Origin: Hyphomonadaceae bacterium
GTDB lineage: Bacteria > Pseudomonadota > Alphaproteobacteria > Caulobacterales > Hyphomonadaceae
Direction of reading: 5' to 3'
Length of the DNA stretch: 64,000 bases
Assembly (NCBI GenBank): GCA_024742355.1
Contig: JANSYM010000010.1
Coordinates: 118,958 to 182,957, forward strand
Part shown: positions 1 through 64,000 of the stretch, piece by piece
How the letters are laid out: each line of letters opens with the position of its first letter
Numbering within the stretch: the stretch's first letter is position 1
Made by a program: the position numbers and the translations under genes
The notes under the pieces: model-generated
The model's database searches: none
Told to the model about the DNA's origin: nothing
What the model saw: only the letters and a program-made list of their open reading frames with translations

Positions 1-1123
1 CTGCCGCCGCCGCGAGATCGCCTGCAGGTTCCGACATGCGATACCCGCCCGCGACGGAGAGATAGACATCGCGCCCGCCAAGAGAGACGCCGCAACGCGA
101 CTCGAGCACCGCGAGCAACATGGCGAGACGATTGCTGTCCCAGCCGACAATCGAGCGACGCGGCGTGCCATACGCGCTTGGCGCGACCAGTGCCTGCACT
201 TCGGCCAGGACAGGGCGTGAGCCTTCCATCGCGGCGAACACGGCGGTGCCACCGGCTTCGTCTGCTTCAGACGACAGGAAGAGCGCGGACGGTTCGGCGG
301 CCGGCGCGAGGCCATATTGGTGCATTTCGAAAATGCCAATCTCGTCAGTCGGGCCGAAGCGGTTCTTGACCGCGCGCAAGATTCGGAACTGATGGCCGCG
401 CTCGCCTTCAAAATAGAACACTGTGTCGACCATATGCTCAACGACTCGGGGCCCAGCGATCTGGCCCTCTTTGGTGACATGGCCGACCAGGATCAGGGCG
501 GCACCGGACGTCTTGGCCCAGCGGGTCAATTCTTGACCGCAGGCGCGGACCTGGCTGACGCTGCCGGGGGCCGCTTCGAGACTGTCGGACCACATGGTCT
601 GGATCGAATCGATGACGACAAAATCCGGCTTGGCGGACTTCAGGGCGCTGAGCACTTTGCGAAGGTCGGTTTCCGTGGCGAGCTGGACCGGGCTGTCGGC
701 AACTTTCAACCGACGCGCCCGGTCCTGGATCTGGGCGGTGGCTTCTTCGCCTGAGACATAGACCGATTTCAGACCATTGCGGGCAAGCCGGGCAGCGACT
801 TGCAGCAACAGGGTCGACTTGCCGATGCCAGGGTCTCCGCCAATCAGGGTTGCGCTGGAAGGCACAATTCCGCCGCCAAACACGCGATCGAGTTCATCAA
901 CGCCGAGCACAATCCGTTCCGGCGGTGCATCATCGCCATTCAGTGCGGAGAACTTGGCCTTGCTGGCGCGCTTGGTGCCGGATTTCGGGGTTTTCAATCC
1001 GCCGGGTGGTCCCGAGGCCGTCTCCTCAACCAGGGTGTTCCATTCCCCGCACGCGTCGCAGCGGCCGGACCATTTGGAATGGGTCTCGCCACAGGACTGA
1101 CAAACGAAATGCGATTTAGCCAT
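1..1123 (-). CDS. radA: DNA repair protein RadA/Sms (3' end outside the window)
   Basis: RadA is a RecA-like ATPase that promotes branch migration and processing of recombination intermediates. The reading frame begins at the ATG at 1123-1121 and stays open to the window edge, so about 374 codons are visible and the C-terminus is missing. It starts with a four-cysteine zinc finger (C8, C11, C22, C25), followed by a Walker A loop (GGDPGIGKST) near residue 90, a Walker B-like FVVIDSIQT segment, and the RadA-specific KNRFG motif in the middle of the protein. The Lon-like C-terminal domain has only just begun at the edge. It is divergent from the UrcA gene, with 188 bases between the two starts. 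Confidence 0.96.
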   Translation of the reverse strand, partial: MAKSHFVCQSCGETHSKWSGRCDACGEWNTLVEETASGPPGGLKTPKSGTKRASKAKFSALNGDDAPPERIVLGVDELDRVFGGGIVPSSATLIGGDPGIGKSTLLLQVAARLARNGLKSVYVSGEEATAQIQDRARRLKVADSPVQLATETDLRKVLSALKSAKPDFVVIDSIQTMWSDSLEAAPGSVSQVRACGQELTRWAKTSGAALILVGHVTKEGQIAGPRVVEHMVDTVFYFEGERGHQFRILRAVKNRFGPTDEIGIFEMHQYGLAPAAEPSALFLSSEADEAGGTAVFAAMEGSRPVLAEVQALVAPSAYGTPRRSIVGWDSNRLAMLLAVLESRCGVSLGGRDVYLSVAGGYRMSEPAGDLAAAA

Positions 1124-1208
1124 GTGCCGTGGTTAGCGGGCTCCGTGCGTAAGGGGAAGGGCAGTTTATGCGGAATCGTGTTACAGGTGTAGTAACAAAA
1201 AGTTCATA

Positions 1209-1241
1209 TTGTTTTTCGATAATAATTGTTGTTTTTCGATA
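1209..1241 (+). repeat. Two direct repeats TTGTTTTTCGATA upstream of the UrcA gene
   Basis: The same 13-mer occurs at 1209-1221 and 1229-1241, a period of 20 bases or about two helical turns. It lies in an AT-rich patch 70-100 bases before the UrcA start and between the divergent radA and UrcA genes. The spacing suits a regulator binding the same face of the DNA twice. No regulator gene lies next to it, so its identity is open. Confidence 0.5.
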
Positions 1242-1311
1242 TGAATGGTGTAGGAGTGCTCTCAGGGAAGAGAGACCGACAAAGAAAAAACCTTCGATAC
1301 GAGGACAAAAA

Positions 1312-1641
1312 ATGACTCTTCCCAAGACACTCGCCACCGTGATGACCGCAGCTGCAGCGTTCTCTTTATTGCCCGCCATGGCCGCATCCACGGACGTTCA
1401 GGAGAAATCGCAGGACGTTTCGATCCGCGGCTATGATCTGACGGATGTGAATGATGCCAAAGCCGTACTCGAAAAAATCGAGAAAGCCGCTGATCGGGTT
1501 TGCACCATCTCAAGTGCGCGGGCGACCGTGCGCGAGCGTATTCTCCGCCGGGCCTGTGCGGAAAGCGCGATCGGCAAAGCGGTTGCAGCACTGAACGCTC
1601 CGGAAGTGACCGCGCTGGCAGACGCCGAAGACACGAAATAA
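1312..1641 (+). CDS. UrcA family secreted protein
   Basis: This is a 109-residue protein of unknown function. An N-terminal signal peptide (MTLPKTLATVMTAAAAF, ending near AMAAS) predicts export. The mature part has the UrcA family pattern: a VSIRGYDLTD-type start, an alpha-helical region, and two cysteines in VCTISSAR and RACAESAIGKAV. The family typically has about 100 residues. The ATG at 1312 is chosen because it starts the signal peptide and has GAGGA at 1301-1305; an upstream in-frame start at 1168 would put charged sequence before the signal. It is monocistronic, with a strong hairpin 25 bases after the stop. Confidence 0.85.
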   Translation: MTLPKTLATVMTAAAAFSLLPAMAASTDVQEKSQDVSIRGYDLTDVNDAKAVLEKIEKAADRVCTISSARATVRERILRRACAESAIGKAVAALNAPEVTALADAEDTK

Positions 1642-1666
1642 ATCGGGCAAACTTCAGCAAAAATTC

Positions 1667-1704
1667 GAGGGCGCGACATATATTGTCGCGCCCTCTCGAT
1701 TTTC
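1667..1704 (+). terminator. Rho-independent terminator after the UrcA gene
   Basis: There is a perfect 12-bp stem, GAGGGCGCGACA (1667-1678) with TGTCGCGCCCTC (1684-1695), around a five-base loop, followed by TCGATTTT. The position and direction fit termination of the UrcA transcript. Confidence 0.85.
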
Positions 1705-1750
1705 GGCGCTGGCTGTCGCACTGTAGCGAGCAGATGCGGGAGACAGATAC

Positions 1751-2995
1751 ATGAAGATGCCTGAACACGGACGGCCCTGGTCGGAAATCCAGACAGACAT
1801 GACCGAACGCGGCGCCGGAGACGCGAAATGGCGCGATGGCCGTACAGCGGTCTATGTGTTCAATGCGGGCGAGGAGATCGCGGCGATCCAAAAAGAAGCC
1901 TATGCCGCATTCATGTCCGAAAACGGTCTCGGGCCGCTCGCCTTTCCGTCGCTCGCGCAGATGGAGAAGGACGTCATCTCGATGGGCCTTGGCCTGTTGC
2001 ACGGGCCTGAGGGATCAACCGGTGCGATGACGTCCGGCGGCACCGATTCGATCACGATGGCGATCAAGACCGCGCGCGACTATGCCCGCGCCAATGGCCG
2101 GGCGCGCGAGCGGGCGAATATCGTGCTGCCGCAATCGGCGCATCTCGCCTTCGACAAAGCCGCGCATCTGATGGATATTGAGGTTCGTCGCGTTGCCCTG
2201 AAGACTGACGGCACCTACGAAGCGGACCCGGCGACCATGGGCGATGCCTGCGATGCCGACACGATCATGATGGTCGGATCGGCGCCGAATTTTCCGCACG
2301 GCATCATTGATCCGATTGAGCAGCTTGGGGATGTCGCCACGCAGAAGGGCGTGTGGTTGCATGTCGATTCCTGTGTCGGCGGCTATTTCGCCCCGTTTGC
2401 CCGGATGAATGGCGTGCCCGTACCCGCCTTCGATTTCGAAGTGCCGGCTGTGCATTCGATGAGCGCAGACCTGCATAAATATGGCTATGCCGCGAAAGGT
2501 GCCTCGACCGTGCTGTTCCGATCAGAGGCCTTGTTCGAGCACATGCCGTTTGATTTGAGCCAGTGGTCTGGCGCGCCGATGAAGACGCCGACCTTGGCCG
2601 GCACCCGCCCCGGCGGCGCGATCTCGGCAGCCTGGGCGGTGATGAACCATCTCGGCATTGACGGGTACAAGCGCCTGCAAGGTCAGGTCTGCGCCACGCG
2701 TGAGCGCGTCGAGGAAGGCGTCAAGCGGCTCGGCTTTGAAATTCTTGGCAATCCGATGCTCGGCCTCATCGCGTTCCGACACCCGGATCATCATGCCTTT
2801 GCCATCTATGGCGAGATCTATCGCCGTGGCTGGTTCACCTCGGTGACCAAGGAGCCGCCAAGCCTGCACCTGATGCTATCGCCGAAACACGCCGATTTCA
2901 TTGATGATTATCTCAGCGACCTCGAGGCCAGCCTGCGCGCGGTTGCGGCCAGTGCCGATGCGGAAAAACTGAAAGTCGAGGCGCGCTACAGCTAG
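1751..2995 (+). CDS. PLP-dependent decarboxylase/lyase, sphingosine-1-phosphate lyase-like
   Basis: A 414-residue fold-type I PLP enzyme of the group II decarboxylase superfamily. The closest match by motif is sphingosine-1-phosphate lyase, which cleaves phosphorylated sphingoid bases to an aldehyde and phosphoethanolamine. Visible landmarks are the phosphate-binding TSGGTDS at 95-101, the cofactor-contacting HVDSCVGG near 204-211, and the Schiff-base lysine K243 in SMSADLHKYGYAAKG, the signature of the lyase branch. Unlike the eukaryotic enzymes it has no N-terminal membrane helix, as expected for bacterial forms. The start has GGGAGA seven bases upstream. No sphingolipid genes lie nearby, so the substrate is uncertain; a tyrosine- or aspartate-type decarboxylase is less likely given the lysine motif. 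Confidence 0.82.
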   Translation: MKMPEHGRPWSEIQTDMTERGAGDAKWRDGRTAVYVFNAGEEIAAIQKEAYAAFMSENGLGPLAFPSLAQMEKDVISMGLGLLHGPEGSTGAMTSGGTDSITMAIKTARDYARANGRARERANIVLPQSAHLAFDKAAHLMDIEVRRVALKTDGTYEADPATMGDACDADTIMMVGSAPNFPHGIIDPIEQLGDVATQKGVWLHVDSCVGGYFAPFARMNGVPVPAFDFEVPAVHSMSADLHKYGYAAKGASTVLFRSEALFEHMPFDLSQWSGAPMKTPTLAGTRPGGAISAAWAVMNHLGIDGYKRLQGQVCATRERVEEGVKRLGFEILGNPMLGLIAFRHPDHHAFAIYGEIYRRGWFTSVTKEPPSLHLMLSPKHADFIDDYLSDLEASLRAVAASADAEKLKVEARYS

Positions 2996-3054
2996 CCGCA
3001 AACCGCCGCCCGAAAGGCCGGACAGCAGGCATCTGCAAAAAAACAATTTCCCTA

Positions 3055-3084
3055 TTGGACAAGCGCAGGAAGGGCGGCTAATAA
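3055..3084 (+). promoter_or_regulatory. Candidate sigma-70 promoter of tRNA-Phe
   Basis: A TTGGAC -35 element (3055-3060) and a TAATAA -10 element (3079-3084) are separated by 18 bases and end 20 bases before the tRNA. The -10 lies in the loop of a small GCGGCT/AGCCGC hairpin, which may also act as a weak end to the upstream gene. Confidence 0.5.
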
Positions 3085-3104
3085 GCCGCTTCCCTGTTTG
3101 GCCT

Positions 3105-3179
3105 GCCCGGGTAGCTCAGGGGTAGAGCAGCGGATTGAAAATCCGCGTGTCGGTGGTTCAAATCCGCCCCCGGGCACCA
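3105..3179 (+). tRNA. tRNA-Phe (GAA)
   Basis: The cloverleaf is complete: acceptor GCCCGGG with CCCGGGC, D arm with GTAGCTCAGGGG, anticodon stem GCGGA/TCCGC around TTGAAAA with anticodon GAA at 3137-3139, and T arm with GGTTCAAATCC. The CCA is encoded at 3177-3179. It stands alone, with no integrase or duplicated 3' end beside it. Confidence 0.97.
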
Positions 3180-3211
3180 TTTTCCCAGCAAACAAACGCC
3201 TCGCAGCGCCG

Positions 3212-4606
3212 CTAGCTCACATCATCCTGCTCGATCGCGCAGACACCGCTGCGATAATTGCCGACGGTGCGGATGACGTCCTCGCCCTCGGGCTCGACGC
3301 GTTGGCCGGTGATCAGGCTGATCAGGACGCGTTCGACCAGTTGATCGAGACGGGTGACGACATAGCAATCCACGGTTGGTTCGGCATGCGGCAGGCCAAT
3401 GCCGCTATCATCGGTCAGGAACAGGTAACGCGCATTCGTCAGTTGCGAGAGGCCGCGCATCATGAATTCCGCCGTGTCATCAATGCCGCTGGCGGCGAGG
3501 GAGACGACGTGGATGCCGCGCGAGCGTGAGATCAGACCGCTATCCCAGGTCGCCTGGATGTGTTCGTCATGCGGCGGGGCGTCGGCGACCAGGAGGTTGA
3601 TCTTCACCGCATCCTTGCGCCAGTCGAAATCAAGTCCTTGCGAGAGGGCATCATGCATGGCCTCAGGCATGTCGCCGCCGCCGTCCGCGGATTGCTTGCC
3701 AAGGGCGGTCTTGAAGGCCTCAAGATCGTCAGTAAAGGCGAAATCGCGGACGACATATTGATCGCCGCGGTCGCGATAGACGATGAAACCGGCGCGAATA
3801 TCCATGTCGGGCTGGGCCGACCGTACGCGATCGAGAATGGCGACCAGCTCGGCCTGAAGGTAGCGCATCTCGTCATTCATCGATCCGGTCGCATCCAGGG
3901 TCAGCAGCAGGTCGAGCTTTTGCGGCATGTCGCGATCAAGGCTCAGGTCAAAGGTCAGTGTACCGCCCTCGTCGATCATCTCTGCGGTCAGCGTCTGTTG
4001 CACGCGTCGGCTGCCTTTCACGGTGGCGCGGACGGTCATGCCCGGCTTCAAATCATCATAGGCGGGGAACAGGTAAGCCTTGCCATCGACGCCGGTGCGC
4101 AGCGGGAAGGCGCGCCTGCCATTCGCTCGGAGCACCAACAGGTCGGTCAGAGGTACGGCTTTTCCGAGCCGGTCGACGACTTCGATCTCGATACGATTAT
4201 TCGCGTCGATATAAGGTAGATCCTTTTTGCCCAGCCGACCTTGAAGGGCCTGGTCGAGATAGGATTTGTATAGATCAGGATTGAGCACATCGTCATAGTC
4301 GCCTGCGGTCAACAAACCTGACTGGATCGGCGTCTCCTCATCTTTTTCGCGCAGTGGCTCACTGACCGCCCGCTCCATCGGGCTCATATCAGCGAGAGCC
4401 ATGGGTTCCGGTGCGCTGAGCTCTGCCAGCGGTGGGGGCGGCGGTGGAGGCATCGATTCTTCGGCGCGTGTGCCTGTGACCGTCACCGTGTCCATCGCCC
4501 GGCCATCATCGGCGCCCGATCCCGGGCCGTCTTTCGCCGTGGTTTCACATGCAGTGATCAGAAACAAACCCGCCACGAGTATGGAAATAGATGAGTGAAT
4601 GCGCAT
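3212..4606 (-). CDS. VWA-domain lipoprotein
   Basis: A 464-residue envelope protein. The N-terminus is a lipoprotein signal peptide ending in the lipobox LITAC, so it is predicted to be lipid-anchored. A proline-rich stretch (MPPPPPPPLAE) follows, then a beta-rich middle region, then a von Willebrand factor A domain from about residue 230 with the MIDAS-type motif LTLDATGSM, a D-x-T-x-S variant of DxSxS. VWA domains bind metal-dependent protein ligands; the partner is unknown. The start at 4606 is preferred over the in-frame ATG 36 bases upstream because GGAGGATCTC lies directly before it and it opens the signal peptide. The gene is convergent with tRNA-Phe. Confidence 0.85.
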   Translation of the reverse strand: MRIHSSISILVAGLFLITACETTAKDGPGSGADDGRAMDTVTVTGTRAEESMPPPPPPPLAELSAPEPMALADMSPMERAVSEPLREKDEETPIQSGLLTAGDYDDVLNPDLYKSYLDQALQGRLGKKDLPYIDANNRIEIEVVDRLGKAVPLTDLLVLRANGRRAFPLRTGVDGKAYLFPAYDDLKPGMTVRATVKGSRRVQQTLTAEMIDEGGTLTFDLSLDRDMPQKLDLLLTLDATGSMNDEMRYLQAELVAILDRVRSAQPDMDIRAGFIVYRDRGDQYVVRDFAFTDDLEAFKTALGKQSADGGGDMPEAMHDALSQGLDFDWRKDAVKINLLVADAPPHDEHIQATWDSGLISRSRGIHVVSLAASGIDDTAEFMMRGLSQLTNARYLFLTDDSGIGLPHAEPTVDCYVVTRLDQLVERVLISLITGQRVEPEGEDVIRTVGNYRSGVCAIEQDDVS

Positions 4607-4749
4607 GAGATCCTCCGTCCTTCCGGCAGATAATTCGCGCATTGCGGCGCCAACATGACCGGATTGTTACTTTGTCGGGTCGTCCCGCCCGCGCCATTTG
4701 GGTTCGACGGTCATGAGAACCAAGATTCTGCTCGCTCACAAAGCGGATC

Positions 4750-4785
4750 ATGGCCCGCAGCCTCAGAGAGAGACCTGCGGGCCAT
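4750..4785 (-). terminator. Hairpin downstream of the OsmC gene
   Basis: A perfect 11-bp stem, ATGGCCCGCAG (4750-4760) with CTGCGGGCCAT (4775-4785), lies seven bases past the OsmC stop codon. No clear U-tract follows on the minus strand, so it may be a weak terminator or a 3' stabilising hairpin. Confidence 0.5.
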
Positions 4786-4791
4786 GGCGGC

Positions 4792-5346
4792 TTAGATACG
4801 AGTGATTTCGATTGCAGGGGGCGTTCGCAGGGTTTGCAGGACGACGCAGCTCTGCTCGGCTGCGGCCACGATCGCATCTAGATACCCTTCCGGCACATCA
4901 TGGACCGGAACCAGATCGACGCTGACTTTGACATTCTGGAACGGCACGGGAACCGTTGGGTCCATCCGCAAGGTGCCGCGCAGGTCGACTTCGGCTTCGA
5001 CATGAACCTCCAGGGATTTGATCTGCAATCCGAACATGTTCGCGATCACCCGGATGGTGCTGTCGAGACAGCTGGCAATGGCGGCGCTGAACAGCTCGCC
5101 GGGAACAGGAAGATCGCTTTGTCCGCCAACCCCCTGGTGGAGGGAAATGGGCAGGCGAGTGCGATCGGGATCACCGAACTCGACTTCGGTATAGAGCGGT
5201 TGACCTGGCTCGAACCGATCACATCGCGTCGCCGCGTGATCGGAAATCTGAGCTTCCGGTGGGTTTTGCAAATAGCATTCGCGCAGCGGCGCCTGGCGGG
5301 CTTTCATGTCGACCGTTTCGGAGTGTGGTTTGAGTGTATCCAGCAT
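4792..5346 (-). CDS. OsmC family protein
   Basis: A 184-residue OsmC/Ohr-type protein, a family that reduces organic hydroperoxides with a reactive cysteine pair. Two candidate catalytic cysteines are visible: C93 in AAIASCLDST and C167 in AAEQSCVVLQT, the positions expected for the family. The start at 5346 has a strong AAGGAGAC; longer in-frame starts up to 5529 would run into the divergent regulator gene. It is divergent from the HxlR regulator, and their shared spacer holds a palindromic operator candidate. Its leader (AACAAGGAGAC) is almost the same as that of the tautomerase gene on the other side of the regulator, suggesting joint control or a shared origin. Confidence 0.85.
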   Translation of the reverse strand: MLDTLKPHSETVDMKARQAPLRECYLQNPPEAQISDHAATRCDRFEPGQPLYTEVEFGDPDRTRLPISLHQGVGGQSDLPVPGELFSAAIASCLDSTIRVIANMFGLQIKSLEVHVEAEVDLRGTLRMDPTVPVPFQNVKVSVDLVPVHDVPEGYLDAIVAAAEQSCVVLQTLRTPPAIEITRI

Positions 5347-5449
5347 GATTGTCTCCTTGTTTTGCTCGATGCCCAAACCTATTCCGGAGCGTTCCATTCC
5401 TGATACTTTTCCGCGAGTAGCAACGCGTAGGCGATTGCGATAGTATTCC

Positions 5450-5466
5450 ACTACGCAATCTGTAGC
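5450..5466. promoter_or_regulatory. Candidate HxlR operator between OsmC and the regulator
   Basis: ACTACGCA (5450-5457) is followed by an imperfect inverted copy ending in TGTAGC (5461-5466). The left arm is identical to the arm of the perfect palindrome at 6259-6275. It lies 17 bases before the regulator start and 104 bases before the OsmC start, so one protein could repress both. Confidence 0.55.
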
Positions 5467-5482
5467 TGGTGAGGGAAGAGGG

Positions 5483-6229
5483 ATGTCTGAGCTGGAACTG
5501 GCGGTCGAGGACGAACCGCGAAAACCCAATCAGAGCGGCAGTCTTTGCCCGGCCGTGAAGGCGGCAGACATGATTGGCGACAAGTGGACCTTGTTGTTGA
5601 TGCGCGAACTGTTCATGGGCGCCAATCGCTATAATGCGTTCCAGCGCGCGCTGCCGCGCATCTCACCGACTGTCCTAAGCAAGCGGCTCAAGCAGATGGA
5701 AGAGGATGGCCTGGTCATCAAGAAATCCATCGCTGGCGAGAAGGCGACCGAATACCGCCTGACCCGGTGCGGCCGGGAACTGGCGCCCTTGATCAATTAC
5801 ATGTCGAAATGGGGCTTGCGCTGGGCGCGCCGGCGTATGAATGAAGAAGATCTCGATGTCGGCACTTTCATGTGGGACTTTCATAGGACGCTGAACACAG
5901 CGGAATTGCCGGATGGCGAAACGGTCTTCAGTGTGTCCTTCCAGGGCCTTGATGCGCACAGCAAGTGGTGGTTGGTCGCCAATGGCGATGTCGTCGATCT
6001 GTGCACCGACGACCCGGGCAAGGAAGTGGACCTCTACATCTCAGCGCCGCTCGCCGCGCTCGCAGAAGTCTGGATGGGGGATTATGAGGTCTCGACCGCG
6101 ATCAAGGATGAGGAAATTCATCTGACCGGTGCCGCTTACCTGATGCGCACCGCGACCCAGTGGTTTCCGAAATCGCGCTATGCCGATGTGCGTCCAAAGC
6201 GATTTGTCGGCGAGGATGCGTCCGCTTAA
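5483..6229 (+). CDS. HxlR family transcriptional regulator with C-terminal extension
   Basis: A 248-residue DNA-binding protein. Residues about 20-110 form an HxlR-type winged helix, with the family cysteine C22 in SLCPAVKA, the GDKWTLLLMREL helix and the LSKRLKQMEEDGLV recognition region. HxlR proteins usually end near residue 120. Here about 130 extra residues follow that look like an SCP2/sterol-carrier-like sensor domain (WWLVANGDVVDLC, VDLYISAPLAALAEVW). Members respond to aldehydes, quinones or redox stress. It lies between the OsmC and tautomerase genes, both preceded by the same palindromic half-site, so it probably controls them and itself. The effector is not predictable. Confidence 0.86.
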   Translation: MSELELAVEDEPRKPNQSGSLCPAVKAADMIGDKWTLLLMRELFMGANRYNAFQRALPRISPTVLSKRLKQMEEDGLVIKKSIAGEKATEYRLTRCGRELAPLINYMSKWGLRWARRRMNEEDLDVGTFMWDFHRTLNTAELPDGETVFSVSFQGLDAHSKWWLVANGDVVDLCTDDPGKEVDLYISAPLAALAEVWMGDYEVSTAIKDEEIHLTGAAYLMRTATQWFPKSRYADVRPKRFVGEDASA

Positions 6230-6258
6230 ACCCGTGATTCACAACCGAAAATTGGCTT

Positions 6259-6275
6259 ACTACGCATTGCGTAGT
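6259..6275. promoter_or_regulatory. Perfect 17-bp palindrome, candidate HxlR operator
   Basis: ACTACGCA-T-TGCGTAGT is a perfect inverted repeat, 30 bases past the regulator stop and about 118 bases before the tautomerase start. It repeats the half-site seen at 5450. The two sites flank the regulator gene. Confidence 0.65.
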
Positions 6276-6393
6276 GGATGACTTTGAAACGTGTAGCGAC
6301 TTGCTATCGACGCGTGAGTGACATCCTTTTTCGATCTCAGCCATTGTTTCCTCGTCGCCGGATGGTCCGGCCGCAAACAAGGAGACTAGAAAA

Positions 6394-6615
6394 ATGCCAC
6401 TCGTAACAATTGACCTCATCAAGGACGTATTCACCCCGGATCAGAAGGCCGAAATGATCGGCAAAGTGACCGATGCCATGGTCGAGCTTGAAGGTGAAGC
6501 CCTGCGCGGCGTCACCTGGGTTCGTATCGTCGAAATCGAAGAAGGTGACTGGGGTATTGGCGGCCAATTGCTGACCGCTAGCGCGGTGCATGACATGGCC
6601 AGTGCCGCGGCCTGA
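6394..6615 (+). CDS. Tautomerase family protein (4-oxalocrotonate tautomerase-like)
   Basis: A 73-residue protein starting MPLVTIDLI. After removal of Met1, Pro2 becomes the N-terminal catalytic proline of the tautomerase superfamily, which moves protons in enol/keto substrates or adds water to them. The length fits the short oligomeric members (60-80 residues). AAGGAGAC lies ahead of the ATG, in a leader nearly matching that of the OsmC gene. With a redox regulator and OsmC beside it, a role in handling reactive unsaturated carbonyls is a reasonable inference. The gene ends in a strong shared terminator. Confidence 0.85.
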
Positions 6616-6637
6616 CCCCCTCTGTTAATCGACAGGC

Positions 6638-6669
6638 AAAACGCCCGGCCAATCAAGCCGGGCGTTTTT
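6638..6669. terminator. Bidirectional terminator between tautomerase and tricorn peptidase genes
   Basis: AAAACGCCCGGC (6638-6649) pairs with GCCGGGCGTTTT (6657-6668) around a seven-base loop. T-runs follow on both strands, so it can end the two converging transcripts. Confidence 0.9.
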
Positions 6670-6704
6670 GTTTGATCTCATCGCGAGCGACTCCGTCGCC
6701 GACC

Positions 6705-9700
6705 CTATTCGACATCCTCGCCGGTGGTGCCGAGTTGCGGCAGCGGTTTTGGCGTCAGCTCCTGGAGCGGCTCAGCATCGATCTTCTCGCTCAGATAAGA
6801 CAGAGCTCGCGCAAGCTGGGCGTCTTCGCCTGAATAGGTTGCCTTTGGCGGGTTCACCACTTCAATGTCCGGCGACACGCCGCGGCCTTCGATCAACCAT
6901 CGGCCATCGGCGCCATATTGCGCGAATTCCGCCACGCGCGCCTGTCCGCGATCACTCAGAGGGTTGCGGTCTGACAGCCAGATTCCGGCGCCGGCGGTCC
7001 GCGTGCCGATGGTCGGCCCGAGATCGAGGGCCTTGACCCCGGCAGCGAAAGTCTCGCCATCGGAATAAGTGCCCTCATTGATCAGAACAGCGAGATGGCC
7101 ACGGAAGGTCTGCTGCATATTGGTCGTCGCCGGGCCGCTCGGCTGGCGCCAGAACGCCCAGGCTTGTCGTAGCAGGGTGCTCAGAATGATGCTGTCGACA
7201 TTGCCGCCGCTGTTTCCACGCACATCAATGATCAAGCCGGACTTGTCATAATGCTCATAGAAATCGCGGGCAAAACTGGCCAGGTCGCCAGCCGTCATCG
7301 CGCGCAGATGAAGATACCCGATCTCGCCATCCGATAGCGCTGCCACACGAGCGCGATTGCCTTCGACCCAGTTGCGATAGCGCAGCATCGCTGTGCGCCG
7401 CGCCGTCATCGGCGTGACGATTTCCTGGAAAGCGTTGCGGCCGCGACTGAGGTCGAGCAGCACCTCTTCGCCGGCTTTCATGGTCAGCGCATCCGCGAGG
7501 TCAGATTGAGACCGGACGGGCGTGCCGTCCACAGCTTGGATGACATCGCCGACAGCCACATTGACGCCAGGCTTCTGCAAGGCGCCGAGGGTTTCGATCC
7601 GGTCAAGCTCGCCTGTATAGATCGCGGTGATTTCCAGGCCATTCCGATGCGCGGCATAGGTCGCGCCGAGGAAGCTCGGCTCGCCGCTCTCGGCATCTTC
7701 CGGTTGGTCGCCGCCGCGGACCTGGCTGTGCAGGATGCCGAGTTCAGCCGACATCTGGCGCAGCAGGTCGTTGACCTCAGAGCGGTGGCCAATGCGATCG
7801 CGCAATGGAACGTAGCGTTCGCGTACCGCATCCCAATCGACGCCGCGCAGGTCCGGATCATAGGCGAAGTCGCGGTGCAGGCGCCAGGCGTCCAGAACCA
7901 GTTGCCGCCACTCATCCTTCGGATCGATTCTAAGCGTCCAGTCTGACAACCGCACGGTCTGTTTGCTGGTGTCCGACGGGAAATCCTTATCCGCCGGCAG
8001 GATCAGGAATTTAGGGTCGCGGCCATTGCCCGTCTGCACGAACACGGTCTTGCCGTCGGCAGACAGTTCGTAATTCTGAATGTTGGAGGCAAAATCAGAT
8101 AGCTCCGGGCTTTCATGTGTGAATGACAGGCGCTGCAGGGAAGGCGCTCCATCGACATTGACGACAAAAAGATGCTTGGCCGTGGCGCCGAGCGAGAAAT
8201 AGTTCCCGGCTGGAACAGGAACCTGATAGAGGCGCGAGGCGAGGCCATCGAAATTGATACCGGCTTCGCCTTCATCGCCATTGTCGCCATTCTCTTCGTC
8301 ACCGTTTTCGGCCTCATCCTCGATGTTCAGTTCGCTCGGCGGATCGAAAGGGAAATCAGCGTCCGGATCGAGTTGAACCGCGAAAATCTGGCCGCGAGAC
8401 TGGAAAGCAGGGCCCATATTGCGATCGCCCCAGGGCGAGCCGGGCGAGGCGTCAAAGTTTCTGTTCGAGACGAAATAGAGCCATTTTCCATCGGCCGAGA
8501 TGGCCGGGCCAAAGGACTCATACTTGCCGGTTGTGACCACGCCTTTCTGTCCGGTCTCCGTGTCGTACAGGCCGACCCGGCGCATCGCGCGATCATCATT
8601 ATAGGTGTAGGTGAGGTACCGACCGCCGGTCGACCAGTTGAAGTCGGAAAATGCGAAATCATTGCCGCTCGCCGTCTGGTCGATCAGCGTCGAACGCTTG
8701 GTGTCAGGATTCAGAGAATAGAGCCGCCCGGCCTTGTCTGAGTAGAGCAGTGAATTGTCGTGCGGCGATGGATAAAGGCCCCAGATATAGGTGTCACTGC
8801 CCGTGGTCAGCTGCTCCGCGTCGCCCTGGCCATTGGCCGGGAAGCGCCAGATCTCGCCGCTCTCATCATGATCGAGAATGACATAGATCGACTCGCCATC
8901 ACTGCTATAGGCCGCCGATCGCGCGCGCTTTTCCTTTGGAAACTGATGATCGATGCGGCGGCGCTGGCCGGTAAAGGCGGTGGCCACCCGTCCGCGCGCC
9001 GTGACAACAAGGGCGTCACCTTGCGGGCTCATTCTGGCATTCTCGAGATAGGCAAGTGGATTGTCGATCCAGCGTTCGCGTTGGTAATCGCCATCGCTCA
9101 TCAGGAACAGGTTCACTTGTTCCGTGGCATCGCTGGCAATGTCATAGGTGAACAGGTCCGCGCCGCTCTGGAAGATAATGGTGCCACTGCTGAGTTGCGG
9201 TGTCCGGATTTGCCATTGCGTACGCTCTGTATGCTGGCGCGCATCATTTCCATCGACATCGACCGACCAGATATTGTCGGCGCCGGATTTGTCGCTGATG
9301 AAATAGACCCGGCCGTCAGAATACATCGGGTGCCGGATCGGTGCCCCGAAATCAGCTGCCAGTCGCACCGCCTCGGCATTACCGCTCAGGTCGCCGCGCC
9401 AAAGCTGGGCCATGCGCCCGCCGCGATACAGGACGGCATTATCGGCGAACATGGACAGGCCATACCGGGTGAAGAAGAGCTGATCGCCTGCCGTATTCAG
9501 CGTCGCCAGATCGGCATTGTCATAAGGAATATCGCTGACGGTCAGACGTTCGCGGTCAATCGTGCGCAGAATGCGCGGGATGCGTCCGGATATATTCGTG
9601 GTGCGATACAACACCTGGTCATTGTCGACCCAGCCACGCACCGTCGCGCCGCCGCCTTCATGCGTCAGGCGCTGTGGCGTGCCGCCGGTGATCGACATGA

Positions 9701-9974
9701 CATAGACTTCGGACGGGCCATCATAGCTCGCCTGAAACGCGATCCATTTGCCATCTGGTGACAGCTTAGGCGCGGTCTCAACTTCCGGATGCGTGGTCAG
9801 ACGGACCGCAGTGCCGCCATTGGCATTGGCGCGCCACAAATCGCCTTCGCTCGAGAACACAACCGTGTCTCCGTGCAGAGCAGGGGACTGGTAGTATCCA
9901 CGCTCCTGCGCCTGCGCGACGCCTCCGAAACCTGCCAGCGAAAGCGTTGCGATGGCGATCAGTGAATTCTTCAT
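6705..9974 (-). CDS. Tricorn-type S41 family peptidase, secreted
   Basis: A 1089-residue exported peptidase. A signal peptide (MKNSLIAIATLSLAGFGG, ending AQAQ) is followed by two beta-propeller regions filling about residues 25-650 (repeats such as SPDGKWIAFQ, SADGKWLYFVSN), an acidic glycine/asparagine-rich linker near 560-580, the tricorn C1 domain (ELGILHSQVRGGD, with the catalytic histidine), a PDZ domain (GDVIQAVDGTPVRS), and an S41 core with DVRGNSGGN and the nucleophile region EGTYSDGETFA. Archaeal tricorn degrades proteasome products; bacterial secreted versions are thought to digest peptides outside the cytoplasm. The start at 9974 opens the signal peptide; an ATG 15 bases upstream is possible. 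It sits alone on its transcript. Confidence 0.93.
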   Translation of the reverse strand: MKNSLIAIATLSLAGFGGVAQAQERGYYQSPALHGDTVVFSSEGDLWRANANGGTAVRLTTHPEVETAPKLSPDGKWIAFQASYDGPSEVYVMSITGGTPQRLTHEGGGATVRGWVDNDQVLYRTTNISGRIPRILRTIDRERLTVSDIPYDNADLATLNTAGDQLFFTRYGLSMFADNAVLYRGGRMAQLWRGDLSGNAEAVRLAADFGAPIRHPMYSDGRVYFISDKSGADNIWSVDVDGNDARQHTERTQWQIRTPQLSSGTIIFQSGADLFTYDIASDATEQVNLFLMSDGDYQRERWIDNPLAYLENARMSPQGDALVVTARGRVATAFTGQRRRIDHQFPKEKRARSAAYSSDGESIYVILDHDESGEIWRFPANGQGDAEQLTTGSDTYIWGLYPSPHDNSLLYSDKAGRLYSLNPDTKRSTLIDQTASGNDFAFSDFNWSTGGRYLTYTYNDDRAMRRVGLYDTETGQKGVVTTGKYESFGPAISADGKWLYFVSNRNFDASPGSPWGDRNMGPAFQSRGQIFAVQLDPDADFPFDPPSELNIEDEAENGDEENGDNGDEGEAGINFDGLASRLYQVPVPAGNYFSLGATAKHLFVVNVDGAPSLQRLSFTHESPELSDFASNIQNYELSADGKTVFVQTGNGRDPKFLILPADKDFPSDTSKQTVRLSDWTLRIDPKDEWRQLVLDAWRLHRDFAYDPDLRGVDWDAVRERYVPLRDRIGHRSEVNDLLRQMSAELGILHSQVRGGDQPEDAESGEPSFLGATYAAHRNGLEITAIYTGELDRIETLGALQKPGVNVAVGDVIQAVDGTPVRSQSDLADALTMKAGEEVLLDLSRGRNAFQEIVTPMTARRTAMLRYRNWVEGNRARVAALSDGEIGYLHLRAMTAGDLASFARDFYEHYDKSGLIIDVRGNSGGNVDSIILSTLLRQAWAFWRQPSGPATTNMQQTFRGHLAVLINEGTYSDGETFAAGVKALDLGPTIGTRTAGAGIWLSDRNPLSDRGQARVAEFAQYGADGRWLIEGRGVSPDIEVVNPPKATYSGEDAQLARALSYLSEKIDAEPLQELTPKPLPQLGTTGEDVE

Positions 9975-10056
9975 ATACAGCCCCAGCATTTACATGTGTG
10001 GCGACCTTAGAAGCTCAAATCAAATCGACAAGGGCAACTGTAGCGTTTCCGGTGTT

Positions 10057-10893
10057 TTACGCTTTTGCGCGGACCAGCCAGCACGCTGATGCCATGGCGA
10101 CCTGCCCATCGGCTTGAACGCTCGATGATAGCCGATCGATAACAGCAGTCAAAATAGCCTGCGGGTCGAGATCCTGCTCGGCAATCAGGCGCGACAGAGG
10201 CCCAAGTTGCAGCATGAAGCGGGCGCTGGTTTCGACATCGCCGCCCGGCAGGGTCATCTGGGTCGTGAATGGCTCGATCGACACATCGCGCCATCCGGCA
10301 TCAGCCATCAAGCCCGCAACTCGATCCTTGTCAGCGAATGCAAATGGCCCTGGTGCGGTCGGGTCTGGCGTGGGCGGCGCCTGTTTGAGCAGTGGCAGCG
10401 CAGCCTGAAACGGCGCGAAGGCCCAGTCATTCATCGGCAGGGCTTGCCAGCACATGAAGGCCATGCGCCCGCCTGAACGGATCTGAGCGCGAATATTGGC
10501 GAAGGCGGTGTCTGGTTCTTCGAAGAACATGACGCCAAAGCGCGAGATCATCAAGTCGAGCTTGTCCTCAACGGTGAACGTGCTCGCATCCGCGCGTTCA
10601 AACGTGGCGGGTGACCCGGCCTCCGACGCGCGCTTCCTTGCCAGATCGAGGAGCGGCGCAGATACATCGACGCCAAGTGAGCCCGTCTCGCCACCGGCGC
10701 GCTCGGTCGCGCCGAGTGTTAGAACGCCGGCACCGCAGCCAACATCCAATGCGCGTTCGCCGGACTGAATGGCTGCAGCATCGAGGACCTGATCGGCGAA
10801 TGGCGCCAGCATCGTGTCCAGGCGGTTCGATTGATCTACCCATTTCTGTCCGGCTTCACCATTCCAGTACTCGATCATTGCGTCATTGTTCAT
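10057..10893 (-). CDS. Class I SAM-dependent methyltransferase
   Basis: A 278-residue Rossmann-fold methyltransferase. Motif I is ALDVGCGAGVLTLGA near residues 48-62, an acidic SAM-ribose region follows (GVDVSAPLLDLARKRA), and FERADAST supplies the adenine-contacting acid. The C-terminal half has no recognised substrate-specific signature. It starts 23 bases after the selD stop and has GAGGA ahead of the ATG, so it is probably the last gene of the selenium operon. That position makes a selenium- or thiol-related methylation conceivable, but this is context only. An alternative start is the ATG at residue 5. Confidence 0.85.
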   Translation of the reverse strand: MNNDAMIEYWNGEAGQKWVDQSNRLDTMLAPFADQVLDAAAIQSGERALDVGCGAGVLTLGATERAGGETGSLGVDVSAPLLDLARKRASEAGSPATFERADASTFTVEDKLDLMISRFGVMFFEEPDTAFANIRAQIRSGGRMAFMCWQALPMNDWAFAPFQAALPLLKQAPPTPDPTAPGPFAFADKDRVAGLMADAGWRDVSIEPFTTQMTLPGGDVETSARFMLQLGPLSRLIAEQDLDPQAILTAVIDRLSSSVQADGQVAMASACWLVRAKA

Positions 10894-10915
10894 CAGGTCA
10901 GATCCTCTTTATCTG

Positions 10916-13087
10916 TCATTGCACCTGGATATGGGGATCACCTTGGGTGATGTCACCAATCTTCCATATCGGTTCATTTACGGAGTCGAACGCCGCCAAC
11001 ACGTCGTCGACTGAAGTCGCAGGCAGCGTGGCCAGCAGCCCGCCGCAGGTTTGCGGGTCGAACAGCAGATCACTTCGTGCGGATTGCGTGAGTGTCATGT
11101 TTGCGGCGCGGGCCGCATTTGACGGCCACAAGGTCGAACGGATGCCCGCCTCTGCGAGCTGTAGCGCGCCATCCAGCAGCGGCACCTGTGCCAGATCCAG
11201 CCGCGCTGAGACGCCGGAGGCTTCGAGAATATTCAAGAGGTGCCCGGCGAGACCAAACCCGGTAATATCGGTGAGGGCGGTTGCGTGCTCGCGCAACAAT
11301 TGCGAAGCGCGCGCCTGCAAGCGAGACATGCTGGCAATGGCAGCGCAATAATCATCGCCGTCGGCCAGCTGGCGCATCTCTCCGGCCAGCACGACCCCGG
11401 TTCCAATCGGCTTTGTCAGCACGAGGACATCCCCGGGCGCCGCACCGGCATGGGTGATGGGCGCGCGATCCAGCTCGCCAGCGATCGAGAAGCCGACTGT
11501 CAGCTCGGCGCCAGAGCTGGTATGGCCACCCGCGATACCCGTGCCACAAGCGTCGAAGACCTCGCCAGCGCCGGCCGTGATTTCCCGGATCATGTGGCTT
11601 TGTTTTTCAGGTGAGAGCGGCGGCAATATGATCTGGGAGAGGACCGTGCGCGGTGTTGCACCCATGGCCCAGATGTCGCCCAGCGCGTGGATGGCGGCGA
11701 TCCTAGAGAGCAGATAGGCATCGGAATTGAAGGCGCGCAAATGATCGGTGCTGAACACCTGGAACGCGTCGCCATTCGTGACAATTGCCGCATCGTCGAG
11801 CGGGGTGTCGGGTGCGACCTCCAGCCCATCTATCAGCGCCGCTTGCGAGACCTTGGCCCCGCACGCGCCGCATTGCTGCGTGTGATCCTCGTAGAGCTCA
11901 TCGAGCCCTTTTGCGCGGTCCTGCGGGAGGTCGGCGACGCGCATCTGCGTCGCGTGCCGGAATTGCTCCATGAATGCCTGGTCGATGCGGTCCTTGAGGC
12001 GCCAGATCGGTTTGCCGGCGAAACCGATGCCCCACTTATCGGTCACCGCGGAGTTTCGGCCGGTCGAGATCAGTTTCAGGTAGGATCTCTGCGGTGAAAA
12101 ACGACGAAGCGGTCGATCGGACAAGTGAGCGCGCAAATTCTCGAACAGGACCGGCGCTTGCCGAACTGCAAATACGCCGGCCTTGGGCCGCGGCGTGTGC
12201 ACCATATGGGCGCAGTCGCCGGTGGCAAAAACGTTCGGTGTATTGGTTGAGCGGAGGGTCTTGTCGACCGCGACGTACCCGTTTTCGAGGTCGAGCGATG
12301 TGTCCGCGAGCCAGGCATGCGGCGCCGCACCAGCAGCGCTGACGATGAAATTTGCGGGAATGAGGTCTTGCTCCGATCCGAGTTGTACGCCGTCGCCGGA
12401 GAGGGCGGTAACCTTGGCGTTAGTGATGATCTCAATTCCGGCCTGGTCGAGTTCGGCCATCAATTTTCGCCGCGCGGCGGCGCTGGATTCCCGCAGGATT
12501 GAGGTCTCAGCTTCGATGAGTCGAACCTCACTTAGCAGACTCATTTCACCAAGCCGGTGCGACATTGCCAGGGCAAGCTCGACGCCCGCAACGCCGCCGC
12601 CCAGGATCGCGACTTTTGGCGCTTGTCCGGTCTCGCGCGCATCGTCGATCAGCGTCGTCCAGGCGTCCGCAAACGGGCCAAGCGGTTTCGCCGGAATCAG
12701 ATGTTCCGCTGCGCCTGGCAAGTCGGTCAGCGCTGAGGTGATGCCAATGTCGATGGACAGCGTGTCATAGCCAATGTCAGGGCGCGCCTGCAATTGAATG
12801 CGCTTGCCCTCCGTGTCGATACCGATGGCGCAATCGATGATCAGGCGCGCTCCGGCTTGTCGGGCAAGGCGGATCAGGTCGATATCGAGATCGCATCGCT
12901 GATAATGTCCCGCGACGAAACCGGGCAGCATACCGGTATAAGGCGCCTTGGCTTGCGGGTTGACCAGTGTCACCCGCGCGCCGCGCAAGGGCGCCATCGC
13001 CCATTTCTTCAGGACCAGCGCATGTGCATGTCCGCCGCCCAGCAAGACCAGGTCACGTGTGATCGGAAGCGGGCGGGGCGTGTGCAA
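10916..13087 (-). CDS. selD: Fused FAD-dependent oxidoreductase-selenophosphate synthase
   Basis: A 723-residue two-domain protein. Residues 1 to about 345 form an NADH dehydrogenase-like FAD/NAD(P) oxidoreductase, with a dinucleotide fold at LVLLGGGHAHA, a second at VAILGGGVAGVE and the C-terminal FAD motif FATGDCAH. Residues from about 400 form SelD, which makes selenophosphate from selenide and ATP; the catalytic cysteine region is QQCGACGAK with C406 and C409, and the glycine-rich GTGIAGGHTSSG and TDITGFGLAGH motifs follow. Cysteine rather than selenocysteine is at the active position. The start codon is TTG (13087), with GGAG nine bases ahead. The fused domain may deliver reduced selenium. 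It lies downstream of the selenoprotein gene, past a terminator hairpin. Confidence 0.94.
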   Translation of the reverse strand: MHTPRPLPITRDLVLLGGGHAHALVLKKWAMAPLRGARVTLVNPQAKAPYTGMLPGFVAGHYQRCDLDIDLIRLARQAGARLIIDCAIGIDTEGKRIQLQARPDIGYDTLSIDIGITSALTDLPGAAEHLIPAKPLGPFADAWTTLIDDARETGQAPKVAILGGGVAGVELALAMSHRLGEMSLLSEVRLIEAETSILRESSAAARRKLMAELDQAGIEIITNAKVTALSGDGVQLGSEQDLIPANFIVSAAGAAPHAWLADTSLDLENGYVAVDKTLRSTNTPNVFATGDCAHMVHTPRPKAGVFAVRQAPVLFENLRAHLSDRPLRRFSPQRSYLKLISTGRNSAVTDKWGIGFAGKPIWRLKDRIDQAFMEQFRHATQMRVADLPQDRAKGLDELYEDHTQQCGACGAKVSQAALIDGLEVAPDTPLDDAAIVTNGDAFQVFSTDHLRAFNSDAYLLSRIAAIHALGDIWAMGATPRTVLSQIILPPLSPEKQSHMIREITAGAGEVFDACGTGIAGGHTSSGAELTVGFSIAGELDRAPITHAGAAPGDVLVLTKPIGTGVVLAGEMRQLADGDDYCAAIASMSRLQARASQLLREHATALTDITGFGLAGHLLNILEASGVSARLDLAQVPLLDGALQLAEAGIRSTLWPSNAARAANMTLTQSARSDLLFDPQTCGGLLATLPATSVDDVLAAFDSVNEPIWKIGDITQGDPHIQVQ

Positions 13088-13135
13088 GCAGATTGGCTCC
13101 GTGTCTGGTGAGCGGGCGTGCCGACAGCACCCCTG

Positions 13136-13170
13136 AAAAAGTGATCAGCCCGGTCTTCCAACCGGGCTGA
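13136..13170 (-). terminator. Terminator after the UGSC selenoprotein gene
   Basis: TCAGCCCGGT and ACCGGGCTGA form a perfect 10-bp stem (13145-13170) around a six-base loop, followed on the minus strand by a five-T run at 13140-13136. It lies between the selenoprotein gene and selD and would lower readthrough into selD. Confidence 0.85.
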
Positions 13171-13191
13171 CCAGATCGGACTTTCGCGCGA

Positions 13192-13710
13192 TCATTCGGT
13201 GAGTGCCTGCACCACCTGATCGTAGACAGCTGCCGCCTTGGCGCGCATCTCGTCATCGGTCGCATCCTGGATCGGATGGTCGACGAGGACAAAGCGCGCA
13301 TCGCTCATGCCGAGCGCGTCACGCTGGGTCACGGCGGCATTGTGAAATTCGCTCGAAGCGATGGTGACGGCTGGGAGGCCCTGGATTTCAAACCAGACTG
13401 TGTCGTGCATACTGCACGTCGTACAAGACCCTCAGTCCGCCAACCCTTCAACGACGAAGTCACACTCAGCCTTCATCTGCGCCCGCAAATCATCGGGGCA
13501 GGGCTTGGTGAACGTTGGCTTGGCATAGCGCCGGACTTCGATGTCCGGCATTCGTTCCCCGAGCAGGCGCTCAAGCTCATCGAGCAAGACGTCTCCTCTC
13601 GGTTTTCGAATGTCCATCAAGCCAACCACGCCTGAAACCTGGCCAGAGCGCGGCGTAATTTGCCGGCTGACCGGAACAGCTTCGTCAGTTGGATCAAGAA
13701 TGACCGTCAT
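13192..13710 (-). CDS. UGSC family selenoprotein (in-frame TGA read as selenocysteine)
   Basis: Read through the TGA at 13434-13432, this is one 172-residue protein; read literally it would be two short ORFs of 92 and 72 residues. The TGA is codon 93, and the next codons give G-S-C, so the local sequence is LADUGSCTTCSMHD: the U-G-S-C motif of the UGSC family, with Sec and Cys96 placed like a UxxC redox pair and a further Cys99. The frame is unchanged across the TGA and the second half begins with no ribosome-binding site. A strong AAGGAGGA precedes the ATG at 13710. It starts 14 bases after the thioredoxin-like gene, and selA, selB and tRNA-Sec lie just upstream. The reaction is unknown; a thiol/selenol redox function is inferred. 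Confidence 0.93.
13399..13431 (-). promoter_or_regulatory. Candidate bacterial SECIS element
   Basis: Directly after the TGA, CGTGC (13418-13414) pairs with GCACG (13408-13404) around the loop AGTAT, with outer TGT (13425-13423) and ACA (13401-13399) able to pair. The apical loop carries a G-U and begins 18 bases after the UGA, inside the 16-37 base window known for SelB recognition. Confidence 0.7.
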
Positions 13711-13724
13711 TCGTCCTCCTTCTG

Positions 13725-15311
13725 TTACGTTTCTTCTATCTTGCGAGACACGGATTGCGATCCCATCGGGCCGGTGACCCAGCCATGATAAGCGCTCGAA
13801 AATTTCCCCGCATCTGACCCGGCGACCACAATATGGATATGTTCGCGCTTGGCAAATTTCGGCACCAAATTGTCGAGCTGCGCATCGTCCAGCTTGGCGG
13901 CGGCGGCGCGGGTCATGCCGGCGCCGGACACCTCATCGGCAACCATATCGCGCAAGGGGCGTCGTGTGACGTCCTGGATGCGGTCCCGCAGGCGATCCTT
14001 GTCATATTCCCCATCGCGCATCAGCGTGTCGATATGTTCAGGGCAAACGACCAGCAGCGCGTCGACGGGCATCATGTGATATTTGGGCAGGAACATGGAT
14101 TCCAGTCCGAGGCCGAGTGTCCCGGCGATCTCATCGGGCGCGCGGGATTCCTGGTCAACAATGTGAACCGGACCGGACGTCATGGCGAACACGGTCACTA
14201 CCGAGTCTGTGGCTTTGAACCCACGCTCGACATGCAATGGCGCCCAGGGCGAGCGACCTTCGCGCTCGGCAAAGCACATGGTGAATTTCATGGGGCTGCC
14301 CAGGGTCGAGCGATCCGTGCCGCCGGGTTTCGCGCCGCCAATATTGCGAACGGCGAGGCGAACCGCGCGGCCAATCGTGGCATTGGCGCGATTGCCGGTG
14401 CCGAGCGCCATGAGGCCACTATTCATGCCAAGCCGCTCGCGGATTGGACCATTGACGACGATCACAGGCGAGGCACCCATGGTTGTCGCCATGACGCCGT
14501 GGACATTGAATGCATCTGTGCAGATCGCTTCGATAGCGGCGATGACAACCGGCAGGTATTCCGGCTTGCAGCCCGCCATGACGGCATTGATGGCAATCTT
14601 TTCGATGCTTGCTTCACCCATATTTGGCGGCATCTGGGCGATCACCTCCTTGGGCGAACGCGAGGTGCCGCTCAGCATGCGCATCACCCGCTCAGGCGTC
14701 GGCGGGACCAAAGGCAGGCCGTCAGAAAAGCCCTGATCAAACATGAACTCGGCAACGTCATCAGCGCTGGCAATCTCGATCTTGCGCGCGCGGATGGGGC
14801 TGTCTTCGGCGTCGGCCATGAGGCGGTCGAGAATCTCCGGGTCGAGGTGTTTGGACCCACAGCCCGGGCGCCAGTCCGGCAGCGTGTCCCAGTCAATGGC
14901 GGTAGCCGTGCAGTTCAACGTGGACGCCATGTCGCGATCGACGCCTTGCCATTCGGTTTTCACAAAGCCTTCGCATTGCGTGTCTGGCGTTCGGCCGTCT
15001 GGGCACCAATAGAGTGCCGGCACAATATCAAAGCCGTACGCGAATGAGATCTTCAGGTCCGAGTCATCGAGTATCGGCAGCGTGAGGCCATGCCGGTCTT
15101 TCAGAACCAGGCTGCCGTCACGTGTCTGACTGATCATCCAGATATTCGCGGCCTCGCCATATGTTTTTGCGAAGGCCTCAAGCACGGGCGCAGCGAGATT
15201 GCAGGTCTCACAGTCTTCCTTGACGAAACAGATCAAGCTTGGCTTCGCCGCCGGAAAAGCCCGGGGCGCGTCGTCCAGATCGCGCAGTTCGAAACCAGGT
15301 AACTCAGCCAT
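13725..15311 (-). CDS. Thioredoxin-like protein fused to a UGSC-associated domain
   Basis: A 528-residue cytoplasmic protein. Residues 1 to about 115 look like a thioredoxin/TlpA fold with a CETC redox motif at C34-C37 (VKEDCETCNLAAPVLEAF) and a cis-proline-type segment (DIVPALYW). The remaining roughly 400 residues are a conserved region I do not recognise (DQGFSDGLPLVPPTPERV, NVHGVMATTMGASPVIVVNGP, GNRANATIGRAVRLAVRN, HIHIVVAGSDAGKF). The start at 15311 is chosen because AGGAG then stands six bases away; the ATG at 15317 touches the AGGAG. It lies between tRNA-Sec and the selenoprotein gene, 14 bases before the latter, so the two proteins probably work together, the dithiol perhaps reducing the U-C pair. 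Confidence 0.85.
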   Translation of the reverse strand: MAELPGFELRDLDDAPRAFPAAKPSLICFVKEDCETCNLAAPVLEAFAKTYGEAANIWMISQTRDGSLVLKDRHGLTLPILDDSDLKISFAYGFDIVPALYWCPDGRTPDTQCEGFVKTEWQGVDRDMASTLNCTATAIDWDTLPDWRPGCGSKHLDPEILDRLMADAEDSPIRARKIEIASADDVAEFMFDQGFSDGLPLVPPTPERVMRMLSGTSRSPKEVIAQMPPNMGEASIEKIAINAVMAGCKPEYLPVVIAAIEAICTDAFNVHGVMATTMGASPVIVVNGPIRERLGMNSGLMALGTGNRANATIGRAVRLAVRNIGGAKPGGTDRSTLGSPMKFTMCFAEREGRSPWAPLHVERGFKATDSVVTVFAMTSGPVHIVDQESRAPDEIAGTLGLGLESMFLPKYHMMPVDALLVVCPEHIDTLMRDGEYDKDRLRDRIQDVTRRPLRDMVADEVSGAGMTRAAAAKLDDAQLDNLVPKFAKREHIHIVVAGSDAGKFSSAYHGWVTGPMGSQSVSRKIEET

Positions 15312-15380
15312 TATCATCTCCTGCGTGAAGCTAGGCGAAGTCTGTCTGGCTTGTCCATGAGTTGCGCCGCGTCACGTGGT

Positions 15381-15476
15381 TGGCGGAGGCGGATGGGAAT
15401 CGAACCCACCACACGCCGGTTACGACGCGTCGCTGGTTTTGAAGACCAGGGAAGCCACCAGACTCCAGTCGCCTCC
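15381..15476 (-). tRNA. selC: tRNA-Sec (UCA)
   Basis: A 96-base tRNA including an encoded CCA. The anticodon stem CTGGT/ACCAG holds the loop CTTCAAA with anticodon TCA (15442-15440). It has the long variable arm and the long acceptor arm (GGAGGCG with CGCCTCC plus an eighth A-C position) of selenocysteine tRNAs, a G discriminator, and a T loop GGTTCGATTCC. It lies between selB and the thioredoxin-like gene on the same strand, so it may be cut out of the operon transcript. Confidence 0.95.
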
Positions 15477-15531
15477 GCACGCGCTCAGCCTTAGCCGGAC
15501 GGGCACCGCGCGCAAGCGGAAATCCGGACAT

Positions 15532-17415
15532 TCAGGTGATGATGGCGCGCGTATCACCGTCGCGCTGAGTGACCCCGCTTTGGTCCAGATATTCAAGCAA
15601 AGGAACGATTGTCTTGCGATTGGTCTGCAATGTTGCGCGGGCTTCGCCAGTCGTGAACGTCTTGCCATCCGGGAAGGCGCCACGAAGGCGCTCGCGGGCA
15701 GCATTGATACTGGCTGAATGTAGAAGAATGTGTTGCTTCAGTGCGTGATTGAACAGGCGAACCGCGACCCCGTTCGCGATCAGCAATTCCACTATGTCAT
15801 CCCGTTGGAGTGAATTCGCGTCGGGGTCTAAAACAAGTGCCGGGCGCAGGCCGATGTCTGTAAGCCGTTGCGCCGCTTCGTCATAGGCGGCGCGTTGCGC
15901 GTCTGACATTGCAGCGATGGGGTCGTGATCGGGCAGCGCCACATCGGTCTCGCGCATCACGAGACGCCCGGTTTCCGCCAGGCTGCGCTCAACATGATCC
16001 AGCAATGAGGACGGCACGCGTCGAAGCGACCCGCGAATGGCTGAGATGGGATGATGGGGGCGGACAGGGCGAGCTTTGTGCAGATTTTCGAGCGCTGTGA
16101 GATAATCACGGGCGGTGTGTTCAATATCTGATTTTCGCAATGCCAGAGATTGGTCGACGATCTGAAAATCCGTCTTGAGCCTGGTCTGCAGGTCGGCGTT
16201 CGGAGCGCCTATCAGTCGAGCGACATCGTCGAGTTGAACCTCGCCGCGCCCGCGATCGGCGAGCGCGTGGGCCACCTTCTCAGGGTCGCTTTCATTTGCC
16301 GCTTCGAGAACGGACAGGTGTAGCGGCTTGTCGCGCCGGATCAGCTGCGCGACGGGATCGATGATCGTTGCCCCGCACAGCGTTTCAGCCGTCGCTGGAT
16401 TGCGCACGATGAGCCGTTGGCCTCGATACCCGACCTGTGGGTCCATGAAGACCAATTGGGCAAAGTGGGTATCGGCATGCCGAGACGGCTCGGAATAAAG
16501 CCGCACGCGCGCCGGGATGTGCGCGGTGCCGCTCATCACCATGACCTGCTGCATGTGTCGGAGCGGTAAGCGCGAGCCTGCAAGCGTGCGCAGGGCGACG
16601 TCAAACCGGGCGGATGGTGCAAACTTGTCTGGCGCGCAAATGACATCGCCTTTGTGAACCGACCCGCGATCCACGCCCCGTAGATTCAGTGCCACGCGGC
16701 TCCCCGCCTCGGCCACGACAACGGGCGCGCCGGCGACCTGTATCTCGCGCACCGTCGCGTCGATGCCTGAGGGGGCGATGATTGCTGGACTGTCCGTTTC
16801 TATCGATGCGCCGATCAAGGTTCCAGTGACGATTGTTCCCGCGCCCGCTGATGTGAAGACGCGATCAACCGGCAAGTAGAAACCGGGCAAGGCCGGGCGC
16901 GGGGTGGGGCTTTCGAAAACCGAATTCAGCGCCGACGCTAAGGCGTCTATTCCAGTGCTGTTCTGGGCTGAACAGAGGACGATCTGAGGCTCTGCGAACC
17001 CAATCTCTGACAGAAATGTTGCAATCTCATCGCGATGCAAATCGATTGTAGCCTCATCTGCCAGATCAGATTTGGTCAGGGCGACGATGACGGTGTCCAG
17101 GCCCATCGAGCGGGCGAGCTTCACATGCTCACGGGTTTGCGCCCCGATCCCTTCGACCGCGGAGACGGCCAACAGGACCGCCTCAACGCCGCTCAGCCCG
17201 GCGGCTGTTGTGCGCACAAAGTCAGCGTGGCCTGGCGTATCGATCAGATGCAGCATGCCGGATGGCGTCTCGAAATGCGCAAATCCGAGGGCGATTGTCA
17301 GCCCGCGCGCGCGTTCTTCGGCCAGCGTATCCGTGTCGGTGCCGGTCAGAGCTTTGACCAGCGCTGTTTTGCCGTGATCCACATGGCCGATGACGGCGAT
17401 GGTCTTGTCGGTCAT
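15532..17415 (-). CDS. selB: Selenocysteine-specific elongation factor SelB
   Basis: A 627-residue GTPase that brings Sec-tRNA to the ribosome at UGA codons preceding a SECIS hairpin. The N-terminus is EF-Tu-like, with the P-loop GHVDHGKT at 10-17, DTPGHADFV (G3) and TKSD (G4). Domains 2 and 3 follow (VDRVFTSAGAGTIVTGTL). The C-terminal 270 residues are the winged-helix region that binds the SECIS RNA. Length matches the family. The ATG overlaps the selA stop by four bases (ATGA), so the two are translationally coupled. The tRNA-Sec gene lies 55 bases beyond its stop. Confidence 0.96.
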   Translation of the reverse strand: MTDKTIAVIGHVDHGKTALVKALTGTDTDTLAEERARGLTIALGFAHFETPSGMLHLIDTPGHADFVRTTAAGLSGVEAVLLAVSAVEGIGAQTREHVKLARSMGLDTVIVALTKSDLADEATIDLHRDEIATFLSEIGFAEPQIVLCSAQNSTGIDALASALNSVFESPTPRPALPGFYLPVDRVFTSAGAGTIVTGTLIGASIETDSPAIIAPSGIDATVREIQVAGAPVVVAEAGSRVALNLRGVDRGSVHKGDVICAPDKFAPSARFDVALRTLAGSRLPLRHMQQVMVMSGTAHIPARVRLYSEPSRHADTHFAQLVFMDPQVGYRGQRLIVRNPATAETLCGATIIDPVAQLIRRDKPLHLSVLEAANESDPEKVAHALADRGRGEVQLDDVARLIGAPNADLQTRLKTDFQIVDQSLALRKSDIEHTARDYLTALENLHKARPVRPHHPISAIRGSLRRVPSSLLDHVERSLAETGRLVMRETDVALPDHDPIAAMSDAQRAAYDEAAQRLTDIGLRPALVLDPDANSLQRDDIVELLIANGVAVRLFNHALKQHILLHSASINAARERLRGAFPDGKTFTTGEARATLQTNRKTIVPLLEYLDQSGVTQRDGDTRAIIT

Positions 17416-18803
17416 TTGGGAGAGATCGCTCGCGCCGCCGCAATAATCATCGCGACTTCCTCCGCCGCCACAGCGCGCATATCCAGCAGGAACTGGTCCT
17501 GGGTGATGCGCCCGATAATTGGTGTTTCCGCTTTGCGAAATTGCTCAGCAAGCGCATCGACGGATGTATCTTCACGCGACAGCGCAATGGCGGCGCTGGG
17601 CAAATCCTGCTGCGGCAAAGACCCGGCGCCAGCGCGGGCCGTACTGGCTATTTGGACGGCGCGAAGTGAGGTCTCTTTCTGGATAGCCGTGCAGAGCTGA
17701 TTTGCACGATCCCGAATATGCTCGATTGGCTCTGCCAGCATTTGTAGGACTGGAATGCGCGCGATCGGTTCGTGCGGCGATTTGTAGAGCGCCAAGGTCG
17801 CGCGCAAGGCGGCGAGGGAGAGTTTGTCGATGCGCACCGCGCGCGCCATCGGGTGTTTCTTGATGCGGTCGATCAGAGCGCGGCGACCGGCAATAATCCC
17901 GGCTTGCGGACCGCCCAGCAGCTTGTCGCCAGAAAAGGTCACCAAGTCGACGCCTGCGGCGAGGACGTCGCGCACCACCGGGTCTTCGCGCAGTCCGTAT
18001 TTGGAAAGATCAATCAGCACGCCGCTACCGAGATCTTCCAGAAGGAATGTCCCGGTCTCGTGCGCGAGTTGCGCCAGTTCTTGCCGGTCCGGCGCCGAGG
18101 TGAATCCGACAATGGCATAATTGCTGGTATGGCTTTTGAGCAGCAGCGCTGTGTCGTCGCCAATCGCTTCGGCATAGTCGCGCAGATGCGTCTTGTTGGT
18201 TGTGCCGACTTCTTTCAGGACAGCGCCGCTCTGCGTGATCACGTCGGGCATGCGGAATGAGCCGCCAATCTCGACCAGTTCACCGCGTGAGGCGATGACC
18301 TGCTGTCCGCTGGCGAGTGCGCTGAGACAGGTCAGGATGGCCGCCGCGCAATTGTTCACTACCATCGCCGCTTCGGCGCCGGTCAGCTGGCAGATCAGAT
18401 CTTCGACATGCGCGTGCCGGGTGCCGCGTTTGCCATTGTCGAGCGCCAGTTCGAGTGACGAATAATGTGCGGCCACAGACTGCATCGCCTCAATCGCTTC
18501 CGGAGCGAGGCGGGCGCGGCCGAGATTTGTGTGAATGATGACGCCAGTAGCATTGATGGCGCGTTTCAGCGTCGGGGCCTTTGCCGCGTTCAGGTCGGTC
18601 GCGATTTCGTCGAACAGGCTCTGTTCTGAAATCACGCTGATCGATGCGCCGCCCGCCGCCATGATCTTGGCGCGGGCAATGTCGAGTTTCGCGCGAATGG
18701 CATTGGCGACATCTTCGCGTCCGTGTCTTGCGATAAGCCCGGCAGCGGCATCGCCCTCCAGCAATGTCTGAACTTTCGGCAGGCGTCTCAACTGATCTTG
18801 CAT
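17412..18803 (-). CDS. selA: L-seryl-tRNA(Sec) selenium transferase SelA
   Basis: A 463-residue PLP enzyme that converts seryl-tRNA(Sec) to selenocysteyl-tRNA using selenophosphate. The PLP lysine is K294 in TFSGDKLLGGPQAG. Other family blocks are INATGVIIHTNLGRA near 83-97 and the SELVEIGGSFRMP-type segment, here RGELVEIGGSFRMPD. Length is normal. It is the first gene of the selenium operon; the promoter must lie in the 167-base spacer shared with the divergent ketosynthase gene. Confidence 0.96.
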   Translation of the reverse strand: MQDQLRRLPKVQTLLEGDAAAGLIARHGREDVANAIRAKLDIARAKIMAAGGASISVISEQSLFDEIATDLNAAKAPTLKRAINATGVIIHTNLGRARLAPEAIEAMQSVAAHYSSLELALDNGKRGTRHAHVEDLICQLTGAEAAMVVNNCAAAILTCLSALASGQQVIASRGELVEIGGSFRMPDVITQSGAVLKEVGTTNKTHLRDYAEAIGDDTALLLKSHTSNYAIVGFTSAPDRQELAQLAHETGTFLLEDLGSGVLIDLSKYGLREDPVVRDVLAAGVDLVTFSGDKLLGGPQAGIIAGRRALIDRIKKHPMARAVRIDKLSLAALRATLALYKSPHEPIARIPVLQMLAEPIEHIRDRANQLCTAIQKETSLRAVQIASTARAGAGSLPQQDLPSAAIALSREDTSVDALAEQFRKAETPIIGRITQDQFLLDMRAVAAEEVAMIIAAARAISPK

Positions 18804-18970
18804 GCGCTATTGTTTCCGAACTGAGACCCGGGTGCAAGTTGGCGCGAGGGAGGGGGCGGGTGCGTTCTGTTGTAATTAGGTATTGAGCCTGATCTCGAAT
18901 AGCTTCTAGAGTTTCGCTTTATTCTATCATCTGCGGAGCTTTCGCAGGCCAAACCGGACGGACTTCTTCT

Positions 18971-20893
18971 ATGCGCTTACCAGTCATTGTCAGCATGGGC
19001 GGCGTGAATGCTGCCGGTCGCACCTCCGGGCACCAGGCCTATCGCCGCATGGTTCTGGACTCTCTGTCGGACGATCTTGCCACCGAGACGATTACGAGCC
19101 TGGCGGTGATGATGGGGCTGGTGAGCTCGAACGAGGCGGGTGACTATTTGGTCGCCGGCGATGAGTCGAGTGATGCCCTCACCGCAGCGCAAGTGGCCGG
19201 GCGTTTCAAGGATGCTGTTCTGGATGGCACACTGGTGCGACGAATCGAGCCGGAACGGTTTGATGTCGATGCGCTGTACTGGCAATCAAGCGCCGCCCTG
19301 TCCCCGCTTTCGGACGGGGGGGAGGACACCATCCGCGTCCTCGCTGACAAATCTGCCATCCCGGCTCCCGTGCCCGAGACGTGGACGGTCGAGCCGCATG
19401 ATGAGGACCGTGTCCAGGTCACCATTCAGGGCGACCTCAACGTTTTCCTGTCCAATGTCAGGGAATTTCCGGTCAAGGCGGCGGGGCAATTGCCGCGTGG
19501 TTTTGAAATGGCTAGCCTGTACAATTCCCGGTTTCAGCCACGGGGGCTGCAAATGGCCTTGTTCGGCGCGACGGATGCGTTGCGGTCGCTGGGCATCGAC
19601 TGGGACGACGTGCTGGCCTGTATCGAGCCGGACGAGGTCGGCGTCTATTCCAGCAGCGGCTTCGGGCAGATGGACAAGGAAGGCTATGGCGGCATGCACC
19701 AGGCCCGCATGATGGGCCAACGTGTGACCGCGAAATCCCTGGTCATGGGCATCAATTCCATGCCCACCGATTTCATCAATGCCTATGTCCTGTCCAATGT
19801 CGGGATTGCCAGCAGCGCTGTCGCCGCCTGCGCGACCTTCTTGTCCAATCTGCGCCATGCCGTCGCCGATATTCAGTCCGGCAAGGTGCGCATCGCCATG
19901 GTCGGCAATAGTGAAGCGCCGGTTGTGCCGGAAATCATGGACGGATTTGGGACGATGGGGGCACTCGCGACCGATGACAACATGACCAAGATCTATGGCG
20001 ATGGTGAGATCGACTATCGCCGCGCCAGCCGCCCGTTTGGCAATAATTGCGGCTTCACGATCGGCGAAGCGAGCCAGTATTTCATTCTCATGGACGACGC
20101 CCTGGCGCTGGAACTCGGCGCGCCTTGCCTCGGATCAATCACCGATGTGTTTGTCGATGCGGATGGCACCAAGAAATCCATCACCGCGCCGGGGCCTGGC
20201 AATCATATCTCTATGGCCAAGGCGGTGGCGGCAGCCGCTGCTGTGGCGGGGCGTGAGGCCGTCCAGGCGCGCAGTTTCATCCTCGCGCACGGCTCAAGCA
20301 CACCGCAAAACCGGGTGACTGAGTCTCAGATATTCGATCAGGTCGCTGGCGCCTTCGGCATACAGGACTGGCCGTTGATCGCGGTGAAAGCCTATCTCGG
20401 CCATACCATCGCGCCGGCTAGCGGCGACCAGCTGGCGACGGCGCTGGGCTGTTTCGAGCACGGCATCTTGCCCGGCATACCGACATTGGATGGTGTCGCG
20501 GATGATGTGCACCATGAACGCCTGGCACTTGGCCCGGCCCACCAGGTGCGTGATCCGAGCGAACTGGACGTCGCCATCCTCAACTCCAAGGGCTTTGGCG
20601 GCAATAATGCATCAGCCGTGATCCTGTCGCCGGGCAAGACCGAAGCCATGTTGGAAAAGCGCCATGGCAAGGAGGCCTTTGCCGCCTATGCAGCCCGTCG
20701 CGAAAATGCCCTCGCGCAGTCAAAGGCCTATCTGGAGCGCGCCGATCGCGGTGACTATGCTCCGATCTATCGCTTCGGCGAGGAAGTGATTTCCGACGCG
20801 GATGTCCTCATGACCGACAAAGCCATCTCCCTGAAAGGAGCTGGCAATCCGATCACTCTGCCGAGTGACAATCCGTACGCTGACATGACCTGA
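18971..20893 (+). CDS. Beta-ketoacyl-ACP synthase, FabY-like
   Basis: A 640-residue condensing enzyme. The thiolase-fold active sites are visible: the nucleophile in SAVAACATFLSNL, the first histidine in AHGSSTPQN, and the second in KAYLGHTIAPASGDQ, followed by the LNSKGFGGNNAS glycine-rich C-terminus. FabB and FabF are about 410 residues; the extra length, spread over an N-terminal extension and insertions, matches the FabY class of Pseudomonas aeruginosa, which starts fatty acid synthesis. FabY is therefore the best guess rather than a polyketide synthase module. It is divergent from selA and convergent with the RND genes. Confidence 0.82.
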   Translation: MRLPVIVSMGGVNAAGRTSGHQAYRRMVLDSLSDDLATETITSLAVMMGLVSSNEAGDYLVAGDESSDALTAAQVAGRFKDAVLDGTLVRRIEPERFDVDALYWQSSAALSPLSDGGEDTIRVLADKSAIPAPVPETWTVEPHDEDRVQVTIQGDLNVFLSNVREFPVKAAGQLPRGFEMASLYNSRFQPRGLQMALFGATDALRSLGIDWDDVLACIEPDEVGVYSSSGFGQMDKEGYGGMHQARMMGQRVTAKSLVMGINSMPTDFINAYVLSNVGIASSAVAACATFLSNLRHAVADIQSGKVRIAMVGNSEAPVVPEIMDGFGTMGALATDDNMTKIYGDGEIDYRRASRPFGNNCGFTIGEASQYFILMDDALALELGAPCLGSITDVFVDADGTKKSITAPGPGNHISMAKAVAAAAAVAGREAVQARSFILAHGSSTPQNRVTESQIFDQVAGAFGIQDWPLIAVKAYLGHTIAPASGDQLATALGCFEHGILPGIPTLDGVADDVHHERLALGPAHQVRDPSELDVAILNSKGFGGNNASAVILSPGKTEAMLEKRHGKEAFAAYAARRENALAQSKAYLERADRGDYAPIYRFGEEVISDADVLMTDKAISLKGAGNPITLPSDNPYADMT

Positions 20894-20912
20894 CGGTCTG
20901 ATCTGGTTGGCT

Positions 20913-23900
20913 TTACTCCGCTGCCGGTCGGATATCCGGCTCGGGGTCGGCCCAGCCTTTGTCTTCGATCTCGGACGCGTGGGCTTGCGTCGCTTCATCG
21001 CGTCCGAGGATGCGATTGATCATCCGGTCCCGCCAACGGCCAATCTTGGCCGGAGCGGCAAGCCAGACGGGGGTTACGATCAGCGTCAGCATGGTCGAGA
21101 AACCAAGTCCGAAGACCACAGCCGTCGCCAGCGGCACCCACCATTCCGCGGTCACGCCGCCAAATGAGATTGCACCTTTGATGAAGCTCACATTCATCAT
21201 GAACACCATTGGCAGCAGGCCGCAAATGGTTGTCAGGGTGGTCAACAGGATCGGGCGTATGCGCTGCGCCGCGGCGGCGACCGAGGCCTCTTCGCTGGAG
21301 CGTCCATCGCGCTTCAGGCGCTGATAGGTGTCGATCAAAACGATATTATTGTTCACCACGATCCCCGCCAGTGCGACAATCCCGGTGCCGATCATCAGCG
21401 TCGAGATGTAAGGCAGAATCAGCTGAATGCCGATCAACACGCCCGCCGTCGACAGGACAACGGCTGAGAGGGTGAGCAGCACGTGGTAGAAATTGTTGAA
21501 CTCCCACAGCAGGATGATGCCCATCAGGAACAAGGCGGACAGTGCCGCAATTTGGAAGAAGGCCGCTGCTTCGGCGGCGTCTTCGTCAGCGCCTTCGAAC
21601 TGCACATCGACAGCCGGGTTGAGATTGGCCTTCGCCAGCCAGTCCTTGATCTCGGCAACCTTGGCGGCGCCTTCGCCCTGCACGACCGCATTGGCGCGCA
21701 CCAGGATCAGGCGCTTGCCGTCACGGCGTTCAATCTTGCTGACTTTTTGTGCGGGAACACGCGTCACGAATTGCGACAGCGGGACCTGTCCGCCTGGCGT
21801 CGCGATGCGCAGCCGGTCGAGGGTCTGAACGCTGCGTTCGCCTTCTGGCAGGCGGACACGAATGTCGATCTCGTCGAGCGCGTCATCTGGCCGGTAACGT
21901 CCGACCAGGATGCCATTGGTGACCAATTGCACGGCCGCACCGACCTGGCTGACATCAATCCCGAACTTGCCGGCTTGGGCGCGATCAACTTCGAGCTGGT
22001 ACTCAATGCCGGGCAGAGGACGGCTGTCTTCGACTTCGCGGAGACCGTCCATGCTGTCAACGAAACCGCGAACCTGCGCAGCGACTTCCAGCAATGCCTG
22101 GCCATCATTTGAACGAATGGCGATTTGAACGTCCTTACCGACGGGCGGTCCCTGTTCCAGCTTCTGCACTTCGGTGCGGACACCCGGAACGCCGACCAGG
22201 GCGTCACGGATATTCTGCTCGGTGACACGACCATCATAACCGGCGTCGCGGTCCATCAGGTTGATCAGAACCCGCCCGATTGTGTCTTGTGGAGGCGAAC
22301 CCACGCCGTCAAAATTGAATGAGCCGGAGCCCTCACTGCCCGAAGTCGAGGCCATGGATTCGATGCCGTCGAGTGGCAGCAAGCGGTCGACCACGCGATC
22401 GACGATGACGTATTCTTCGTCTGCTGACAGGTTTCCCTGAGCCTGGACAAAGACGTAAAGCTGCTCTGGCTCGACATCGAGGAAGAGCTCGGACTTGTGC
22501 TCGGTTGCGCCAAACCACATGAAGATTGCGACGATGACGCCAACAGCGCCGCCAGTGACCATGAAGGGGCGCTTGATCAGCTCATTGGTGGCGCGTGCAT
22601 AGCGGCCAAACCAGCCTGGTGCTTCGAGTGGGTCGCCGCCGACGCCAGACACTTCGACCAGGCCATCATTGGTGTCCTTGGTCCCGCGTCCACCGAGGAC
22701 CGAGCCGAGCACCGGCAGAAAGATCAGCGCCATGACCAGAGAGGCGACGAGCACGAAGATCAAGGTGATTGGCAGATAAGACATGAACTTGCCGACCAGG
22801 CTGTCCCAGAACAGGAAGGGGAAGAAGGCGGCGAGCGTCGTTGCCGAAGATGCAACAATCGGCCAGAACATGCGTTTGGCGGCCATCGCATAGGCCTGCT
22901 TTCGGTCGAGTCCTTCGGCCATTTTCCGGTCCGCATACTCGACAACGACAATGGCGCCATCGACCAGAATGCCGACGGCGATCACCATGCCGAACATGAC
23001 CATCATATTGATCGTGTAGCCAAACATGCCGAGCATCAAAAACGCCATGACGAACGAGCCGGGAATGGCGAGACCGACCATCGCGGCGGAGCGCAGGCCG
23101 AGCGCCGCGACGACAATGATCATGACCAAAACCACCGCCACGGCGATGGATGATTGTAACTGTCCGAGCTGACTGTCGATCATCTCAGACATGTCAGAAG
23201 TCAGGGTGACGCCGACAGTGTCCGGCCACCGTGCCTTGTGGACGTCGACGATTTCCTGAACTTCGGCAACCGTATCGAGAATGTTGGCGCCGGTGCGTTT
23301 GACGATCTGGATCGAGACGGCGGGCTGGCCGTCGAACTTGGCGTATTGTTCGCGGTCCTTGAAGGTGCGCCGAACGGTCGAAACATCGGCCAGTGTGATC
23401 GAACTGTCGCCTTGCGATTTGACCGGCAGATCAAACGCGTCCTGCGCGGTTTTGATCAGGCCGGGGACTTTGACCGGGAACCGGCCTTCGCCCATGTCGA
23501 TGCGCCCAGCTGGAACCAGTCTATTATTATTGGCAACGGCTGCGAAGATTTCCTGATAGGAGAGGTTATAGGCTTCGAGCTTGGCAGGATCGACGACGAT
23601 TTCGAGCACTTCCTCGCGATCACCTTGCAGCCGCGCTTCAAGCACGCCTTCAAGACCCTCCAGCTCTTCCTGCAATTCCTGACCGATCTTGTAGAGGCCG
23701 CGTTCAGGTGCATCGCCATACAGGTTGATGTTGAGAATGGGGAACAGGGCTGCATTGATCTCGGTGATAATCGGCTCGCGCGCTTCTTCCGGGAATTCGC
23801 GCTGGGCCAGATCGACTTTTTCCTGGACGTCCAGAACCGCCTGATCCTGATCGAAGGAGACATCAAACTCAATGATGATCTGGCCTGCGCCTTCGAGCGC

Positions 23901-24152
23901 AAACGAGTCGATCTGTTTGACCCCTTCAATGCTCTTGATCTCGGTTTCGACCGGGCGAACGAGCAAGCGTTCAGCGTCTTCCGGCGACACGCCTTCCAGC
24001 GGAATGGTCACGCCCACAAACGGGATCGGAACATCCGGGTCGGCTTCTTTTGGCAGGTTGATATAGGTGGCTGTGCCGGCAATCAGCGCGACCAGCAAAA
24101 TGGCGAGCACCATACGCGCGCGATCAATGGCACCATCGATGAGAGCGTTCAT
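20913..24152 (-). CDS. RND efflux transporter, inner-membrane permease
   Basis: A 1079-residue AcrB/MexB-type proton-driven pump of the inner membrane. It has the usual duplicated plan: TM1 at the N-terminus (MVLAILLVALIAGTA), a large periplasmic loop with the PVETEIKSIEGV pore-domain start, TM2-6 from about 335, TM7 after about 525, a second periplasmic loop, and TM8-12 near the end. The GMVIAVGILVDGAIVVVE segment is the conserved TM4 proton-relay helix carrying an aspartate. The start is four bases downstream of the membrane fusion protein stop, so the two form an operon. No outer-membrane factor is encoded alongside. The substrate is not predictable. Confidence 0.93.
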   Translation of the reverse strand: MNALIDGAIDRARMVLAILLVALIAGTATYINLPKEADPDVPIPFVGVTIPLEGVSPEDAERLLVRPVETEIKSIEGVKQIDSFALEGAGQIIIEFDVSFDQDQAVLDVQEKVDLAQREFPEEAREPIITEINAALFPILNINLYGDAPERGLYKIGQELQEELEGLEGVLEARLQGDREEVLEIVVDPAKLEAYNLSYQEIFAAVANNNRLVPAGRIDMGEGRFPVKVPGLIKTAQDAFDLPVKSQGDSSITLADVSTVRRTFKDREQYAKFDGQPAVSIQIVKRTGANILDTVAEVQEIVDVHKARWPDTVGVTLTSDMSEMIDSQLGQLQSSIAVAVVLVMIIVVAALGLRSAAMVGLAIPGSFVMAFLMLGMFGYTINMMVMFGMVIAVGILVDGAIVVVEYADRKMAEGLDRKQAYAMAAKRMFWPIVASSATTLAAFFPFLFWDSLVGKFMSYLPITLIFVLVASLVMALIFLPVLGSVLGGRGTKDTNDGLVEVSGVGGDPLEAPGWFGRYARATNELIKRPFMVTGGAVGVIVAIFMWFGATEHKSELFLDVEPEQLYVFVQAQGNLSADEEYVIVDRVVDRLLPLDGIESMASTSGSEGSGSFNFDGVGSPPQDTIGRVLINLMDRDAGYDGRVTEQNIRDALVGVPGVRTEVQKLEQGPPVGKDVQIAIRSNDGQALLEVAAQVRGFVDSMDGLREVEDSRPLPGIEYQLEVDRAQAGKFGIDVSQVGAAVQLVTNGILVGRYRPDDALDEIDIRVRLPEGERSVQTLDRLRIATPGGQVPLSQFVTRVPAQKVSKIERRDGKRLILVRANAVVQGEGAAKVAEIKDWLAKANLNPAVDVQFEGADEDAAEAAAFFQIAALSALFLMGIILLWEFNNFYHVLLTLSAVVLSTAGVLIGIQLILPYISTLMIGTGIVALAGIVVNNNIVLIDTYQRLKRDGRSSEEASVAAAAQRIRPILLTTLTTICGLLPMVFMMNVSFIKGAISFGGVTAEWWVPLATAVVFGLGFSTMLTLIVTPVWLAAPAKIGRWRDRMINRILGRDEATQAHASEIEDKGWADPEPDIRPAAE

Positions 24153-24155
24153 GGC

Positions 24156-25244
24156 CTAGCGCTCCGTTCCGCGTTGCGGGCTGACTTTGACGCCTTCACG
24201 CAGGAAGTCCTGTCCGGCTGTCAGAAGGCGAGCGCCTTCTGGGATGCCAGTCACCCAAATGCCATCCGGCGCATCGTCGACGACGCTGACCTCAGTGAAC
24301 TGAACCGTGTCAGACGCATCGACAAAGCGGACGCCAACGCGGCCATCATCATGCAGGACCAGCGAAGCCGGGGTCATCAGCACGGCAGGCGCATCGCCCA
24401 GACCGACGCGTACCGAGGCGGTCAGGCCTGCGGCGATGGCATTGTCCGGATTGGGTATTTCAATCTCGACCCGGAACGTGCGCGTCTGCGCGCTAGCCGT
24501 GCGGGCGATGTAGCGGACGCGGCCGGTCGTCTGAATACCGGTTGCAAGCTCAACATCAACCGGCGTTTCGGGATTGATCGCGGTCAGCTGGTTTTCAGTT
24601 GCGTCAACGGCAACAATGATCGGATCGAGGTCGACGACACGGCCACAAGCGGCGCCAACAGAGAGGAAGTCGCCGCGTTCGGCCAGGCGCGTTTCGAACA
24701 CGCCGTCAAATGGCGCGGTGATGCGCGTCTTGTTGATTTCGATCTTCGCGGCCGCGAGGCCAGCTTCGGCGCGGTCGAGGACAGCCTTGGCCGCCGCCGC
24801 ATTGTTCGATGTCGTCCAGCCTTTTTCTTCGAGCTGCCGGGCAGCGTCGTAATCCAGCTGCGCTGAGGCGACACTGGCTTCGGCCTCGGCAATGCGCGCG
24901 GCGCGGCTTTCCACGTCCAGACCACAAAGCACTGTTCCGCGCGACACAGCCTGGCCTTCGGCGATGCGCGCATTGATGACCGTGCCCATGGTCTCGGACC
25001 GTACGGTGACCTCTCGGTCCGGTTCTGTGCTGCCTTTCAGAGTGGCGAAGATCGTGTGTAGCTCTGTTCGCGCGGATGTCACGATGACCTGCGGAACAGC
25101 GCGCTCAGTCGAGGCGTCGGCGACGCTGTCTGCCGAGGCGGGCTCTTCTACCGGCGTGCGAAAAACCGCACTGCCGACGAAGTAAATCAGGAGCGCCAGC
25201 AAGATAAACCCTGCTATGCGGACGGAGGTGGGCATGGATGGCAT
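24156..25244 (-). CDS. RND efflux membrane fusion protein
   Basis: A 362-residue periplasmic adaptor of the HlyD/AcrA type. A single N-terminal membrane helix (IAGFILLALLIYFVG) anchors it; then come a barrel-sandwich/lipoyl part (VINARIAEGQAVSRG), a helical hairpin around 105-145 (EAEASVASAQLDYDAARQL), the second lipoyl half (ITAPFDGVFETRLAERGD) and beta-barrel domains. It is the first gene of the pair with the permease. A perfect dyad 143 bases upstream is a candidate operator. The ATG at 25235 is an alternative start; neither has a strong ribosome-binding site. Confidence 0.9.
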   Translation of the reverse strand: MPSMPTSVRIAGFILLALLIYFVGSAVFRTPVEEPASADSVADASTERAVPQVIVTSARTELHTIFATLKGSTEPDREVTVRSETMGTVINARIAEGQAVSRGTVLCGLDVESRAARIAEAEASVASAQLDYDAARQLEEKGWTTSNNAAAAKAVLDRAEAGLAAAKIEINKTRITAPFDGVFETRLAERGDFLSVGAACGRVVDLDPIIVAVDATENQLTAINPETPVDVELATGIQTTGRVRYIARTASAQTRTFRVEIEIPNPDNAIAAGLTASVRVGLGDAPAVLMTPASLVLHDDGRVGVRFVDASDTVQFTEVSVVDDAPDGIWVTGIPEGARLLTAGQDFLREGVKVSPQRGTER

Positions 25245-25386
25245 CGGGAGGAAGCTCTTTTATATAGATGCGCTGGCGCGCACTTGGCCTTTGGAAACGG
25301 GTGTTAACCCTAATAGCGGCCAGAGATTTCCATCCCGAAAAATCTGGGCGCGATTTTGGGTGAACGGATAAACATATAGTTCACTT

Positions 25387-25410
25387 TTCAGGGAATTATT
25401 AGTCCCTGAA
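25387..25410. promoter_or_regulatory. 8-bp dyad upstream of the efflux operon
   Basis: TTCAGGGA (25387-25394) and TCCCTGAA (25403-25410) are perfect inverted arms eight bases apart, in a 237-base spacer between the acyl-CoA synthetase and the efflux operon. Neither strand has a T-run after it, so an operator is likelier than a terminator. A related dyad lies before the flavin reductase at 59471-59488. Confidence 0.45.
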
Positions 25411-25481
25411 GTGTCGCGCGACGATTTAGGCCGCGTTTGCGTGTTTTCGCGACCATTGGAATGTGAACTCGATGATGGCTG

Positions 25482-27110
25482 TCAGCCTTCTATGCCGAGT
25501 GCGTCATATGCGAAGGCGCGGACACCTTTATAGTCCGCTTTGCCGTTTGGGGCGCGTTTGAGATCGTCGGTTACAAGGACGCGTTTGGGCGCCTTGTAAG
25601 CGGCGAGGCGCGTGCGCACAAAGGCTTTCAGCTCGTCCTCGCTGGCGCTGGCATTGTTGGCGAATTCGACCACGCCTGTGACCGCCTGACCCCATTTGTC
25701 GTCCGGGACGCCGACGACAAGCGCATCGCGCACGGCGTCATGTTCCTTCAGGGCTTCCTCGACCTCTTCCGGATAGATTTTCTCCCCGGCTGAGTTGATG
25801 CAGTTCGAGCCGCGTCCAAGCAAGGTCATCGTGCCGTCTTCGGCGACCAGGCACCAATCGCCGGGAATGGCGTAGCGCACACCATTAATCGTCTTGAACG
25901 TCTCGGCGGATTTCTTCTCGTCCTTGTAATAACCGAGCGGGACCGCGCCGCCGCGGGCAATCAGGCCCGGCTGGTCAGAGCCGGGCTGGATTTCCGTGCC
26001 ATCCTCCGCAAACACTTTGCAATGCTCGCCAATCTCGAACTTCGCGGTCTCGACCACGCCGTCAGCTGTGGTGACAGACATGCCGAAGCCAACAGCTTCT
26101 GACGCGCCGAAACTGTCATTCAGGGCGACCTGCGGCAGATGTTCGATCAGACCCTGTTTGACCTCATGACTCCACATCACGCCGGATGACGTGATGCTGG
26201 CGACGCTGGACAAGTCATACTTTCCAGGCGCGTCGTTCAGCACTTTGAGCATTGGTTTGGCAAACGCATCGCCGACAATCGCCATTGCGGTGACGCCATT
26301 GCGCTCAGCCGTCTGCCAAAGCTGTTCGGGGTCGAATTTGGACTTGTTCTCCAGCGTGACGATCGCGCCGCCCATCAGGAAGGCGCCGAGGGCCGTGAAC
26401 AGACCGGTGCCGTGCATCAGCGGGCAGGCCGGGACCTGGCGGCCATGCTTACCGAATTCCTGGACGAAGGCGCGATGCTGCTCCCAGGTCTCGGGTGCGG
26501 CGCCGTAAATCCGTTTCAGGCCATCGAGATTGGCTTCCCGCCAGATCTTGTGCGACCACATCACGCCTTTGGGCATGCCGGTCGTGCCGCCCGTGTAAAG
26601 GAACATCTGGTCATCGGGAGAGCGGTTGATGTCGAGGGGCTGTCCATCGCGTGAATTGGCGAGCGTCTCATAATCGGTCGCAAATTCAGGAGAGTCGCCA
26701 GACCCGCCAACCTCGACCCAGATTTTCACGTTAGACAGGCGTTCATGCACCCGTTCGACATTGTCGCGAAACTCAACATCATAGAGCACGACGGTGCTGT
26801 CGGAATTGTCGATAATGTAGGACAGCTCGTCATCGAGATAGCGATAATTGACGTTCACATGGGTCAGCCGGCCTTTGAAGGCAGCAGCGAGGCCTTCGAC
26901 ATATTCCGGTTGGTTGCGCAGGTAAAAACCAATCTTGTCGCCGCTCTGGGCGCCGCGCTCGCGCAAGGCGCGGGCAACATTGTTCGACCTGGCTGCCATG
27001 TCCGGCCAGGAGACAATCCGGTCGCCATGGATCAAAGCTGGGTCATCAGGCCCTAGATGCCTGGCATTGTCGTCGAGAATGTCTCCGAAATTCCAAATCG
27101 ATCTGGCCAT
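25482..27110 (-). CDS. Acyl-CoA synthetase (AMP-binding enzyme)
   Basis: A 542-residue member of the ANL superfamily that activates a carboxylic acid to acyl-CoA through an acyl-AMP. The AMP-binding loop is YTGGTTGMPKGV near residues 172-183, the adenine-contacting motif is GASEAVG, the ribose-binding aspartate is in PGDWCLV, and the C-terminal catalytic lysine is in RAPNGKADY. It fits medium/long-chain fatty acyl or aryl substrates; specificity is not readable. It is transcribed alone, with the efflux operon behind it and xseA 82 bases ahead. Confidence 0.9.
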   Translation of the reverse strand: MARSIWNFGDILDDNARHLGPDDPALIHGDRIVSWPDMAARSNNVARALRERGAQSGDKIGFYLRNQPEYVEGLAAAFKGRLTHVNVNYRYLDDELSYIIDNSDSTVVLYDVEFRDNVERVHERLSNVKIWVEVGGSGDSPEFATDYETLANSRDGQPLDINRSPDDQMFLYTGGTTGMPKGVMWSHKIWREANLDGLKRIYGAAPETWEQHRAFVQEFGKHGRQVPACPLMHGTGLFTALGAFLMGGAIVTLENKSKFDPEQLWQTAERNGVTAMAIVGDAFAKPMLKVLNDAPGKYDLSSVASITSSGVMWSHEVKQGLIEHLPQVALNDSFGASEAVGFGMSVTTADGVVETAKFEIGEHCKVFAEDGTEIQPGSDQPGLIARGGAVPLGYYKDEKKSAETFKTINGVRYAIPGDWCLVAEDGTMTLLGRGSNCINSAGEKIYPEEVEEALKEHDAVRDALVVGVPDDKWGQAVTGVVEFANNASASEDELKAFVRTRLAAYKAPKRVLVTDDLKRAPNGKADYKGVRAFAYDALGIEG

Positions 27111-27192
27111 GTCTCGCGCACTCCTGGACTGTTCGGGCGCAGCTTAGCGCCTGCTTCGCCCGCGCAAAGTACCGCCGCAGGGGCAAGGGTAT

Positions 27193-28734
27193 CTAAAAAA
27201 GACTGCCCTGGTCGGACGGATCAGATTTCGGGGAAGCCTTTTTTGGCTTGGGCGCAGCGCTCGGCTTGGCGGCCCCGGTGGGGCTCAATTCGACGCTGCC
27301 GTCGGCGAGGGTGACGTCGACCTTGGCCTCTTTGGACACCGCTTTGGCAGACCGGAGTAGTTTGCCGTTCGCATCGCGGACAATCGCATAGCCGCGCCCC
27401 AGGGTCGCCTGATAGGAGAGCGTTTCCAAAAGTTTCGCCTGTGAGGCGAGTACATTGCGACGCTGCTCGAGGTGTCGGAGCACAGCTGGTCGCGCGCGGC
27501 GCGCTGTGTCGACCAGTGCTGCACGAGCGCGCTTGGAATCTGCGACCAGCGGTTCAGGGCGCAGGCGTGAGGCTGTCCGCGCGAAAGCAATTCGCTTCGA
27601 CGAAGCGGCACGCGACAGCGCGGCTCCGAGGCGAGCGGACAGGTTTTCCAGTTTCGCCTGCTTGGCCGCGACGATCTGTTTTGGACTGATCAATCCCGCG
27701 CTGACCGCATCAAGCCGCGCGCGTCGGCGCTCGACCAGGCCGCGAACCGCAAGCGGCAGCCGTTCACCGATCGCGTCATAGCGTTGGCGCTTCGGTTCGA
27801 GCAGGCGCTCGGCACGCGGCAAGCGTGTCGCTTCCAGGCGTTCGCTGCCGCGTTTGATGTAGCGAACCAGCGCGCGTTTCAGGCGTTGGTGACGCTCGCC
27901 GATCTGCAATTGCAGCTCGGACCGGACCGGGACAGCAATCTCAGCCGCGCCGGTCGGCGTTGGCGCGCGGGCATCGGAGACATAATCGATCAGCGTCGTA
28001 TCGGTTTCGTGGCCCACGGCGGAGATAAGCGGGATCTGGCTTTCAAACGCCGCGCGCACAACCTCTTCTTCATTGAACGGCCACAAGTCCTCGATCGAAC
28101 CACCGCCGCGGCCGACGATCAGGACGTCCGGTCGATCGGAGCCGGTCATGGCGTTGAAGCCGCGAATGGCGGCGGTGATTTGCGGGGCGGCCGTGTCGCC
28201 CTGAACCAGAGCGGGCCAGAGAATGACGCGAACCGGGAAGCGGTCGCGGATGCGATGCAGAATGTCTCTGATGACAGCGCCGGTGGGCGAGGTCACGACC
28301 CCGACCGTGCCCGGCAGGAAGGGCAGGGGCTTCTTGTGACGCTCGTCAAACAAGCCTTCTGCCGCAAACTTCTTCTTGCGTTCCTCCAGCAGGGCCATCA
28401 GGGCGCCGACGCCCGCCGGTCGCAAACTGTCGGCGATCAACTGATAGTTGGAGCGTCCAGGATAAGTCGACATCCGACCTGTGGCGATGACCTCCAGACC
28501 TTCTTCTGGGCGAAACGGCAGGCGCGAGACCTGGCCTTTCCACATGATCGTGTTGAGGACCGCTTTGTCATCTTTCAGGTCAGCATACATGTGGCCCGAC
28601 CGCGCGATCGTCACTCGGCCAAGCTCGCCGCGCACCCGGACATGATCATACGCCGTCTCAATCGTACGCTTCAGCGCGGAAGAAAGCTCTGAAACGGTCA
28701 GTTCCGGCATATTGGACGCAGGTGAATCAGCCAT
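27193..28734 (-). CDS. xseA: Exodeoxyribonuclease VII large subunit
   Basis: A 513-residue nuclease subunit that degrades single-stranded DNA together with XseB. The N-terminal OB fold (VRVRGELGRVTIARSGHMYADLKD region) is followed by the catalytic core with GVVTSPTGAVIRDIL, DVLIVGRGGGSIEDLW and ISAVGHETDTTLIDYVSD, then a long coiled-coil of arginine/alanine-rich helices. The last 40 residues are a lysine/proline/serine-rich tail that looks disordered. No xseB is adjacent. Convergence is absent upstream: a small membrane-protein gene diverges from its start. Confidence 0.95.
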   Translation of the reverse strand: MADSPASNMPELTVSELSSALKRTIETAYDHVRVRGELGRVTIARSGHMYADLKDDKAVLNTIMWKGQVSRLPFRPEEGLEVIATGRMSTYPGRSNYQLIADSLRPAGVGALMALLEERKKKFAAEGLFDERHKKPLPFLPGTVGVVTSPTGAVIRDILHRIRDRFPVRVILWPALVQGDTAAPQITAAIRGFNAMTGSDRPDVLIVGRGGGSIEDLWPFNEEEVVRAAFESQIPLISAVGHETDTTLIDYVSDARAPTPTGAAEIAVPVRSELQLQIGERHQRLKRALVRYIKRGSERLEATRLPRAERLLEPKRQRYDAIGERLPLAVRGLVERRRARLDAVSAGLISPKQIVAAKQAKLENLSARLGAALSRAASSKRIAFARTASRLRPEPLVADSKRARAALVDTARRARPAVLRHLEQRRNVLASQAKLLETLSYQATLGRGYAIVRDANGKLLRSAKAVSKEAKVDVTLADGSVELSPTGAAKPSAAPKPKKASPKSDPSDQGSLF

Positions 28735-28872
28735 GCCGGAATCCTAGCTGCCCGATGATCCGTCGTCACCCTCGGAATTTTGAACCTTTTCGTCGCTCGG
28801 CCCGACTAGAGGTATGAGAAACAAGGAATGCACGAAATGGATCTGGGCGCTGTTACGGAAAAAGGAATGGGT

Positions 28873-29343
28873 ATGAGCGCGGATGTCTGGGCGCGTCATG
28901 CCAATCCATGGAGCGGTTGGACACGTGTGCCCTTGCTGCCCGCCTTTGTTGCAGCCATTTGGGCGCGGCAATGGATGGGAATTTGGTGCCTCGCCTCGAT
29001 TGCGGCCTTGCTCGTCTGGACATGGCTTAATCCGCGCGTGTTCCCGAGACCTGCGTCGACTGACAATTGGATGTCGCGCGGCGTGCTGGGGGAGCGCGTC
29101 TGGTTGAACCGCAAGTCCGTGCCCATTCCGAAACACCACGCAGATTGGGCGATCCTGCTCGGCGTCGTTTCCGGCTTGGGGCTCATACCGATGGCATGGG
29201 GATTGTGGCAGTACGAGTTCTGGCCTGTGATGGCAGGCCTGGTCATCGCAATGGGGGGCAAGTTGTGGTTCCTGGACAGGATGGTCTGGCTCTATGCCGA
29301 CATGGCGTCCGAGCGCCCCGATTACCGCGCGATGTTGTACTGA
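28873..29343 (+). CDS. DUF6653-like small membrane protein
   Basis: A 156-residue integral membrane protein of unknown function. Hydrophobic segments are visible at about 15-50 (VPLLPAFVAAIWAR, IWCLASIAALLVWTWL) and 95-130 (WAILLGVVSGLGLIP, FWPVMAGLVIAMGGK), with the conserved-looking AHANPWSGWTR-type start (ARHANPWSGWTRV) and RVWLNRKSVPIPKHH. The start at 28873 has AAGGA six bases ahead; upstream in-frame ATGs at 28828, 28837 and 28867 are weaker. It starts 138 bases from xseA and 41 bases before purD on the same strand, but a functional link is not evident. Confidence 0.72.
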   Translation: MSADVWARHANPWSGWTRVPLLPAFVAAIWARQWMGIWCLASIAALLVWTWLNPRVFPRPASTDNWMSRGVLGERVWLNRKSVPIPKHHADWAILLGVVSGLGLIPMAWGLWQYEFWPVMAGLVIAMGGKLWFLDRMVWLYADMASERPDYRAMLY

Positions 29344-29384
29344 GGGCTTGATCGCAGCGCCAGTCCGGTCCAGTAGCTGCGCCC

Positions 29385-30671
29385 ATGAAAGTTCTTGTTG
29401 TCGGATCGGGCGGCCGCGAACACGCCCTGGCTTGGAAAATCGCGCAGTCTGAGATTGTCGACGAAGTGTTCTGCGTGCCCGGCAATCCGGGCATGGATGA
29501 GATCGGTCCGTGTTTCGACGTCGATCCAATGGATCTGCACAAGATGCAGGAACTGGTCCTGCAAGTGGTGCCTGATCTGATTGTCATTGGCCCCGAGGCG
29601 CCGCTTGCCGTCGGATTGTCTGATGCGCTCCGGGCGCGTGGGTTCGATGTCTTCGGGCCAAGTGAGAAAGCCGCGCAACTGGAAAGCTCGAAAGGCTTCT
29701 CCAAGGACATCATGAAGCGGTTCGATATTCCAACCGCCGCTTATGGCCGGTTCACCGACCTCACCGAAGCGTTGGATTTCCTCGAAACCATGGATGCGCC
29801 TTATGTGATCAAGGCGGACGGGCTGGCCGCAGGCAAGGGCGTCGTCATCTGCGATACGCTTGAGCAGGCGGAAGATGAAGTCGAAGCGATGATGACCGGC
29901 AAGTTCGGCGATGCGTCTGCCGAAGTCGTCATCGAGGAATTCATGGAAGGCGAAGAAGCGTCGATCTTTGTCCTCACCGATGGCGAGGGCGCGATCTACC
30001 TGCCGCCGGCGCAGGATCACAAGCGGGTTGGCGACGGCGATGTCGGCCTGAATACAGGCGGAATGGGCTCTTATGCGCCCGCGCCCGTGGTGACGACGCG
30101 GGTCATGGAGCTGGTCCAGACCCTGATCGTCGAACCGCTTCTATCCGGAATGGCCGACGAGGATATGCCGTATCAGGGCGTCCTGTATGTCGGGATCATG
30201 GTGACGGCGTCCGGACCAAAAGTGGTCGAGTTCAATGCGCGCTTCGGCGACCCGGAATGCCAGGTGCTGATGGCCGGCCTGCCGGGTGATATCGTCCCGG
30301 CGCTGCTGACCTGTGCGACCGGCGGCCTGGTGCATGGTCACCGAGAGATTTCTGACATGATGGGCGTCAATCGCTTCCAGCCAAGCGCCTGCGTGGTCAT
30401 GGCGACAAAAGGTTATCCGGAATCCTATGCCAAGGGCTCGATCATTGAAAACGTCAGCGCGGCGAATGGGATCGATGATGTCACCGTCTTTCACGCCGGA
30501 ACCGACAAGGACAGTGATGGCAAGCTTATCGCCGTCGGTGGCCGGGTCCTGGGCGTGACCGCGACCGGCAAGGACCTCCGCGCTGCTGTCGACAGCGCTT
30601 ATGCCGGCGTCGAGGCCATCGACTGGCCGGAAGGTTTCTATCGCAAAGACATTGGCTGGCGGGCGCTGTAA
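29385..30671 (+). CDS. purD: Phosphoribosylamine-glycine ligase
   Basis: A 428-residue ATP-grasp enzyme of purine synthesis that joins phosphoribosylamine and glycine to GAR. The N-terminal VVGSGGREHALAWKI, the ATP-grasp segment YVIKADGLAAGKGVV near 138-152, GGMGSYAPAP, and VVEFNARFGDPECQ with its metal-binding acids are all present. Length is standard. A GTG-started ACT-domain gene follows only two bases after the stop, so the two are probably co-transcribed. Confidence 0.97.
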   Translation: MKVLVVGSGGREHALAWKIAQSEIVDEVFCVPGNPGMDEIGPCFDVDPMDLHKMQELVLQVVPDLIVIGPEAPLAVGLSDALRARGFDVFGPSEKAAQLESSKGFSKDIMKRFDIPTAAYGRFTDLTEALDFLETMDAPYVIKADGLAAGKGVVICDTLEQAEDEVEAMMTGKFGDASAEVVIEEFMEGEEASIFVLTDGEGAIYLPPAQDHKRVGDGDVGLNTGGMGSYAPAPVVTTRVMELVQTLIVEPLLSGMADEDMPYQGVLYVGIMVTASGPKVVEFNARFGDPECQVLMAGLPGDIVPALLTCATGGLVHGHREISDMMGVNRFQPSACVVMATKGYPESYAKGSIIENVSAANGIDDVTVFHAGTDKDSDGKLIAVGGRVLGVTATGKDLRAAVDSAYAGVEAIDWPEGFYRKDIGWRAL

Positions 30672-30673
30672 GC

Positions 30674-31081
30674 GTGGCTGAGGCAGATCTCTCTAAACTG
30701 CTCGCAACGTTGTCGGTGACGCAGCATGACGGCGTCTGGAGGTTTGAATCCATCGCTGCAGCTGAATCCTCGTGGGCGGAATTGGTGAACCTCCGCGACA
30801 TAAAAGACATCGCGATGCTGTTCCAGGAACAGGAAGGCCTGACTGTTGTTACAAAGGCTGCCAGCGACACACCGGATGAGAATCGCTGGGCCTGGCTGGA
30901 GCTGTCCGTCTTCTCCGATCTGCAAGCGGTCGGCTTTCTGGCGCGCGTGGCGGCGGCTCTGACTGAGATCGGCGTGCCGTGCAATGCCATCGCCGCCTAT
31001 CATCATGACCATATATTCGTGCCGGAATCGCGCGCAGCTGACGCAATCAGCGCCATTGAAGCCTTGCGAGGCGACAGCTGA
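30674..31081 (+). CDS. ACT domain-containing protein
   Basis: A 135-residue small protein built of ACT-like folds (WAWLELSVFSDLQAVGFLARVAAALTE is a typical ACT helix-strand unit; the TVVTKAAS segment begins it). ACT domains bind amino acids or other small ligands and regulate metabolic enzymes, but stand-alone members of this kind have no assigned role. The start is GTG at 30674, two bases after the purD stop. It overlaps no other gene and probably shares the purD transcript. Confidence 0.78.
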   Translation: MAEADLSKLLATLSVTQHDGVWRFESIAAAESSWAELVNLRDIKDIAMLFQEQEGLTVVTKAASDTPDENRWAWLELSVFSDLQAVGFLARVAAALTEIGVPCNAIAAYHHDHIFVPESRAADAISAIEALRGDS

Positions 31082-31158
31082 CCCTGCGTCTGACTTGTCG
31101 CGGGCGGTTGCTTCGCTAAACAGATCTCAGACGAACCCAACACCGCGGGAGGTGCGCC

Positions 31159-32247
31159 ATGGTACATAGTGGCAATGCGCAGGAAATGTTCACCGGCACA
31201 AAAGATGTGGCCGATACGCACAAGTTTGACGAAAGCAATCTCGAAGCCTGGATGGTCGAGAATGTCGAAGGCTTTGAAGGGTCGCTGACCGTCAAACAGT
31301 TCAAGGGTGGGCAATCCAACCCGACTTATAAACTGTTCGCGGGCGGCAAGACCTATGTCATGCGCCGCAAACCGCCTGGGAAACTGCTGCCCTCCGCGCA
31401 TGCTGTGGACCGTGAGTTCCGCGTCATTGACGCGCTGTACCCGCTCGGCTTCCCCGTCGCGCGCCCTTACGGGCTGTGCATGGATGAGAGTGTTGTCGGG
31501 ACGATTTTCTATATCATGGATTGTGTTGAAGGGCGGATCCTGTGGGACGGGACGCTGCCCGGAATGGACCCGGCCGAGCGCCGGGCCATCTATGAAGCCA
31601 AGGTCAAGACATTTGCCGATCTGCACAATGTCGACTGGCGCGCTGCGGGCCTGGAAGGCTTCGGCAAGGAAGGCGACTATATTGCCCGACAGACGCATCG
31701 CTGGACCAAGCAATATGTTGCGTCAGAGACCAAGAAGATCCCGGAAATGGACGCGCTGATCGACTGGCTGCCCAAGAACATTCCGGATGGCGACAAGACC
31801 ACGATCGTGCATGGCGATTATCGCCTCGACAATATGATCCTGCATCCGACCGAGTCGAAGGTTATCGCGGTTCTGGACTGGGAACTGTGCACGCTCGGCG
31901 ATCCGCTGGCAGACTTCACCTATCACCTTATGAACTGGGTGATGCCGAGCTCGGACCCGGCGCGCGGCGCGCTGGTCGATATCGAAGATTTGAAGAGCTA
32001 CGGCATTCCGAGCATGGAAGAGTATACGGCGCTCTATTGTCAGCATACGGGCCGCGATGGCCTGCCGGAGGTTGATTTCTACTTCGCCTATAATGCGTTC
32101 CGTCTGGCGGCGATTTGTCAGGGCATTGTCGGGCGTGTGCGCGATGGCACGGCGTCAAACGCGTCGGCGGCGACAATGGAAGCCCGCGTCGCGCCACTGG
32201 CGCAATTTGCCGCTGACTGTGCGCGCAAGGCCGGGATGGAAGGATGA
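31159..32247 (+). CDS. Phosphotransferase family protein (APH fold, ACAD10/11- and LvaA-like)
   Basis: A 362-residue kinase-like protein. The catalytic loop HGDYRLDNMI with its Brenner motif, the metal-binding DWELCTLGDPLADF, and the N-terminal lobe lysine in YVMRRKPPG are intact. This subgroup resembles the kinase domain of human ACAD10/11 and LvaA of Pseudomonas putida, which phosphorylate 4-hydroxyacyl-CoAs so that the hydroxyl can be removed. Aminoglycoside resistance is not implied. GGGAGG lies before the ATG. Its stop overlaps the start of the hotdog gene by four bases, so they act as a unit, consistent with acyl-CoA chemistry. Confidence 0.86.
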   Translation: MVHSGNAQEMFTGTKDVADTHKFDESNLEAWMVENVEGFEGSLTVKQFKGGQSNPTYKLFAGGKTYVMRRKPPGKLLPSAHAVDREFRVIDALYPLGFPVARPYGLCMDESVVGTIFYIMDCVEGRILWDGTLPGMDPAERRAIYEAKVKTFADLHNVDWRAAGLEGFGKEGDYIARQTHRWTKQYVASETKKIPEMDALIDWLPKNIPDGDKTTIVHGDYRLDNMILHPTESKVIAVLDWELCTLGDPLADFTYHLMNWVMPSSDPARGALVDIEDLKSYGIPSMEEYTALYCQHTGRDGLPEVDFYFAYNAFRLAAICQGIVGRVRDGTASNASAATMEARVAPLAQFAADCARKAGMEG

Positions 32248-33173
32248 GCTTCGACACGCCGATCCAGGAGCAAGGCGGCGTCCTGAGCGGGCCGCTGCGT
32301 GCGCCGGCCAATATGCTGATCGAGCAGGAATATGGCGGGCACAAATCCATCCATGATGATGCCGAAGCCGAACGTCTGGGCTTCCGGGCCGGACCGATTG
32401 AAGGGCCGACCCATTTCAGTCAGTTTGACCCGCTGCTCGTGAATCTCTGGGGGCAGACCTGGTTCGAGCGTGGCTGTATCTCCTGCCACTACAAAAACAT
32501 GGTGGTCGAAGGCGAACAGGTGCGCGTCTTCGTGAAGCCTGAATCCGAGACCCGCGCGACCTGTTGGGCCGAGAAAGCCGATGGCACGCCAGTGCTCGAG
32601 GCGTCGGCGACCCTCGGCCCCGATCATGGTGAGACCCTGCTCGAAGCACGGATGGCCAAGCTGCGTCCGGCAGGTGAGCTGGTCATCCTGTCTGACCTGA
32701 GCGTTGGCATGGTCGGCAAGCAGGACGAACCGATCAAAATGGCGGCGGACCAGAACATGGGCGCGCTGTATCCATTCTCGCTGACCGAAAAGCTCGAGAA
32801 GATCACCGAACGCACTCCCTGGTATAACGATGCGGAGGCCTCGCCCTGGGGCCGCGCCATCATTCCGACCGAGATGATCAGTGTGCTGGCGGAATACACG
32901 AACCGAATGGCAGGCTTTCCTGTGAAGGGACCAGCGATTGGTCTGTTTGCAGACCTCGAGATCCGCTATCTCGACGGCCCTCTCTTTGTCGATGAGGATT
33001 ATCTGATCCGGCGCGAGATTGTGGCGCTCTCGCAAGGGCGGCGAACTGAGAATTACTGGACGCGAACGCGCATCTTTGATGCCACCGGCACGCGGCAAGT
33101 GGCCGAGACATTGCTCAATCACGGTGTGTTGAAACACTCCTATGAGGCTTATCCGCCTGAGCTTCTGGCTTAG
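32244..33173 (+). CDS. Hotdog-fold (MaoC-like) protein
   Basis: A 309-residue protein with a hydratase-like motif, SIHDDAEAERLGFRAGPIEGP near 36-55, like the (R)-specific enoyl-CoA hydratase signature, and a second half (DLEIRYLDGPLFVDEDYLIRREI) that looks like another hotdog unit. Family members hydrate or dehydrate acyl-CoAs. The ATG overlaps the stop of the kinase-like gene (ATGA), implying translational coupling and a joint pathway. Which substrate is used cannot be told. Confidence 0.74.
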   Translation: MSFDTPIQEQGGVLSGPLRAPANMLIEQEYGGHKSIHDDAEAERLGFRAGPIEGPTHFSQFDPLLVNLWGQTWFERGCISCHYKNMVVEGEQVRVFVKPESETRATCWAEKADGTPVLEASATLGPDHGETLLEARMAKLRPAGELVILSDLSVGMVGKQDEPIKMAADQNMGALYPFSLTEKLEKITERTPWYNDAEASPWGRAIIPTEMISVLAEYTNRMAGFPVKGPAIGLFADLEIRYLDGPLFVDEDYLIRREIVALSQGRRTENYWTRTRIFDATGTRQVAETLLNHGVLKHSYEAYPPELLA

Positions 33174-33401
33174 TCAGACAGCACGAAGGACTCTGAACTT
33201 CGATGTGCCTACCCGGCGAGCCGGGCGCTCTTCGAGATTGAGCACTTCAGCCGTCAGCCACTGATAGTGGCGTTCCAGCCGCGTGATCATTTCCAGATCG
33301 AGATCCGGGCGGCTGGCGACATCCTCGCGCCAGGCCTCGATAACCCGCACCTGAGTTTTCAGCCATTCGAGCATGTCGCTGGATTGAAAGTGGTAACACA
33401 T
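33174..33401 (-). CDS. Small hypothetical protein under a Fur-box-like site
   Basis: A 75-residue soluble, probably helical protein (MCYHFQSSDMLEWLKTQVRV, then a second helix around LEMITRLERHYQWLTAEVL), with a basic C-terminus. I do not recognise it. The ATG at 33401 is preferred over a TTG 15 bases upstream, because GGAAGAG stands just ahead. Its stop abuts the stop of the hotdog gene. A 21-bp palindrome close to the Fur consensus ends about 10 bases upstream of the start, so iron control is a plausible inference. Confidence 0.65.
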   Translation of the reverse strand: MCYHFQSSDMLEWLKTQVRVIEAWREDVASRPDLDLEMITRLERHYQWLTAEVLNLEERPARRVGTSKFRVLRAV

Positions 33402-33411
33402 GAGCTCTTCC

Positions 33412-33432
33412 TGCAAATGAGAATGATTTGCA
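33412..33432 (-). promoter_or_regulatory. Fur-box-like palindrome
   Basis: TGCAAAT and ATTTGCA form perfect inverted arms around GAGAATG. The central 19 bases match 13 of 19 positions of the enterobacterial Fur consensus. The site ends ten bases before the start codon of the small protein, a position where a bound repressor would block initiation. Confidence 0.6.
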
Positions 33433-33511
33433 ATTCATGGCATGACTCATTTTTCCATGCAAGTAGGGGGAATGACGTATTTGCGCGCGCCGGTTCTGGC
33501 ACGCATGCCAG

Positions 33512-34345
33512 CTAGCAGTCGGCGTCTTCGAGATCGTTCTTGAAGATATAGGTTTGCGGCGCGATCGGCTCGGTGATCTCTTTGTAGACCTTATTGTTGG
33601 GATCGCCCCAGTTTTGCGCAAAGGCTTCCATGCGCGTGATCCGATCGCCAAGGAAATCACGAACATGGCCAGCATCAAGCATGCCCCAATAGTCTTTCGG
33701 ATCGACCCGGCAATCATAATCGAGCGCGGCGGTCTCCATGCGCGCGCTCACCTGGTCGATATAGGCGATATCTACGTTCTGGCCCTCCAGATGATCGCGC
33801 ATATGGTCGGCGCCGCTGCGATGCATGACATAGCCAAAATCATATCCAAGCTGAGCTGACATCAGAGCGATCGGAGTCGGCGGCGCATCATCTTTCAGCC
33901 AGCCCCACCAGGTCCGGTAATCCATCATAGTGATGCCGTGCACGGCGATGTGCGCGGTGTGGTGGATGTGAACTTCATCAAGTCCGGGTAGGATCACCAT
34001 GGCGCAGGCCGACATGCACTGTCCGGCAATCACGGCAGGTTCGGCGCGATTGTCCAGGATCGTGCTCATGCCGCGCGCTGTGGCGACATTGCCGCCGGGG
34101 CTGGTAATGATAATGCGACTGGCTTCGGGCAGGGAATTCAGTTTCAGGAACTGCTCGGGAAAGATCGCGGCATTGTAGCAGATGACATCCGTGCCCTCGA
34201 GCATGGTCACGCCTTCGGTCTGCAGGCAGCGCTCGACCAGCTGGTCGGTCTCGGCATCGGGACGGTCAAATACCGGCGCGTCCTGCGCCTGCGCAAACGG
34301 GGCAAACGCCAATGCGCCGACGAGCGCAAACAGCCATGATTTCAT
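33512..34345 (-). CDS. Secreted ClpP/crotonase-fold protein (COG3904-like)
   Basis: A 277-residue exported protein. A signal peptide (MKSWLFALVGALAFAPFAQA) precedes the mature part. The core shows a ClpP/crotonase-like oxyanion strand (IIITSPGGNVATARGMSTIL) and a GQCMSACAMVILPG motif in which the serine sits where periplasmic ClpP-like proteins carry the nucleophile. It therefore may be a serine protease, though a histidine and aspartate cannot be assigned with confidence. Cysteines C41, C57, C110 and C114 could form disulfides in the periplasm. Its start diverges from the amidohydrolase gene with 123 bases between. Confidence 0.75.
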   Translation of the reverse strand: MKSWLFALVGALAFAPFAQAQDAPVFDRPDAETDQLVERCLQTEGVTMLEGTDVICYNAAIFPEQFLKLNSLPEASRIIITSPGGNVATARGMSTILDNRAEPAVIAGQCMSACAMVILPGLDEVHIHHTAHIAVHGITMMDYRTWWGWLKDDAPPTPIALMSAQLGYDFGYVMHRSGADHMRDHLEGQNVDIAYIDQVSARMETAALDYDCRVDPKDYWGMLDAGHVRDFLGDRITRMEAFAQNWGDPNNKVYKEITEPIAPQTYIFKNDLEDADC

Positions 34346-34468
34346 GTTGGATCCTTTCCTGACGGTTCAATCATGCGTGAAGATTCCGGCAAATCCAAGG
34401 CTTTACCTACCGCCATGACTTGCCCAATCGGGCAGGGGCGTTCAAGTTGCCGCAAACGGGAGAGAGAC

Positions 34469-35758
34469 ATGAATTCTATCGCAAAAATCTGCGCCGCGGC
34501 GGTGGCCGTGCTGGGCATCGCCACCGGCGCTCAGGCGCAAGAGACGAAAACCGTGATCGAAGCGGGATATGTCCTGGCCGAGCCCGGCGAGGGCTATCTG
34601 CGCAATCGTTCGATCACCATCGAGGATGGCCGGATCGTCAGCGTCGACCGCGGCTTCAAGAGCCACCCGGATGATGTTCGTGTGGTCGATTTGCGGGACG
34701 CTTATGTCATTCCGGGCCTGATCGACAGCCATGTCCACCTCCTCAACGAGTTCTCGCCGACCTCGCGGCTGAGAATCCTCGACACATCGGAAGTGGATGC
34801 GGCGCTTAACGGCGCGGGACATGCGAAGACGACGCTACTGGCCGGGTTCACGACGGTTCAGGACGTTGGCGGCGCCAATGAAGCCATATTTTCCCTACGC
34901 GACGCCATCCGCGCGGGCAAGGTTCCCGGGCCGCGCATTCGCGCTTCAGGCCGGGCGATTACGCCGAGCGGCGGGCATGGCGACGCCAACGGGTTCTCTC
35001 CGGCACTGACCAAGATCTTTACCGGTCCAAATGCATGTAATGGTGCTGATGATTGTCGCCGCGCTGTGCGCGAGACCATCCGATCGGGCGCCGATGTCAT
35101 CAAGATCACCGCCACGGGCGGCGTCCTGTCCAACACCAAGGCTGGGCTGGAGCAGCAATTCTTTGATGATGAGATTGCGGCGATTGTTGAAACGGCGGCG
35201 ATGATGGGGCGCAAAGTCACGGCCCACGCGCATGGCAAAGGCGGCATCGAAGCGGCCTTGCGCAATGGCGTTCAGTCGATTGAGCACGGGACGTATCTGG
35301 ACGATGAGACGATCGAGATTTTCCGCGAGACAGGCGGCACGCTGGTGCCCACTGTGCTCGCCGGCGTCACCGTAACAGGATGGACCGAGCAGCCATGGTT
35401 GCCGCAGCCGTCTCGCGAGAAAGCTGCGATTGTCGGGCCTCTCATGCTCGATATGTTGCGCCGCGCCAGGGAAGGCGGCGTCAACGTCGCTTTCGGCACC
35501 GATACGGGCGTGTCCAAGCATGGCGACAATGCTGAAGAATTTGTGCTGATGGTCGAGGCCGGGTTTACGCCGGAAGAGGCCATTCGCGCCGCGACCATTG
35601 TCGCCGCTGAACATGTCGAGATGGCTGATGATATTGGCACGCTCGAGGCCGGAAAGTTTGCTGATATGGTCGTACTCGATACGGATCCGCTGCAAGACAT
35701 TACAGCGCTGAAATCTATCCAATTTGTCATCAAGAATGGCGAAGAATATCATCCGTAG
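34469..35758 (+). CDS. Secreted amidohydrolase family protein
   Basis: A 429-residue metal-dependent hydrolase of the imidazolonepropionase/prolidase-like group. A signal peptide (MNSIAKICAAAVAVLGIAT, ending AQAQ) is followed by the composite beta-sandwich domain and a TIM barrel with the metal-binding DSHVHL, the lysine-containing VIKITATGG, HAHGKGG, IEHGTYLD and the FGTDTG aspartate. This suite is typical of cyclic dipeptide or Xaa-Pro hydrolases outside the cytoplasm, but the substrate is unknown. The start at 34469 opens the signal peptide and follows GGGAGAGAG; the in-frame ATG at 34373 does not. Confidence 0.86.
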   Translation: MNSIAKICAAAVAVLGIATGAQAQETKTVIEAGYVLAEPGEGYLRNRSITIEDGRIVSVDRGFKSHPDDVRVVDLRDAYVIPGLIDSHVHLLNEFSPTSRLRILDTSEVDAALNGAGHAKTTLLAGFTTVQDVGGANEAIFSLRDAIRAGKVPGPRIRASGRAITPSGGHGDANGFSPALTKIFTGPNACNGADDCRRAVRETIRSGADVIKITATGGVLSNTKAGLEQQFFDDEIAAIVETAAMMGRKVTAHAHGKGGIEAALRNGVQSIEHGTYLDDETIEIFRETGGTLVPTVLAGVTVTGWTEQPWLPQPSREKAAIVGPLMLDMLRRAREGGVNVAFGTDTGVSKHGDNAEEFVLMVEAGFTPEEAIRAATIVAAEHVEMADDIGTLEAGKFADMVVLDTDPLQDITALKSIQFVIKNGEEYHP

Positions 35759-35833
35759 ACCAGTCAATTCCCTTCCATTGGCGCGCGATCAAAGCTAGTC
35801 ATCGGATGTAGAGTACAAAAACTGGGGCAAGAA

Positions 35834-36886
35834 ATGCACTCAACGCGAAACAGCGTGATTGCAATGGTTATCGGGGCAGGCCTTGCGGCCTGCAGCCCGA
35901 CCAGCGATGCGAATTTCACCAAAGCGGCACAGTGCGTCGACATTCCGGATGGACAGTATTTCCAGTTCGTGGATGGCAAACTGGTCGCGATGTCGACGCA
36001 AGAAGAGAGTGCCGGCGAACCGCCCATCATCACGGCGCAGCGCATCGGGCGCAGCCTCGCCGGACAAGGCTTTCCCTGGCTGACCGTCGCCTGGGACGGT
36101 CAGACCGCGACCATAGGCGGGCTGGCACCGACGGAAGCGAGCAGGATCGATGGGTTTCGAAATGCCAAGGACGCTTTCGAAAAAGACCCGGCGATCGGTG
36201 CCAGTGTGCTGCAGGTCATCAATAATATCGAAGTCAGGGTCAGGGCTGATGCCGTTGCTGCGATTCTCGATGATGCGTTCGCGGCGATGGGGATTGGCTG
36301 GCTGGATGCAGACGTGAAAAGCCAGGTTGTGGTGTTGCACGGCACGGCTCCAGATCAAGCCTCCAAGCAAGAGGCTTATCGCGCGGCGCTCAACGCCATC
36401 AGCATTCAACTCAACAATGATGAAACCAAGTATGTCGCGGTCGATGCGATCACTGTCTCTGGTCAAGCAGAGCCTGTCGGAGAGGCTCTACTGACCCTCG
36501 ATACAGCCCCGTCCGTGATTGCCTGCGACAATGCCTTCTTCGAAACCATGGATGATCAATCCATCACGTTTGTCGAAGGCGAAGCGATTGTCGACAATTC
36601 GAACAAACCTCTAATGGACGCCCTGAGAGGAGTCGCGCATTTGTGCCGCGGCTATGAAATCGAGATCCGCCAGCACGCGGCCGGTCCCTCGGACACGGTT
36701 GATGTGCTCGAGCTTTCACAAAATCGCGCCTCTGATATCCGCGATCAGCTTTCCCTGTTCGGCGATCGGGATTTCATTGTTGCCCGCGGTTTTGGCGCGA
36801 CCAATCCCCTGGATGCGAGCGATACGCCTGAAGCCCGCGCGCGAAACCAGCGCACGGAATTCATGGTTCGTGAACGGTCTGACTAG
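35834..36886 (+). CDS. OmpA family lipoprotein
   Basis: A 350-residue outer-envelope protein. The signal peptide ends in the lipobox GLAAC, so it is lipid-anchored. A middle region (residues about 80-220) shows BON-like repeats (TATIGGLAPTEASRID, VVVLHGTAPDQASKQEAY). The C-terminal 110 residues are an OmpA peptidoglycan-binding domain (ITFVEGEAIVDNSNKPLMD, RASDIRDQL, GFGATNPLDASDTPEARARN). It probably tethers the envelope to the wall. Its stop overlaps that of the next gene by four bases on the opposite strand. Confidence 0.85.
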   Translation: MHSTRNSVIAMVIGAGLAACSPTSDANFTKAAQCVDIPDGQYFQFVDGKLVAMSTQEESAGEPPIITAQRIGRSLAGQGFPWLTVAWDGQTATIGGLAPTEASRIDGFRNAKDAFEKDPAIGASVLQVINNIEVRVRADAVAAILDDAFAAMGIGWLDADVKSQVVVLHGTAPDQASKQEAYRAALNAISIQLNNDETKYVAVDAITVSGQAEPVGEALLTLDTAPSVIACDNAFFETMDDQSITFVEGEAIVDNSNKPLMDALRGVAHLCRGYEIEIRQHAAGPSDTVDVLELSQNRASDIRDQLSLFGDRDFIVARGFGATNPLDASDTPEARARNQRTEFMVRERSD

Positions 36887-37956
36887 AACGTGCAGACCAG
36901 GCCCTGATCGGCCGGCACATTCGCTTCAACTGTATCCAGCCAGGCTTGCGTAATCGCGTCCGCCCCTTTGACAGGTTTTGGTGTCACGAATGCGCGCGAG
37001 ACGGGATAAAAGGACACCAGATCCTTGCCGGTTCGCGCATCGAGCTCACCAGCCGGCAACTGCTTGGCGCGATTGGCGGCATAATCCGGAACGAAGAACA
37101 GGGTCGGCGTCGGGCCAGGCAGATCTCCCGACGGCATGCGGTCTGTTTCCCAATCGGTTGCACCGATGACCATGCTGTGGGCGAGATTATCGCCGCAGGC
37201 TTCGTGCACCGCTTTGGTCAGTGCCGGCCGGCCGACAAAGTCGACATAGGCGGCGGTCCCTGTGCCGTTGTAAGACGCCACATCATCATAGGTCAGAACC
37301 TCGTCGTAGAGCCCGCTTTTCGTGACGAAATCGACATTGCGCGGAGATGTCACGCCGACGGTCCGGACGCCGCGGCGTTGTAGGCTATGAGCAGCTGCAA
37401 TCGCGGTTTTCGAAGAGGCGCTTGAAATCACCGCAACGTCTGGACGCGGGCTCGCTTCCATCAGGAAATCGCAAATCATCCAGCCCGTCAGGTAGAGCGG
37501 GCGAAACAGCATTTGCTCAGGCTCTGCACCTTCGACATAAGCCGGATCTGTGGCGGTGAACGCGTACGAGTTATAGATCGGAGCCAGGCCCTGACGGTGC
37601 GCCGCCCCGTCCATGAAGCCGCGCTCCGACACACGAATCGGACTGACGATCAGCTCTTCGGAAATTGGAAAATAGCCATAGACGCGCTGTCCCGCTGTTA
37701 CCCCCTGGGTCTTGGAGTCCGCCACTGTCGCAAATCCCCAGACCGGAACGCGCCCTTGCGCCTCCTCACCAGCGGGGAAGAAGTTCCAGTACTGCATAGG
37801 TGGTCCGCCAAAGGCCGCGTAAGTGACATTGTTTGCCGTCAGCGCGAACGCATCGAGGCTCAGCCTGACCTCGCCATCCGCCAGGTTATGCGCCGGCGCA
37901 TCGACCCATTGTGTCTCGCGCAGATTGGCCTTCGAGATGAGGTGCTGTTTGGTCAT
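36883..37956 (-). CDS. DUF2855 family protein
   Basis: A 357-residue protein of a family without assigned function. The organisation resembles a medium-chain dehydrogenase/reductase: an N-terminal barrel region (DGEVRLSLDAFALTANNVTYA) and a nucleotide-binding middle part with VAVISSASSKTAIAAAHSL near 180-200. The zinc ligands of alcohol dehydrogenases are absent. CGGAGGATATC stands before the ATG. Its last four bases overlap the OmpA gene stop. A quinone- or enoyl-reductase-like activity is a guess only. Confidence 0.8.
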   Translation of the reverse strand: MTKQHLISKANLRETQWVDAPAHNLADGEVRLSLDAFALTANNVTYAAFGGPPMQYWNFFPAGEEAQGRVPVWGFATVADSKTQGVTAGQRVYGYFPISEELIVSPIRVSERGFMDGAAHRQGLAPIYNSYAFTATDPAYVEGAEPEQMLFRPLYLTGWMICDFLMEASPRPDVAVISSASSKTAIAAAHSLQRRGVRTVGVTSPRNVDFVTKSGLYDEVLTYDDVASYNGTGTAAYVDFVGRPALTKAVHEACGDNLAHSMVIGATDWETDRMPSGDLPGPTPTLFFVPDYAANRAKQLPAGELDARTGKDLVSFYPVSRAFVTPKPVKGADAITQAWLDTVEANVPADQGLVCTF

Positions 37957-38022
37957 GATATCCTCCGATTTCCGGCACCTTGTGCGGTTGGAAAGCGAGA
38001 ATCAAGCTTGACGTTGGAGGAC

Positions 38023-38256
38023 CTAGTGCCGGGTTGGGCGCGACGACGGGTTGGGGCGCGCCGCCTCAAGATCACGGACATAGTGTTTCAATGCGGCGAG
38101 TGCCTCGCGCGCTTCTTCCAGAACGACCGGAGCTTCGGTGCGATAGAACTTGTATTCCTGCGACTCAGGAGGCGCCGTACAGGCGGATTCAAGTGCGTTT
38201 AAGGCGCGCGTGAGCACTTGCGCGTAAAACGTCCACGAAGAAGATTTCAATGCCAT
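38023..38256 (-). CDS. Small hypothetical protein
   Basis: A 77-residue, mostly alpha-helical protein rich in alanine and glutamate (QVLTRALNALESACTAP, LEEAREALAALKHYVRDLEAA) with an arginine/proline-rich end. I do not recognise a family. GGAAACC precedes the ATG weakly. Codon use looks like its neighbours and no larger frame competes in this stretch, but a purely spurious ORF cannot be excluded. Confidence 0.5.
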   Translation of the reverse strand: MALKSSSWTFYAQVLTRALNALESACTAPPESQEYKFYRTEAPVVLEEAREALAALKHYVRDLEAARPNPSSRPTRH

Positions 38257-38358
38257 TAGGGTTTCCGAAAAAGAATCAATTTCTTTCTACACGGAAACAA
38301 GTATTCGTACAATTATTAAGTGCAAAAACTGAAATACATTCAAAAGTAGATTTGCGGG

Positions 38359-38895
38359 TTATTTTTTGGCTGCTGCACGCGAGGCCCGCGTGCTGGCAAT
38401 CAGCTCGGCAAAAGCTGCAGGCAGCGCGGGCGACTGTGTCCCGGGTTCGATGGCTTCGACCAGCGATTGCGGTGAAACCGGCGCGCCTGAGCTGTCCAGG
38501 ATCGCGAGCAATGTGGTGACTCCAGCGTGATTTCTGCCATTGCGCATGAAACGCTGACCCAGAACCAGAAACCGTTCATCCCAACCATGGATTTCCGTCT
38601 CCAGGGTGAACGGCTTCGGCGCCTTCAGCATCCGATTGATGGTCATCGTCTGTCCGCAGATTTCCGTCCGCCACCCGTTCGCCTTCAACACTTTGCGCAA
38701 GCCCGAGCGGGAGAACAGGTCGACCCGACCAAGATCGCTGAATGAGAGATAGCGGCTATTGGTCATGTGCAGGAACATGTCCTGATCGGTCAGCCAGACG
38801 CGAAATTTCAGTCGTGCAGGCGCGGATAGCGGGCTATGTTTCGCGCTGAACCGCGCGCGCAACATCACCCATAGCAGGCGGAACAGAAGATTCAT
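38359..38895 (-). CDS. Acyl-CoA thioesterase family protein (THEM6-like)
   Basis: A 178-residue hotdog-fold protein. The segment LTDQDMFLHMTNSRYLSFSDLGR near 34-56 matches the D-x-x-x-H-x-N-x-x-Y pattern of 4-hydroxybenzoyl-CoA/THEM6-type thioesterases, which hydrolyse acyl-CoA. The N-terminal 20 residues are hydrophobic and basic (MNLLFRLLWVMLRARF) and could make it membrane-associated. It stands alone between two AT-rich spacers and its substrate is unknown. Confidence 0.8.
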   Translation of the reverse strand: MNLLFRLLWVMLRARFSAKHSPLSAPARLKFRVWLTDQDMFLHMTNSRYLSFSDLGRVDLFSRSGLRKVLKANGWRTEICGQTMTINRMLKAPKPFTLETEIHGWDERFLVLGQRFMRNGRNHAGVTTLLAILDSSGAPVSPQSLVEAIEPGTQSPALPAAFAELIASTRASRAAAKK

Positions 38896-39034
38896 GTGTG
38901 CAGACCCCAGTCACACGCGAATGAGGCATTCGAACAGATTAAAACGGATGTCGGGATCATCTTCATTGCACGGGAACTTCGCTTCGCACGTTGCAGCTCA
39001 ATCAGGCGCAAAGTTCAAGCGCTAAATTGTTAAA

Positions 39035-39820
39035 TTAGTCGCGCCAAAGCTTGTCTAATTCTGCAGCAATTGCGAACGATTTCCTTGCCGCTGCGCCGCC
39101 AAGTCGCAGGCCGATCATGGCCGAGCCTTCCAGCGCCGAAGGATCATCGCTGTGACGCGCCCAGCGGCTGCCAGCAACAAACCCCTCATCGAGCTCAGAC
39201 AAAAACGCCCCAAACTCCTCTTCGCGGCCATCGGCAAATAGAGGCAGCCAGATCAGAAAGCGCGCTTTCGGCCATTTGCGCATTGCCCGCGGGACCCAGT
39301 TTGCCAGCGCGTCCATGTCCGCGTCGGTCTCATAGCTCGGGTCCAGCATGACCAGCATCTCTTCGCCGCGCCTCGGCTGCAGGCGCAGGGCGCCGCGATA
39401 GCCGTCTTCCTTGCGGATTTGCACTCGGGTGTCTTTTCGCAGGGCTTGAAAAAGCGCCTTGTGTTCGGCTGGGTGCAGCTCGAACAGAGCGAGGCGTGCA
39501 TTCGCGCCGAGGATTTGCGTCGCCAACGCAGGAGACCCGGGATAAGAGTCCGGTCCCTTGGATTGCACATGGCGCAACCATGGCTGCAGGGCGCCAGCCG
39601 CATTCTTCGCTTTCGGCATGGCCAGAATACCGGTCTCAGCCTCGCCGGTCTTGATCGCTTGAGCGCTCTTCAGGTCGTAGAACCCGCGCGCGGCATGGGT
39701 TTCTACATAAAGCAAGGATCGATCGGCTTCCGCTTCGGTCTCCAGCACAGCATGCAAGACGGCGTGCTTGAGCACGTCCGCCTTGTTGCCGGCGTGAAAG
39801 CCATGCTGGTAGGACAGCAA
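39035..39820 (-). CDS. rlmJ: 23S rRNA (adenine2030-N6)-methyltransferase RlmJ
   Basis: A 261-residue SAM-dependent methyltransferase acting on A2030 of 23S rRNA. The conserved N-terminus (LSYQHGFHAGNKADVLKH) and the catalytic MVMLDPSYET-type motif (here LVMLDPSYET, the D-P-P/S-Y variant) identify it. Length fits. The start codon is TTG at 39820, supported by the family-conserved second residue onward. Eight bases separate it from the M28 peptidase stop, so both share a transcript. Confidence 0.93.
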   Translation of the reverse strand: MLSYQHGFHAGNKADVLKHAVLHAVLETEAEADRSLLYVETHAARGFYDLKSAQAIKTGEAETGILAMPKAKNAAGALQPWLRHVQSKGPDSYPGSPALATQILGANARLALFELHPAEHKALFQALRKDTRVQIRKEDGYRGALRLQPRRGEEMLVMLDPSYETDADMDALANWVPRAMRKWPKARFLIWLPLFADGREEEFGAFLSELDEGFVAGSRWARHSDDPSALEGSAMIGLRLGGAAARKSFAIAAELDKLWRD

Positions 39821-39828
39821 AGCCCTGA

Positions 39829-41595
39829 CTACTCGTCGCGTTCGGCCAGGGACTCCTGACGGATTGCTTCGAACTCATTGCCCGGATACCAGGTCGGCCA
39901 GGTGTCAGATTGCGCAATTTTCAATCCGACAGAGTAAAGCGCCTTGATGTCCTCTTCCATGCCGGAGAGGTCCCAGCTGTCTTCATATTCGTCCATTGGC
40001 TTGTGATAGCGCTGCGCCGTATAGACATCTCCAATCGCCTTGCCAGCTGCGACGCCGCCATCAACCTTGTCGACTCCGCCATCGGCATAGAGCATTGGCA
40101 CGCCTTTCTTGGCGAAGGAAACGTGGTCAGAGCGATAGAAATATCCGGCCTGCGGGTTCGGGTCCGGCACAATCACGCGTCCGGTCTCGTCGAGATGCTC
40201 TTTCAACAGGTCTTCGAGCTCTGACGCGCCGTACCCGACAACGACCATGTCATTGGTGGGGCCGACGGGCAGCATGCCGTCCATGTTAAGCCCGGCCACG
40301 ATCTGATTCATCGCGACGGTCGGGTTCTCGGCATAATAGGCCGAACCCAGCAATCCTGATTCCTCAAGTGTTACAGCCAGGAAAAGAGCTGAGCGATCAA
40401 TCTCCTCTGCCGCCATGGCTTCAGCCATTTCGAGCAAGGCTGACGACCCGGTCGCATTGTCAACGGCGCCATTGAAGATGTCGTCGCGATAGAAATCCTG
40501 ATTGGCCTCGCCGTCGCGGTCCTCGGACTTCTTGCCAAGGTGATCCCAGTGCGCTGTGAACAGCATATACTCGTCAGGTGCAGTTGAGCCCGGCAGCATG
40601 CCGACCACGTTGCGTGACTCGGTCGTGCTGACAGATTGCGCGAGATTGCCACTCACCGTCAGGTCGCCCATGTCGACCGGGCGGAAGCCCTGCGTTTTCG
40701 CAGCCGTTTTCATTTCCGAGAAGTCGAGCCCGGCTTCGGCGAACAGGGCGCGTGCGGTTTCCTCGGTGATCCAGGCTTCGAAAAGCGTGCGATTGTCGCC
40801 GCCATCGGTGCGCACCAGGTCGGCCTGTGCGCCCGACCAGGAATTTGCGACCACATCCCAGCCATAGGAGGCTGGCGCAGTTTCGTGGACAATGATGGCG
40901 CCCGTGGCGCCCTGGCGGCCGGCTTCCTCGAACTTGTACGTCCAACGGCCATAATAGGTCATGGACTTGCCTTTAAAGAGCTCGCCTTCGAGTGCATAGC
41001 CGGGGTCGTTGACCAGCATCACGACAGTTTTGCCTTCGACGTCGAGGCCTTCATAATCGTTCCAGCCATATTCAGGTGCGACGACGCCATAGCCAACGAA
41101 GACCAGCTCGGAATCGGTCCATTCGGCTCGATCGCGATCCTGTTTCTTGGTCCAGAGAACCGCGTCTTCCTTGAGCGTCATCGGGAAGTCTTCGCCAGAA
41201 GCGCCGCCAGCGAATGTCAGGGCAGAGGCGTTCTCGTCCAGGGATTGCTCAATCATGCCAACCGTCTGGAACCAACTGCCATTCTCGCCCGCTGGCTGCA
41301 GTCCGACGCGGGCCATTTCAGCGGCGATCCAGTCCGCAGCTTGCTCGCCTTTTTCGGCCGCCGGTCCGCGACCTTCGAAAGCGTCGTCGGCAAGCGCTGC
41401 GATGCGCTGGCGCAAATCATCAGCGCTGATGGCCGCGCTTGTGCCTTCCGGCAACGGCACCAGAAGGGCAGAGGAGTCGCCGGTTTCGGTTTCGACCGGT
41501 GGGGTCTCTGGTGTGATCGGGTCAGTTTCCTCAGCGGTTTGTCCGCAAGCCGTGATCAGCGCCAAGGCTGATGCTGCCATTGTGAGACGGATCAT
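39829..41595 (-). CDS. M28 family metallopeptidase, lipoprotein
   Basis: A 588-residue exported aminopeptidase-like enzyme. The N-terminus is a lipoprotein signal ending in LITAC, followed by an acidic proline-rich linker. A PA (protease-associated) domain lies in the middle (GATGAIIVHETAPASYGWDV). The M28 zinc-binding core is complete: TAHWDHLG, DNATGSSALLEMAE, LEESGLLGS and the final histidine in QRYHKPMDEY. It removes N-terminal amino acids from peptides outside the cytoplasm. GGAGTGAG precedes the ATG. Confidence 0.92.
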   Translation of the reverse strand: MIRLTMAASALALITACGQTAEETDPITPETPPVETETGDSSALLVPLPEGTSAAISADDLRQRIAALADDAFEGRGPAAEKGEQAADWIAAEMARVGLQPAGENGSWFQTVGMIEQSLDENASALTFAGGASGEDFPMTLKEDAVLWTKKQDRDRAEWTDSELVFVGYGVVAPEYGWNDYEGLDVEGKTVVMLVNDPGYALEGELFKGKSMTYYGRWTYKFEEAGRQGATGAIIVHETAPASYGWDVVANSWSGAQADLVRTDGGDNRTLFEAWITEETARALFAEAGLDFSEMKTAAKTQGFRPVDMGDLTVSGNLAQSVSTTESRNVVGMLPGSTAPDEYMLFTAHWDHLGKKSEDRDGEANQDFYRDDIFNGAVDNATGSSALLEMAEAMAAEEIDRSALFLAVTLEESGLLGSAYYAENPTVAMNQIVAGLNMDGMLPVGPTNDMVVVGYGASELEDLLKEHLDETGRVIVPDPNPQAGYFYRSDHVSFAKKGVPMLYADGGVDKVDGGVAAGKAIGDVYTAQRYHKPMDEYEDSWDLSGMEEDIKALYSVGLKIAQSDTWPTWYPGNEFEAIRQESLAERDE

Positions 41596-41665
41596 GGTCT
41601 CTCACTCCTGTCATGTTTCTTATGGCGCCCGGTGTGACACAGGGCGATAAGAGCGACAAGGTTGC

Positions 41666-42580
41666 TTATGAAACCGTTTCATCTTCTGGCAGCGGAATGT
41701 ATTCTTGCTCTCCGTCGGGCAGGGTGAACGGCGTGTCCGTCCAGTTGCCGGCCGCCGAGGCGCGCCAGTCGGCTTTCGCCTGTTCGATCCGGTCTTTGTC
41801 AGCGGCGACGAAATTCCAGTCGATCTTGCGCGGACCATCCATGGTCTCACCACCTGCCAGCATGAACCGGGTGCCGGCAGAGACGGTCACATCAGCGTCC
41901 GCTCCGGGCGTCAGAATGGCCATCTGCCCGACCGTGATCGTATCGCCCCCGATCGTCGCTGATCCGGATGCGATATAGACGGCGCGCTCGTCGGCCTCGC
42001 CGCCGCCTATCGCGAAGGTGGCTTCCTCGTCAGCTTCTGCGCCGACATACCAGATGCCCCAGGGAAACGTGACGGGCGAGCTGTGTCCGAAAGCGGTCCC
42101 CGCAAGAACGCGCGCGCGGGCGCCCCCTAGATCAAAGGCGGGCAGGGTCTCGGCGGGATGGTGAACAAAATCAGGCGCGATCTCGGCATGCGTCTTCGGC
42201 AACGCAACCCAGGTCTGAATGCCATGCATGGACTGACCAGCAGCGCGCTCCGCGTCTGGCGTGCGTTCCGAGTGGCAAATGCCACGCCCAGCCGTCATCC
42301 AGTTCACAGCGCCGGGGCGGATGACCAGGTCATTGCCGAGATTGTCCTTGTGGCGCATGGCGCCCTCGAACAGAAAGGTGACAGTGGCCAATCCAATATG
42401 CGGATGCGGGCGAACATCAAAGCCGGTTCCCGGGGCGTAATCGACAGGACCAAAATGATCGAAGAAAATGAACGGACCGACCATTTTGCGATTGTGGAAG
42501 GGCAAGATCCGGCGCACGACGAAGCCATCGCCCAGGTCCTTTTCTCGCGGTTTTATGATTTGCTCGATTGGCGCGGTCAT
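41666..42580 (-). CDS. Pirin family protein
   Basis: A 304-residue bicupin. The N-terminal cupin carries the metal ligands in DVRPHPHIGLATVTFLFEG and the second motif MTAGRGICHSER. Pirins are often quercetin 2,3-dioxygenases or redox-responsive regulators. The start at 42580 has GAGGA nine bases ahead; in-frame starts further upstream would overlap the divergent glycosylase gene. The family is widespread and the physiological role here is unknown. Confidence 0.88.
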   Translation of the reverse strand: MTAPIEQIIKPREKDLGDGFVVRRILPFHNRKMVGPFIFFDHFGPVDYAPGTGFDVRPHPHIGLATVTFLFEGAMRHKDNLGNDLVIRPGAVNWMTAGRGICHSERTPDAERAAGQSMHGIQTWVALPKTHAEIAPDFVHHPAETLPAFDLGGARARVLAGTAFGHSSPVTFPWGIWYVGAEADEEATFAIGGGEADERAVYIASGSATIGGDTITVGQMAILTPGADADVTVSAGTRFMLAGGETMDGPRKIDWNFVAADKDRIEQAKADWRASAAGNWTDTPFTLPDGEQEYIPLPEDETVS

Positions 42581-42624
42581 GGTTTTCGTCCTCATCGTGT
42601 CGGCATTAAAGGTGATGTACAACA

Positions 42625-43215
42625 ATGAGCACTGATCTGCATGAATTCGTAGCTGAAATCCGGGCATGTCAATTATGCAAGGCTGACATGGAACGCGCAC
42701 CGCGACCGATTTTGCAGGTCTCCAGCTCGGCGCGGATCCTGATTGCCGGGCAGGCGCCGGGGAACCTCGCCATGGAATCAGGGCGGCCATTTACAGATCC
42801 GTCTGGCGTGCGTCTGCGCGATTGGCTGCAAATGGACGAGAACACGTTCTATGATGCGTCGAAGGTGGCGATCGTGCCGATGGGGTTCTGCTTTCCAGGC
42901 TATGACAAGAATGGCGGGGATATCCCGCCAATGAAACGGTGTGCTCCGACCTGGCGCCAGCCGCTGCTGGAACGATTGCCCAATATTGGGCTGACGATTC
43001 TGATCGGCGGATACGCGCAGAAATGGCATATCGGCGATCAGATGGAGAAAACGCTCACCGCCACCGTACAAAAATGGCAGGTGTTCTTGGATCAGGGCGT
43101 CATTGTTACGCCACATCCAAGCTGGAGAAATAATGCATGGCTGAAGCGCAATCCCTGGTTCGAAACCGATCTGCTGCCCGAATTGCGAAAACGGGTGCGA
43201 GCCTTGCTCTCCTGA
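42625..43215 (+). CDS. Uracil-DNA glycosylase family protein
   Basis: A 196-residue member of the UDG superfamily. It has GQAPGNLAMESGRPFTDPSG near residues 39-58, the active-site-like motif of the family, a TPHPSWRNN segment in place of the usual H-S-P loop, and a single ACQLC cysteine pair. A four-cysteine iron-sulfur cluster, as in family 4 and 5 enzymes, is not evident. It may excise uracil or be a non-repair relative. The last 79 bases overlap the downstream hydrolase in another frame. Confidence 0.82.
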   Translation: MSTDLHEFVAEIRACQLCKADMERAPRPILQVSSSARILIAGQAPGNLAMESGRPFTDPSGVRLRDWLQMDENTFYDASKVAIVPMGFCFPGYDKNGGDIPPMKRCAPTWRQPLLERLPNIGLTILIGGYAQKWHIGDQMEKTLTATVQKWQVFLDQGVIVTPHPSWRNNAWLKRNPWFETDLLPELRKRVRALLS

Positions 43216-44192
43216 TCACGATCGGGTTTGGGTTTCTCGCCGCCTGCGTGACGCCCGCCACCCTGAAAGCGCTGACCCTGGAGAACCCACTAATGCCGAT
43301 GCTTGAACCTGACGCGAACCGGATGATCAGCTTTGACGGCGCTGAGCTTGGTCTCACCGTCTGGGAAACCGAGTCGCCGCCAAACATCGTGATTGTCGGC
43401 GTTCACGGCATGAATGATTACGCCAATGCCTTCCACATGGCGGCGCCATACTGGGCGGAGCGCGGGGTGATGACGTACGCTTATGACCAACGCGGGTTTG
43501 GCCGCTCCTATGGCCGCGGGCAATGGCCGGACGAAGAATCCATGCGCGAAGATCTGCGCACCGCTGTTCAACTGGTGAAAGCCGAGCACCCGGAAGCCAC
43601 GCTGGCTGTGGTCGGCATTTCCATGGGCGGCGCCATGACAATGACAGCCTTCGGGTCGGACCGACCGCCGGAAGGGGTCGACCGCGTCGTTTTCTCAGGG
43701 CCCGGCCTGCGCGGTTGGGGCGCGATCCCGGTCGTACAACGCGTCGCCTTGTGGACCAGCGTCCGTGTTCGCCCCGGCTGGGTTGTTCGCCCGCCGCGTT
43801 TCGTCAAGATCGAGCCAAGCGACAATGTCGAGATGTTGCAGCGTCTGTGGACCGACCCGCTCGGCATCCGTACCAACCAGATCGAACAGGTGCACGGCGT
43901 CGTCACCTTGATGGAAAATGCGCACAAGGCTGCGCCCGCGCTGCCATCGGACATTCCAATGCTGCTTACCTATGGCGCCCGCGACATTGTCATCCCTGAG
44001 AGTGGTGTTCGTCGTACGGCGAAACGTCTGCCCGATCATGTCCGCACAGCTTATTATCCTGAAGGATATCACATGCTGCTGCGCGATCTTCAGTCGGACG
44101 TCGTGTTCGAAGACGTGCTATCATTTTTGCGTGATCCTGAGGCCCCACTGCCCAGCAATGTGGGTGACGTCCCGGGCCGAACGCCAGACTGA
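43137..44192 (+). CDS. Alpha/beta hydrolase (lysophospholipase-like), lipoprotein
   Basis: A 351-residue hydrolase. Residues 1-37 form a long lipoprotein signal ending in the lipobox LAAC, so the enzyme is exported and lipid-anchored. The alpha/beta-hydrolase fold shows the oxyanion HGMNDYANAF, the nucleophile elbow GISMGG and a C-terminal histidine (YPEGYHMLLRDL), typical of monoacylglycerol lipase/lysophospholipase enzymes. No in-frame start between the 43137 ATG and the signal core exists, so the 79-base overlap with the glycosylase gene is real unless the signal is lost. Confidence 0.85.
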   Translation: MAEAQSLVRNRSAARIAKTGASLALLITIGFGFLAACVTPATLKALTLENPLMPMLEPDANRMISFDGAELGLTVWETESPPNIVIVGVHGMNDYANAFHMAAPYWAERGVMTYAYDQRGFGRSYGRGQWPDEESMREDLRTAVQLVKAEHPEATLAVVGISMGGAMTMTAFGSDRPPEGVDRVVFSGPGLRGWGAIPVVQRVALWTSVRVRPGWVVRPPRFVKIEPSDNVEMLQRLWTDPLGIRTNQIEQVHGVVTLMENAHKAAPALPSDIPMLLTYGARDIVIPESGVRRTAKRLPDHVRTAYYPEGYHMLLRDLQSDVVFEDVLSFLRDPEAPLPSNVGDVPGRTPD

Positions 44193-44265
44193 TTGTTGAC
44201 CCAGCGCCAAGAGGCGTTACACCGCCGCTTTGTTTCAGATACAACCATGACGATGGGCAGCCGGT

Positions 44266-45309
44266 ATGTTTGACAATCCAGCATTCGATAATCACGAGGG
44301 CGTTCACTTCTTCGCCGATGAAGCGAGCGGACTGCGCGCTGTGATCGCGATCCATTCGACCGCGCTTGGGCCATCATCAGGCGGTACGCGGATGTGGGAC
44401 TATCCGGACAGCCACTCCATGGTCACCGATGTGCTGCGCCTGAGCCAGGGCATGAGCTACAAGAATGCGATGGCTTCGATCCCGCATGGCGGTGGCAAAG
44501 CGGTCATCTGGGGCAATTCGAAAACCGACAAAACCGAGGCCTTGTTCCGCGCTTTCGGACGCGCTGTCGACAGTCTGCAAGGCCGTTACTGGACGGCGGA
44601 AGATGTCGGCATCGATACCGCCGACATCGAAATCGCGGCGCAGGAAACCAAATATGCTGCCGGCCTGACCACGGGCGCTGCGGCGAGCGGTGATCCATCA
44701 CCCGTAACAGCACTCGGTGTGTTCAGAGGCATAAAGCAAACGGCGCAGCGCGCCTTTGGCGACGATGACCTCAACGGCAAGACGATTGCCGTGCAGGGCG
44801 TTGGCTCCGTCGGCGGTTATGCCTGCGAGCACATGGCCGAGGCCGGCGCGAATCTGGTCATCACCGATATCGATCAGGACGCACTTGCAGACATCGCCAA
44901 AAAGACCGGCGCAAAGATCGTTGCGCCCGACGAGATTTACGACGTCGATGCCGACATTTTCTCGCCCAATGCGCTAGGGGCGATCATCAATGAAGACACA
45001 CTGAAACGCCTGAAGGTGAAAGTCATTGCCGGCGGCGCGAACAATCAGCTCGTCACACCAGCCATGGGCGAATTCGTCCGCCGCGCCGGCATCCTTTATG
45101 CGCCGGATTATGTCATCAATGGCGGCGGGATCATCAATGTTGCGGCTGAGATTTCAGGCGACTATTCGCGCGCCTGGGTTGATCAGAAACTGGACACGCT
45201 GATTGAGACGCTTGGCGGTGTTCTGGATGAAGCGCTGACCAGTGGGCGGCCAACAAATGAAGTTGCTGACGAGATTGCCCGGGCCCGGATTGCGGCGGCT
45301 GGCGCTTAG
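44266..45309 (+). CDS. Leucine/valine dehydrogenase (Glu/Leu/Phe/Val dehydrogenase family)
   Basis: A 347-residue NAD-dependent amino acid dehydrogenase that reversibly deaminates branched-chain amino acids. The catalytic lysine regions are SYKNAMASIPHGGGKAVI, followed by TAEDVGIDTADI, and the dinucleotide fold VQGVGSVGGYACEHM near 178-192, then GGANNQL. Length matches octameric leucine dehydrogenases rather than hexameric glutamate dehydrogenase (about 450). The stop overlaps the next minus-strand gene by four bases. Confidence 0.9.
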   Translation: MFDNPAFDNHEGVHFFADEASGLRAVIAIHSTALGPSSGGTRMWDYPDSHSMVTDVLRLSQGMSYKNAMASIPHGGGKAVIWGNSKTDKTEALFRAFGRAVDSLQGRYWTAEDVGIDTADIEIAAQETKYAAGLTTGAAASGDPSPVTALGVFRGIKQTAQRAFGDDDLNGKTIAVQGVGSVGGYACEHMAEAGANLVITDIDQDALADIAKKTGAKIVAPDEIYDVDADIFSPNALGAIINEDTLKRLKVKVIAGGANNQLVTPAMGEFVRRAGILYAPDYVINGGGIINVAAEISGDYSRAWVDQKLDTLIETLGGVLDEALTSGRPTNEVADEIARARIAAAGA

Positions 45310-45938
45310 GTTTCGTCGGGCGACGTTTCTTCCGGCGTCGTTTCGCCTGGGTCAGGGTTTGTTGGAGTAACGGGCTCCTCCAGCGGTAGATCCGGCACAA
45401 CTGCGCCCTCGCAAACAAACGGATCAGCGGCAACCGGTTCGCCTTCGATCAGGCGCACCGCGCGCGCATGGCCGCGCGCATTGCCAGCGGTGAGCGCGAA
45501 CGTGCCTTCGAGGACATTCACGTTGCGCTGATAGAAGGGCAGGTATCCCGACCAGGTTCGCCGGGTCAGGGTCGGCGCAAGTTCGAACCGTCCCGTAGAG
45601 GCCCGCCGCGCGCCTTCAAAGCGACCGGTGAGCGAGACACGATTGATCTCCTTGGTGCCAACAAAACTGACGGGAAAACGGGCCGTTGCAGGAATTGTCT
45701 GAAACGCTTCCTCGACTTTCTCGCCATTGCCGACAACAGGCGCCGCCAGCGGATCATCGGAAAGGAAAACGCGCCAGGCCAGGTGCAGGCCGACATAAGT
45801 CGAAAGGTCAGCGGTCTCGGTGCAAGTGTCGATCTGCCACTCGCCATCCAGCCTGAATTTCTCGTACTGCATCCAGCCTGTGACCACCGCCGTCGTCGCG
45901 GTGAACGCGATGGACGCGTATTTGATGAATTCCATCAT
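45306..45938 (-). CDS. Hypothetical membrane-anchored protein
   Basis: A 210-residue protein of unknown function. A hydrophobic N-terminus (YASIAFTATTAVVTGWM) should anchor it; the rest is predicted to be periplasmic and beta-rich (RVSLTGRFEGARRASTGRFEL). The last 30 residues are proline-, threonine- and glutamate-rich (GETTPEETSPDET) and look disordered. GGGGATTT lies before tandem ATGs. No family recognised. It lies alone on the minus strand, convergent with the leucine dehydrogenase. Confidence 0.65.
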   Translation of the reverse strand: MMEFIKYASIAFTATTAVVTGWMQYEKFRLDGEWQIDTCTETADLSTYVGLHLAWRVFLSDDPLAAPVVGNGEKVEEAFQTIPATARFPVSFVGTKEINRVSLTGRFEGARRASTGRFELAPTLTRRTWSGYLPFYQRNVNVLEGTFALTAGNARGHARAVRLIEGEPVAADPFVCEGAVVPDLPLEEPVTPTNPDPGETTPEETSPDET

Positions 45939-46004
45939 CGCAAATCCCCTCAGATCGCAAGACGGCGACCTTAACCGAAGAGTTCGGGGAGCGTAAGCCG
46001 GGCT

Positions 46005-46772
46005 TTAGAGAGCAGGCTGGATGGGGCCATCGGCACGGCCATGGACAAACTGATCGACATGGGCGTTGCCGCTATCGTCGATCATGCTGGCCGGGCCGCG
46101 CCAGATAATCTTGCCTTCAAACAGCATGGCGATCTCGTCGGCGATCTTTCGCGCGCTGGCCATATCGTGGGTAATCGAAATCGCCGCTGCGCCGAGCGCC
46201 TTGGTCTGCTCGACGATCAGATCATTGATCGCGTCAGCTGTGATCGGATCGAGGCCGGTGGTCGGCTCGTCGAAGAAAATCAGTTCAGGGCGCGAGACGA
46301 TGGCGCGGGCGAGGCCGACGCGCTTTTGCATCCCGCCCGAGATTTCAGCCGGTGTGAGGTCTGCGACATCAGAGCCGAGCCGGACCTGTTTCAGGGTCTC
46401 GATGGCGCGCTCCTTGGCGTCCTTGCGTTTCATGCCGTCGGCATTGAGCAGTCGGAAGGCGATGTTTTCCCAGACGGTCAGGCTGTCGAACAGGGCGGCG
46501 GACTGGAACAGCATGCCGATCCGGGCGCGCATGGCTTCGCGAGTCTTGCCCTGGTCGCGGGTGACATCGACCCCGTCAAACAGGATCTGTCCCTTGTCCG
46601 GTGTCATCAGTCCGAGCGCGTTCTTCAGCATGACCGACTTGCCGGACCCGGAGCCGCCAAGCACGACCAGCGACTTGCCCGGGGCGACATCGATATCGAC
46701 GCCGGTGAGGACCTGTTTCGGGCCAAAGGATTTGTGGACGTCTTTAAGCTCAAGAAGCGGCTGCGTACTCAT
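46005..46772 (-). CDS. ABC transporter ATP-binding protein, MlaF-like
   Basis: A 255-residue ATPase. Walker A is GGSGSGKS near residue 36, the ABC signature is ISGGMQKRVGLARAI, Walker B is LIFFDEPTTGLD, and the switch histidine is in ITHDM. The combination with a MlaE-type permease immediately upstream (four-base ATGA overlap) identifies a phospholipid-trafficking importer or exporter of the Mla/Ttg2 type that maintains outer-membrane lipid asymmetry. The substrate-binding MlaD partner is not encoded next to it. Confidence 0.9.
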   Translation of the reverse strand: MSTQPLLELKDVHKSFGPKQVLTGVDIDVAPGKSLVVLGGSGSGKSVMLKNALGLMTPDKGQILFDGVDVTRDQGKTREAMRARIGMLFQSAALFDSLTVWENIAFRLLNADGMKRKDAKERAIETLKQVRLGSDVADLTPAEISGGMQKRVGLARAIVSRPELIFFDEPTTGLDPITADAINDLIVEQTKALGAAAISITHDMASARKIADEIAMLFEGKIIWRGPASMIDDSGNAHVDQFVHGRADGPIQPAL

Positions 46773-47584
46773 GATCCAAAGTCCACCAATACGGTTGAGA
46801 TGAGATAGTTGAAGGCGAGGATGAGCACTGCTGCACCGACCATGGCGAAGGTGGCGGCGCGTCCGACACCGGTGGCGCCAGCGCTCGACTTATCACCGTG
46901 ATAGCAGCCGAGAATGGCGATCACGCCGCCAAACACGACGGCTTTGATCAGGCCGACGGTGACATCTTGCCAGGTCAGGAAGTCCATTGTGTTGCGCAGA
47001 TAGGTGGTCGAATCGAAACCGAGCCCCAATGTGCTGACAGCCCAACCGCCCATGACGCCAATCACGTCGGCGATCAGGACCAGGATCGGCAAAGTGATGA
47101 TCCCGGCCAGGAACCGAGGCGCATAGAGGTAACGGAACGGATTGGCGCTCAGCGTTTTCAGCGCGTCGATCTGTTCAGTGACACGCATGGCGCCGATTTC
47201 CGCAGCGATCCCGGCAGACACCCGGCCCGCCAGCATCAGGCCGGTAATGGTCACGCCCAGTTCTCGCGTGATGCCTAGAACGACAATGTTTGGTACGAAT
47301 TGCTCGGCGCCAAAGCGGCTGCCGCCGGAATAGATGTTCAGGGCCAGGGCGGCGCCGATAAAGATCGCCGAAAGACCAACGACCGGCAGGCTGTAAAAGC
47401 CGATGGCGATCATCTGGCGCACGATCTGTGAGGGATACCAGCGTGGGCTGAAACTCGCGCCCATGGTCTTGCCGGTAAAGATCGACAAGCGGCCGACCTC
47501 GCCGAGCATGGCGAGCGTTGCGCCGCCGAGCCATTGCAGCGGATTCGGGAAGCCCGATTTAGCTTTCGTAGATGCGTTTGACAC
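46769..47584 (-). CDS. ABC transporter permease, MlaE-like
   Basis: A 271-residue inner-membrane permease with five to six predicted helices (LPVVGLSAIFIGAALALN, ELGVTITGLMLAGRV, IITLPILVLIADVIGVMGG) and the family segment AEIGAMRVTEQIDALKTL. It starts with GTG at 47584 and its first 26 bases overlap the alr gene in another frame, an arrangement implying translational coupling. AGGA lies ten bases ahead of the GTG. It works with the adjacent ATPase. Confidence 0.9.
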   Translation of the reverse strand: MSNASTKAKSGFPNPLQWLGGATLAMLGEVGRLSIFTGKTMGASFSPRWYPSQIVRQMIAIGFYSLPVVGLSAIFIGAALALNIYSGGSRFGAEQFVPNIVVLGITRELGVTITGLMLAGRVSAGIAAEIGAMRVTEQIDALKTLSANPFRYLYAPRFLAGIITLPILVLIADVIGVMGGWAVSTLGLGFDSTTYLRNTMDFLTWQDVTVGLIKAVVFGGVIAILGCYHGDKSSAGATGVGRAATFAMVGAAVLILAFNYLISTVLVDFGS

Positions 47585-48635
47585 GAGGGGTCAGTCCTGT
47601 GGTGAGTTCGTAACCTATAGTGCCCGCGAGGGCGGCCTGTTCTTCTAATGGAGCGTCAGGACCGATCAATTGGGCATAAACACCGGGGCGTGCAAGCTCT
47701 GCCGCTTCGGTGACGTCAATTGTAATCAAATCCATGGAGACCCGCCCGACCATCGGGCAGCGTTTCCCGCCAAGACTGGCAAAGCCCTTGCTCGAGGCGG
47801 ATCGCGGAAAGCCATCGCCATAACCGATGGCCAGCGTTGCGATCAGTCGCGGCTCCGTCGCGCGCCAGGTGGCTCCATATCCGACCGTGTCGCCCGCTTC
47901 GATCTGACGGACCTGCAGAATCGGCGCTTCCAGCGTCATGCCCGGTTTCAGATCGGCGCCTTCTGGCGGGTGTCCGCCGCCATAAAGGGCGATGCCAGGG
48001 CGCGTCAGCGTAAAATGATAGTCCGGACCGAGCCAGACGCCGCCCGAATTGCTGAGACTCATCGGGGTGTCGGGAAACGCATTGGAAATCGTCTTCAGAG
48101 TCTCCAGCTGATGACCATTCATCATCGCATCTGAGTCTTCAGAGCAGGCGAGGTGCGACATGATCAGAATCGGGTCCTGCGCGGCGCCAGCTTCGGCCAG
48201 ATCATGCGCATCTTTGGGCGGCAGTCCGAGCCGGTTCATGCCAGTGTCGAAATGCAGGACATAGCCGCGCGGCATCTTGATCCCGTCGACCAGCCAGTCT
48301 GCCATGGTGCGAAACTGAAAACTCGAATTGATCACCGGGATCAGCGCGTTTTCCCGGTAGAGCGCTTCCTCGTCAGGGGAGGGGCCGTTCAGCACATAGA
48401 TATTCGGGTGGCTGCCGAGCGTGGCGCGGGTCACCTCGGCTTCATGACTGTGCGCGACGAAGAAATGATCACAGCCCGCTTCATGCAGCGCGTCTGCGAC
48501 TTGCGGCAAGCCATGACCATACGCGTCGGCCTTGATCGCCGCCGCCGTCACGCCGTTCGTCTGCGCAGCCTGCAGTATGCGCCAGTTGTCGGCGATATTG
48601 GCAAGATGAATATGGGCGCGCGGTCTCAGGCTCAT
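47559..48635 (-). CDS. alr: Alanine racemase
   Basis: A 358-residue PLP enzyme that makes D-alanine for peptidoglycan. The PLP lysine is K35 in AAAIKADAYGHG, the second catalytic tyrosine is in GDTVGYGATW, and the family segment MVGRVSMDLITIDVT is present. It lies 38 bases after dnaB and overlaps mlaE, so the minus-strand order dnaB-alr-mlaE-mlaF is probably an operon tied to growth and envelope assembly. Confidence 0.95.
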   Translation of the reverse strand: MSLRPRAHIHLANIADNWRILQAAQTNGVTAAAIKADAYGHGLPQVADALHEAGCDHFFVAHSHEAEVTRATLGSHPNIYVLNGPSPDEEALYRENALIPVINSSFQFRTMADWLVDGIKMPRGYVLHFDTGMNRLGLPPKDAHDLAEAGAAQDPILIMSHLACSEDSDAMMNGHQLETLKTISNAFPDTPMSLSNSGGVWLGPDYHFTLTRPGIALYGGGHPPEGADLKPGMTLEAPILQVRQIEAGDTVGYGATWRATEPRLIATLAIGYGDGFPRSASSKGFASLGGKRCPMVGRVSMDLITIDVTEAAELARPGVYAQLIGPDAPLEEQAALAGTIGYELTTGLTPRVKRIYES

Positions 48636-48673
48636 AAGCGCCGGATTACAGCGCTTTGCGGCAGATGTAAGGC

Positions 48674-50176
48674 CTATTCGTCAAATGCGTCCTGCGACGG
48701 ACGGGCAAGATTGCCGAACCGCGTGACATTGGCGTCGAATGACAGAACGACTTTCCCGATCGGGCCGTGGCGCTGCTTGCCGAGAATGACTTCGGCGGTG
48801 CCATAGACTTCGTCCATGCGCTGGCGCCAGGATGCCCATTTGTCGGCCGCCGCCGGATCGCCGCCATCGGCCTGCGGTTCTGTCCGTTCGAGATAATAGC
48901 TCTCACGATAGACGAACATGACAACGTCAGCATCCTGCTCGATCGAGCCTGATTCCCGAAGGTCTGAGAGCTGTGGCCGTTTGTCGTCGCGCTGCTCCAC
49001 CTGACGTGAGAGCTGCGACAGCGCGATGACCGGAACGTTCAGCTCCTTGGCGAGGGCTTTCAGAGTTGTCGTGATCTGTGTGATTTCCTGCACGCGGTTC
49101 ACGTCGGACTTGCCCGAGGTGCCGGTGAGCAGTTGCAGATAGTCGATAATGATCAGATCGACGCCCTGCGCCCGTTGCAGGCGGCGGGCCCGGGCGGCCA
49201 GCTGGCTGACGGAGATACCACCCTGGTCATCAATATAGAGCGGCAGGTTCTGCAACTTTTCGGTGGCTTCGCGCAGGGTTTCAAAATCATGCTTGTCGAG
49301 GTCACCCTGGCGAATCTTGTGAGCATTGATGCTGGTGCGCTCGGCGAGGATACGGGTTGCCAGCTGTTCGGATGACATTTCCAGCGAGAAGAAGGCGACC
49401 TTGCCGCCATCCATGGTCTTGGTCGATCCGTCTTCCTGTTTGTCACCGCGATAGCTGGCGGCGACATTGTAGGCGATATTGGTGACCAGCGAGGTTTTCC
49501 CCATTGAGGGACGACCGGCGAGGATAACCAGGTCTGACTTGTGCAGACCGCCCATCTTGTGATCGAGATCGTCCAGGAGCGTCGCAATCCCGGCAATCTT
49601 GCCTTCGCGCTTGAACGCGGCTTCGGCCATTTGCAGCGATTCAGTCAGCGCCTCGGAAAAGGTCGAAAACCCGCGACCGGTGGAGCCGCGCTCAGCCAGC
49701 GAGAACAGTTCGCGCTCAGCCAGCTCAATCTGCTGCGAGCCATCGACCTCGCGGTCATGGTGCTGCGCGCGTGATTGCACGCCGGCGCCGATATTGATGA
49801 GTTCCCGGCGCATGGCGAGGTCGCGAATGATCCGGGCATAGTCCTGGACTTCAGGTCCAAAGGCGGCACTGTCCAGCAAGTCGGCGAGATACTGTGCGCC
49901 ACCGATCTGCGTCAGGCGCTCGTCTTTTTCGAACTGCTCGCGCAAAGTGACCCCGTCAGCGACACGGCCATTCTGGATCAGCATCATGCAGGCTTCAAAG
50001 ATTTCCTGATGCGCTGGCGCATAGAAATCGCTCGGGCGCAGGAAGTCAGAGACACGCTGAAACGCGTTATTATCATACAGAATCGACCCAATAACCGCGG
50101 CTTCTGCCGACAAATTGTGCGGCAGTTCGCGGCCGGGCTCGTCCGACTCTGGAAGGTGTGAAACAGCAGTGCTCAT
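48674..50176 (-). CDS. dnaB: Replicative DNA helicase DnaB
   Basis: A 500-residue hexameric helicase that unwinds DNA at the fork. An N-terminal DnaB domain (LPHNLSAEAAVIGSILYDN) precedes a RecA-like core with Walker A GRPSMGKTSLVTN, Walker B VDLIIIDYLQLLTG and QLSRQVEQRDDKRPQLSDLRESGSI (arginine finger region), so motif order is canonical. Length is typical. A perfect DnaA box lies 73 bases ahead of the start. Confidence 0.97.
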   Translation of the reverse strand: MSTAVSHLPESDEPGRELPHNLSAEAAVIGSILYDNNAFQRVSDFLRPSDFYAPAHQEIFEACMMLIQNGRVADGVTLREQFEKDERLTQIGGAQYLADLLDSAAFGPEVQDYARIIRDLAMRRELINIGAGVQSRAQHHDREVDGSQQIELAERELFSLAERGSTGRGFSTFSEALTESLQMAEAAFKREGKIAGIATLLDDLDHKMGGLHKSDLVILAGRPSMGKTSLVTNIAYNVAASYRGDKQEDGSTKTMDGGKVAFFSLEMSSEQLATRILAERTSINAHKIRQGDLDKHDFETLREATEKLQNLPLYIDDQGGISVSQLAARARRLQRAQGVDLIIIDYLQLLTGTSGKSDVNRVQEITQITTTLKALAKELNVPVIALSQLSRQVEQRDDKRPQLSDLRESGSIEQDADVVMFVYRESYYLERTEPQADGGDPAAADKWASWRQRMDEVYGTAEVILGKQRHGPIGKVVLSFDANVTRFGNLARPSQDAFDE

Positions 50177-50210
50177 CGGAACTTGTTAACCATAGATGCG
50201 ATTCGGAGGC

Positions 50211-50257
50211 ATCCCCCAGACTGCAGGATATCCCCCGACTAGTCGTACTTATCCACA
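50211..50257. promoter_or_regulatory. DnaA box and two ATCCCCC repeats between dnaB and mfd
   Basis: TTATCCACA at 50249-50257 is a perfect consensus DnaA box. Just beside it ATCCCCCAGA (50211-50220) and ATCCCCCGAC (50230-50239) repeat with 19-base spacing. Both lie in the 199-base spacer between the divergent dnaB and mfd starts. A role in coordinating dnaB expression with initiation is inferred; one box is not an origin. Confidence 0.55.
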
Positions 50258-50375
50258 ATAGAGAACGCCGCAAAATTTTGATTGCAAGTGCTCGGGTGGC
50301 GTTTCTGAATCTATGCGTTATGAAGCGCCGTTCGCGCGCCAGTCGATTCACCAAACTCTGCGGAGTGTCTCCTTC

Positions 50376-53300
50376 ATGAGCCCGGTCTCGATGCTGTCCA
50401 ATCTTTCCAGCCCGGCCGCTGTCTATGGCGCGCCTTTCGGGCTCGATCTGCTGCGCCTGATCGAGGCGCTTGAGGAGCGTGGCTCGGCCGCGCTCTATGT
50501 CGCGCGCGATGACAAACAGGCTGCGACGGCGCTGAAGCTCGCACAATTCTACCAGCCGTCACTGGAAGTCGTGCGCCTGCCCGGATGGGACGTGTTGCCC
50601 TATGACCGGGTCAGCCCGTCGCCGGCTGTTGCAGCGGCGCGATGTGCGGGCCTTGCCTATCTCGCGCAGCGGGCGGCCAATGCCGAGCCCTGCCTGGTCA
50701 TCACCACGGCGAGCTCGCTGGTGCAGCGCGTGCCGCCGCTCGAGACCATGCGCGCCAGCTCGCTATCGGTCTATACGGGCGGCCGCATCCCGCAGAATGA
50801 CCTGTCCTCTTATCTGTCGATCAATGGCTATGTCCGCGTCGCCTCGGTGTCGGAAAAAGGCGAATACTCGATCCGCGGTGGCAAGGTCGACATCTATCCG
50901 CCGACAGGAGACGAGCCGGTGCGCCTCGATCTGTTTGGCGACGAGATCGAGACCATCAAGGCCTTCGATCCGGAAACCCAGATCTCGACACGCGTCCTCA
51001 ATCGCGTTGCTCTGGCGCCGGTGTCGGAAGTGCTCTTCAACGAGCAGACCCTCGGCCTCTTCCGCGAACGCTATCTCGAAGCGCTCGGCTCGCCGGTCGG
51101 CGATCCGATGTATGAAGCGGCGCGCGCTGAAATCCGCCGCGGCGGGATCGAAGGCTGGCTGTCTCTGTTCCACAATCGCCTGCACACATTGTTTGATTAT
51201 CTTGGTCCGGATGTCCTGATTGGCCTCGGTGCCTTGTCAGCCGAAGCGGCGAGCGAGCGGCTGAGCCAGGCCAAGGATTATTATGAAGCCCGGCTGGAAG
51301 CGGCTGGAGAGGAACGCCAGGCGCGCGTGTTGCCGCCGCACCATCTCTACCTGACCGAACAGGAGCTCTCCGCCGCGCTGCAGAGCCGCGGCGTCGCGCG
51401 CTTTCATGGTGGCACGGGCGAGGGCGGGCTGCACTTGGGCGGCGGCCAGGGGCGGGACTTCGCGCCCGAACGCGCCCAGCCTGAGGTCAATATTTTCGAA
51501 GTCGCCGCCGCCCACGCCAAGGCGAAGCACGACGCTGGAAAAACCGTCATCTTCGGTGCCTGGACAGAAGGTTCGGCAAGTCGCCTTGAAGGGGTGCTTG
51601 AGGATCACGGCCTGCCGGATGCGACACGAATCTACTCCCTTGAGGCCGCCAGGCAGACTGAGATCGCGATTTGCGAACTGCCTCTGGAGAACGGTTTCGA
51701 GACCGATGATCTGGTCATCATTGGCGAGCCGGACATTCTCGGCGATCGCCTGGCAGCGCCGCGGCGCAAGCGCAAGGCTGCGAATTTCATCGCTGAGGCG
51801 GGCAGCCTCAATCCCGGCGACCTCGTGGTCCATGTCGATCACGGCGTTGGCCGCTATGTCGGACTGAAGACGCTCGATCTTGCGGGCGCCGCGCATGACT
51901 GTCTCGAGCTTGGCTATTCCAAAGGCGACAAGGTCTTCCTGCCGGTCGAGAATATCGACCTGATCAGCCGCTATGGCAGCGAGGATGCTGAGAGCGCGAT
52001 TGATGCGCTGGGCGGTGCCGGTTGGCAGACCCGCAAGGCGCGGGCGAAGAAGAAAATCCTAGAAATGGCCGCTGAGCTGATGGCGATCGCGGCGGCCCGT
52101 GAGATGAAGAAGGCCGACACGGTGGTAACCGGGGACGGCCTGTATGAAGAGTTCGCTGCGCGTTTCCCGTATGAGGAAACAGACGACCAGCTGAACGCGA
52201 TTGAGGATGCCCTGGGCGATCTCGCGTCCGGCAAGCCGATGGATCGGCTGGTCTGCGGCGATGTCGGGTTCGGTAAGACCGAGGTCGCCTTGCGCGCCGC
52301 CTTTGTCGCTGCCATGTCCGGGCAGCAGGTGGCCGTGATTGCGCCAACGACACTGCTCGCGCGTCAGCACTACAACACCTTTGCCGCGCGGTTCGCCGGA
52401 TGGCCGCTCAACGTGAGGCCCCTCTCGCGTTTCGTCTCGGCCAAAGAGGCGAGTGAGACCAAGGCCGGGATGACCAATGGCACGGTCGATGTGGTCATTG
52501 GCACACACGCCTTGCTGGCCAAGAATGTCGCGTTCAAGCGGCTCGGCCTGTTGATCGTCGATGAAGAACAGCGGTTCGGCGTGAAACATAAAGAGCGCCT
52601 GAAAGAGCTGAAAGCCGACGTCCATGTGTTGACCCTGTCAGCGACGCCGATCCCGCGAACCATGCAAATGGCACTCACTGGCATCCGCGACCTTTCCATC
52701 ATCGCCACACCGCCGGTCGATCGTCTTGCCGTCCGGACTTATGTGACTGAGTTCGACACGGTCACCATCCGCGAAGCCTTGTTGCGCGAGAAGTATCGCG
52801 GCGGACAAAGCTATTATGTCGCGCCGCGCATTTCAGATCTCGATTATCTTGAAAACTTCTTGCGTACCAATGTGCCGGAGGTGAAATTCTGCGTCGCCCA
52901 TGGCCAGATGCCGGCGGGCGAACTCGAAGACCTGATGACGGCCTTCTATGAAGGTGAGTATGATGTCCTTCTGTCGACCACGATTGTTGAGAGCGGGCTC
53001 GACATTCCGCGCGCCAACACGCTGGTCATTCACAAGGCCGACCGGTTTGGACTGGCGCAGCTCTATCAGCTGCGCGGCCGGGTCGGGCGGTCCAAGCTCA
53101 GAGCCTATGCCTATCTGACAACGCCGAGAGACCGCGTCATCTCGCAACCCGCAGAACGTCGTCTGCGCGTGCTGCAATCGCTCGACAGTCTCGGTGCTGG
53201 TTTCCAGCTGGCCAGCCATGATCTTGATATGCGTGGCGGCGGTAATCTGCTTGGGGATCAACAGTCCGGCCATGTGCGCGAGGTCGGTGTCGAGCTCTAT

Positions 53301-53825
53301 CAGCAAATGCTCGAGGACGCCGTGAAGGCCCTGCAATCCGGCTCGAACGATGTCGACGACGTGGTTGATGAATGGTCGCCGCAGATCAATCTCGGACTGT
53401 CGGTTCTGATTCCAGAGGGTTATGTCGAAGACCTTGGCGTCCGACTGGGGCTCTATCGCAGGCTGGCCGATCTCAGTACAGAGCAGGAGCGAGAAGCGTT
53501 TGCCGCGGAACTGATCGATCGTTTTGGACCTTTACCGAAAGAGACGCAGCAATTGCTCGACGTCACCGCCGTCAAAGTGACGTGCAAGGGTCTAGGCGTT
53601 TCCAAGCTTGATGCCGGGCCGAAAGGCGTGGTGTTGACCTTCCGGGAAGACACAGCTGTCGATCCGGCCAAGCTGATGATGCTGGTCCGCTCACGCCCGG
53701 GTAAGATGAAGCTTCGCCCTGACAGCAAGCTGGTGATCATGGGTGTGCCCGCCGATGCGGACGCCCGCATGCAGTCGGTCAAAGGTCTGCTGACGGAACT
53801 CGCAGCAACTGCCGTCGCGACTTAG
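50376..53825 (+). CDS. mfd: Transcription-repair coupling factor Mfd
   Basis: A 1149-residue SF2 translocase that removes stalled RNA polymerase and recruits UvrA. In order: the UvrB-like N-terminal region (about 1-350), the CarD-like RNA-polymerase interaction domain (GDLVVHVDHGVGRYVGLKTL near 495), the helicase core with Walker A CGDVGFGKTEVALRAAF, DEEQRFG, the TRG motif region, and the C-terminal domain. Length equals that of the Escherichia coli protein (1148). The start at 50376 is chosen on length and GGAG ten bases ahead; an ATG at 50313 is possible. Confidence 0.96.
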   Translation: MSPVSMLSNLSSPAAVYGAPFGLDLLRLIEALEERGSAALYVARDDKQAATALKLAQFYQPSLEVVRLPGWDVLPYDRVSPSPAVAAARCAGLAYLAQRAANAEPCLVITTASSLVQRVPPLETMRASSLSVYTGGRIPQNDLSSYLSINGYVRVASVSEKGEYSIRGGKVDIYPPTGDEPVRLDLFGDEIETIKAFDPETQISTRVLNRVALAPVSEVLFNEQTLGLFRERYLEALGSPVGDPMYEAARAEIRRGGIEGWLSLFHNRLHTLFDYLGPDVLIGLGALSAEAASERLSQAKDYYEARLEAAGEERQARVLPPHHLYLTEQELSAALQSRGVARFHGGTGEGGLHLGGGQGRDFAPERAQPEVNIFEVAAAHAKAKHDAGKTVIFGAWTEGSASRLEGVLEDHGLPDATRIYSLEAARQTEIAICELPLENGFETDDLVIIGEPDILGDRLAAPRRKRKAANFIAEAGSLNPGDLVVHVDHGVGRYVGLKTLDLAGAAHDCLELGYSKGDKVFLPVENIDLISRYGSEDAESAIDALGGAGWQTRKARAKKKILEMAAELMAIAAAREMKKADTVVTGDGLYEEFAARFPYEETDDQLNAIEDALGDLASGKPMDRLVCGDVGFGKTEVALRAAFVAAMSGQQVAVIAPTTLLARQHYNTFAARFAGWPLNVRPLSRFVSAKEASETKAGMTNGTVDVVIGTHALLAKNVAFKRLGLLIVDEEQRFGVKHKERLKELKADVHVLTLSATPIPRTMQMALTGIRDLSIIATPPVDRLAVRTYVTEFDTVTIREALLREKYRGGQSYYVAPRISDLDYLENFLRTNVPEVKFCVAHGQMPAGELEDLMTAFYEGEYDVLLSTTIVESGLDIPRANTLVIHKADRFGLAQLYQLRGRVGRSKLRAYAYLTTPRDRVISQPAERRLRVLQSLDSLGAGFQLASHDLDMRGGGNLLGDQQSGHVREVGVELYQQMLEDAVKALQSGSNDVDDVVDEWSPQINLGLSVLIPEGYVEDLGVRLGLYRRLADLSTEQEREAFAAELIDRFGPLPKETQQLLDVTAVKVTCKGLGVSKLDAGPKGVVLTFREDTAVDPAKLMMLVRSRPGKMKLRPDSKLVIMGVPADADARMQSVKGLLTELAATAVAT

Positions 53826-55015
53826 GACGCAGTGCGCTGGCGTGTGAACGGCGACTTGGCGGTGAGGCCGCCAAGCAATGTCTTGAGCGTGTGAAACTGC
53901 CTGCGTTCGATCGCTCGCCAGGTCAGCGTGCTGCCCACCGTTTCCTCGATCCGCCGCGCAAGAACAACCGCGCCGCGATAGGAGGTTTCGGGCAAGGTGA
54001 TGCAGATATGGGTTGAATCCAGACGGGCCGCGAGATCGGTGTCGCGCAGCATGGATTTGATGGTCAAAGCGATGGATCGAATGTCCGCGGTCGGTGCAAG
54101 GGTGAACGCGACAACTGAGAGCGGTGTGGCCAGGCGATCGGCCTGTTCCATCTGGGCTTCCAGATGTGATTCGAGATATTCGCGTGAGACCAGGCCCGTG
54201 GCGTGATCCTCGATCATGCCAGCCGGGAGCTTGTGCGCATCTCGCTCGACCAGGGCGTCGTGCGAAACGGCGTGCAGGTTGTTGGCGATGTGCTCGAGAT
54301 CAGCCGTCAGATCCAGGATCTGGTCCGCGTTCGACATGTCCTCGCGCGAGATCTGGCTGGTGAGCTCCGGGCGCAGCAAAAGGACGACGCGGGGGATGGT
54401 GACGATCTGCATGGACTTCACGCGCGTCAGCAGTTTCGCCGCTTCGTCATCGGCGCTGGCCGGACACAGGACCAGGGTCTGGAACTGGCCGCTGGCGAGA
54501 TAGTCCTCCGCGGTCAGGCGGCTGATGGCGGCGACCAGAGTCACCTGTGCCTCTGCAAGGCTCGACTTGATCGCGTTCATGAACGGCGCATCCTGGCCGA
54601 GCCATAAAACACGCGGGCGGCCGACCGGGGTTGGCGCGCTTGTCGTGCCAAATTTTTCGGCGGTGCGTGCCCGTAGTTGAATTTCCCGCTGACGCTGGGT
54701 TTCGCGCTGCCGGATGGCGAGGCGCGCTGGTAGCGATTCAATCTGGGCGACGTCGGCGAGATGGATATCACTGTGCACAGTCGACAGACCTTGCTTCCCG
54801 ATCGTGACAATCAGGCGATTGTCGAGGCCCTCAAACTCGCTGCGATGGGTCAGGTTGTCGATCAGGGCCGGGGCCGAATCCGGCGGCAGGTATGAGCCGC
54901 GAACCGGAACCGGGCGCATGCCGGCTTGCCGAAGTCGCGTCTGGAGCATTTCCAGCCGCGGGCTTTCGGATACGACATGTATCACAGGTGCATCGAACCG
55001 TTGGTCATTGAGCAT
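53822..55015 (-). CDS. PopA-like degenerate GGDEF protein
   Basis: A 397-residue regulator. Two receiver-like regions (VIHVVSESPRLEMLQTRL and PRVLWLGQDAPFMNAIK) precede a diguanylate-cyclase-like domain from about residue 270 (DHATGLVSREYLESHLEAQM). The GGDEF catalytic motif is replaced by DSTHI (333-337), yet the inhibitory-site motif RxxD is intact as RDTD at 324-327, in the exact register seen in active enzymes. This is the design of Caulobacter PopA, a c-di-GMP receptor that targets CtrA for degradation. No phospho-acceptor aspartate is obvious. It is convergent with mfd and overlaps it by four bases. Confidence 0.82.
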   Translation of the reverse strand: MLNDQRFDAPVIHVVSESPRLEMLQTRLRQAGMRPVPVRGSYLPPDSAPALIDNLTHRSEFEGLDNRLIVTIGKQGLSTVHSDIHLADVAQIESLPARLAIRQRETQRQREIQLRARTAEKFGTTSAPTPVGRPRVLWLGQDAPFMNAIKSSLAEAQVTLVAAISRLTAEDYLASGQFQTLVLCPASADDEAAKLLTRVKSMQIVTIPRVVLLLRPELTSQISREDMSNADQILDLTADLEHIANNLHAVSHDALVERDAHKLPAGMIEDHATGLVSREYLESHLEAQMEQADRLATPLSVVAFTLAPTADIRSIALTIKSMLRDTDLAARLDSTHICITLPETSYRGAVVLARRIEETVGSTLTWRAIERRQFHTLKTLLGGLTAKSPFTRQRTAS

Positions 55016-55124
55016 TGTGTTCGCCCTTGAGTCGACGTTGCGTCAGGCCTTTTCTTTGCGCCCTTGAGTCTTAAGGTCTGGTTGATCTGAGCGGTTATTT
55101 AGCCCGCAATCGAGGGAGAAAACG

Positions 55125-56219
55125 ATGGCGCAAGGTCCATTGGCTGGTGTGAAAATTGTCGAGTTTGCAGGAATCGGCCCCTGTCCATTTTGCGGGATGT
55201 TGCTCAGCGACATGGGCGCGGATGTTGTCCGTATCGATCGTGCCGGGCGGAACCGACCGGGCAACCCGGCGGATGTGATGAGCCGGGGGCGGCGCTCGAT
55301 TGCGCTCGACCTGAAGGATGAGGCAGATCGCGAAACCGCGTTCAAACTGCTCGAGCAGGCCGATGCGCTGATCGAAGGGTTCCGGCCCGGCGTGATGGAG
55401 CGCAATGGCCTCGGCCCGGATGAGGTCCTCGCGCGCAACCCGAACCTGGTCTATGGCCGTATGACTGGCTGGGGGCAGCACGGCGCGCTGTCGCATTCGG
55501 CTGGTCATGACCTGAACTATATTGCGATCACCGGCGCGCTGCATGCCATGGGCGATGGTGATGGGCGCCCGCGTCCGCCGCTTAATCTGATTGGCGACTA
55601 CGGTGGCGGCGCGCTTTACCTCGCCATGGGCGTGCTGGCGGCGATCGTGAACGTCAAGAATGGCGGTAAAGGCCAGGTCATTGATTGTGCCATGTCGGAT
55701 GGCGCAGCGTCGCTGGCGACCATGTTCTATGGCATGCGCGCCATGGGGATGTGGACGGACGACCGCGAAGCCAACCTGCTTGATGGTGGCGCGCACTTCT
55801 ATGACACGTATGAATGCGCGGATGGAAAATGGGTGTCGATCGGGTCTATCGAACCGCAATTCTATGCCTTGCTCCTGGAAAAAGCCGAACTCACCGATCC
55901 GGACTTCCAAGCGCAAATGGATCGGTCCAAGTGGCCGGATTTAAAAGCTAAACTGATGGCGGTGATGAAAACCAAGACCCGCGATGAATGGTGCGAGATC
56001 ATGGAAGGCACAGACATCTGCTTTGCGCCGGTCCTCTCCATGGCAGAAGCGCCGGGTTACAAGCACAATGCGGACCGCAACACGTTCGAGACCATTGATG
56101 GCGTCGTGCAGCCAGGGCCCGCGCCGCGCTTCTCGGAAACGCCAGGCGCTATTCAAGGCAAGCCTGCAGGTGTCGGCGAACACCAGGAAGAGGTGCTCAA
56201 GGACTGGGGAATCACGTAA
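55125..56219 (+). CDS. CaiB/BaiF CoA-transferase family protein, AMACR-like
   Basis: A 364-residue family III CoA-transferase fold enzyme. It resembles alpha-methylacyl-CoA racemase: the N-terminal [33 protein letters not shown] with the candidate general-base histidine, and [17 protein letters not shown] with the aspartate. Racemases epimerise 2-methyl-branched acyl-CoAs so beta-oxidation can use them. CoA transfer cannot be excluded. It is followed 36 bases later by the phosphatase gene, on the same strand. Confidence 0.88.
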
Positions 56220-56255
56220 ACCCCACCTCCTGACCATTCATAAGCGGAGGCGAGC

Positions 56256-56990
56256 ATGGGCGCTCTACCTGGCACCACCGGACGCCGGCGAATCTATCTG
56301 ATGCGGCACGGTTTCGTCGATTACACATCGCCGGAAGTGCGCGCCGCGCAGGATCCATCGATCGCGTATTTGACGGAGCAGGGACGCGAAGAGGCGCGGG
56401 CTGCAGGGATTGCCTTGTCCGATGTCTCGCTGGACGTCGCCTTTCATACCGGATTACGGCGGACCCAGGAAACGGCTGAGATTGTGCTTTCCCAGCACGA
56501 TCTGACACCGCCTGAGCTTGAGCAGGAGTCGCGATTCCAGGAATTGCGATCGGGTCAGTACATTGATTTCAAATCTGCTGAACACCTTGCCGCGACCATG
56601 ACGTTTCAGTTCGAACAAGCCGGAAAACCCGGCGCGACCTTTCTCGATGGCGGCGAGAAATTCTCTGACGCCATGGACCGGATCGAAGACGGGTTGAAAG
56701 GGCTGCTGTCTCGTCCCGGCTGGGCTTCGGCGCTGCTGGTTGCGCATGAGGTCGTGAATCGGATGATCCTGGCCTGGACGATTGGCGCGCCGTTGGGGTC
56801 TAGCGCCGGATTCGAACAGGATACAGGGTGCATAAATATTATCGATTTCGATCTCGTCCCGGACGAAGCGGGAAACACACGGATCGAACGTGCGATGATC
56901 AAGGCGGTCAATCTTACGCCCGCTAACTACTTGAAAAATGGTATGAATTTGCGTTCTCTGGAAGCGATCTTCACGCGCGCAGACGCGTGA
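56256..56990 (+). CDS. Histidine phosphatase family protein
   Basis: A 244-residue phosphoglycerate-mutase-like phosphatase. The RHG signature is at R17-G19 (YLMRHGF), the second arginine region is HTGLRRTQETAE, and the C-terminal active-site segment is LLVAHEVVNRM, where the usual AHG histidine is followed by E rather than G. It may dephosphorylate small molecules or proteins. GGAGGCGAGC precedes the ATG. The gene ends near a strong terminator. Confidence 0.85.
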   Translation: MGALPGTTGRRRIYLMRHGFVDYTSPEVRAAQDPSIAYLTEQGREEARAAGIALSDVSLDVAFHTGLRRTQETAEIVLSQHDLTPPELEQESRFQELRSGQYIDFKSAEHLAATMTFQFEQAGKPGATFLDGGEKFSDAMDRIEDGLKGLLSRPGWASALLVAHEVVNRMILAWTIGAPLGSSAGFEQDTGCINIIDFDLVPDEAGNTRIERAMIKAVNLTPANYLKNGMNLRSLEAIFTRADA

Positions 56991-57145
56991 GATCTGTCGA
57001 ACTAAGGCGAAATCGCGGCGCGAAAATGAATGGAACCTACAGGTCTCACTCCGTCTTCGTTCATATTGGTTCGACTATACAGGTGATGTCGACGGAGATC
57101 CCGTCTGTTCTCAGACGCTCCGACGACGTCCTTCTTGCTTGACCT

Positions 57146-57173
57146 TGGCCGTTCTATGAACGGCCATTTTTTT
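57146..57173 (+). terminator. Terminator after the histidine phosphatase gene
   Basis: TGGCCGTT (57146-57153) pairs with AACGGCCA (57159-57166) around a five-base loop and is followed by seven Ts. The stop codon of the convergent DUF374 gene lies inside the loop, so the hairpin is partly coding on the other strand. Confidence 0.9.
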
Positions 57174-57867
57174 GCGCGATGGTTTCGGCGCGGGTCATGG
57201 CGACGTTCAGGTTGTCTTCCAGTCGCTGGCGCAGAGTTTCGCGATCATCATCATCGGTCGGGATCACGGCTTCGCCGAATACCAGGGCGCCGCGGGTGAA
57301 CGGGTAGGGGATGCGAAAGCCGTCCCAGGTGTTCAGGCGCTTTCGAGGGGCTGAGACGATGGCGTAAGGCAGGATCGGGGCCGTGCTTCTTTGGGCCATG
57401 ATGATGGGACCGTTCTGAGCGATCTCGGCAGGCCCGCGCGGACCGTCCGGGGTGATGCAGATGCCGCCGCCCGTCTTGAGAATGCGCAAGGCCTCGGCGA
57501 GTGCTTTCATGCCGCCCTTGTCGCGCTTCTTGCCCTTATGCGTGGACGAGCCGCGCACCGCTTCCAGTCCCAAATGCTTGATCGCCTTGGCCACCGGTTC
57601 GCCGTCCTTGGAGAGCGAGATCAGCATGGCCGAGCGGGTCTTCTGCTGCGGCCATTTCTGAATGATGCGGTTCCAGCCGGAAGGCAGCAGCAGGATGGTC
57701 GAATGCCAGGCTGCGACGATGATGTTCGGATAGCCAAGCCAGACCTTCAGCGCCTCTTCATCGCCTTCGACCTGCCAGCGAATGGTGCGATTGCACAGCG
57801 CCATATAGGCCCAGATCAGCCAGCCGAGAAGGCTGGCGACAATTGCACTCCGCAGGATCGTTTTCAT
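57154..57867 (-). CDS. Lysophospholipid acyltransferase-like protein (DUF374)
   Basis: A 237-residue membrane-associated acyltransferase. A hydrophobic N-terminal helix (LRSAIVASLLGWLIWAYM) is followed by the acyltransferase core: AAWHSTILLLP in place of the HX4D motif, VRGSSTHKG, and the PDGPRGP signature near 160. The family is related to LpxL/LpxM and glycerol-phosphate acyltransferases and probably acylates lipid in the inner membrane. The ATG at 57867 is preferred because it places the membrane helix at the start; 57903 is the alternative. Confidence 0.82.
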   Translation of the reverse strand: MKTILRSAIVASLLGWLIWAYMALCNRTIRWQVEGDEEALKVWLGYPNIIVAAWHSTILLLPSGWNRIIQKWPQQKTRSAMLISLSKDGEPVAKAIKHLGLEAVRGSSTHKGKKRDKGGMKALAEALRILKTGGGICITPDGPRGPAEIAQNGPIIMAQRSTAPILPYAIVSAPRKRLNTWDGFRIPYPFTRGALVFGEAVIPTDDDDRETLRQRLEDNLNVAMTRAETIAQKNGRS

Positions 57868-57921
57868 GGCGCTGTTATCTACCCGTGATTGCCCGCGCCG
57901 CATAGGCGCTGGATACAGAAA

Positions 57922-57956
57922 CGCTCAGCCCTGATGAACAGGGCTGAGCGCTGTGT
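57922..57956 (-). terminator. Terminator after the secreted protein gene
   Basis: An 11-bp perfect stem, CGCTCAGCCCT (57922-57932) with AGGGCTGAGCG (57940-57950), around a seven-base loop. On the minus strand TTTC follows, making a short U-tract. Confidence 0.7.
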
Positions 57957-57985
57957 CTCGAAAGATCGAGAAGCCTGTTTGGCGC

Positions 57986-58813
57986 TTATGGCACGTAGAC
58001 CGTGTAAACGACTTCAGCTTCGACTTCACCGGCACCCATAGACAGGTCATATCCGGTTGTTCCAAGCTCATAAGTCGCGTCAAAGCGAACAGACTGAGCC
58101 GTGATCGTGCCAGCAGAAGCAGCCGTACGCTGGTTGCCCTGATAGACAGGCGTTGCGCCCGTCATGGCACCGAGGTTTGCAAACGTACCAAACGTGCCGC
58201 CTGGGTCCTGAGCGTTGCCACCGAAGTCGATACCATCATTGGCAGCCGTACCAGAAACGCTGACGCCCATCGAGAAGCTGACATCGGTCATGTCGAAGTC
58301 GCCCGTCTGGGTCACAGCTGTAGCCGTGCCGTCAATGTTGAACGCAGTGTTCGACGCGACGAAGAAGCTCGAATTGTGAGTCAGGTCGCCGGTCAGCGAT
58401 TCACCCGTGACATCAAATGCGCCGAACGAGGTTGGCGTACCGGTGTCGACAGACTGGGTGACACCATTTGTGGCATCGCCATCATTGTCGATGGTCAGGA
58501 TGTCGCCGAGCGCGGCCGTAGATGTTGAGTCTTTGGTTGGTGTCAGTGATCCGGTGACCACGGTGCGACCGTCCAGGGCTGCACCACCGATCAGGTCGGT
58601 GTCATTTGCAGCAACGCCGCCGACACTGTCATCGATGACGAAGTCGGTTGCGATAGGGGTGTTGCCATTGGTTTCGTCAGCGGCCCATACGATTACGACA
58701 CCCAGCACTTTGAAGTGCGGACGATCGATGATCGATGCATTTGCTGGTGTGGCGACAGCGGCAGTACTGGCCGCAAGGGCAGCACCTGCCAGAAGCAGTT
58801 TGCGAAAGCTCAT
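57986..58813 (-). CDS. Secreted low-complexity protein, function unknown
   Basis: A 275-residue protein beginning with a clear signal peptide (MSFRKLLLAGAALAASTA, ending ANA). The mature part is rich in alanine, glycine, threonine and aspartate, has no cysteine, and alternates short beta-like strands (TGESLTGDLTHNSSFFVASN, GDFDMTDVSFSMGVSVSG), as in surface-layer-like or pilus-like proteins. I do not recognise a family; an extracellular or outer-surface location is inferred from the signal and composition. It has its own terminator. The upstream leader has GGAG before the ATG. Confidence 0.72.
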   Translation of the reverse strand: MSFRKLLLAGAALAASTAAVATPANASIIDRPHFKVLGVVIVWAADETNGNTPIATDFVIDDSVGGVAANDTDLIGGAALDGRTVVTGSLTPTKDSTSTAALGDILTIDNDGDATNGVTQSVDTGTPTSFGAFDVTGESLTGDLTHNSSFFVASNTAFNIDGTATAVTQTGDFDMTDVSFSMGVSVSGTAANDGIDFGGNAQDPGGTFGTFANLGAMTGATPVYQGNQRTAASAGTITAQSVRFDATYELGTTGYDLSMGAGEVEAEVVYTVYVP

Positions 58814-58956
58814 TATTTCATCTCCATTGGATGGCAGCTGGATTGCCGCCGTACGGGCCTTTTGACCTCATGTTCCCAATGTCTCAGAAAAATTCTTATA
58901 TTCCGCTAAAGGCTCAAGAAATTCTCTCAATCGCCGTTAACCATACTTTAGGGCCG

Positions 58957-59445
58957 TCAATCCGGCTTGTCGGAGAGCTCGGCATAACGGCCACCATGAT
59001 AGACCAGCGGCATCGCAGCGGGGTCCGATGACAGGCGCTCCACCTTTGCAATGAACAGAACATGGTCGCCAGCCGGGTATTTGGCGAACAAAGAACATTC
59101 GAGCCGCGCGGCGCAGTCTGGCAGAAGAGGGGCGCCGCCCAGGCCCGACTCAACATCGAGTTCTCGGAATTTGTCCGTGCCCGATGTCGCAAACCTCTGG
59201 GATAGACCTGCCTGGTCGTCGCGAAGAATATGGACCGCGAAACTCTCCGCATCTGAAAAAGCTTTCAGGCTGAGTGCTTTCAGGCCCACCGACCACAAGA
59301 TCAGGGGCGGGTCGAGCGACACTGAATTGAAGGAGTTGGCCGTGATGCCCACGGCTTCGCCAGTCTCATCCCGTGTGGTGATGATGGTGACGCCGGTGAC
59401 AAATAAGCCGAGCGTTTCACGGAAAGTGCGCAGATCGAAACTCAT
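58957..59445 (-). CDS. Flavin reductase family protein
   Basis: A 162-residue FMN-binding split-barrel protein. The conserved blocks are LGLFVTGVTIIT near 13-24, GITANSFNSVSLDPPLILWSV near 33-53, and a C-terminal AKVERLSSDPAAMPLVYHGGRYAEL. It reduces flavin with NAD(P)H, usually for a partner monooxygenase; none lies beside it. A dyad, TCAGGG...CCCTGA, begins 26 bases upstream of the start. Confidence 0.9.
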   Translation of the reverse strand: MSFDLRTFRETLGLFVTGVTIITTRDETGEAVGITANSFNSVSLDPPLILWSVGLKALSLKAFSDAESFAVHILRDDQAGLSQRFATSGTDKFRELDVESGLGGAPLLPDCAARLECSLFAKYPAGDHVLFIAKVERLSSDPAAMPLVYHGGRYAELSDKPD

Positions 59446-59470
59446 GCACGTCTATTTGGACTATTTGAGA

Positions 59471-59488
59471 TCAGGGTCTAGTCCCTGA
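59471..59488. promoter_or_regulatory. Dyad upstream of the flavin reductase gene
   Basis: TCAGGG (59471-59476) and CCCTGA (59483-59488) form inverted arms. On the minus strand it reads TCAGGGACTAGACCCTGA, sharing TCAGGGACTA, in the same orientation to its gene, with the dyad before the efflux operon at 25387. Confidence 0.45.
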
Positions 59489-59804
59489 TTGCGCTCTGCG
59501 CAGCCGAATAGAAGAGAGTGTTGCATGCGCATATTCGCGAATCGCGTGTTTGTTTCGGAATTGATTCTTTTCGAGAGCGAAAATGCGCAAATGGGTGAAA
59601 AACCCAATGCGAAAATCTGACGAGCGCTGTCATTTCGCAAAAAATAGCATTTCATTATTGCATGGCAGGTATGCATATCTGGAATATTGGTTGCAATCTC
59701 AACAAGTACGCACCGAATCGTTAACTCTGCTCGCAGGTCCCTCGATGCGATAGTTCAAGGCTTTTGTTGGGTTTTCGACGCTTTTGTGAGCGGTCGATAT
59801 TAAC

Positions 59805-59847
59805 GGTTCATCTGATGAATATCTGTTCATTATGAACAGCTGTTCAT
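59805..59847. repeat. Array of TGTTCAT half-sites
   Basis: GGTTCAT (59805-59811), TGTTCAT (59824-59830), ATGAACA (59833-59839) and TGTTCAT (59841-59847) form two overlapping palindromes: one 17-bp (59823-59839) and one perfect 16-bp (59832-59847). They lie 173-215 bases before the small gene at 60020. Confidence 0.55.
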
Positions 59848-60019
59848 CGATTATCCTAATCGAAAATTCATCCAAAAAAGGCCTTGTATGTCGGATTTAT
59901 AACAGGCATCTAGGGAGCGCTTAGAGCGGGCAGCAAGCCCCGAAATGCAGTGAAGGACATCTTTTAACAGTTACCGAAAAATTCTGCGCGGTAACGACCA
60001 AGATGCAGAGAGTGAGATA

Positions 60020-60244
60020 ATGAAAGACTGGTGTAACAATGACGGCGCTCGCCGTCTTAAAGATAAAATTGCTGAGTATTGGTCCGATCGCGGCTACGAC
60101 GTCGAAGTCGATCTGGTTGATGCTGGCTTTGTGCCTGCGATGCGCAGCGCCCGTACCGATGTTCGCAGCAACATGGTCAACGGCATGCCACGCCGTAAGC
60201 TCGTGAACGTGAACGAAGTTCGCAGCGAGTATCGTCCAGACTAA
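60020..60244 (+). CDS. Small conserved hypothetical protein
   Basis: A 74-residue soluble, basic protein (KDWCNNDGARRLKDKIAEYW, then GYDVEVDLVDAGFVPAMRSA and VRSNMVNGMPRRKLVNV). The pattern of an N-terminal amphipathic helix, a beta segment and RSxMVNGxPRR looks familiar from small proteins of other alphaproteobacteria, though the family has no assigned function. A G-rich AGAGTGAG precedes the ATG. Its long AT-rich leader with palindromes suggests tight regulation. A structured 3' region with a terminator follows. Confidence 0.72.
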   Translation: MKDWCNNDGARRLKDKIAEYWSDRGYDVEVDLVDAGFVPAMRSARTDVRSNMVNGMPRRKLVNVNEVRSEYRPD

Positions 60245-60564
60245 GTCTGGCAGGCAGGTTCTGGAGAGGACTTGCCGTATGTCACGCCAAGGATCAGTGG
60301 ATCGAAGGCGGTCATAGGGGCGGCGGGAGAGTGCCGACCTCAATGAGATGGACAAGAAGGGCAGTGCCGCAGCGCGGGCTGCCCTTTCGTTTATCTGGAG
60401 TTCGAGCAATCTGGTGCGGTTTTGAGCAAAGTTCTGTCCAACTCAACCCGCATCTTCCGCCCGACATTTCATATCACGCCTGTACGCACGCAGGCACAAT
60501 AGGGCTCGCAACGACTCAGAACATGTTCTAGGGCAGTCGCAGGCACTCACGAGGAACTTTGGGT
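60245..60564 (+). other. 320-base region between the small gene and glmU
   Basis: There is no convincing gene. It begins with a hairpin, GGCAGGT (60253-60259) with ACTTGCC (60270-60276), then a G-rich hairpin-prone stretch (CGGC...GCCG near 60332-60347) and a terminator at 60357-60391. The remaining 170 bases hold only a possible glmU promoter. It could be a 3' UTR or a small RNA, not a recognised riboswitch. Confidence 0.45.
60357..60391 (+). terminator. Terminator downstream of the small conserved gene
   Basis: AAGGGCAG (60357-60364) pairs with CTGCCCTT (60379-60386), enclosing a 14-base GC-rich loop, and is followed by TCGTTT. Confidence 0.65.
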
Positions 60565-61923
60565 ATGGCAAATCGTGCAGCAGTGATCTTGGCAGCGGGG
60601 CAGGGAACGCGGATGCGGTCCGCGCTCCCGAAAGTCCTGCATCCGGTTGGCGGACGCCCGATGATCGACTGGTCGATCGCGCTGGCACAATCAGTCGGAT
60701 GTGAGCGCATTCTGGTGGTGTGCTCGCCGGCTGGTGAAGCGGTGCAGGCGCACGTGGCGAACCTTCTGGGCACCGATGCCATCACCATACAGGATCCACC
60801 TCTTGGAACCGGACACGCGGTGCTTACGGCGAAGAACGCCCTCAGTGATTTTGACGGTGAGCTGGTCGTCCTGTGCGGCGACGTTCCCTTGATCCAAAGC
60901 GAGACGGTTGAGGCTCTGTTCGCCGAGGTCTGCAACGGAGCAGCTGTCGGCGTGCTCGGGTTCGAGGCCGCCGATCCCGGGGCGTATGGCCGATTGATCA
61001 CGGATGCAGAGGGCAACCTCGACGCGATCGTGGAAGCAAAAGAGGCGTCGCCTGAGCAGTTGGCGGTTTCGTTCTGCAATTCCGGCGTCATCGCTGCGCG
61101 GTCAAAGACCATGTTCGACCTGCTTTCACAGGTCTCCAACGATAATATCAAGGGTGAGTATTATCTCACCGACATTGTCGGCCTGGCACGTGCTGCCGGC
61201 AGCCCCTGCCGAACTGTCAGTTGTGACGAGGCGGATGTGATTGGCATCAATACCCGCATCCAGCTGGCTGAGGCCGAAGCCGCGTTCCAGGCCAAGAAGC
61301 GGGCCGCCATTCTTGCGTCTGGCGTCACCATGACCGCGCCTGAGACGGTGTTTTTCAATCACGACACCGAGATCGAGAATGATGTCACGATTGAGCCAAA
61401 TGTGGTGTTCGGTCCCGGCGTGACTGTGAGAAGCGGGGCGCGCATTCGTGCCTTTTCGCATCTGGAGGGTGCAGACGTGGGCCCGGACAGCAGCGTCGGG
61501 CCTTTCGTTCGCTTGCGCCCCGGCGCTGTGCTCGAGGCGAATGTGAAGATTGGCAATTTCGTCGAGGTCAAGAACACGCGCATGGGTGAAGGCGCGCAAG
61601 CCAGCCACCTCGCCTATCTTGGGGATGGCGAGATTGGCGCCGGCGCGAATATCGGCGCCGGTACGATTTTCTGCAATTATGATGGCTTCCTGAAATACAA
61701 GACGACGGTCGGCAAAGGGGCGTTTATCGGCTCGAATTCTGCGCTGGTCGCGCCGGTGACGATTGGCGATGGCGCCTTTGTCGGATCAGGGTCCGTTATT
61801 ACCAAGGATGTCGAACCGAACGCTCTGGCTGTGGGGCGCGGTCGACAGATGCAAAAGGCAGGTTGGGCAACCGCCTTTCGGGATAAAATGGCGGCTGTGA
61901 AAGCTGCCAGAAAAAAGGGCTGA
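60565..61923 (+). CDS. glmU: Bifunctional GlcNAc-1-P uridylyltransferase/GlcN-1-P acetyltransferase GlmU
   Basis: A 452-residue enzyme making UDP-GlcNAc for cell wall and LPS. The N-terminal nucleotidyltransferase has LAAGQGTRMRSALPKVLHPV and the GTGHAV and LCGDVPLI motifs; the C-terminal part is a left-handed beta-helix of hexapeptide repeats (IGNFVEVKNTRMGEGAQASH, AGTIFCNYDG) with the acetyltransferase site. The ATG at 60565 follows AGGA by nine bases; a TTG six bases upstream is unlikely. rpiA follows 12 bases later. Confidence 0.97.
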   Translation: MANRAAVILAAGQGTRMRSALPKVLHPVGGRPMIDWSIALAQSVGCERILVVCSPAGEAVQAHVANLLGTDAITIQDPPLGTGHAVLTAKNALSDFDGELVVLCGDVPLIQSETVEALFAEVCNGAAVGVLGFEAADPGAYGRLITDAEGNLDAIVEAKEASPEQLAVSFCNSGVIAARSKTMFDLLSQVSNDNIKGEYYLTDIVGLARAAGSPCRTVSCDEADVIGINTRIQLAEAEAAFQAKKRAAILASGVTMTAPETVFFNHDTEIENDVTIEPNVVFGPGVTVRSGARIRAFSHLEGADVGPDSSVGPFVRLRPGAVLEANVKIGNFVEVKNTRMGEGAQASHLAYLGDGEIGAGANIGAGTIFCNYDGFLKYKTTVGKGAFIGSNSALVAPVTIGDGAFVGSGSVITKDVEPNALAVGRGRQMQKAGWATAFRDKMAAVKAARKKG

Positions 61924-61935
61924 TGGAGGAAGATT

Positions 61936-62634
61936 TTGGCAAATGAGCTAGAGAAAGAAAACGCGGCTCACGCGGCCATGGATTTTGTCGAAGACGGTAT
62001 GACACTCGGGCTGGGCACCGGATCGACGGCAAAATTCTTTGTTGAAAACCTGGCTGAGGAAGTCGCCGAAGGGCTCGTCGTCCGCGGTGTGCCAACTAGC
62101 GAACAAACCCGGCGCCTCGCAGAATCGCTGGGTGTGCCTCTGGTCGATGTCGAACAGGTCGACCGCATCCACCTGACCGTGGACGGCGCCGATGAGGTCG
62201 ATGAGCATGCGCAACTGATCAAAGGCGGCGGTGCGGCTCTGCTGCGCGAAAAGATCATCGCCAATGCCAGTGACCTGATGATTGTGATTGCCGACAGTTC
62301 GAAGAAAGTCGACATGCTTGGCCAATTCCCTCTACCGGTTGAGGTCACTCCCTTCGGTTACACGATCACCGCGAAGAAGGCCTATGACGCGCTCAAGAAA
62401 GCTGGCGTGCTGAAGCCGATGATCAATGTCCGTACCGGGCCTGGAAACAAGCCGATCGTGACCGATGGTGGGAATTTCATCCTGGATTGTTCCTGTGGGG
62501 CGATCCCGGATGCGCCGCTGGCAGCGGCTCTGCTTTCCAACATTCCAGGCGTCGTCGAACACGGATTGTTTATCAATCTGGCGCGCACTGTGATCATTGG
62601 CGCTGACGACGGCGCCACCATATTTGAATACTAG
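61936..62634 (+). CDS. rpiA: Ribose-5-phosphate isomerase A
   Basis: A 232-residue enzyme interconverting ribose-5-phosphate and ribulose-5-phosphate. LGLGTGSTAKFF near 26-37, VDGADEVDEHAQLIKGGGAALLREK near 84-108 with the catalytic aspartates, lysine and glutamate, and the GNFILDC segment identify it. The start codon is TTG at 61936, decided by GGAGGA five bases ahead; no ATG or GTG fits in frame. It lies 12 bases after glmU. Confidence 0.96.
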   Translation: MANELEKENAAHAAMDFVEDGMTLGLGTGSTAKFFVENLAEEVAEGLVVRGVPTSEQTRRLAESLGVPLVDVEQVDRIHLTVDGADEVDEHAQLIKGGGAALLREKIIANASDLMIVIADSSKKVDMLGQFPLPVEVTPFGYTITAKKAYDALKKAGVLKPMINVRTGPGNKPIVTDGGNFILDCSCGAIPDAPLAAALLSNIPGVVEHGLFINLARTVIIGADDGATIFEY

Positions 62635-62693
62635 GACGCAGCCGCCATATACGGCGCGTCATCCAATTCCCTCATTCCGACAAGGACTTCGCC

Positions 62694-64000
62694 ATGGCCG
62701 ACCATTCCTATGATTATGATCTCTTCGTGATTGGCGGTGGCTCGGGCGGTGTCCGCGCGGCGCGGATCGCGGCCGGGCACGGCGCCAAAGTGGCGCTGGC
62801 GGAAGAGTATCGCATGGGTGGCACCTGCGTGATCCGCGGCTGTGTGCCGAAGAAGTTCATGGTCTATGCCAGCGATTACGGTCGCAAGCTGGAAGAAGCG
62901 CAGAAGTTCGGCTGGGACGTCAAAGTCGGCGATTTCGACTTCCCGGGCTTCATGGCCAACCTGCATGCGGAAGTCGATCGCTTGTCGGGCCTGTATATGA
63001 GCGGTCAGGTCAATGCCGGGGTGGATGTGTTCGAGGAGCGTGCTGAGTTTGTCGACGCCCATACTTTGAAACTCAAAACCAGCGGCAAGACGATTACAGC
63101 CGACAAGATCCTCGTCGCGGTGGGTGGCTCGCCGTGGCGTCCGTCATCAGACGAGCTGCCGGGCGTCGAGCACACGATCACATCCGATGGTGTGTTCCAG
63201 CTGACCGAGCTACCCAAGCATATGGTCATTGCGGGCGGCGGTTATATCGCTTGCGAATTTGCCCACGTTTTCGCGGGCCTCGGCGTTGAGACCTGTCTGG
63301 TTTATCGCAGCGACACCGTGCTGCGCGGTTTCGACATGGATATCCGTACTGAAGTGCATGAAGGTCTGAAAGAGGCCGGCGTGCGTGTGATCACCAACTC
63401 TGTCTTCGAGTCGATCGAGAAGACGGACAATGCCGAAACACCGCTGCATCTCAAACTCGACAATGGCATGACGTTGGATGCGGATGTGGTGATGATGGCG
63501 GTCGGTCGCCGTCCGCACATTGATGGGCTAGGGCTGAACAAGGCTGGCGTTAAGGTCGGTGACCGTCATGAGATTGTCGTCGATGCCTATTCCAAGACCA
63601 ATGTTGATAATATTTGGGCGGTCGGCGATGTCACGCGCCGCGCCGAGTTGACCCCGGTTGCGATCCGCGAAGGACACGCGTTCGCCGATACCGAATTTGG
63701 CGGCAACCCGCGCACCTTCGATCATGACAAGATTGCCACGGCCGTCTTCACCCAGCCGGAAGTCGGGACGGTTGGCCTCGCCGAACATGATGCGCGCAAG
63801 CAGTTCGGCGACATTGATGTCTACAAGACCAAGTTCCGGCCGATGAAGAACATGCTCAATGGCAAGATAGAGCGCGTCTTCATGAAAGTCATCGTCCGCC
63901 AGTCTGACCAGGTCGTGGTCGGCGCACACATTGTCTCGCCGGATGCGGGCGAGATGATTCAAATGCTGGGCATCGCCATCAAGATGGGTGCAACGAAGCA
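62694..64000 (+). CDS. gor: Glutathione-disulfide reductase (3' end outside the window)
   Basis: A flavoprotein disulfide reductase that keeps glutathione reduced with NADPH. About 435 residues are visible and the frame is still open at the window edge. The FAD fold DLFVIGGGSGGVRAARIA, the redox pair C45/C50 in GGTCVIRGCVPKK, the NADPH fold GGGYIACEFAHVFAGLG, and the second FAD motif AVGDVTRR are intact. The expected HPT-containing dimerisation end is outside. It begins 59 bases after rpiA with AAGGA before the ATG. Confidence 0.93.
   Translation, partial: MADHSYDYDLFVIGGGSGGVRAARIAAGHGAKVALAEEYRMGGTCVIRGCVPKKFMVYASDYGRKLEEAQKFGWDVKVGDFDFPGFMANLHAEVDRLSGLYMSGQVNAGVDVFEERAEFVDAHTLKLKTSGKTITADKILVAVGGSPWRPSSDELPGVEHTITSDGVFQLTELPKHMVIAGGGYIACEFAHVFAGLGVETCLVYRSDTVLRGFDMDIRTEVHEGLKEAGVRVITNSVFESIEKTDNAETPLHLKLDNGMTLDADVVMMAVGRRPHIDGLGLNKAGVKVGDRHEIVVDAYSKTNVDNIWAVGDVTRRAELTPVAIREGHAFADTEFGGNPRTFDHDKIATAVFTQPEVGTVGLAEHDARKQFGDIDVYKTKFRPMKNMLNGKIERVFMKVIVRQSDQVVVGAHIVSPDAGEMIQMLGIAIKMGATK

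What the first reader, a model, noticed from the sequence alone, without database searches (positions are those of the whole stretch)
13192..13710. Unannotated UGSC selenoprotein hidden behind an in-frame TGA
The TGA at 13434-13432 interrupts an otherwise continuous 172-residue frame precisely at the U of U-G-S-C. Neighbouring selA, selB, selC and selD, a strong Shine-Dalgarno site only before the first half, and a SECIS-like hairpin support Sec insertion. The UGSC family is known mainly from marine metagenomes and its function is undefined.
Basis: partly seen in the sequence, partly recalled or inferred. Interest (0 to 1): 0.9.

Follow-up and report, generated by a model that had tools for sequence, protein, structure and literature searches.

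The report
Selenium reductase with a fixed partner
This bacterium carries a gene with one internal stop codon that is predicted to be read as selenocysteine, which would give a 172-residue protein of a known family without known function; in nearly every place examined here where such a gene occurs it lies beside the same partner gene, with which it likely forms a reducing enzyme fed by a thioredoxin-like domain.

Summary
The frame 13710-13192(-) is open apart from TGA 13434-13432 and gives a 172-aa UGSC-family protein (NF041046 171.5 bits, PF24696 168.8). Sec decoding is supported by relatives: 16 of 16 full-length matches in 101 close genomes and 70 of 71 in 289 class genomes carry one TGA there, 27 named loci carry Cys, both sides of the TGA are under purifying selection, and a hairpin with a GU loop is kept in Sec genes. 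The hairpin is not significant in this gene alone. The family itself is known.

What the calls add: the gene sits in a selA-selB-selC-partner-UGSC-selD cluster. Its partner, a thioredoxin-like domain joined to an unnamed domain, flanks it in 85 of 88 loci. UGSC, SelB and tRNA-Sec co-occur in the relatives. The predicted fold is not thioredoxin-like in strand order, and its profile resembles GrdB/PrdB-type Sec domains.

Best reading: UGSC is likely the Sec subunit of a thiol-driven, GrdB/PrdB-like reductase; substrate unknown.

The parts
13192..13710 (-). UGSC-family selenoprotein gene, 172 aa with Sec at codon 93
13432..13434 (-). in-frame TGA, predicted Sec codon
13404..13418 (-). SECIS-like apical hairpin: 5-bp stem, 5-nt loop with GU
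13715..13720 (-). Shine-Dalgarno AGGAGG four bases before the ATG
13725..15317 (-). partner gene P0002, 530 aa: N-terminal thioredoxin-like domain (C36-E-T-C39) and DGLP domain
13767..14789 (-). DGLP domain of the partner (my name); no family at E below 0.01 other than thioredoxin-like ones in 38 members scanned
14826..15257 (-). thioredoxin-like domain of the partner
15381..15476 (-). selC, tRNA-Sec (UCA anticodon)
15532..17415 (-). selB
17412..18803 (-). selA
10916..13087 (-). Ndh-SelD fusion, one open frame without TGA inside

Best explanation
The frame encodes a UGSC-family protein whose TGA codon 93 is predicted to be read as selenocysteine, and which likely works as the selenium-bearing subunit of a two-subunit, thiol-driven reductase together with the thioredoxin-like/DGLP protein encoded just upstream. 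Shown: the frame, the family, the conserved TGA, the Cys homologues, the adjacent Sec genes and the recurrent partner. Inferred steps: (1) SelB, guided by the hairpin 13418-13404, inserts Sec at U93. (2) U93-G-S-C96-x-x-C99 sits just before a helix that follows the third strand of a parallel (beta-alpha)5 fold (predicted model) and forms the active site; the site is likely related to the Sec site of GrdB and PrdB. (3) The Sec selenolate would attack a small organic substrate held between UGSC and the DGLP domain and cleave a C-N or similar bond reductively, leaving an oxidised Se-S bridge. (4) The CxxC thioredoxin-like domain of the partner (replaced in some relatives by a C-terminal dithiol) would reduce that bridge again with electrons from thioredoxin reductase. 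The substrate is not known.
For: Family: NF041046 171.5 bits (cut-off 125), PF24696 168.8. TGA kept: 16 of 16 and 70 of 71. Cys form: 27 of 27 loci show C at that codon; the scan pattern itself demanded Cys. Selection on both sides. Hairpin: all five pairs in 42 of 45 distinct main-group Sec genes against 10.3 expected (maximum 22 in 2000 codon-resampled sets); loop GU in 55 of 55 main-group Sec genes, 7 of 7 of a second group in its own register, 0 of 27 Cys genes. Partner: 85 of 88 loci. Co-occurrence: UGSC in 17 of 101 relatives; SelB-sized SelB matches in the same 17; tRNA-Sec of 67 bits or more in 16 of the 17 and no other. Formate dehydrogenase alpha over cut-off in 0 of these 17. Fold: pLDDT 94.4, strands and helices alternate. 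GrdB relation: profile match score 39.5, E 2.7e-5, Sec on Sec, 100 column shuffles reach 19.9 at most; the 24 GrdB-like proteins compared all match PF07355. Relay: 54 of 89 partner domains have the Trx domain, 15 a C-terminal dithiol, none both; thioredoxin reductase beside six Cys loci at 48% identity or more, the query's own locus included, two of two scanned over the TrxB cut-off.
Against: No protein, selenium or activity was measured. The hhalign probability is 74.5 (60.2 with the two profiles swapped), not near 100, and no classical clostridial GrdB or PrdB was compared. UGSC itself does not match PF07355 in Pfam scans. The alphaproteobacterial GrdB-like proteins have UPx[CD] without the third Cys of UGSC, three of 24 with Asp for the second Cys. 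Two loci (L076, L094) have UGSC without a DGLP match although sequence lies on the expected side. 20 of 89 partner domains have neither Trx domain nor tail dithiol. In the pair count, pairs with double changes are reached by 117 of 500 shuffles, and Cys genes also pair more often than codon-resampled sets (8 of 26 against 2.7 on average, 9 at most; their paired cells, 103, exceed all 2000 sets, at most 99). The fold of the DGLP domain was not determined. Neighbour genes give no single pathway.
Confidence: 0.55

Rival explanations
1. UGSC is a general thiol-disulfide or peroxide-type redox protein of thioredoxin fold, as the 2008 marine survey suggested, and the partner is its reductant or client rather than half of one catalytic enzyme.
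For: [quoted passage not shown] UxxC motif; Trx-like domain in the partner.
Against: The confident model alternates strand and helix throughout, unlike the beta-alpha-beta-alpha-beta-beta-alpha order of thioredoxin (the thioredoxin order is recalled); Foldseek's best matches are flavodoxin-like. The partner carries an unrelated domain of about 340 residues in 85 of 88 loci, not expected of a plain reductant.
Confidence: 0.2
2. The TGA is a true stop; a 92-residue protein is made and the downstream part is a remnant or a separate 72-residue gene.
For: A 92-aa ORF and a 72-aa ATG ORF exist.
Against: TGA conserved while the part after it evolves at dN/dS 0.081; Cys genes continue through the position; Sec machinery adjacent; hairpin kept.
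Confidence: 0.03
3. UGSC and its partner detoxify or repair a reactive compound (for example an electrophile or a metal adduct) rather than take part in catabolism or amino-acid reduction.
For: Sec proteins of aerobes are often protective (recalled); up to eight UGSC copies in one genome fit several different substrates.
Against: Near named Cys loci lie a C4-dicarboxylate transporter (5 of 27), a beta-keto acid cleavage enzyme (5 of 27) and a GntR-type regulator (13 of 27), the query's own locus counted each time, which looks catabolic.
Confidence: 0.2

Closest known systems
UGSC family (seleno)protein, NCBIfam NF041046 / Pfam PF24696
   Same: Full-length match over both cut-offs, U-G-S-C motif, Sec and Cys forms.
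   Different: No difference in the protein; the partner, the co-occurrence with the Sec genes and the GrdB-like profile are added here.
GrdB / PrdB (glycine, sarcosine, betaine and D-proline reductase Sec subunits, PF07355)
   Same: UxxCxxC at the Sec, as PMC13188914 gives for GrdB (passages); profile alignment over 80 columns with Sec on Sec to PF07355-matching alphaproteobacterial proteins.
   Different: UGSC is 172 aa, lacks the N-terminal part, gives no PF07355 match, and has a thioredoxin-fused partner instead of GrdA/GrdC or PrdA. The alphaproteobacterial relatives have UPx[CD] without a third Cys.
UGSC/Unknown_1 fusion of the Global Ocean Sampling survey (PMC2398784, passages)
   Same: A conserved domain fused to UGSC; may be the DGLP domain described here.
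   Different: That paper's supplementary figure was not seen, so identity with DGLP was not checked; it says Unknown_1 occurs in few aquatic organisms, whereas 7,935 of 8,000 scored candidates match DGLP.
Sec cassettes with formate dehydrogenase as the only selenoprotein (PMC5029168, passages)
   Same: sel genes and a selenoprotein gene close together.
   Different: Here the selenoprotein is UGSC, and no formate dehydrogenase alpha subunit passes its cut-off in the 17 genomes.

Membership tests
UGSC family (NF041046, PF24696) | score over the curated cut-off across the whole model | tested here: met
   171.5 vs 125 bits, model 4-147 of 147; 168.8 vs 25 bits
UGSC family (NF041046, PF24696) | U/C-G-S-C motif with Sec/Cys exchange at that codon | tested here: met
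   62 Sec and 27 Cys of 89 rows kept (two Sec rows have U-G-A-C); one further row (L087, Cys) failed my motif pattern and was dropped
bacterial selenoprotein | complete Sec machinery in the genome | tested here: met
   selA, selB, tRNA-Sec, SelD in the window
bacterial selenoprotein | SECIS hairpin just after the UGA, with G (GU) in the apical loop | tested here: met
   42 of 45 distinct main-group genes pair fully; GU in 55 of 55; single-sequence fold not significant
bacterial selenoprotein | selenium in the protein | not testable with these tools
   needs 75Se labelling or mass spectrometry
GrdB/PrdB (PF07355) | match to PF07355 | tested here: not met
   Pfam scan of P0001 up to E 10 lists UGSC only
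GrdB/PrdB (PF07355) | UxxCxxC Sec site in a related domain | tested here: inconclusive
   motif present; profile match prob 74.5, score 39.5 against 19.9 at most for 100 shuffles; of 40 neighbour families three are UGSC itself and the best other reaches 28.7
GrdB/PrdB (PF07355) | reductive C-N cleavage activity | not testable with these tools
   needs an assay
thioredoxin fold (UGSC itself) | beta-alpha-beta-alpha-beta-beta-alpha order (recalled) | tested here: inconclusive
   predicted model alternates strand and helix; no thioredoxin among the 50 rows shown by Foldseek or the 50 by VIA, which does not exclude it
thioredoxin fold (partner N-terminus) | thioredoxin fold with CxxC | tested here: met
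   [not shown]

The most novel reading that the evidence does not exclude
UGSC plus its thioredoxin-fused DGLP partner is an unrecognised family of two-subunit, selenium- or cysteine-dependent C-N (or C-X) bond reductases: the oxygen-tolerant cousins of glycine and proline reductase, spread over several phyla, with many substrate-specific paralogues per genome; in this group of bacteria they are the reason the selenocysteine code is kept.
Probability: 0.35. Interest if true: 0.8.

Novelty: new member of a known kind. Interest (0 to 1): 0.5.

Why it matters
UGSC is one of the abundant selenoprotein families in marine samples (8.2% of selenoprotein genes in PMC9402790, passages), and in the passages I read no role is given. 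A recurrent partner, a relay domain and a likely kinship with GrdB/PrdB turn 'unknown function' into a testable enzyme. The co-occurrence also names a likely reason why these bacteria keep the selenocysteine machinery although no formate dehydrogenase alpha subunit passes its cut-off in the 17 genomes.

Tried and rejected
PDB sequence searches with UGSC alone and with its alignment gave no relative (best E 0.83 and 0.22). The GrdB-like alignment gave one row at E 3.5e-4, a designed protein with no stretch passing, taken as chance. Fold searches with the UGSC model return generic flavodoxin-like and Rossmann-like folds (SsuE reductase E 2.7e-5, TM 0.48), too common to point to a function. A tally over 123 neighbour ORFs (of 261 of 160 aa or more within 5.5 kb of Sec loci outside the window's family; same strand first, over 900 aa left out, ORFs called naively) showed no Pfam family in more than 3 members. 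I first thought the Bacteroidota neighbours were carnitine catabolism; the NCBIfam matches to carnitine dehydrogenases are far below cut-off (79.6 vs 592; 61.8 vs 414), so I dropped it. Cassette gain and loss by an empty site could not be shown: at E 1e-100 the two flanking genes are missing from 18 of 18 and 16 of 18 UGSC-free congeners. Nine of the eleven UGSC-bearing congeners carry the 640-aa flank gene, five of them beside the cluster, so within the genus presence may follow one clade. Other selenoproteins were sought only by family: AhpC/TSA without stops in the rows listed (14 of the 17 genomes given, list cut), Rdx 0 of 14, PF07355 none in the own genome (the other 16 were not in that search).

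Full report
OBSERVATION. The minus-strand frame 13710-13192 translates to 172 residues with a single in-frame TGA at 13434-13432, codon 93, within ...EGLAD-U-GSC-TTC-SMHD.... By the ordinary code it is a 92-aa ORF and an internal 72-aa ATG ORF. A strong Shine-Dalgarno stands before the first half. The frame matches the curated UGSC families nearly end to end (NF041046 171.5 bits over a cut-off of 125; PF24696 168.8 over 25). The genus is one with Henriciella and Hyphomonas sp. Mor2: partner proteins 92% and 90% identical over the DGLP part carry these names in the protein collection.

IS THE TGA SELENOCYSTEINE? Among 101 close genomes 17 hold UGSC; the 16 full-length matches all carry exactly one TGA inside, and the seventeenth genome (G011) has it split over two contigs. 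Among 289 genomes of the class 28 hold it, with 71 matches, 70 of them with one TGA and one with none, which has Cys (L087). The own gene is counted in both. A separate scan whose pattern demanded Cys found 27 loci, in named records such as Methylobacterium, Bradyrhizobium, Cyclobacteriaceae, Saprospiraceae and Nonomuraea. Ten genes of the genus give dN/dS 0.058 before and 0.081 after the TGA over 45 pairs; synonymous differences are near saturation, so the numbers are rough, but the part after the TGA is clearly kept as protein.

SECIS. The hairpin of this gene alone folds no better than shuffles. Across relatives it is clear. Counting from the T of TGA, pairs 17-31 to 21-27 all form in 42 of 45 distinct main-group Sec genes; resampling synonymous codons 2000 times gives 10.3 on average and 22 at most. 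Loop bases 23-24 are GU in 55 of 55 main-group Sec genes and in 0 of 27 Cys genes. A subgroup with UG[SA]CTPAV has another stem one base off on its 5' side, complete in 7 of 7, again with GU. Three genes swap C-G for G-C at the closing pair, together with a change of amino acid. Against it: Cys genes also pair above resampling (8 of 26 against 2.7; paired cells above all 2000 sets), the codon weights came from the Sec genes, relatedness is not removed, and by the count of pairs with double changes 117 of 500 shuffles do as well, though the covariation score and cells paired are reached by 0 of 500 (46 of the 55 main-group rows given).

THE CLUSTER AND CO-OCCURRENCE. The order on the minus strand is selA, selB, tRNA-Sec, partner (P0002), UGSC, Ndh-SelD. 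In the 101 relatives, SelB matches in SelB-sized frames (626 aa or more, 215-305 bits) occur in exactly the 17 UGSC genomes; two of them (G011, G034) are under the SelB cut-off, and the next rows, about 202 bits in frames near 400 aa, are EF-Tu by size (this split is mine). tRNA-Sec matches of 67-79 bits occur in 16 of the 17 (not G026) and nowhere else; the next best is 53 bits, and since 61 genomes pass Rfam's own threshold the split is again mine. The 17 genomes fall in six genera. They are related, so 17 of 17 is not 17 independent events. No formate dehydrogenase alpha subunit passes its cut-off in any of them; two (G028, G015) have long matches at 287 and 254 bits against a cut-off of 666, and no listed match has a stop inside. 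The other families tested show no second selenoprotein, but no complete scan was possible.

FOLD AND KINSHIP OF UGSC. The AlphaFold model (Cys in place of Sec) has mean pLDDT 94.4 and alternates five strands with five helices; the Sec lies just before the helix that follows the third strand. The 2008 survey called it likely Trx-like (PMC2398784, passages); this model argues otherwise. Structure matches are generic. For comparison I took 24 of 27 alphaproteobacterial PF07355 matches (three failed my motif pattern); all 24 match PF07355. The profile comparison gives score 39.5, E 2.7e-5, probability 74.5, with Sec aligned on Sec over 80 columns; with the profiles swapped, score 36.5, probability 60.2. 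One hundred column shuffles reach 19.9 at most. Of 40 neighbour families, three are UGSC itself and the best of the others, the DGLP cluster, reaches 28.7; conversely the GrdB-like profile's best of the 40 is a UGSC cluster, 36.8. I read this as likely but unproven kinship with the Sec domain of GrdB and PrdB. The review PMC13188914 (passages) describes a UxxCxxC site in GrdB. In 47 UGSC sequences the C96 and C99 positions are invariant (numbering there is one lower); position 93 is Cys/Sec in all rows but P0003 (Gly). The alphaproteobacterial proteins have UPx[CD] without the third Cys.

FUNCTION. Near the 27 named Cys loci lie a C4-dicarboxylate transporter in 5, a GntR-type regulator in 13 and a beta-keto acid cleavage enzyme in 5, query loci included, which suggests small organic acids or amines; 123 neighbour ORFs of Sec loci gave no common pathway. 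Genomes with up to eight copies suggest several substrates. The step-by-step mechanism is inference by analogy with GrdB/PrdB.

IN PRINT. Papers naming UGSC were sought; eight hold UGSC with 'selenoprotein', and I read passages of six of these; the other two (PMC5330540, PMC7435645) I saw as listings only. Passages of PMC1088965 and PMC8124441 were read too. In the passages the family is listed without function; none mentions a GrdB kinship or a thioredoxin-fused partner, though a fusion to an 'Unknown_1' domain is told in PMC2398784. Only this open library was searched.

VERDICT. The gene is a sound new member of a known family. The partner, the relay and the likely kinship are what make it worth a test.

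Noticed in passing
L109-L135: Alphaproteobacterial GrdB/PrdB-like proteins (PF07355 matches) carry a UPx[CD] site; of 24 aligned of 27, 19 have TGA and 5 Cys at the first position, and three have Asp for the second Cys.
   Followed up: partly
L080, L088, L104, L105, L106, L107, L108: A divergent UGSC subgroup (CUGSCTPAV, or GUGACTPAV in L108), beside or fused to DGLP and in five of the seven loci with a further DGLP domain; its SECIS stem is one base off the main register.
   Followed up: partly
P0003, P0004, P0005: UGSC proteins that show Gly, Trp or Arg where others have Sec or Cys; the DNA was not seen, so another code used in gene calling may explain some.
   Followed up: no
L076:9911-13576: One UGSC gene without a DGLP match lies beside a large ORF that looks like a hydantoinase/oxoprolinase by eye; PF01968 is matched by 2 of 123 neighbour ORFs, this ORF not among those scanned.
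   Followed up: no
[not shown]
   Followed up: no
L142, L148, L149, L152, L154: Cys-form pairs share a thioredoxin reductase, a DctA-like transporter and a GntR regulator in one neighbourhood.
   Followed up: partly
window 18971-20893: A 640-aa ketoacyl-synthase-like gene flanks the cluster; within the genus it occurs in 9 of 29 genomes at E 1e-100, all of them UGSC bearers.
   Followed up: partly
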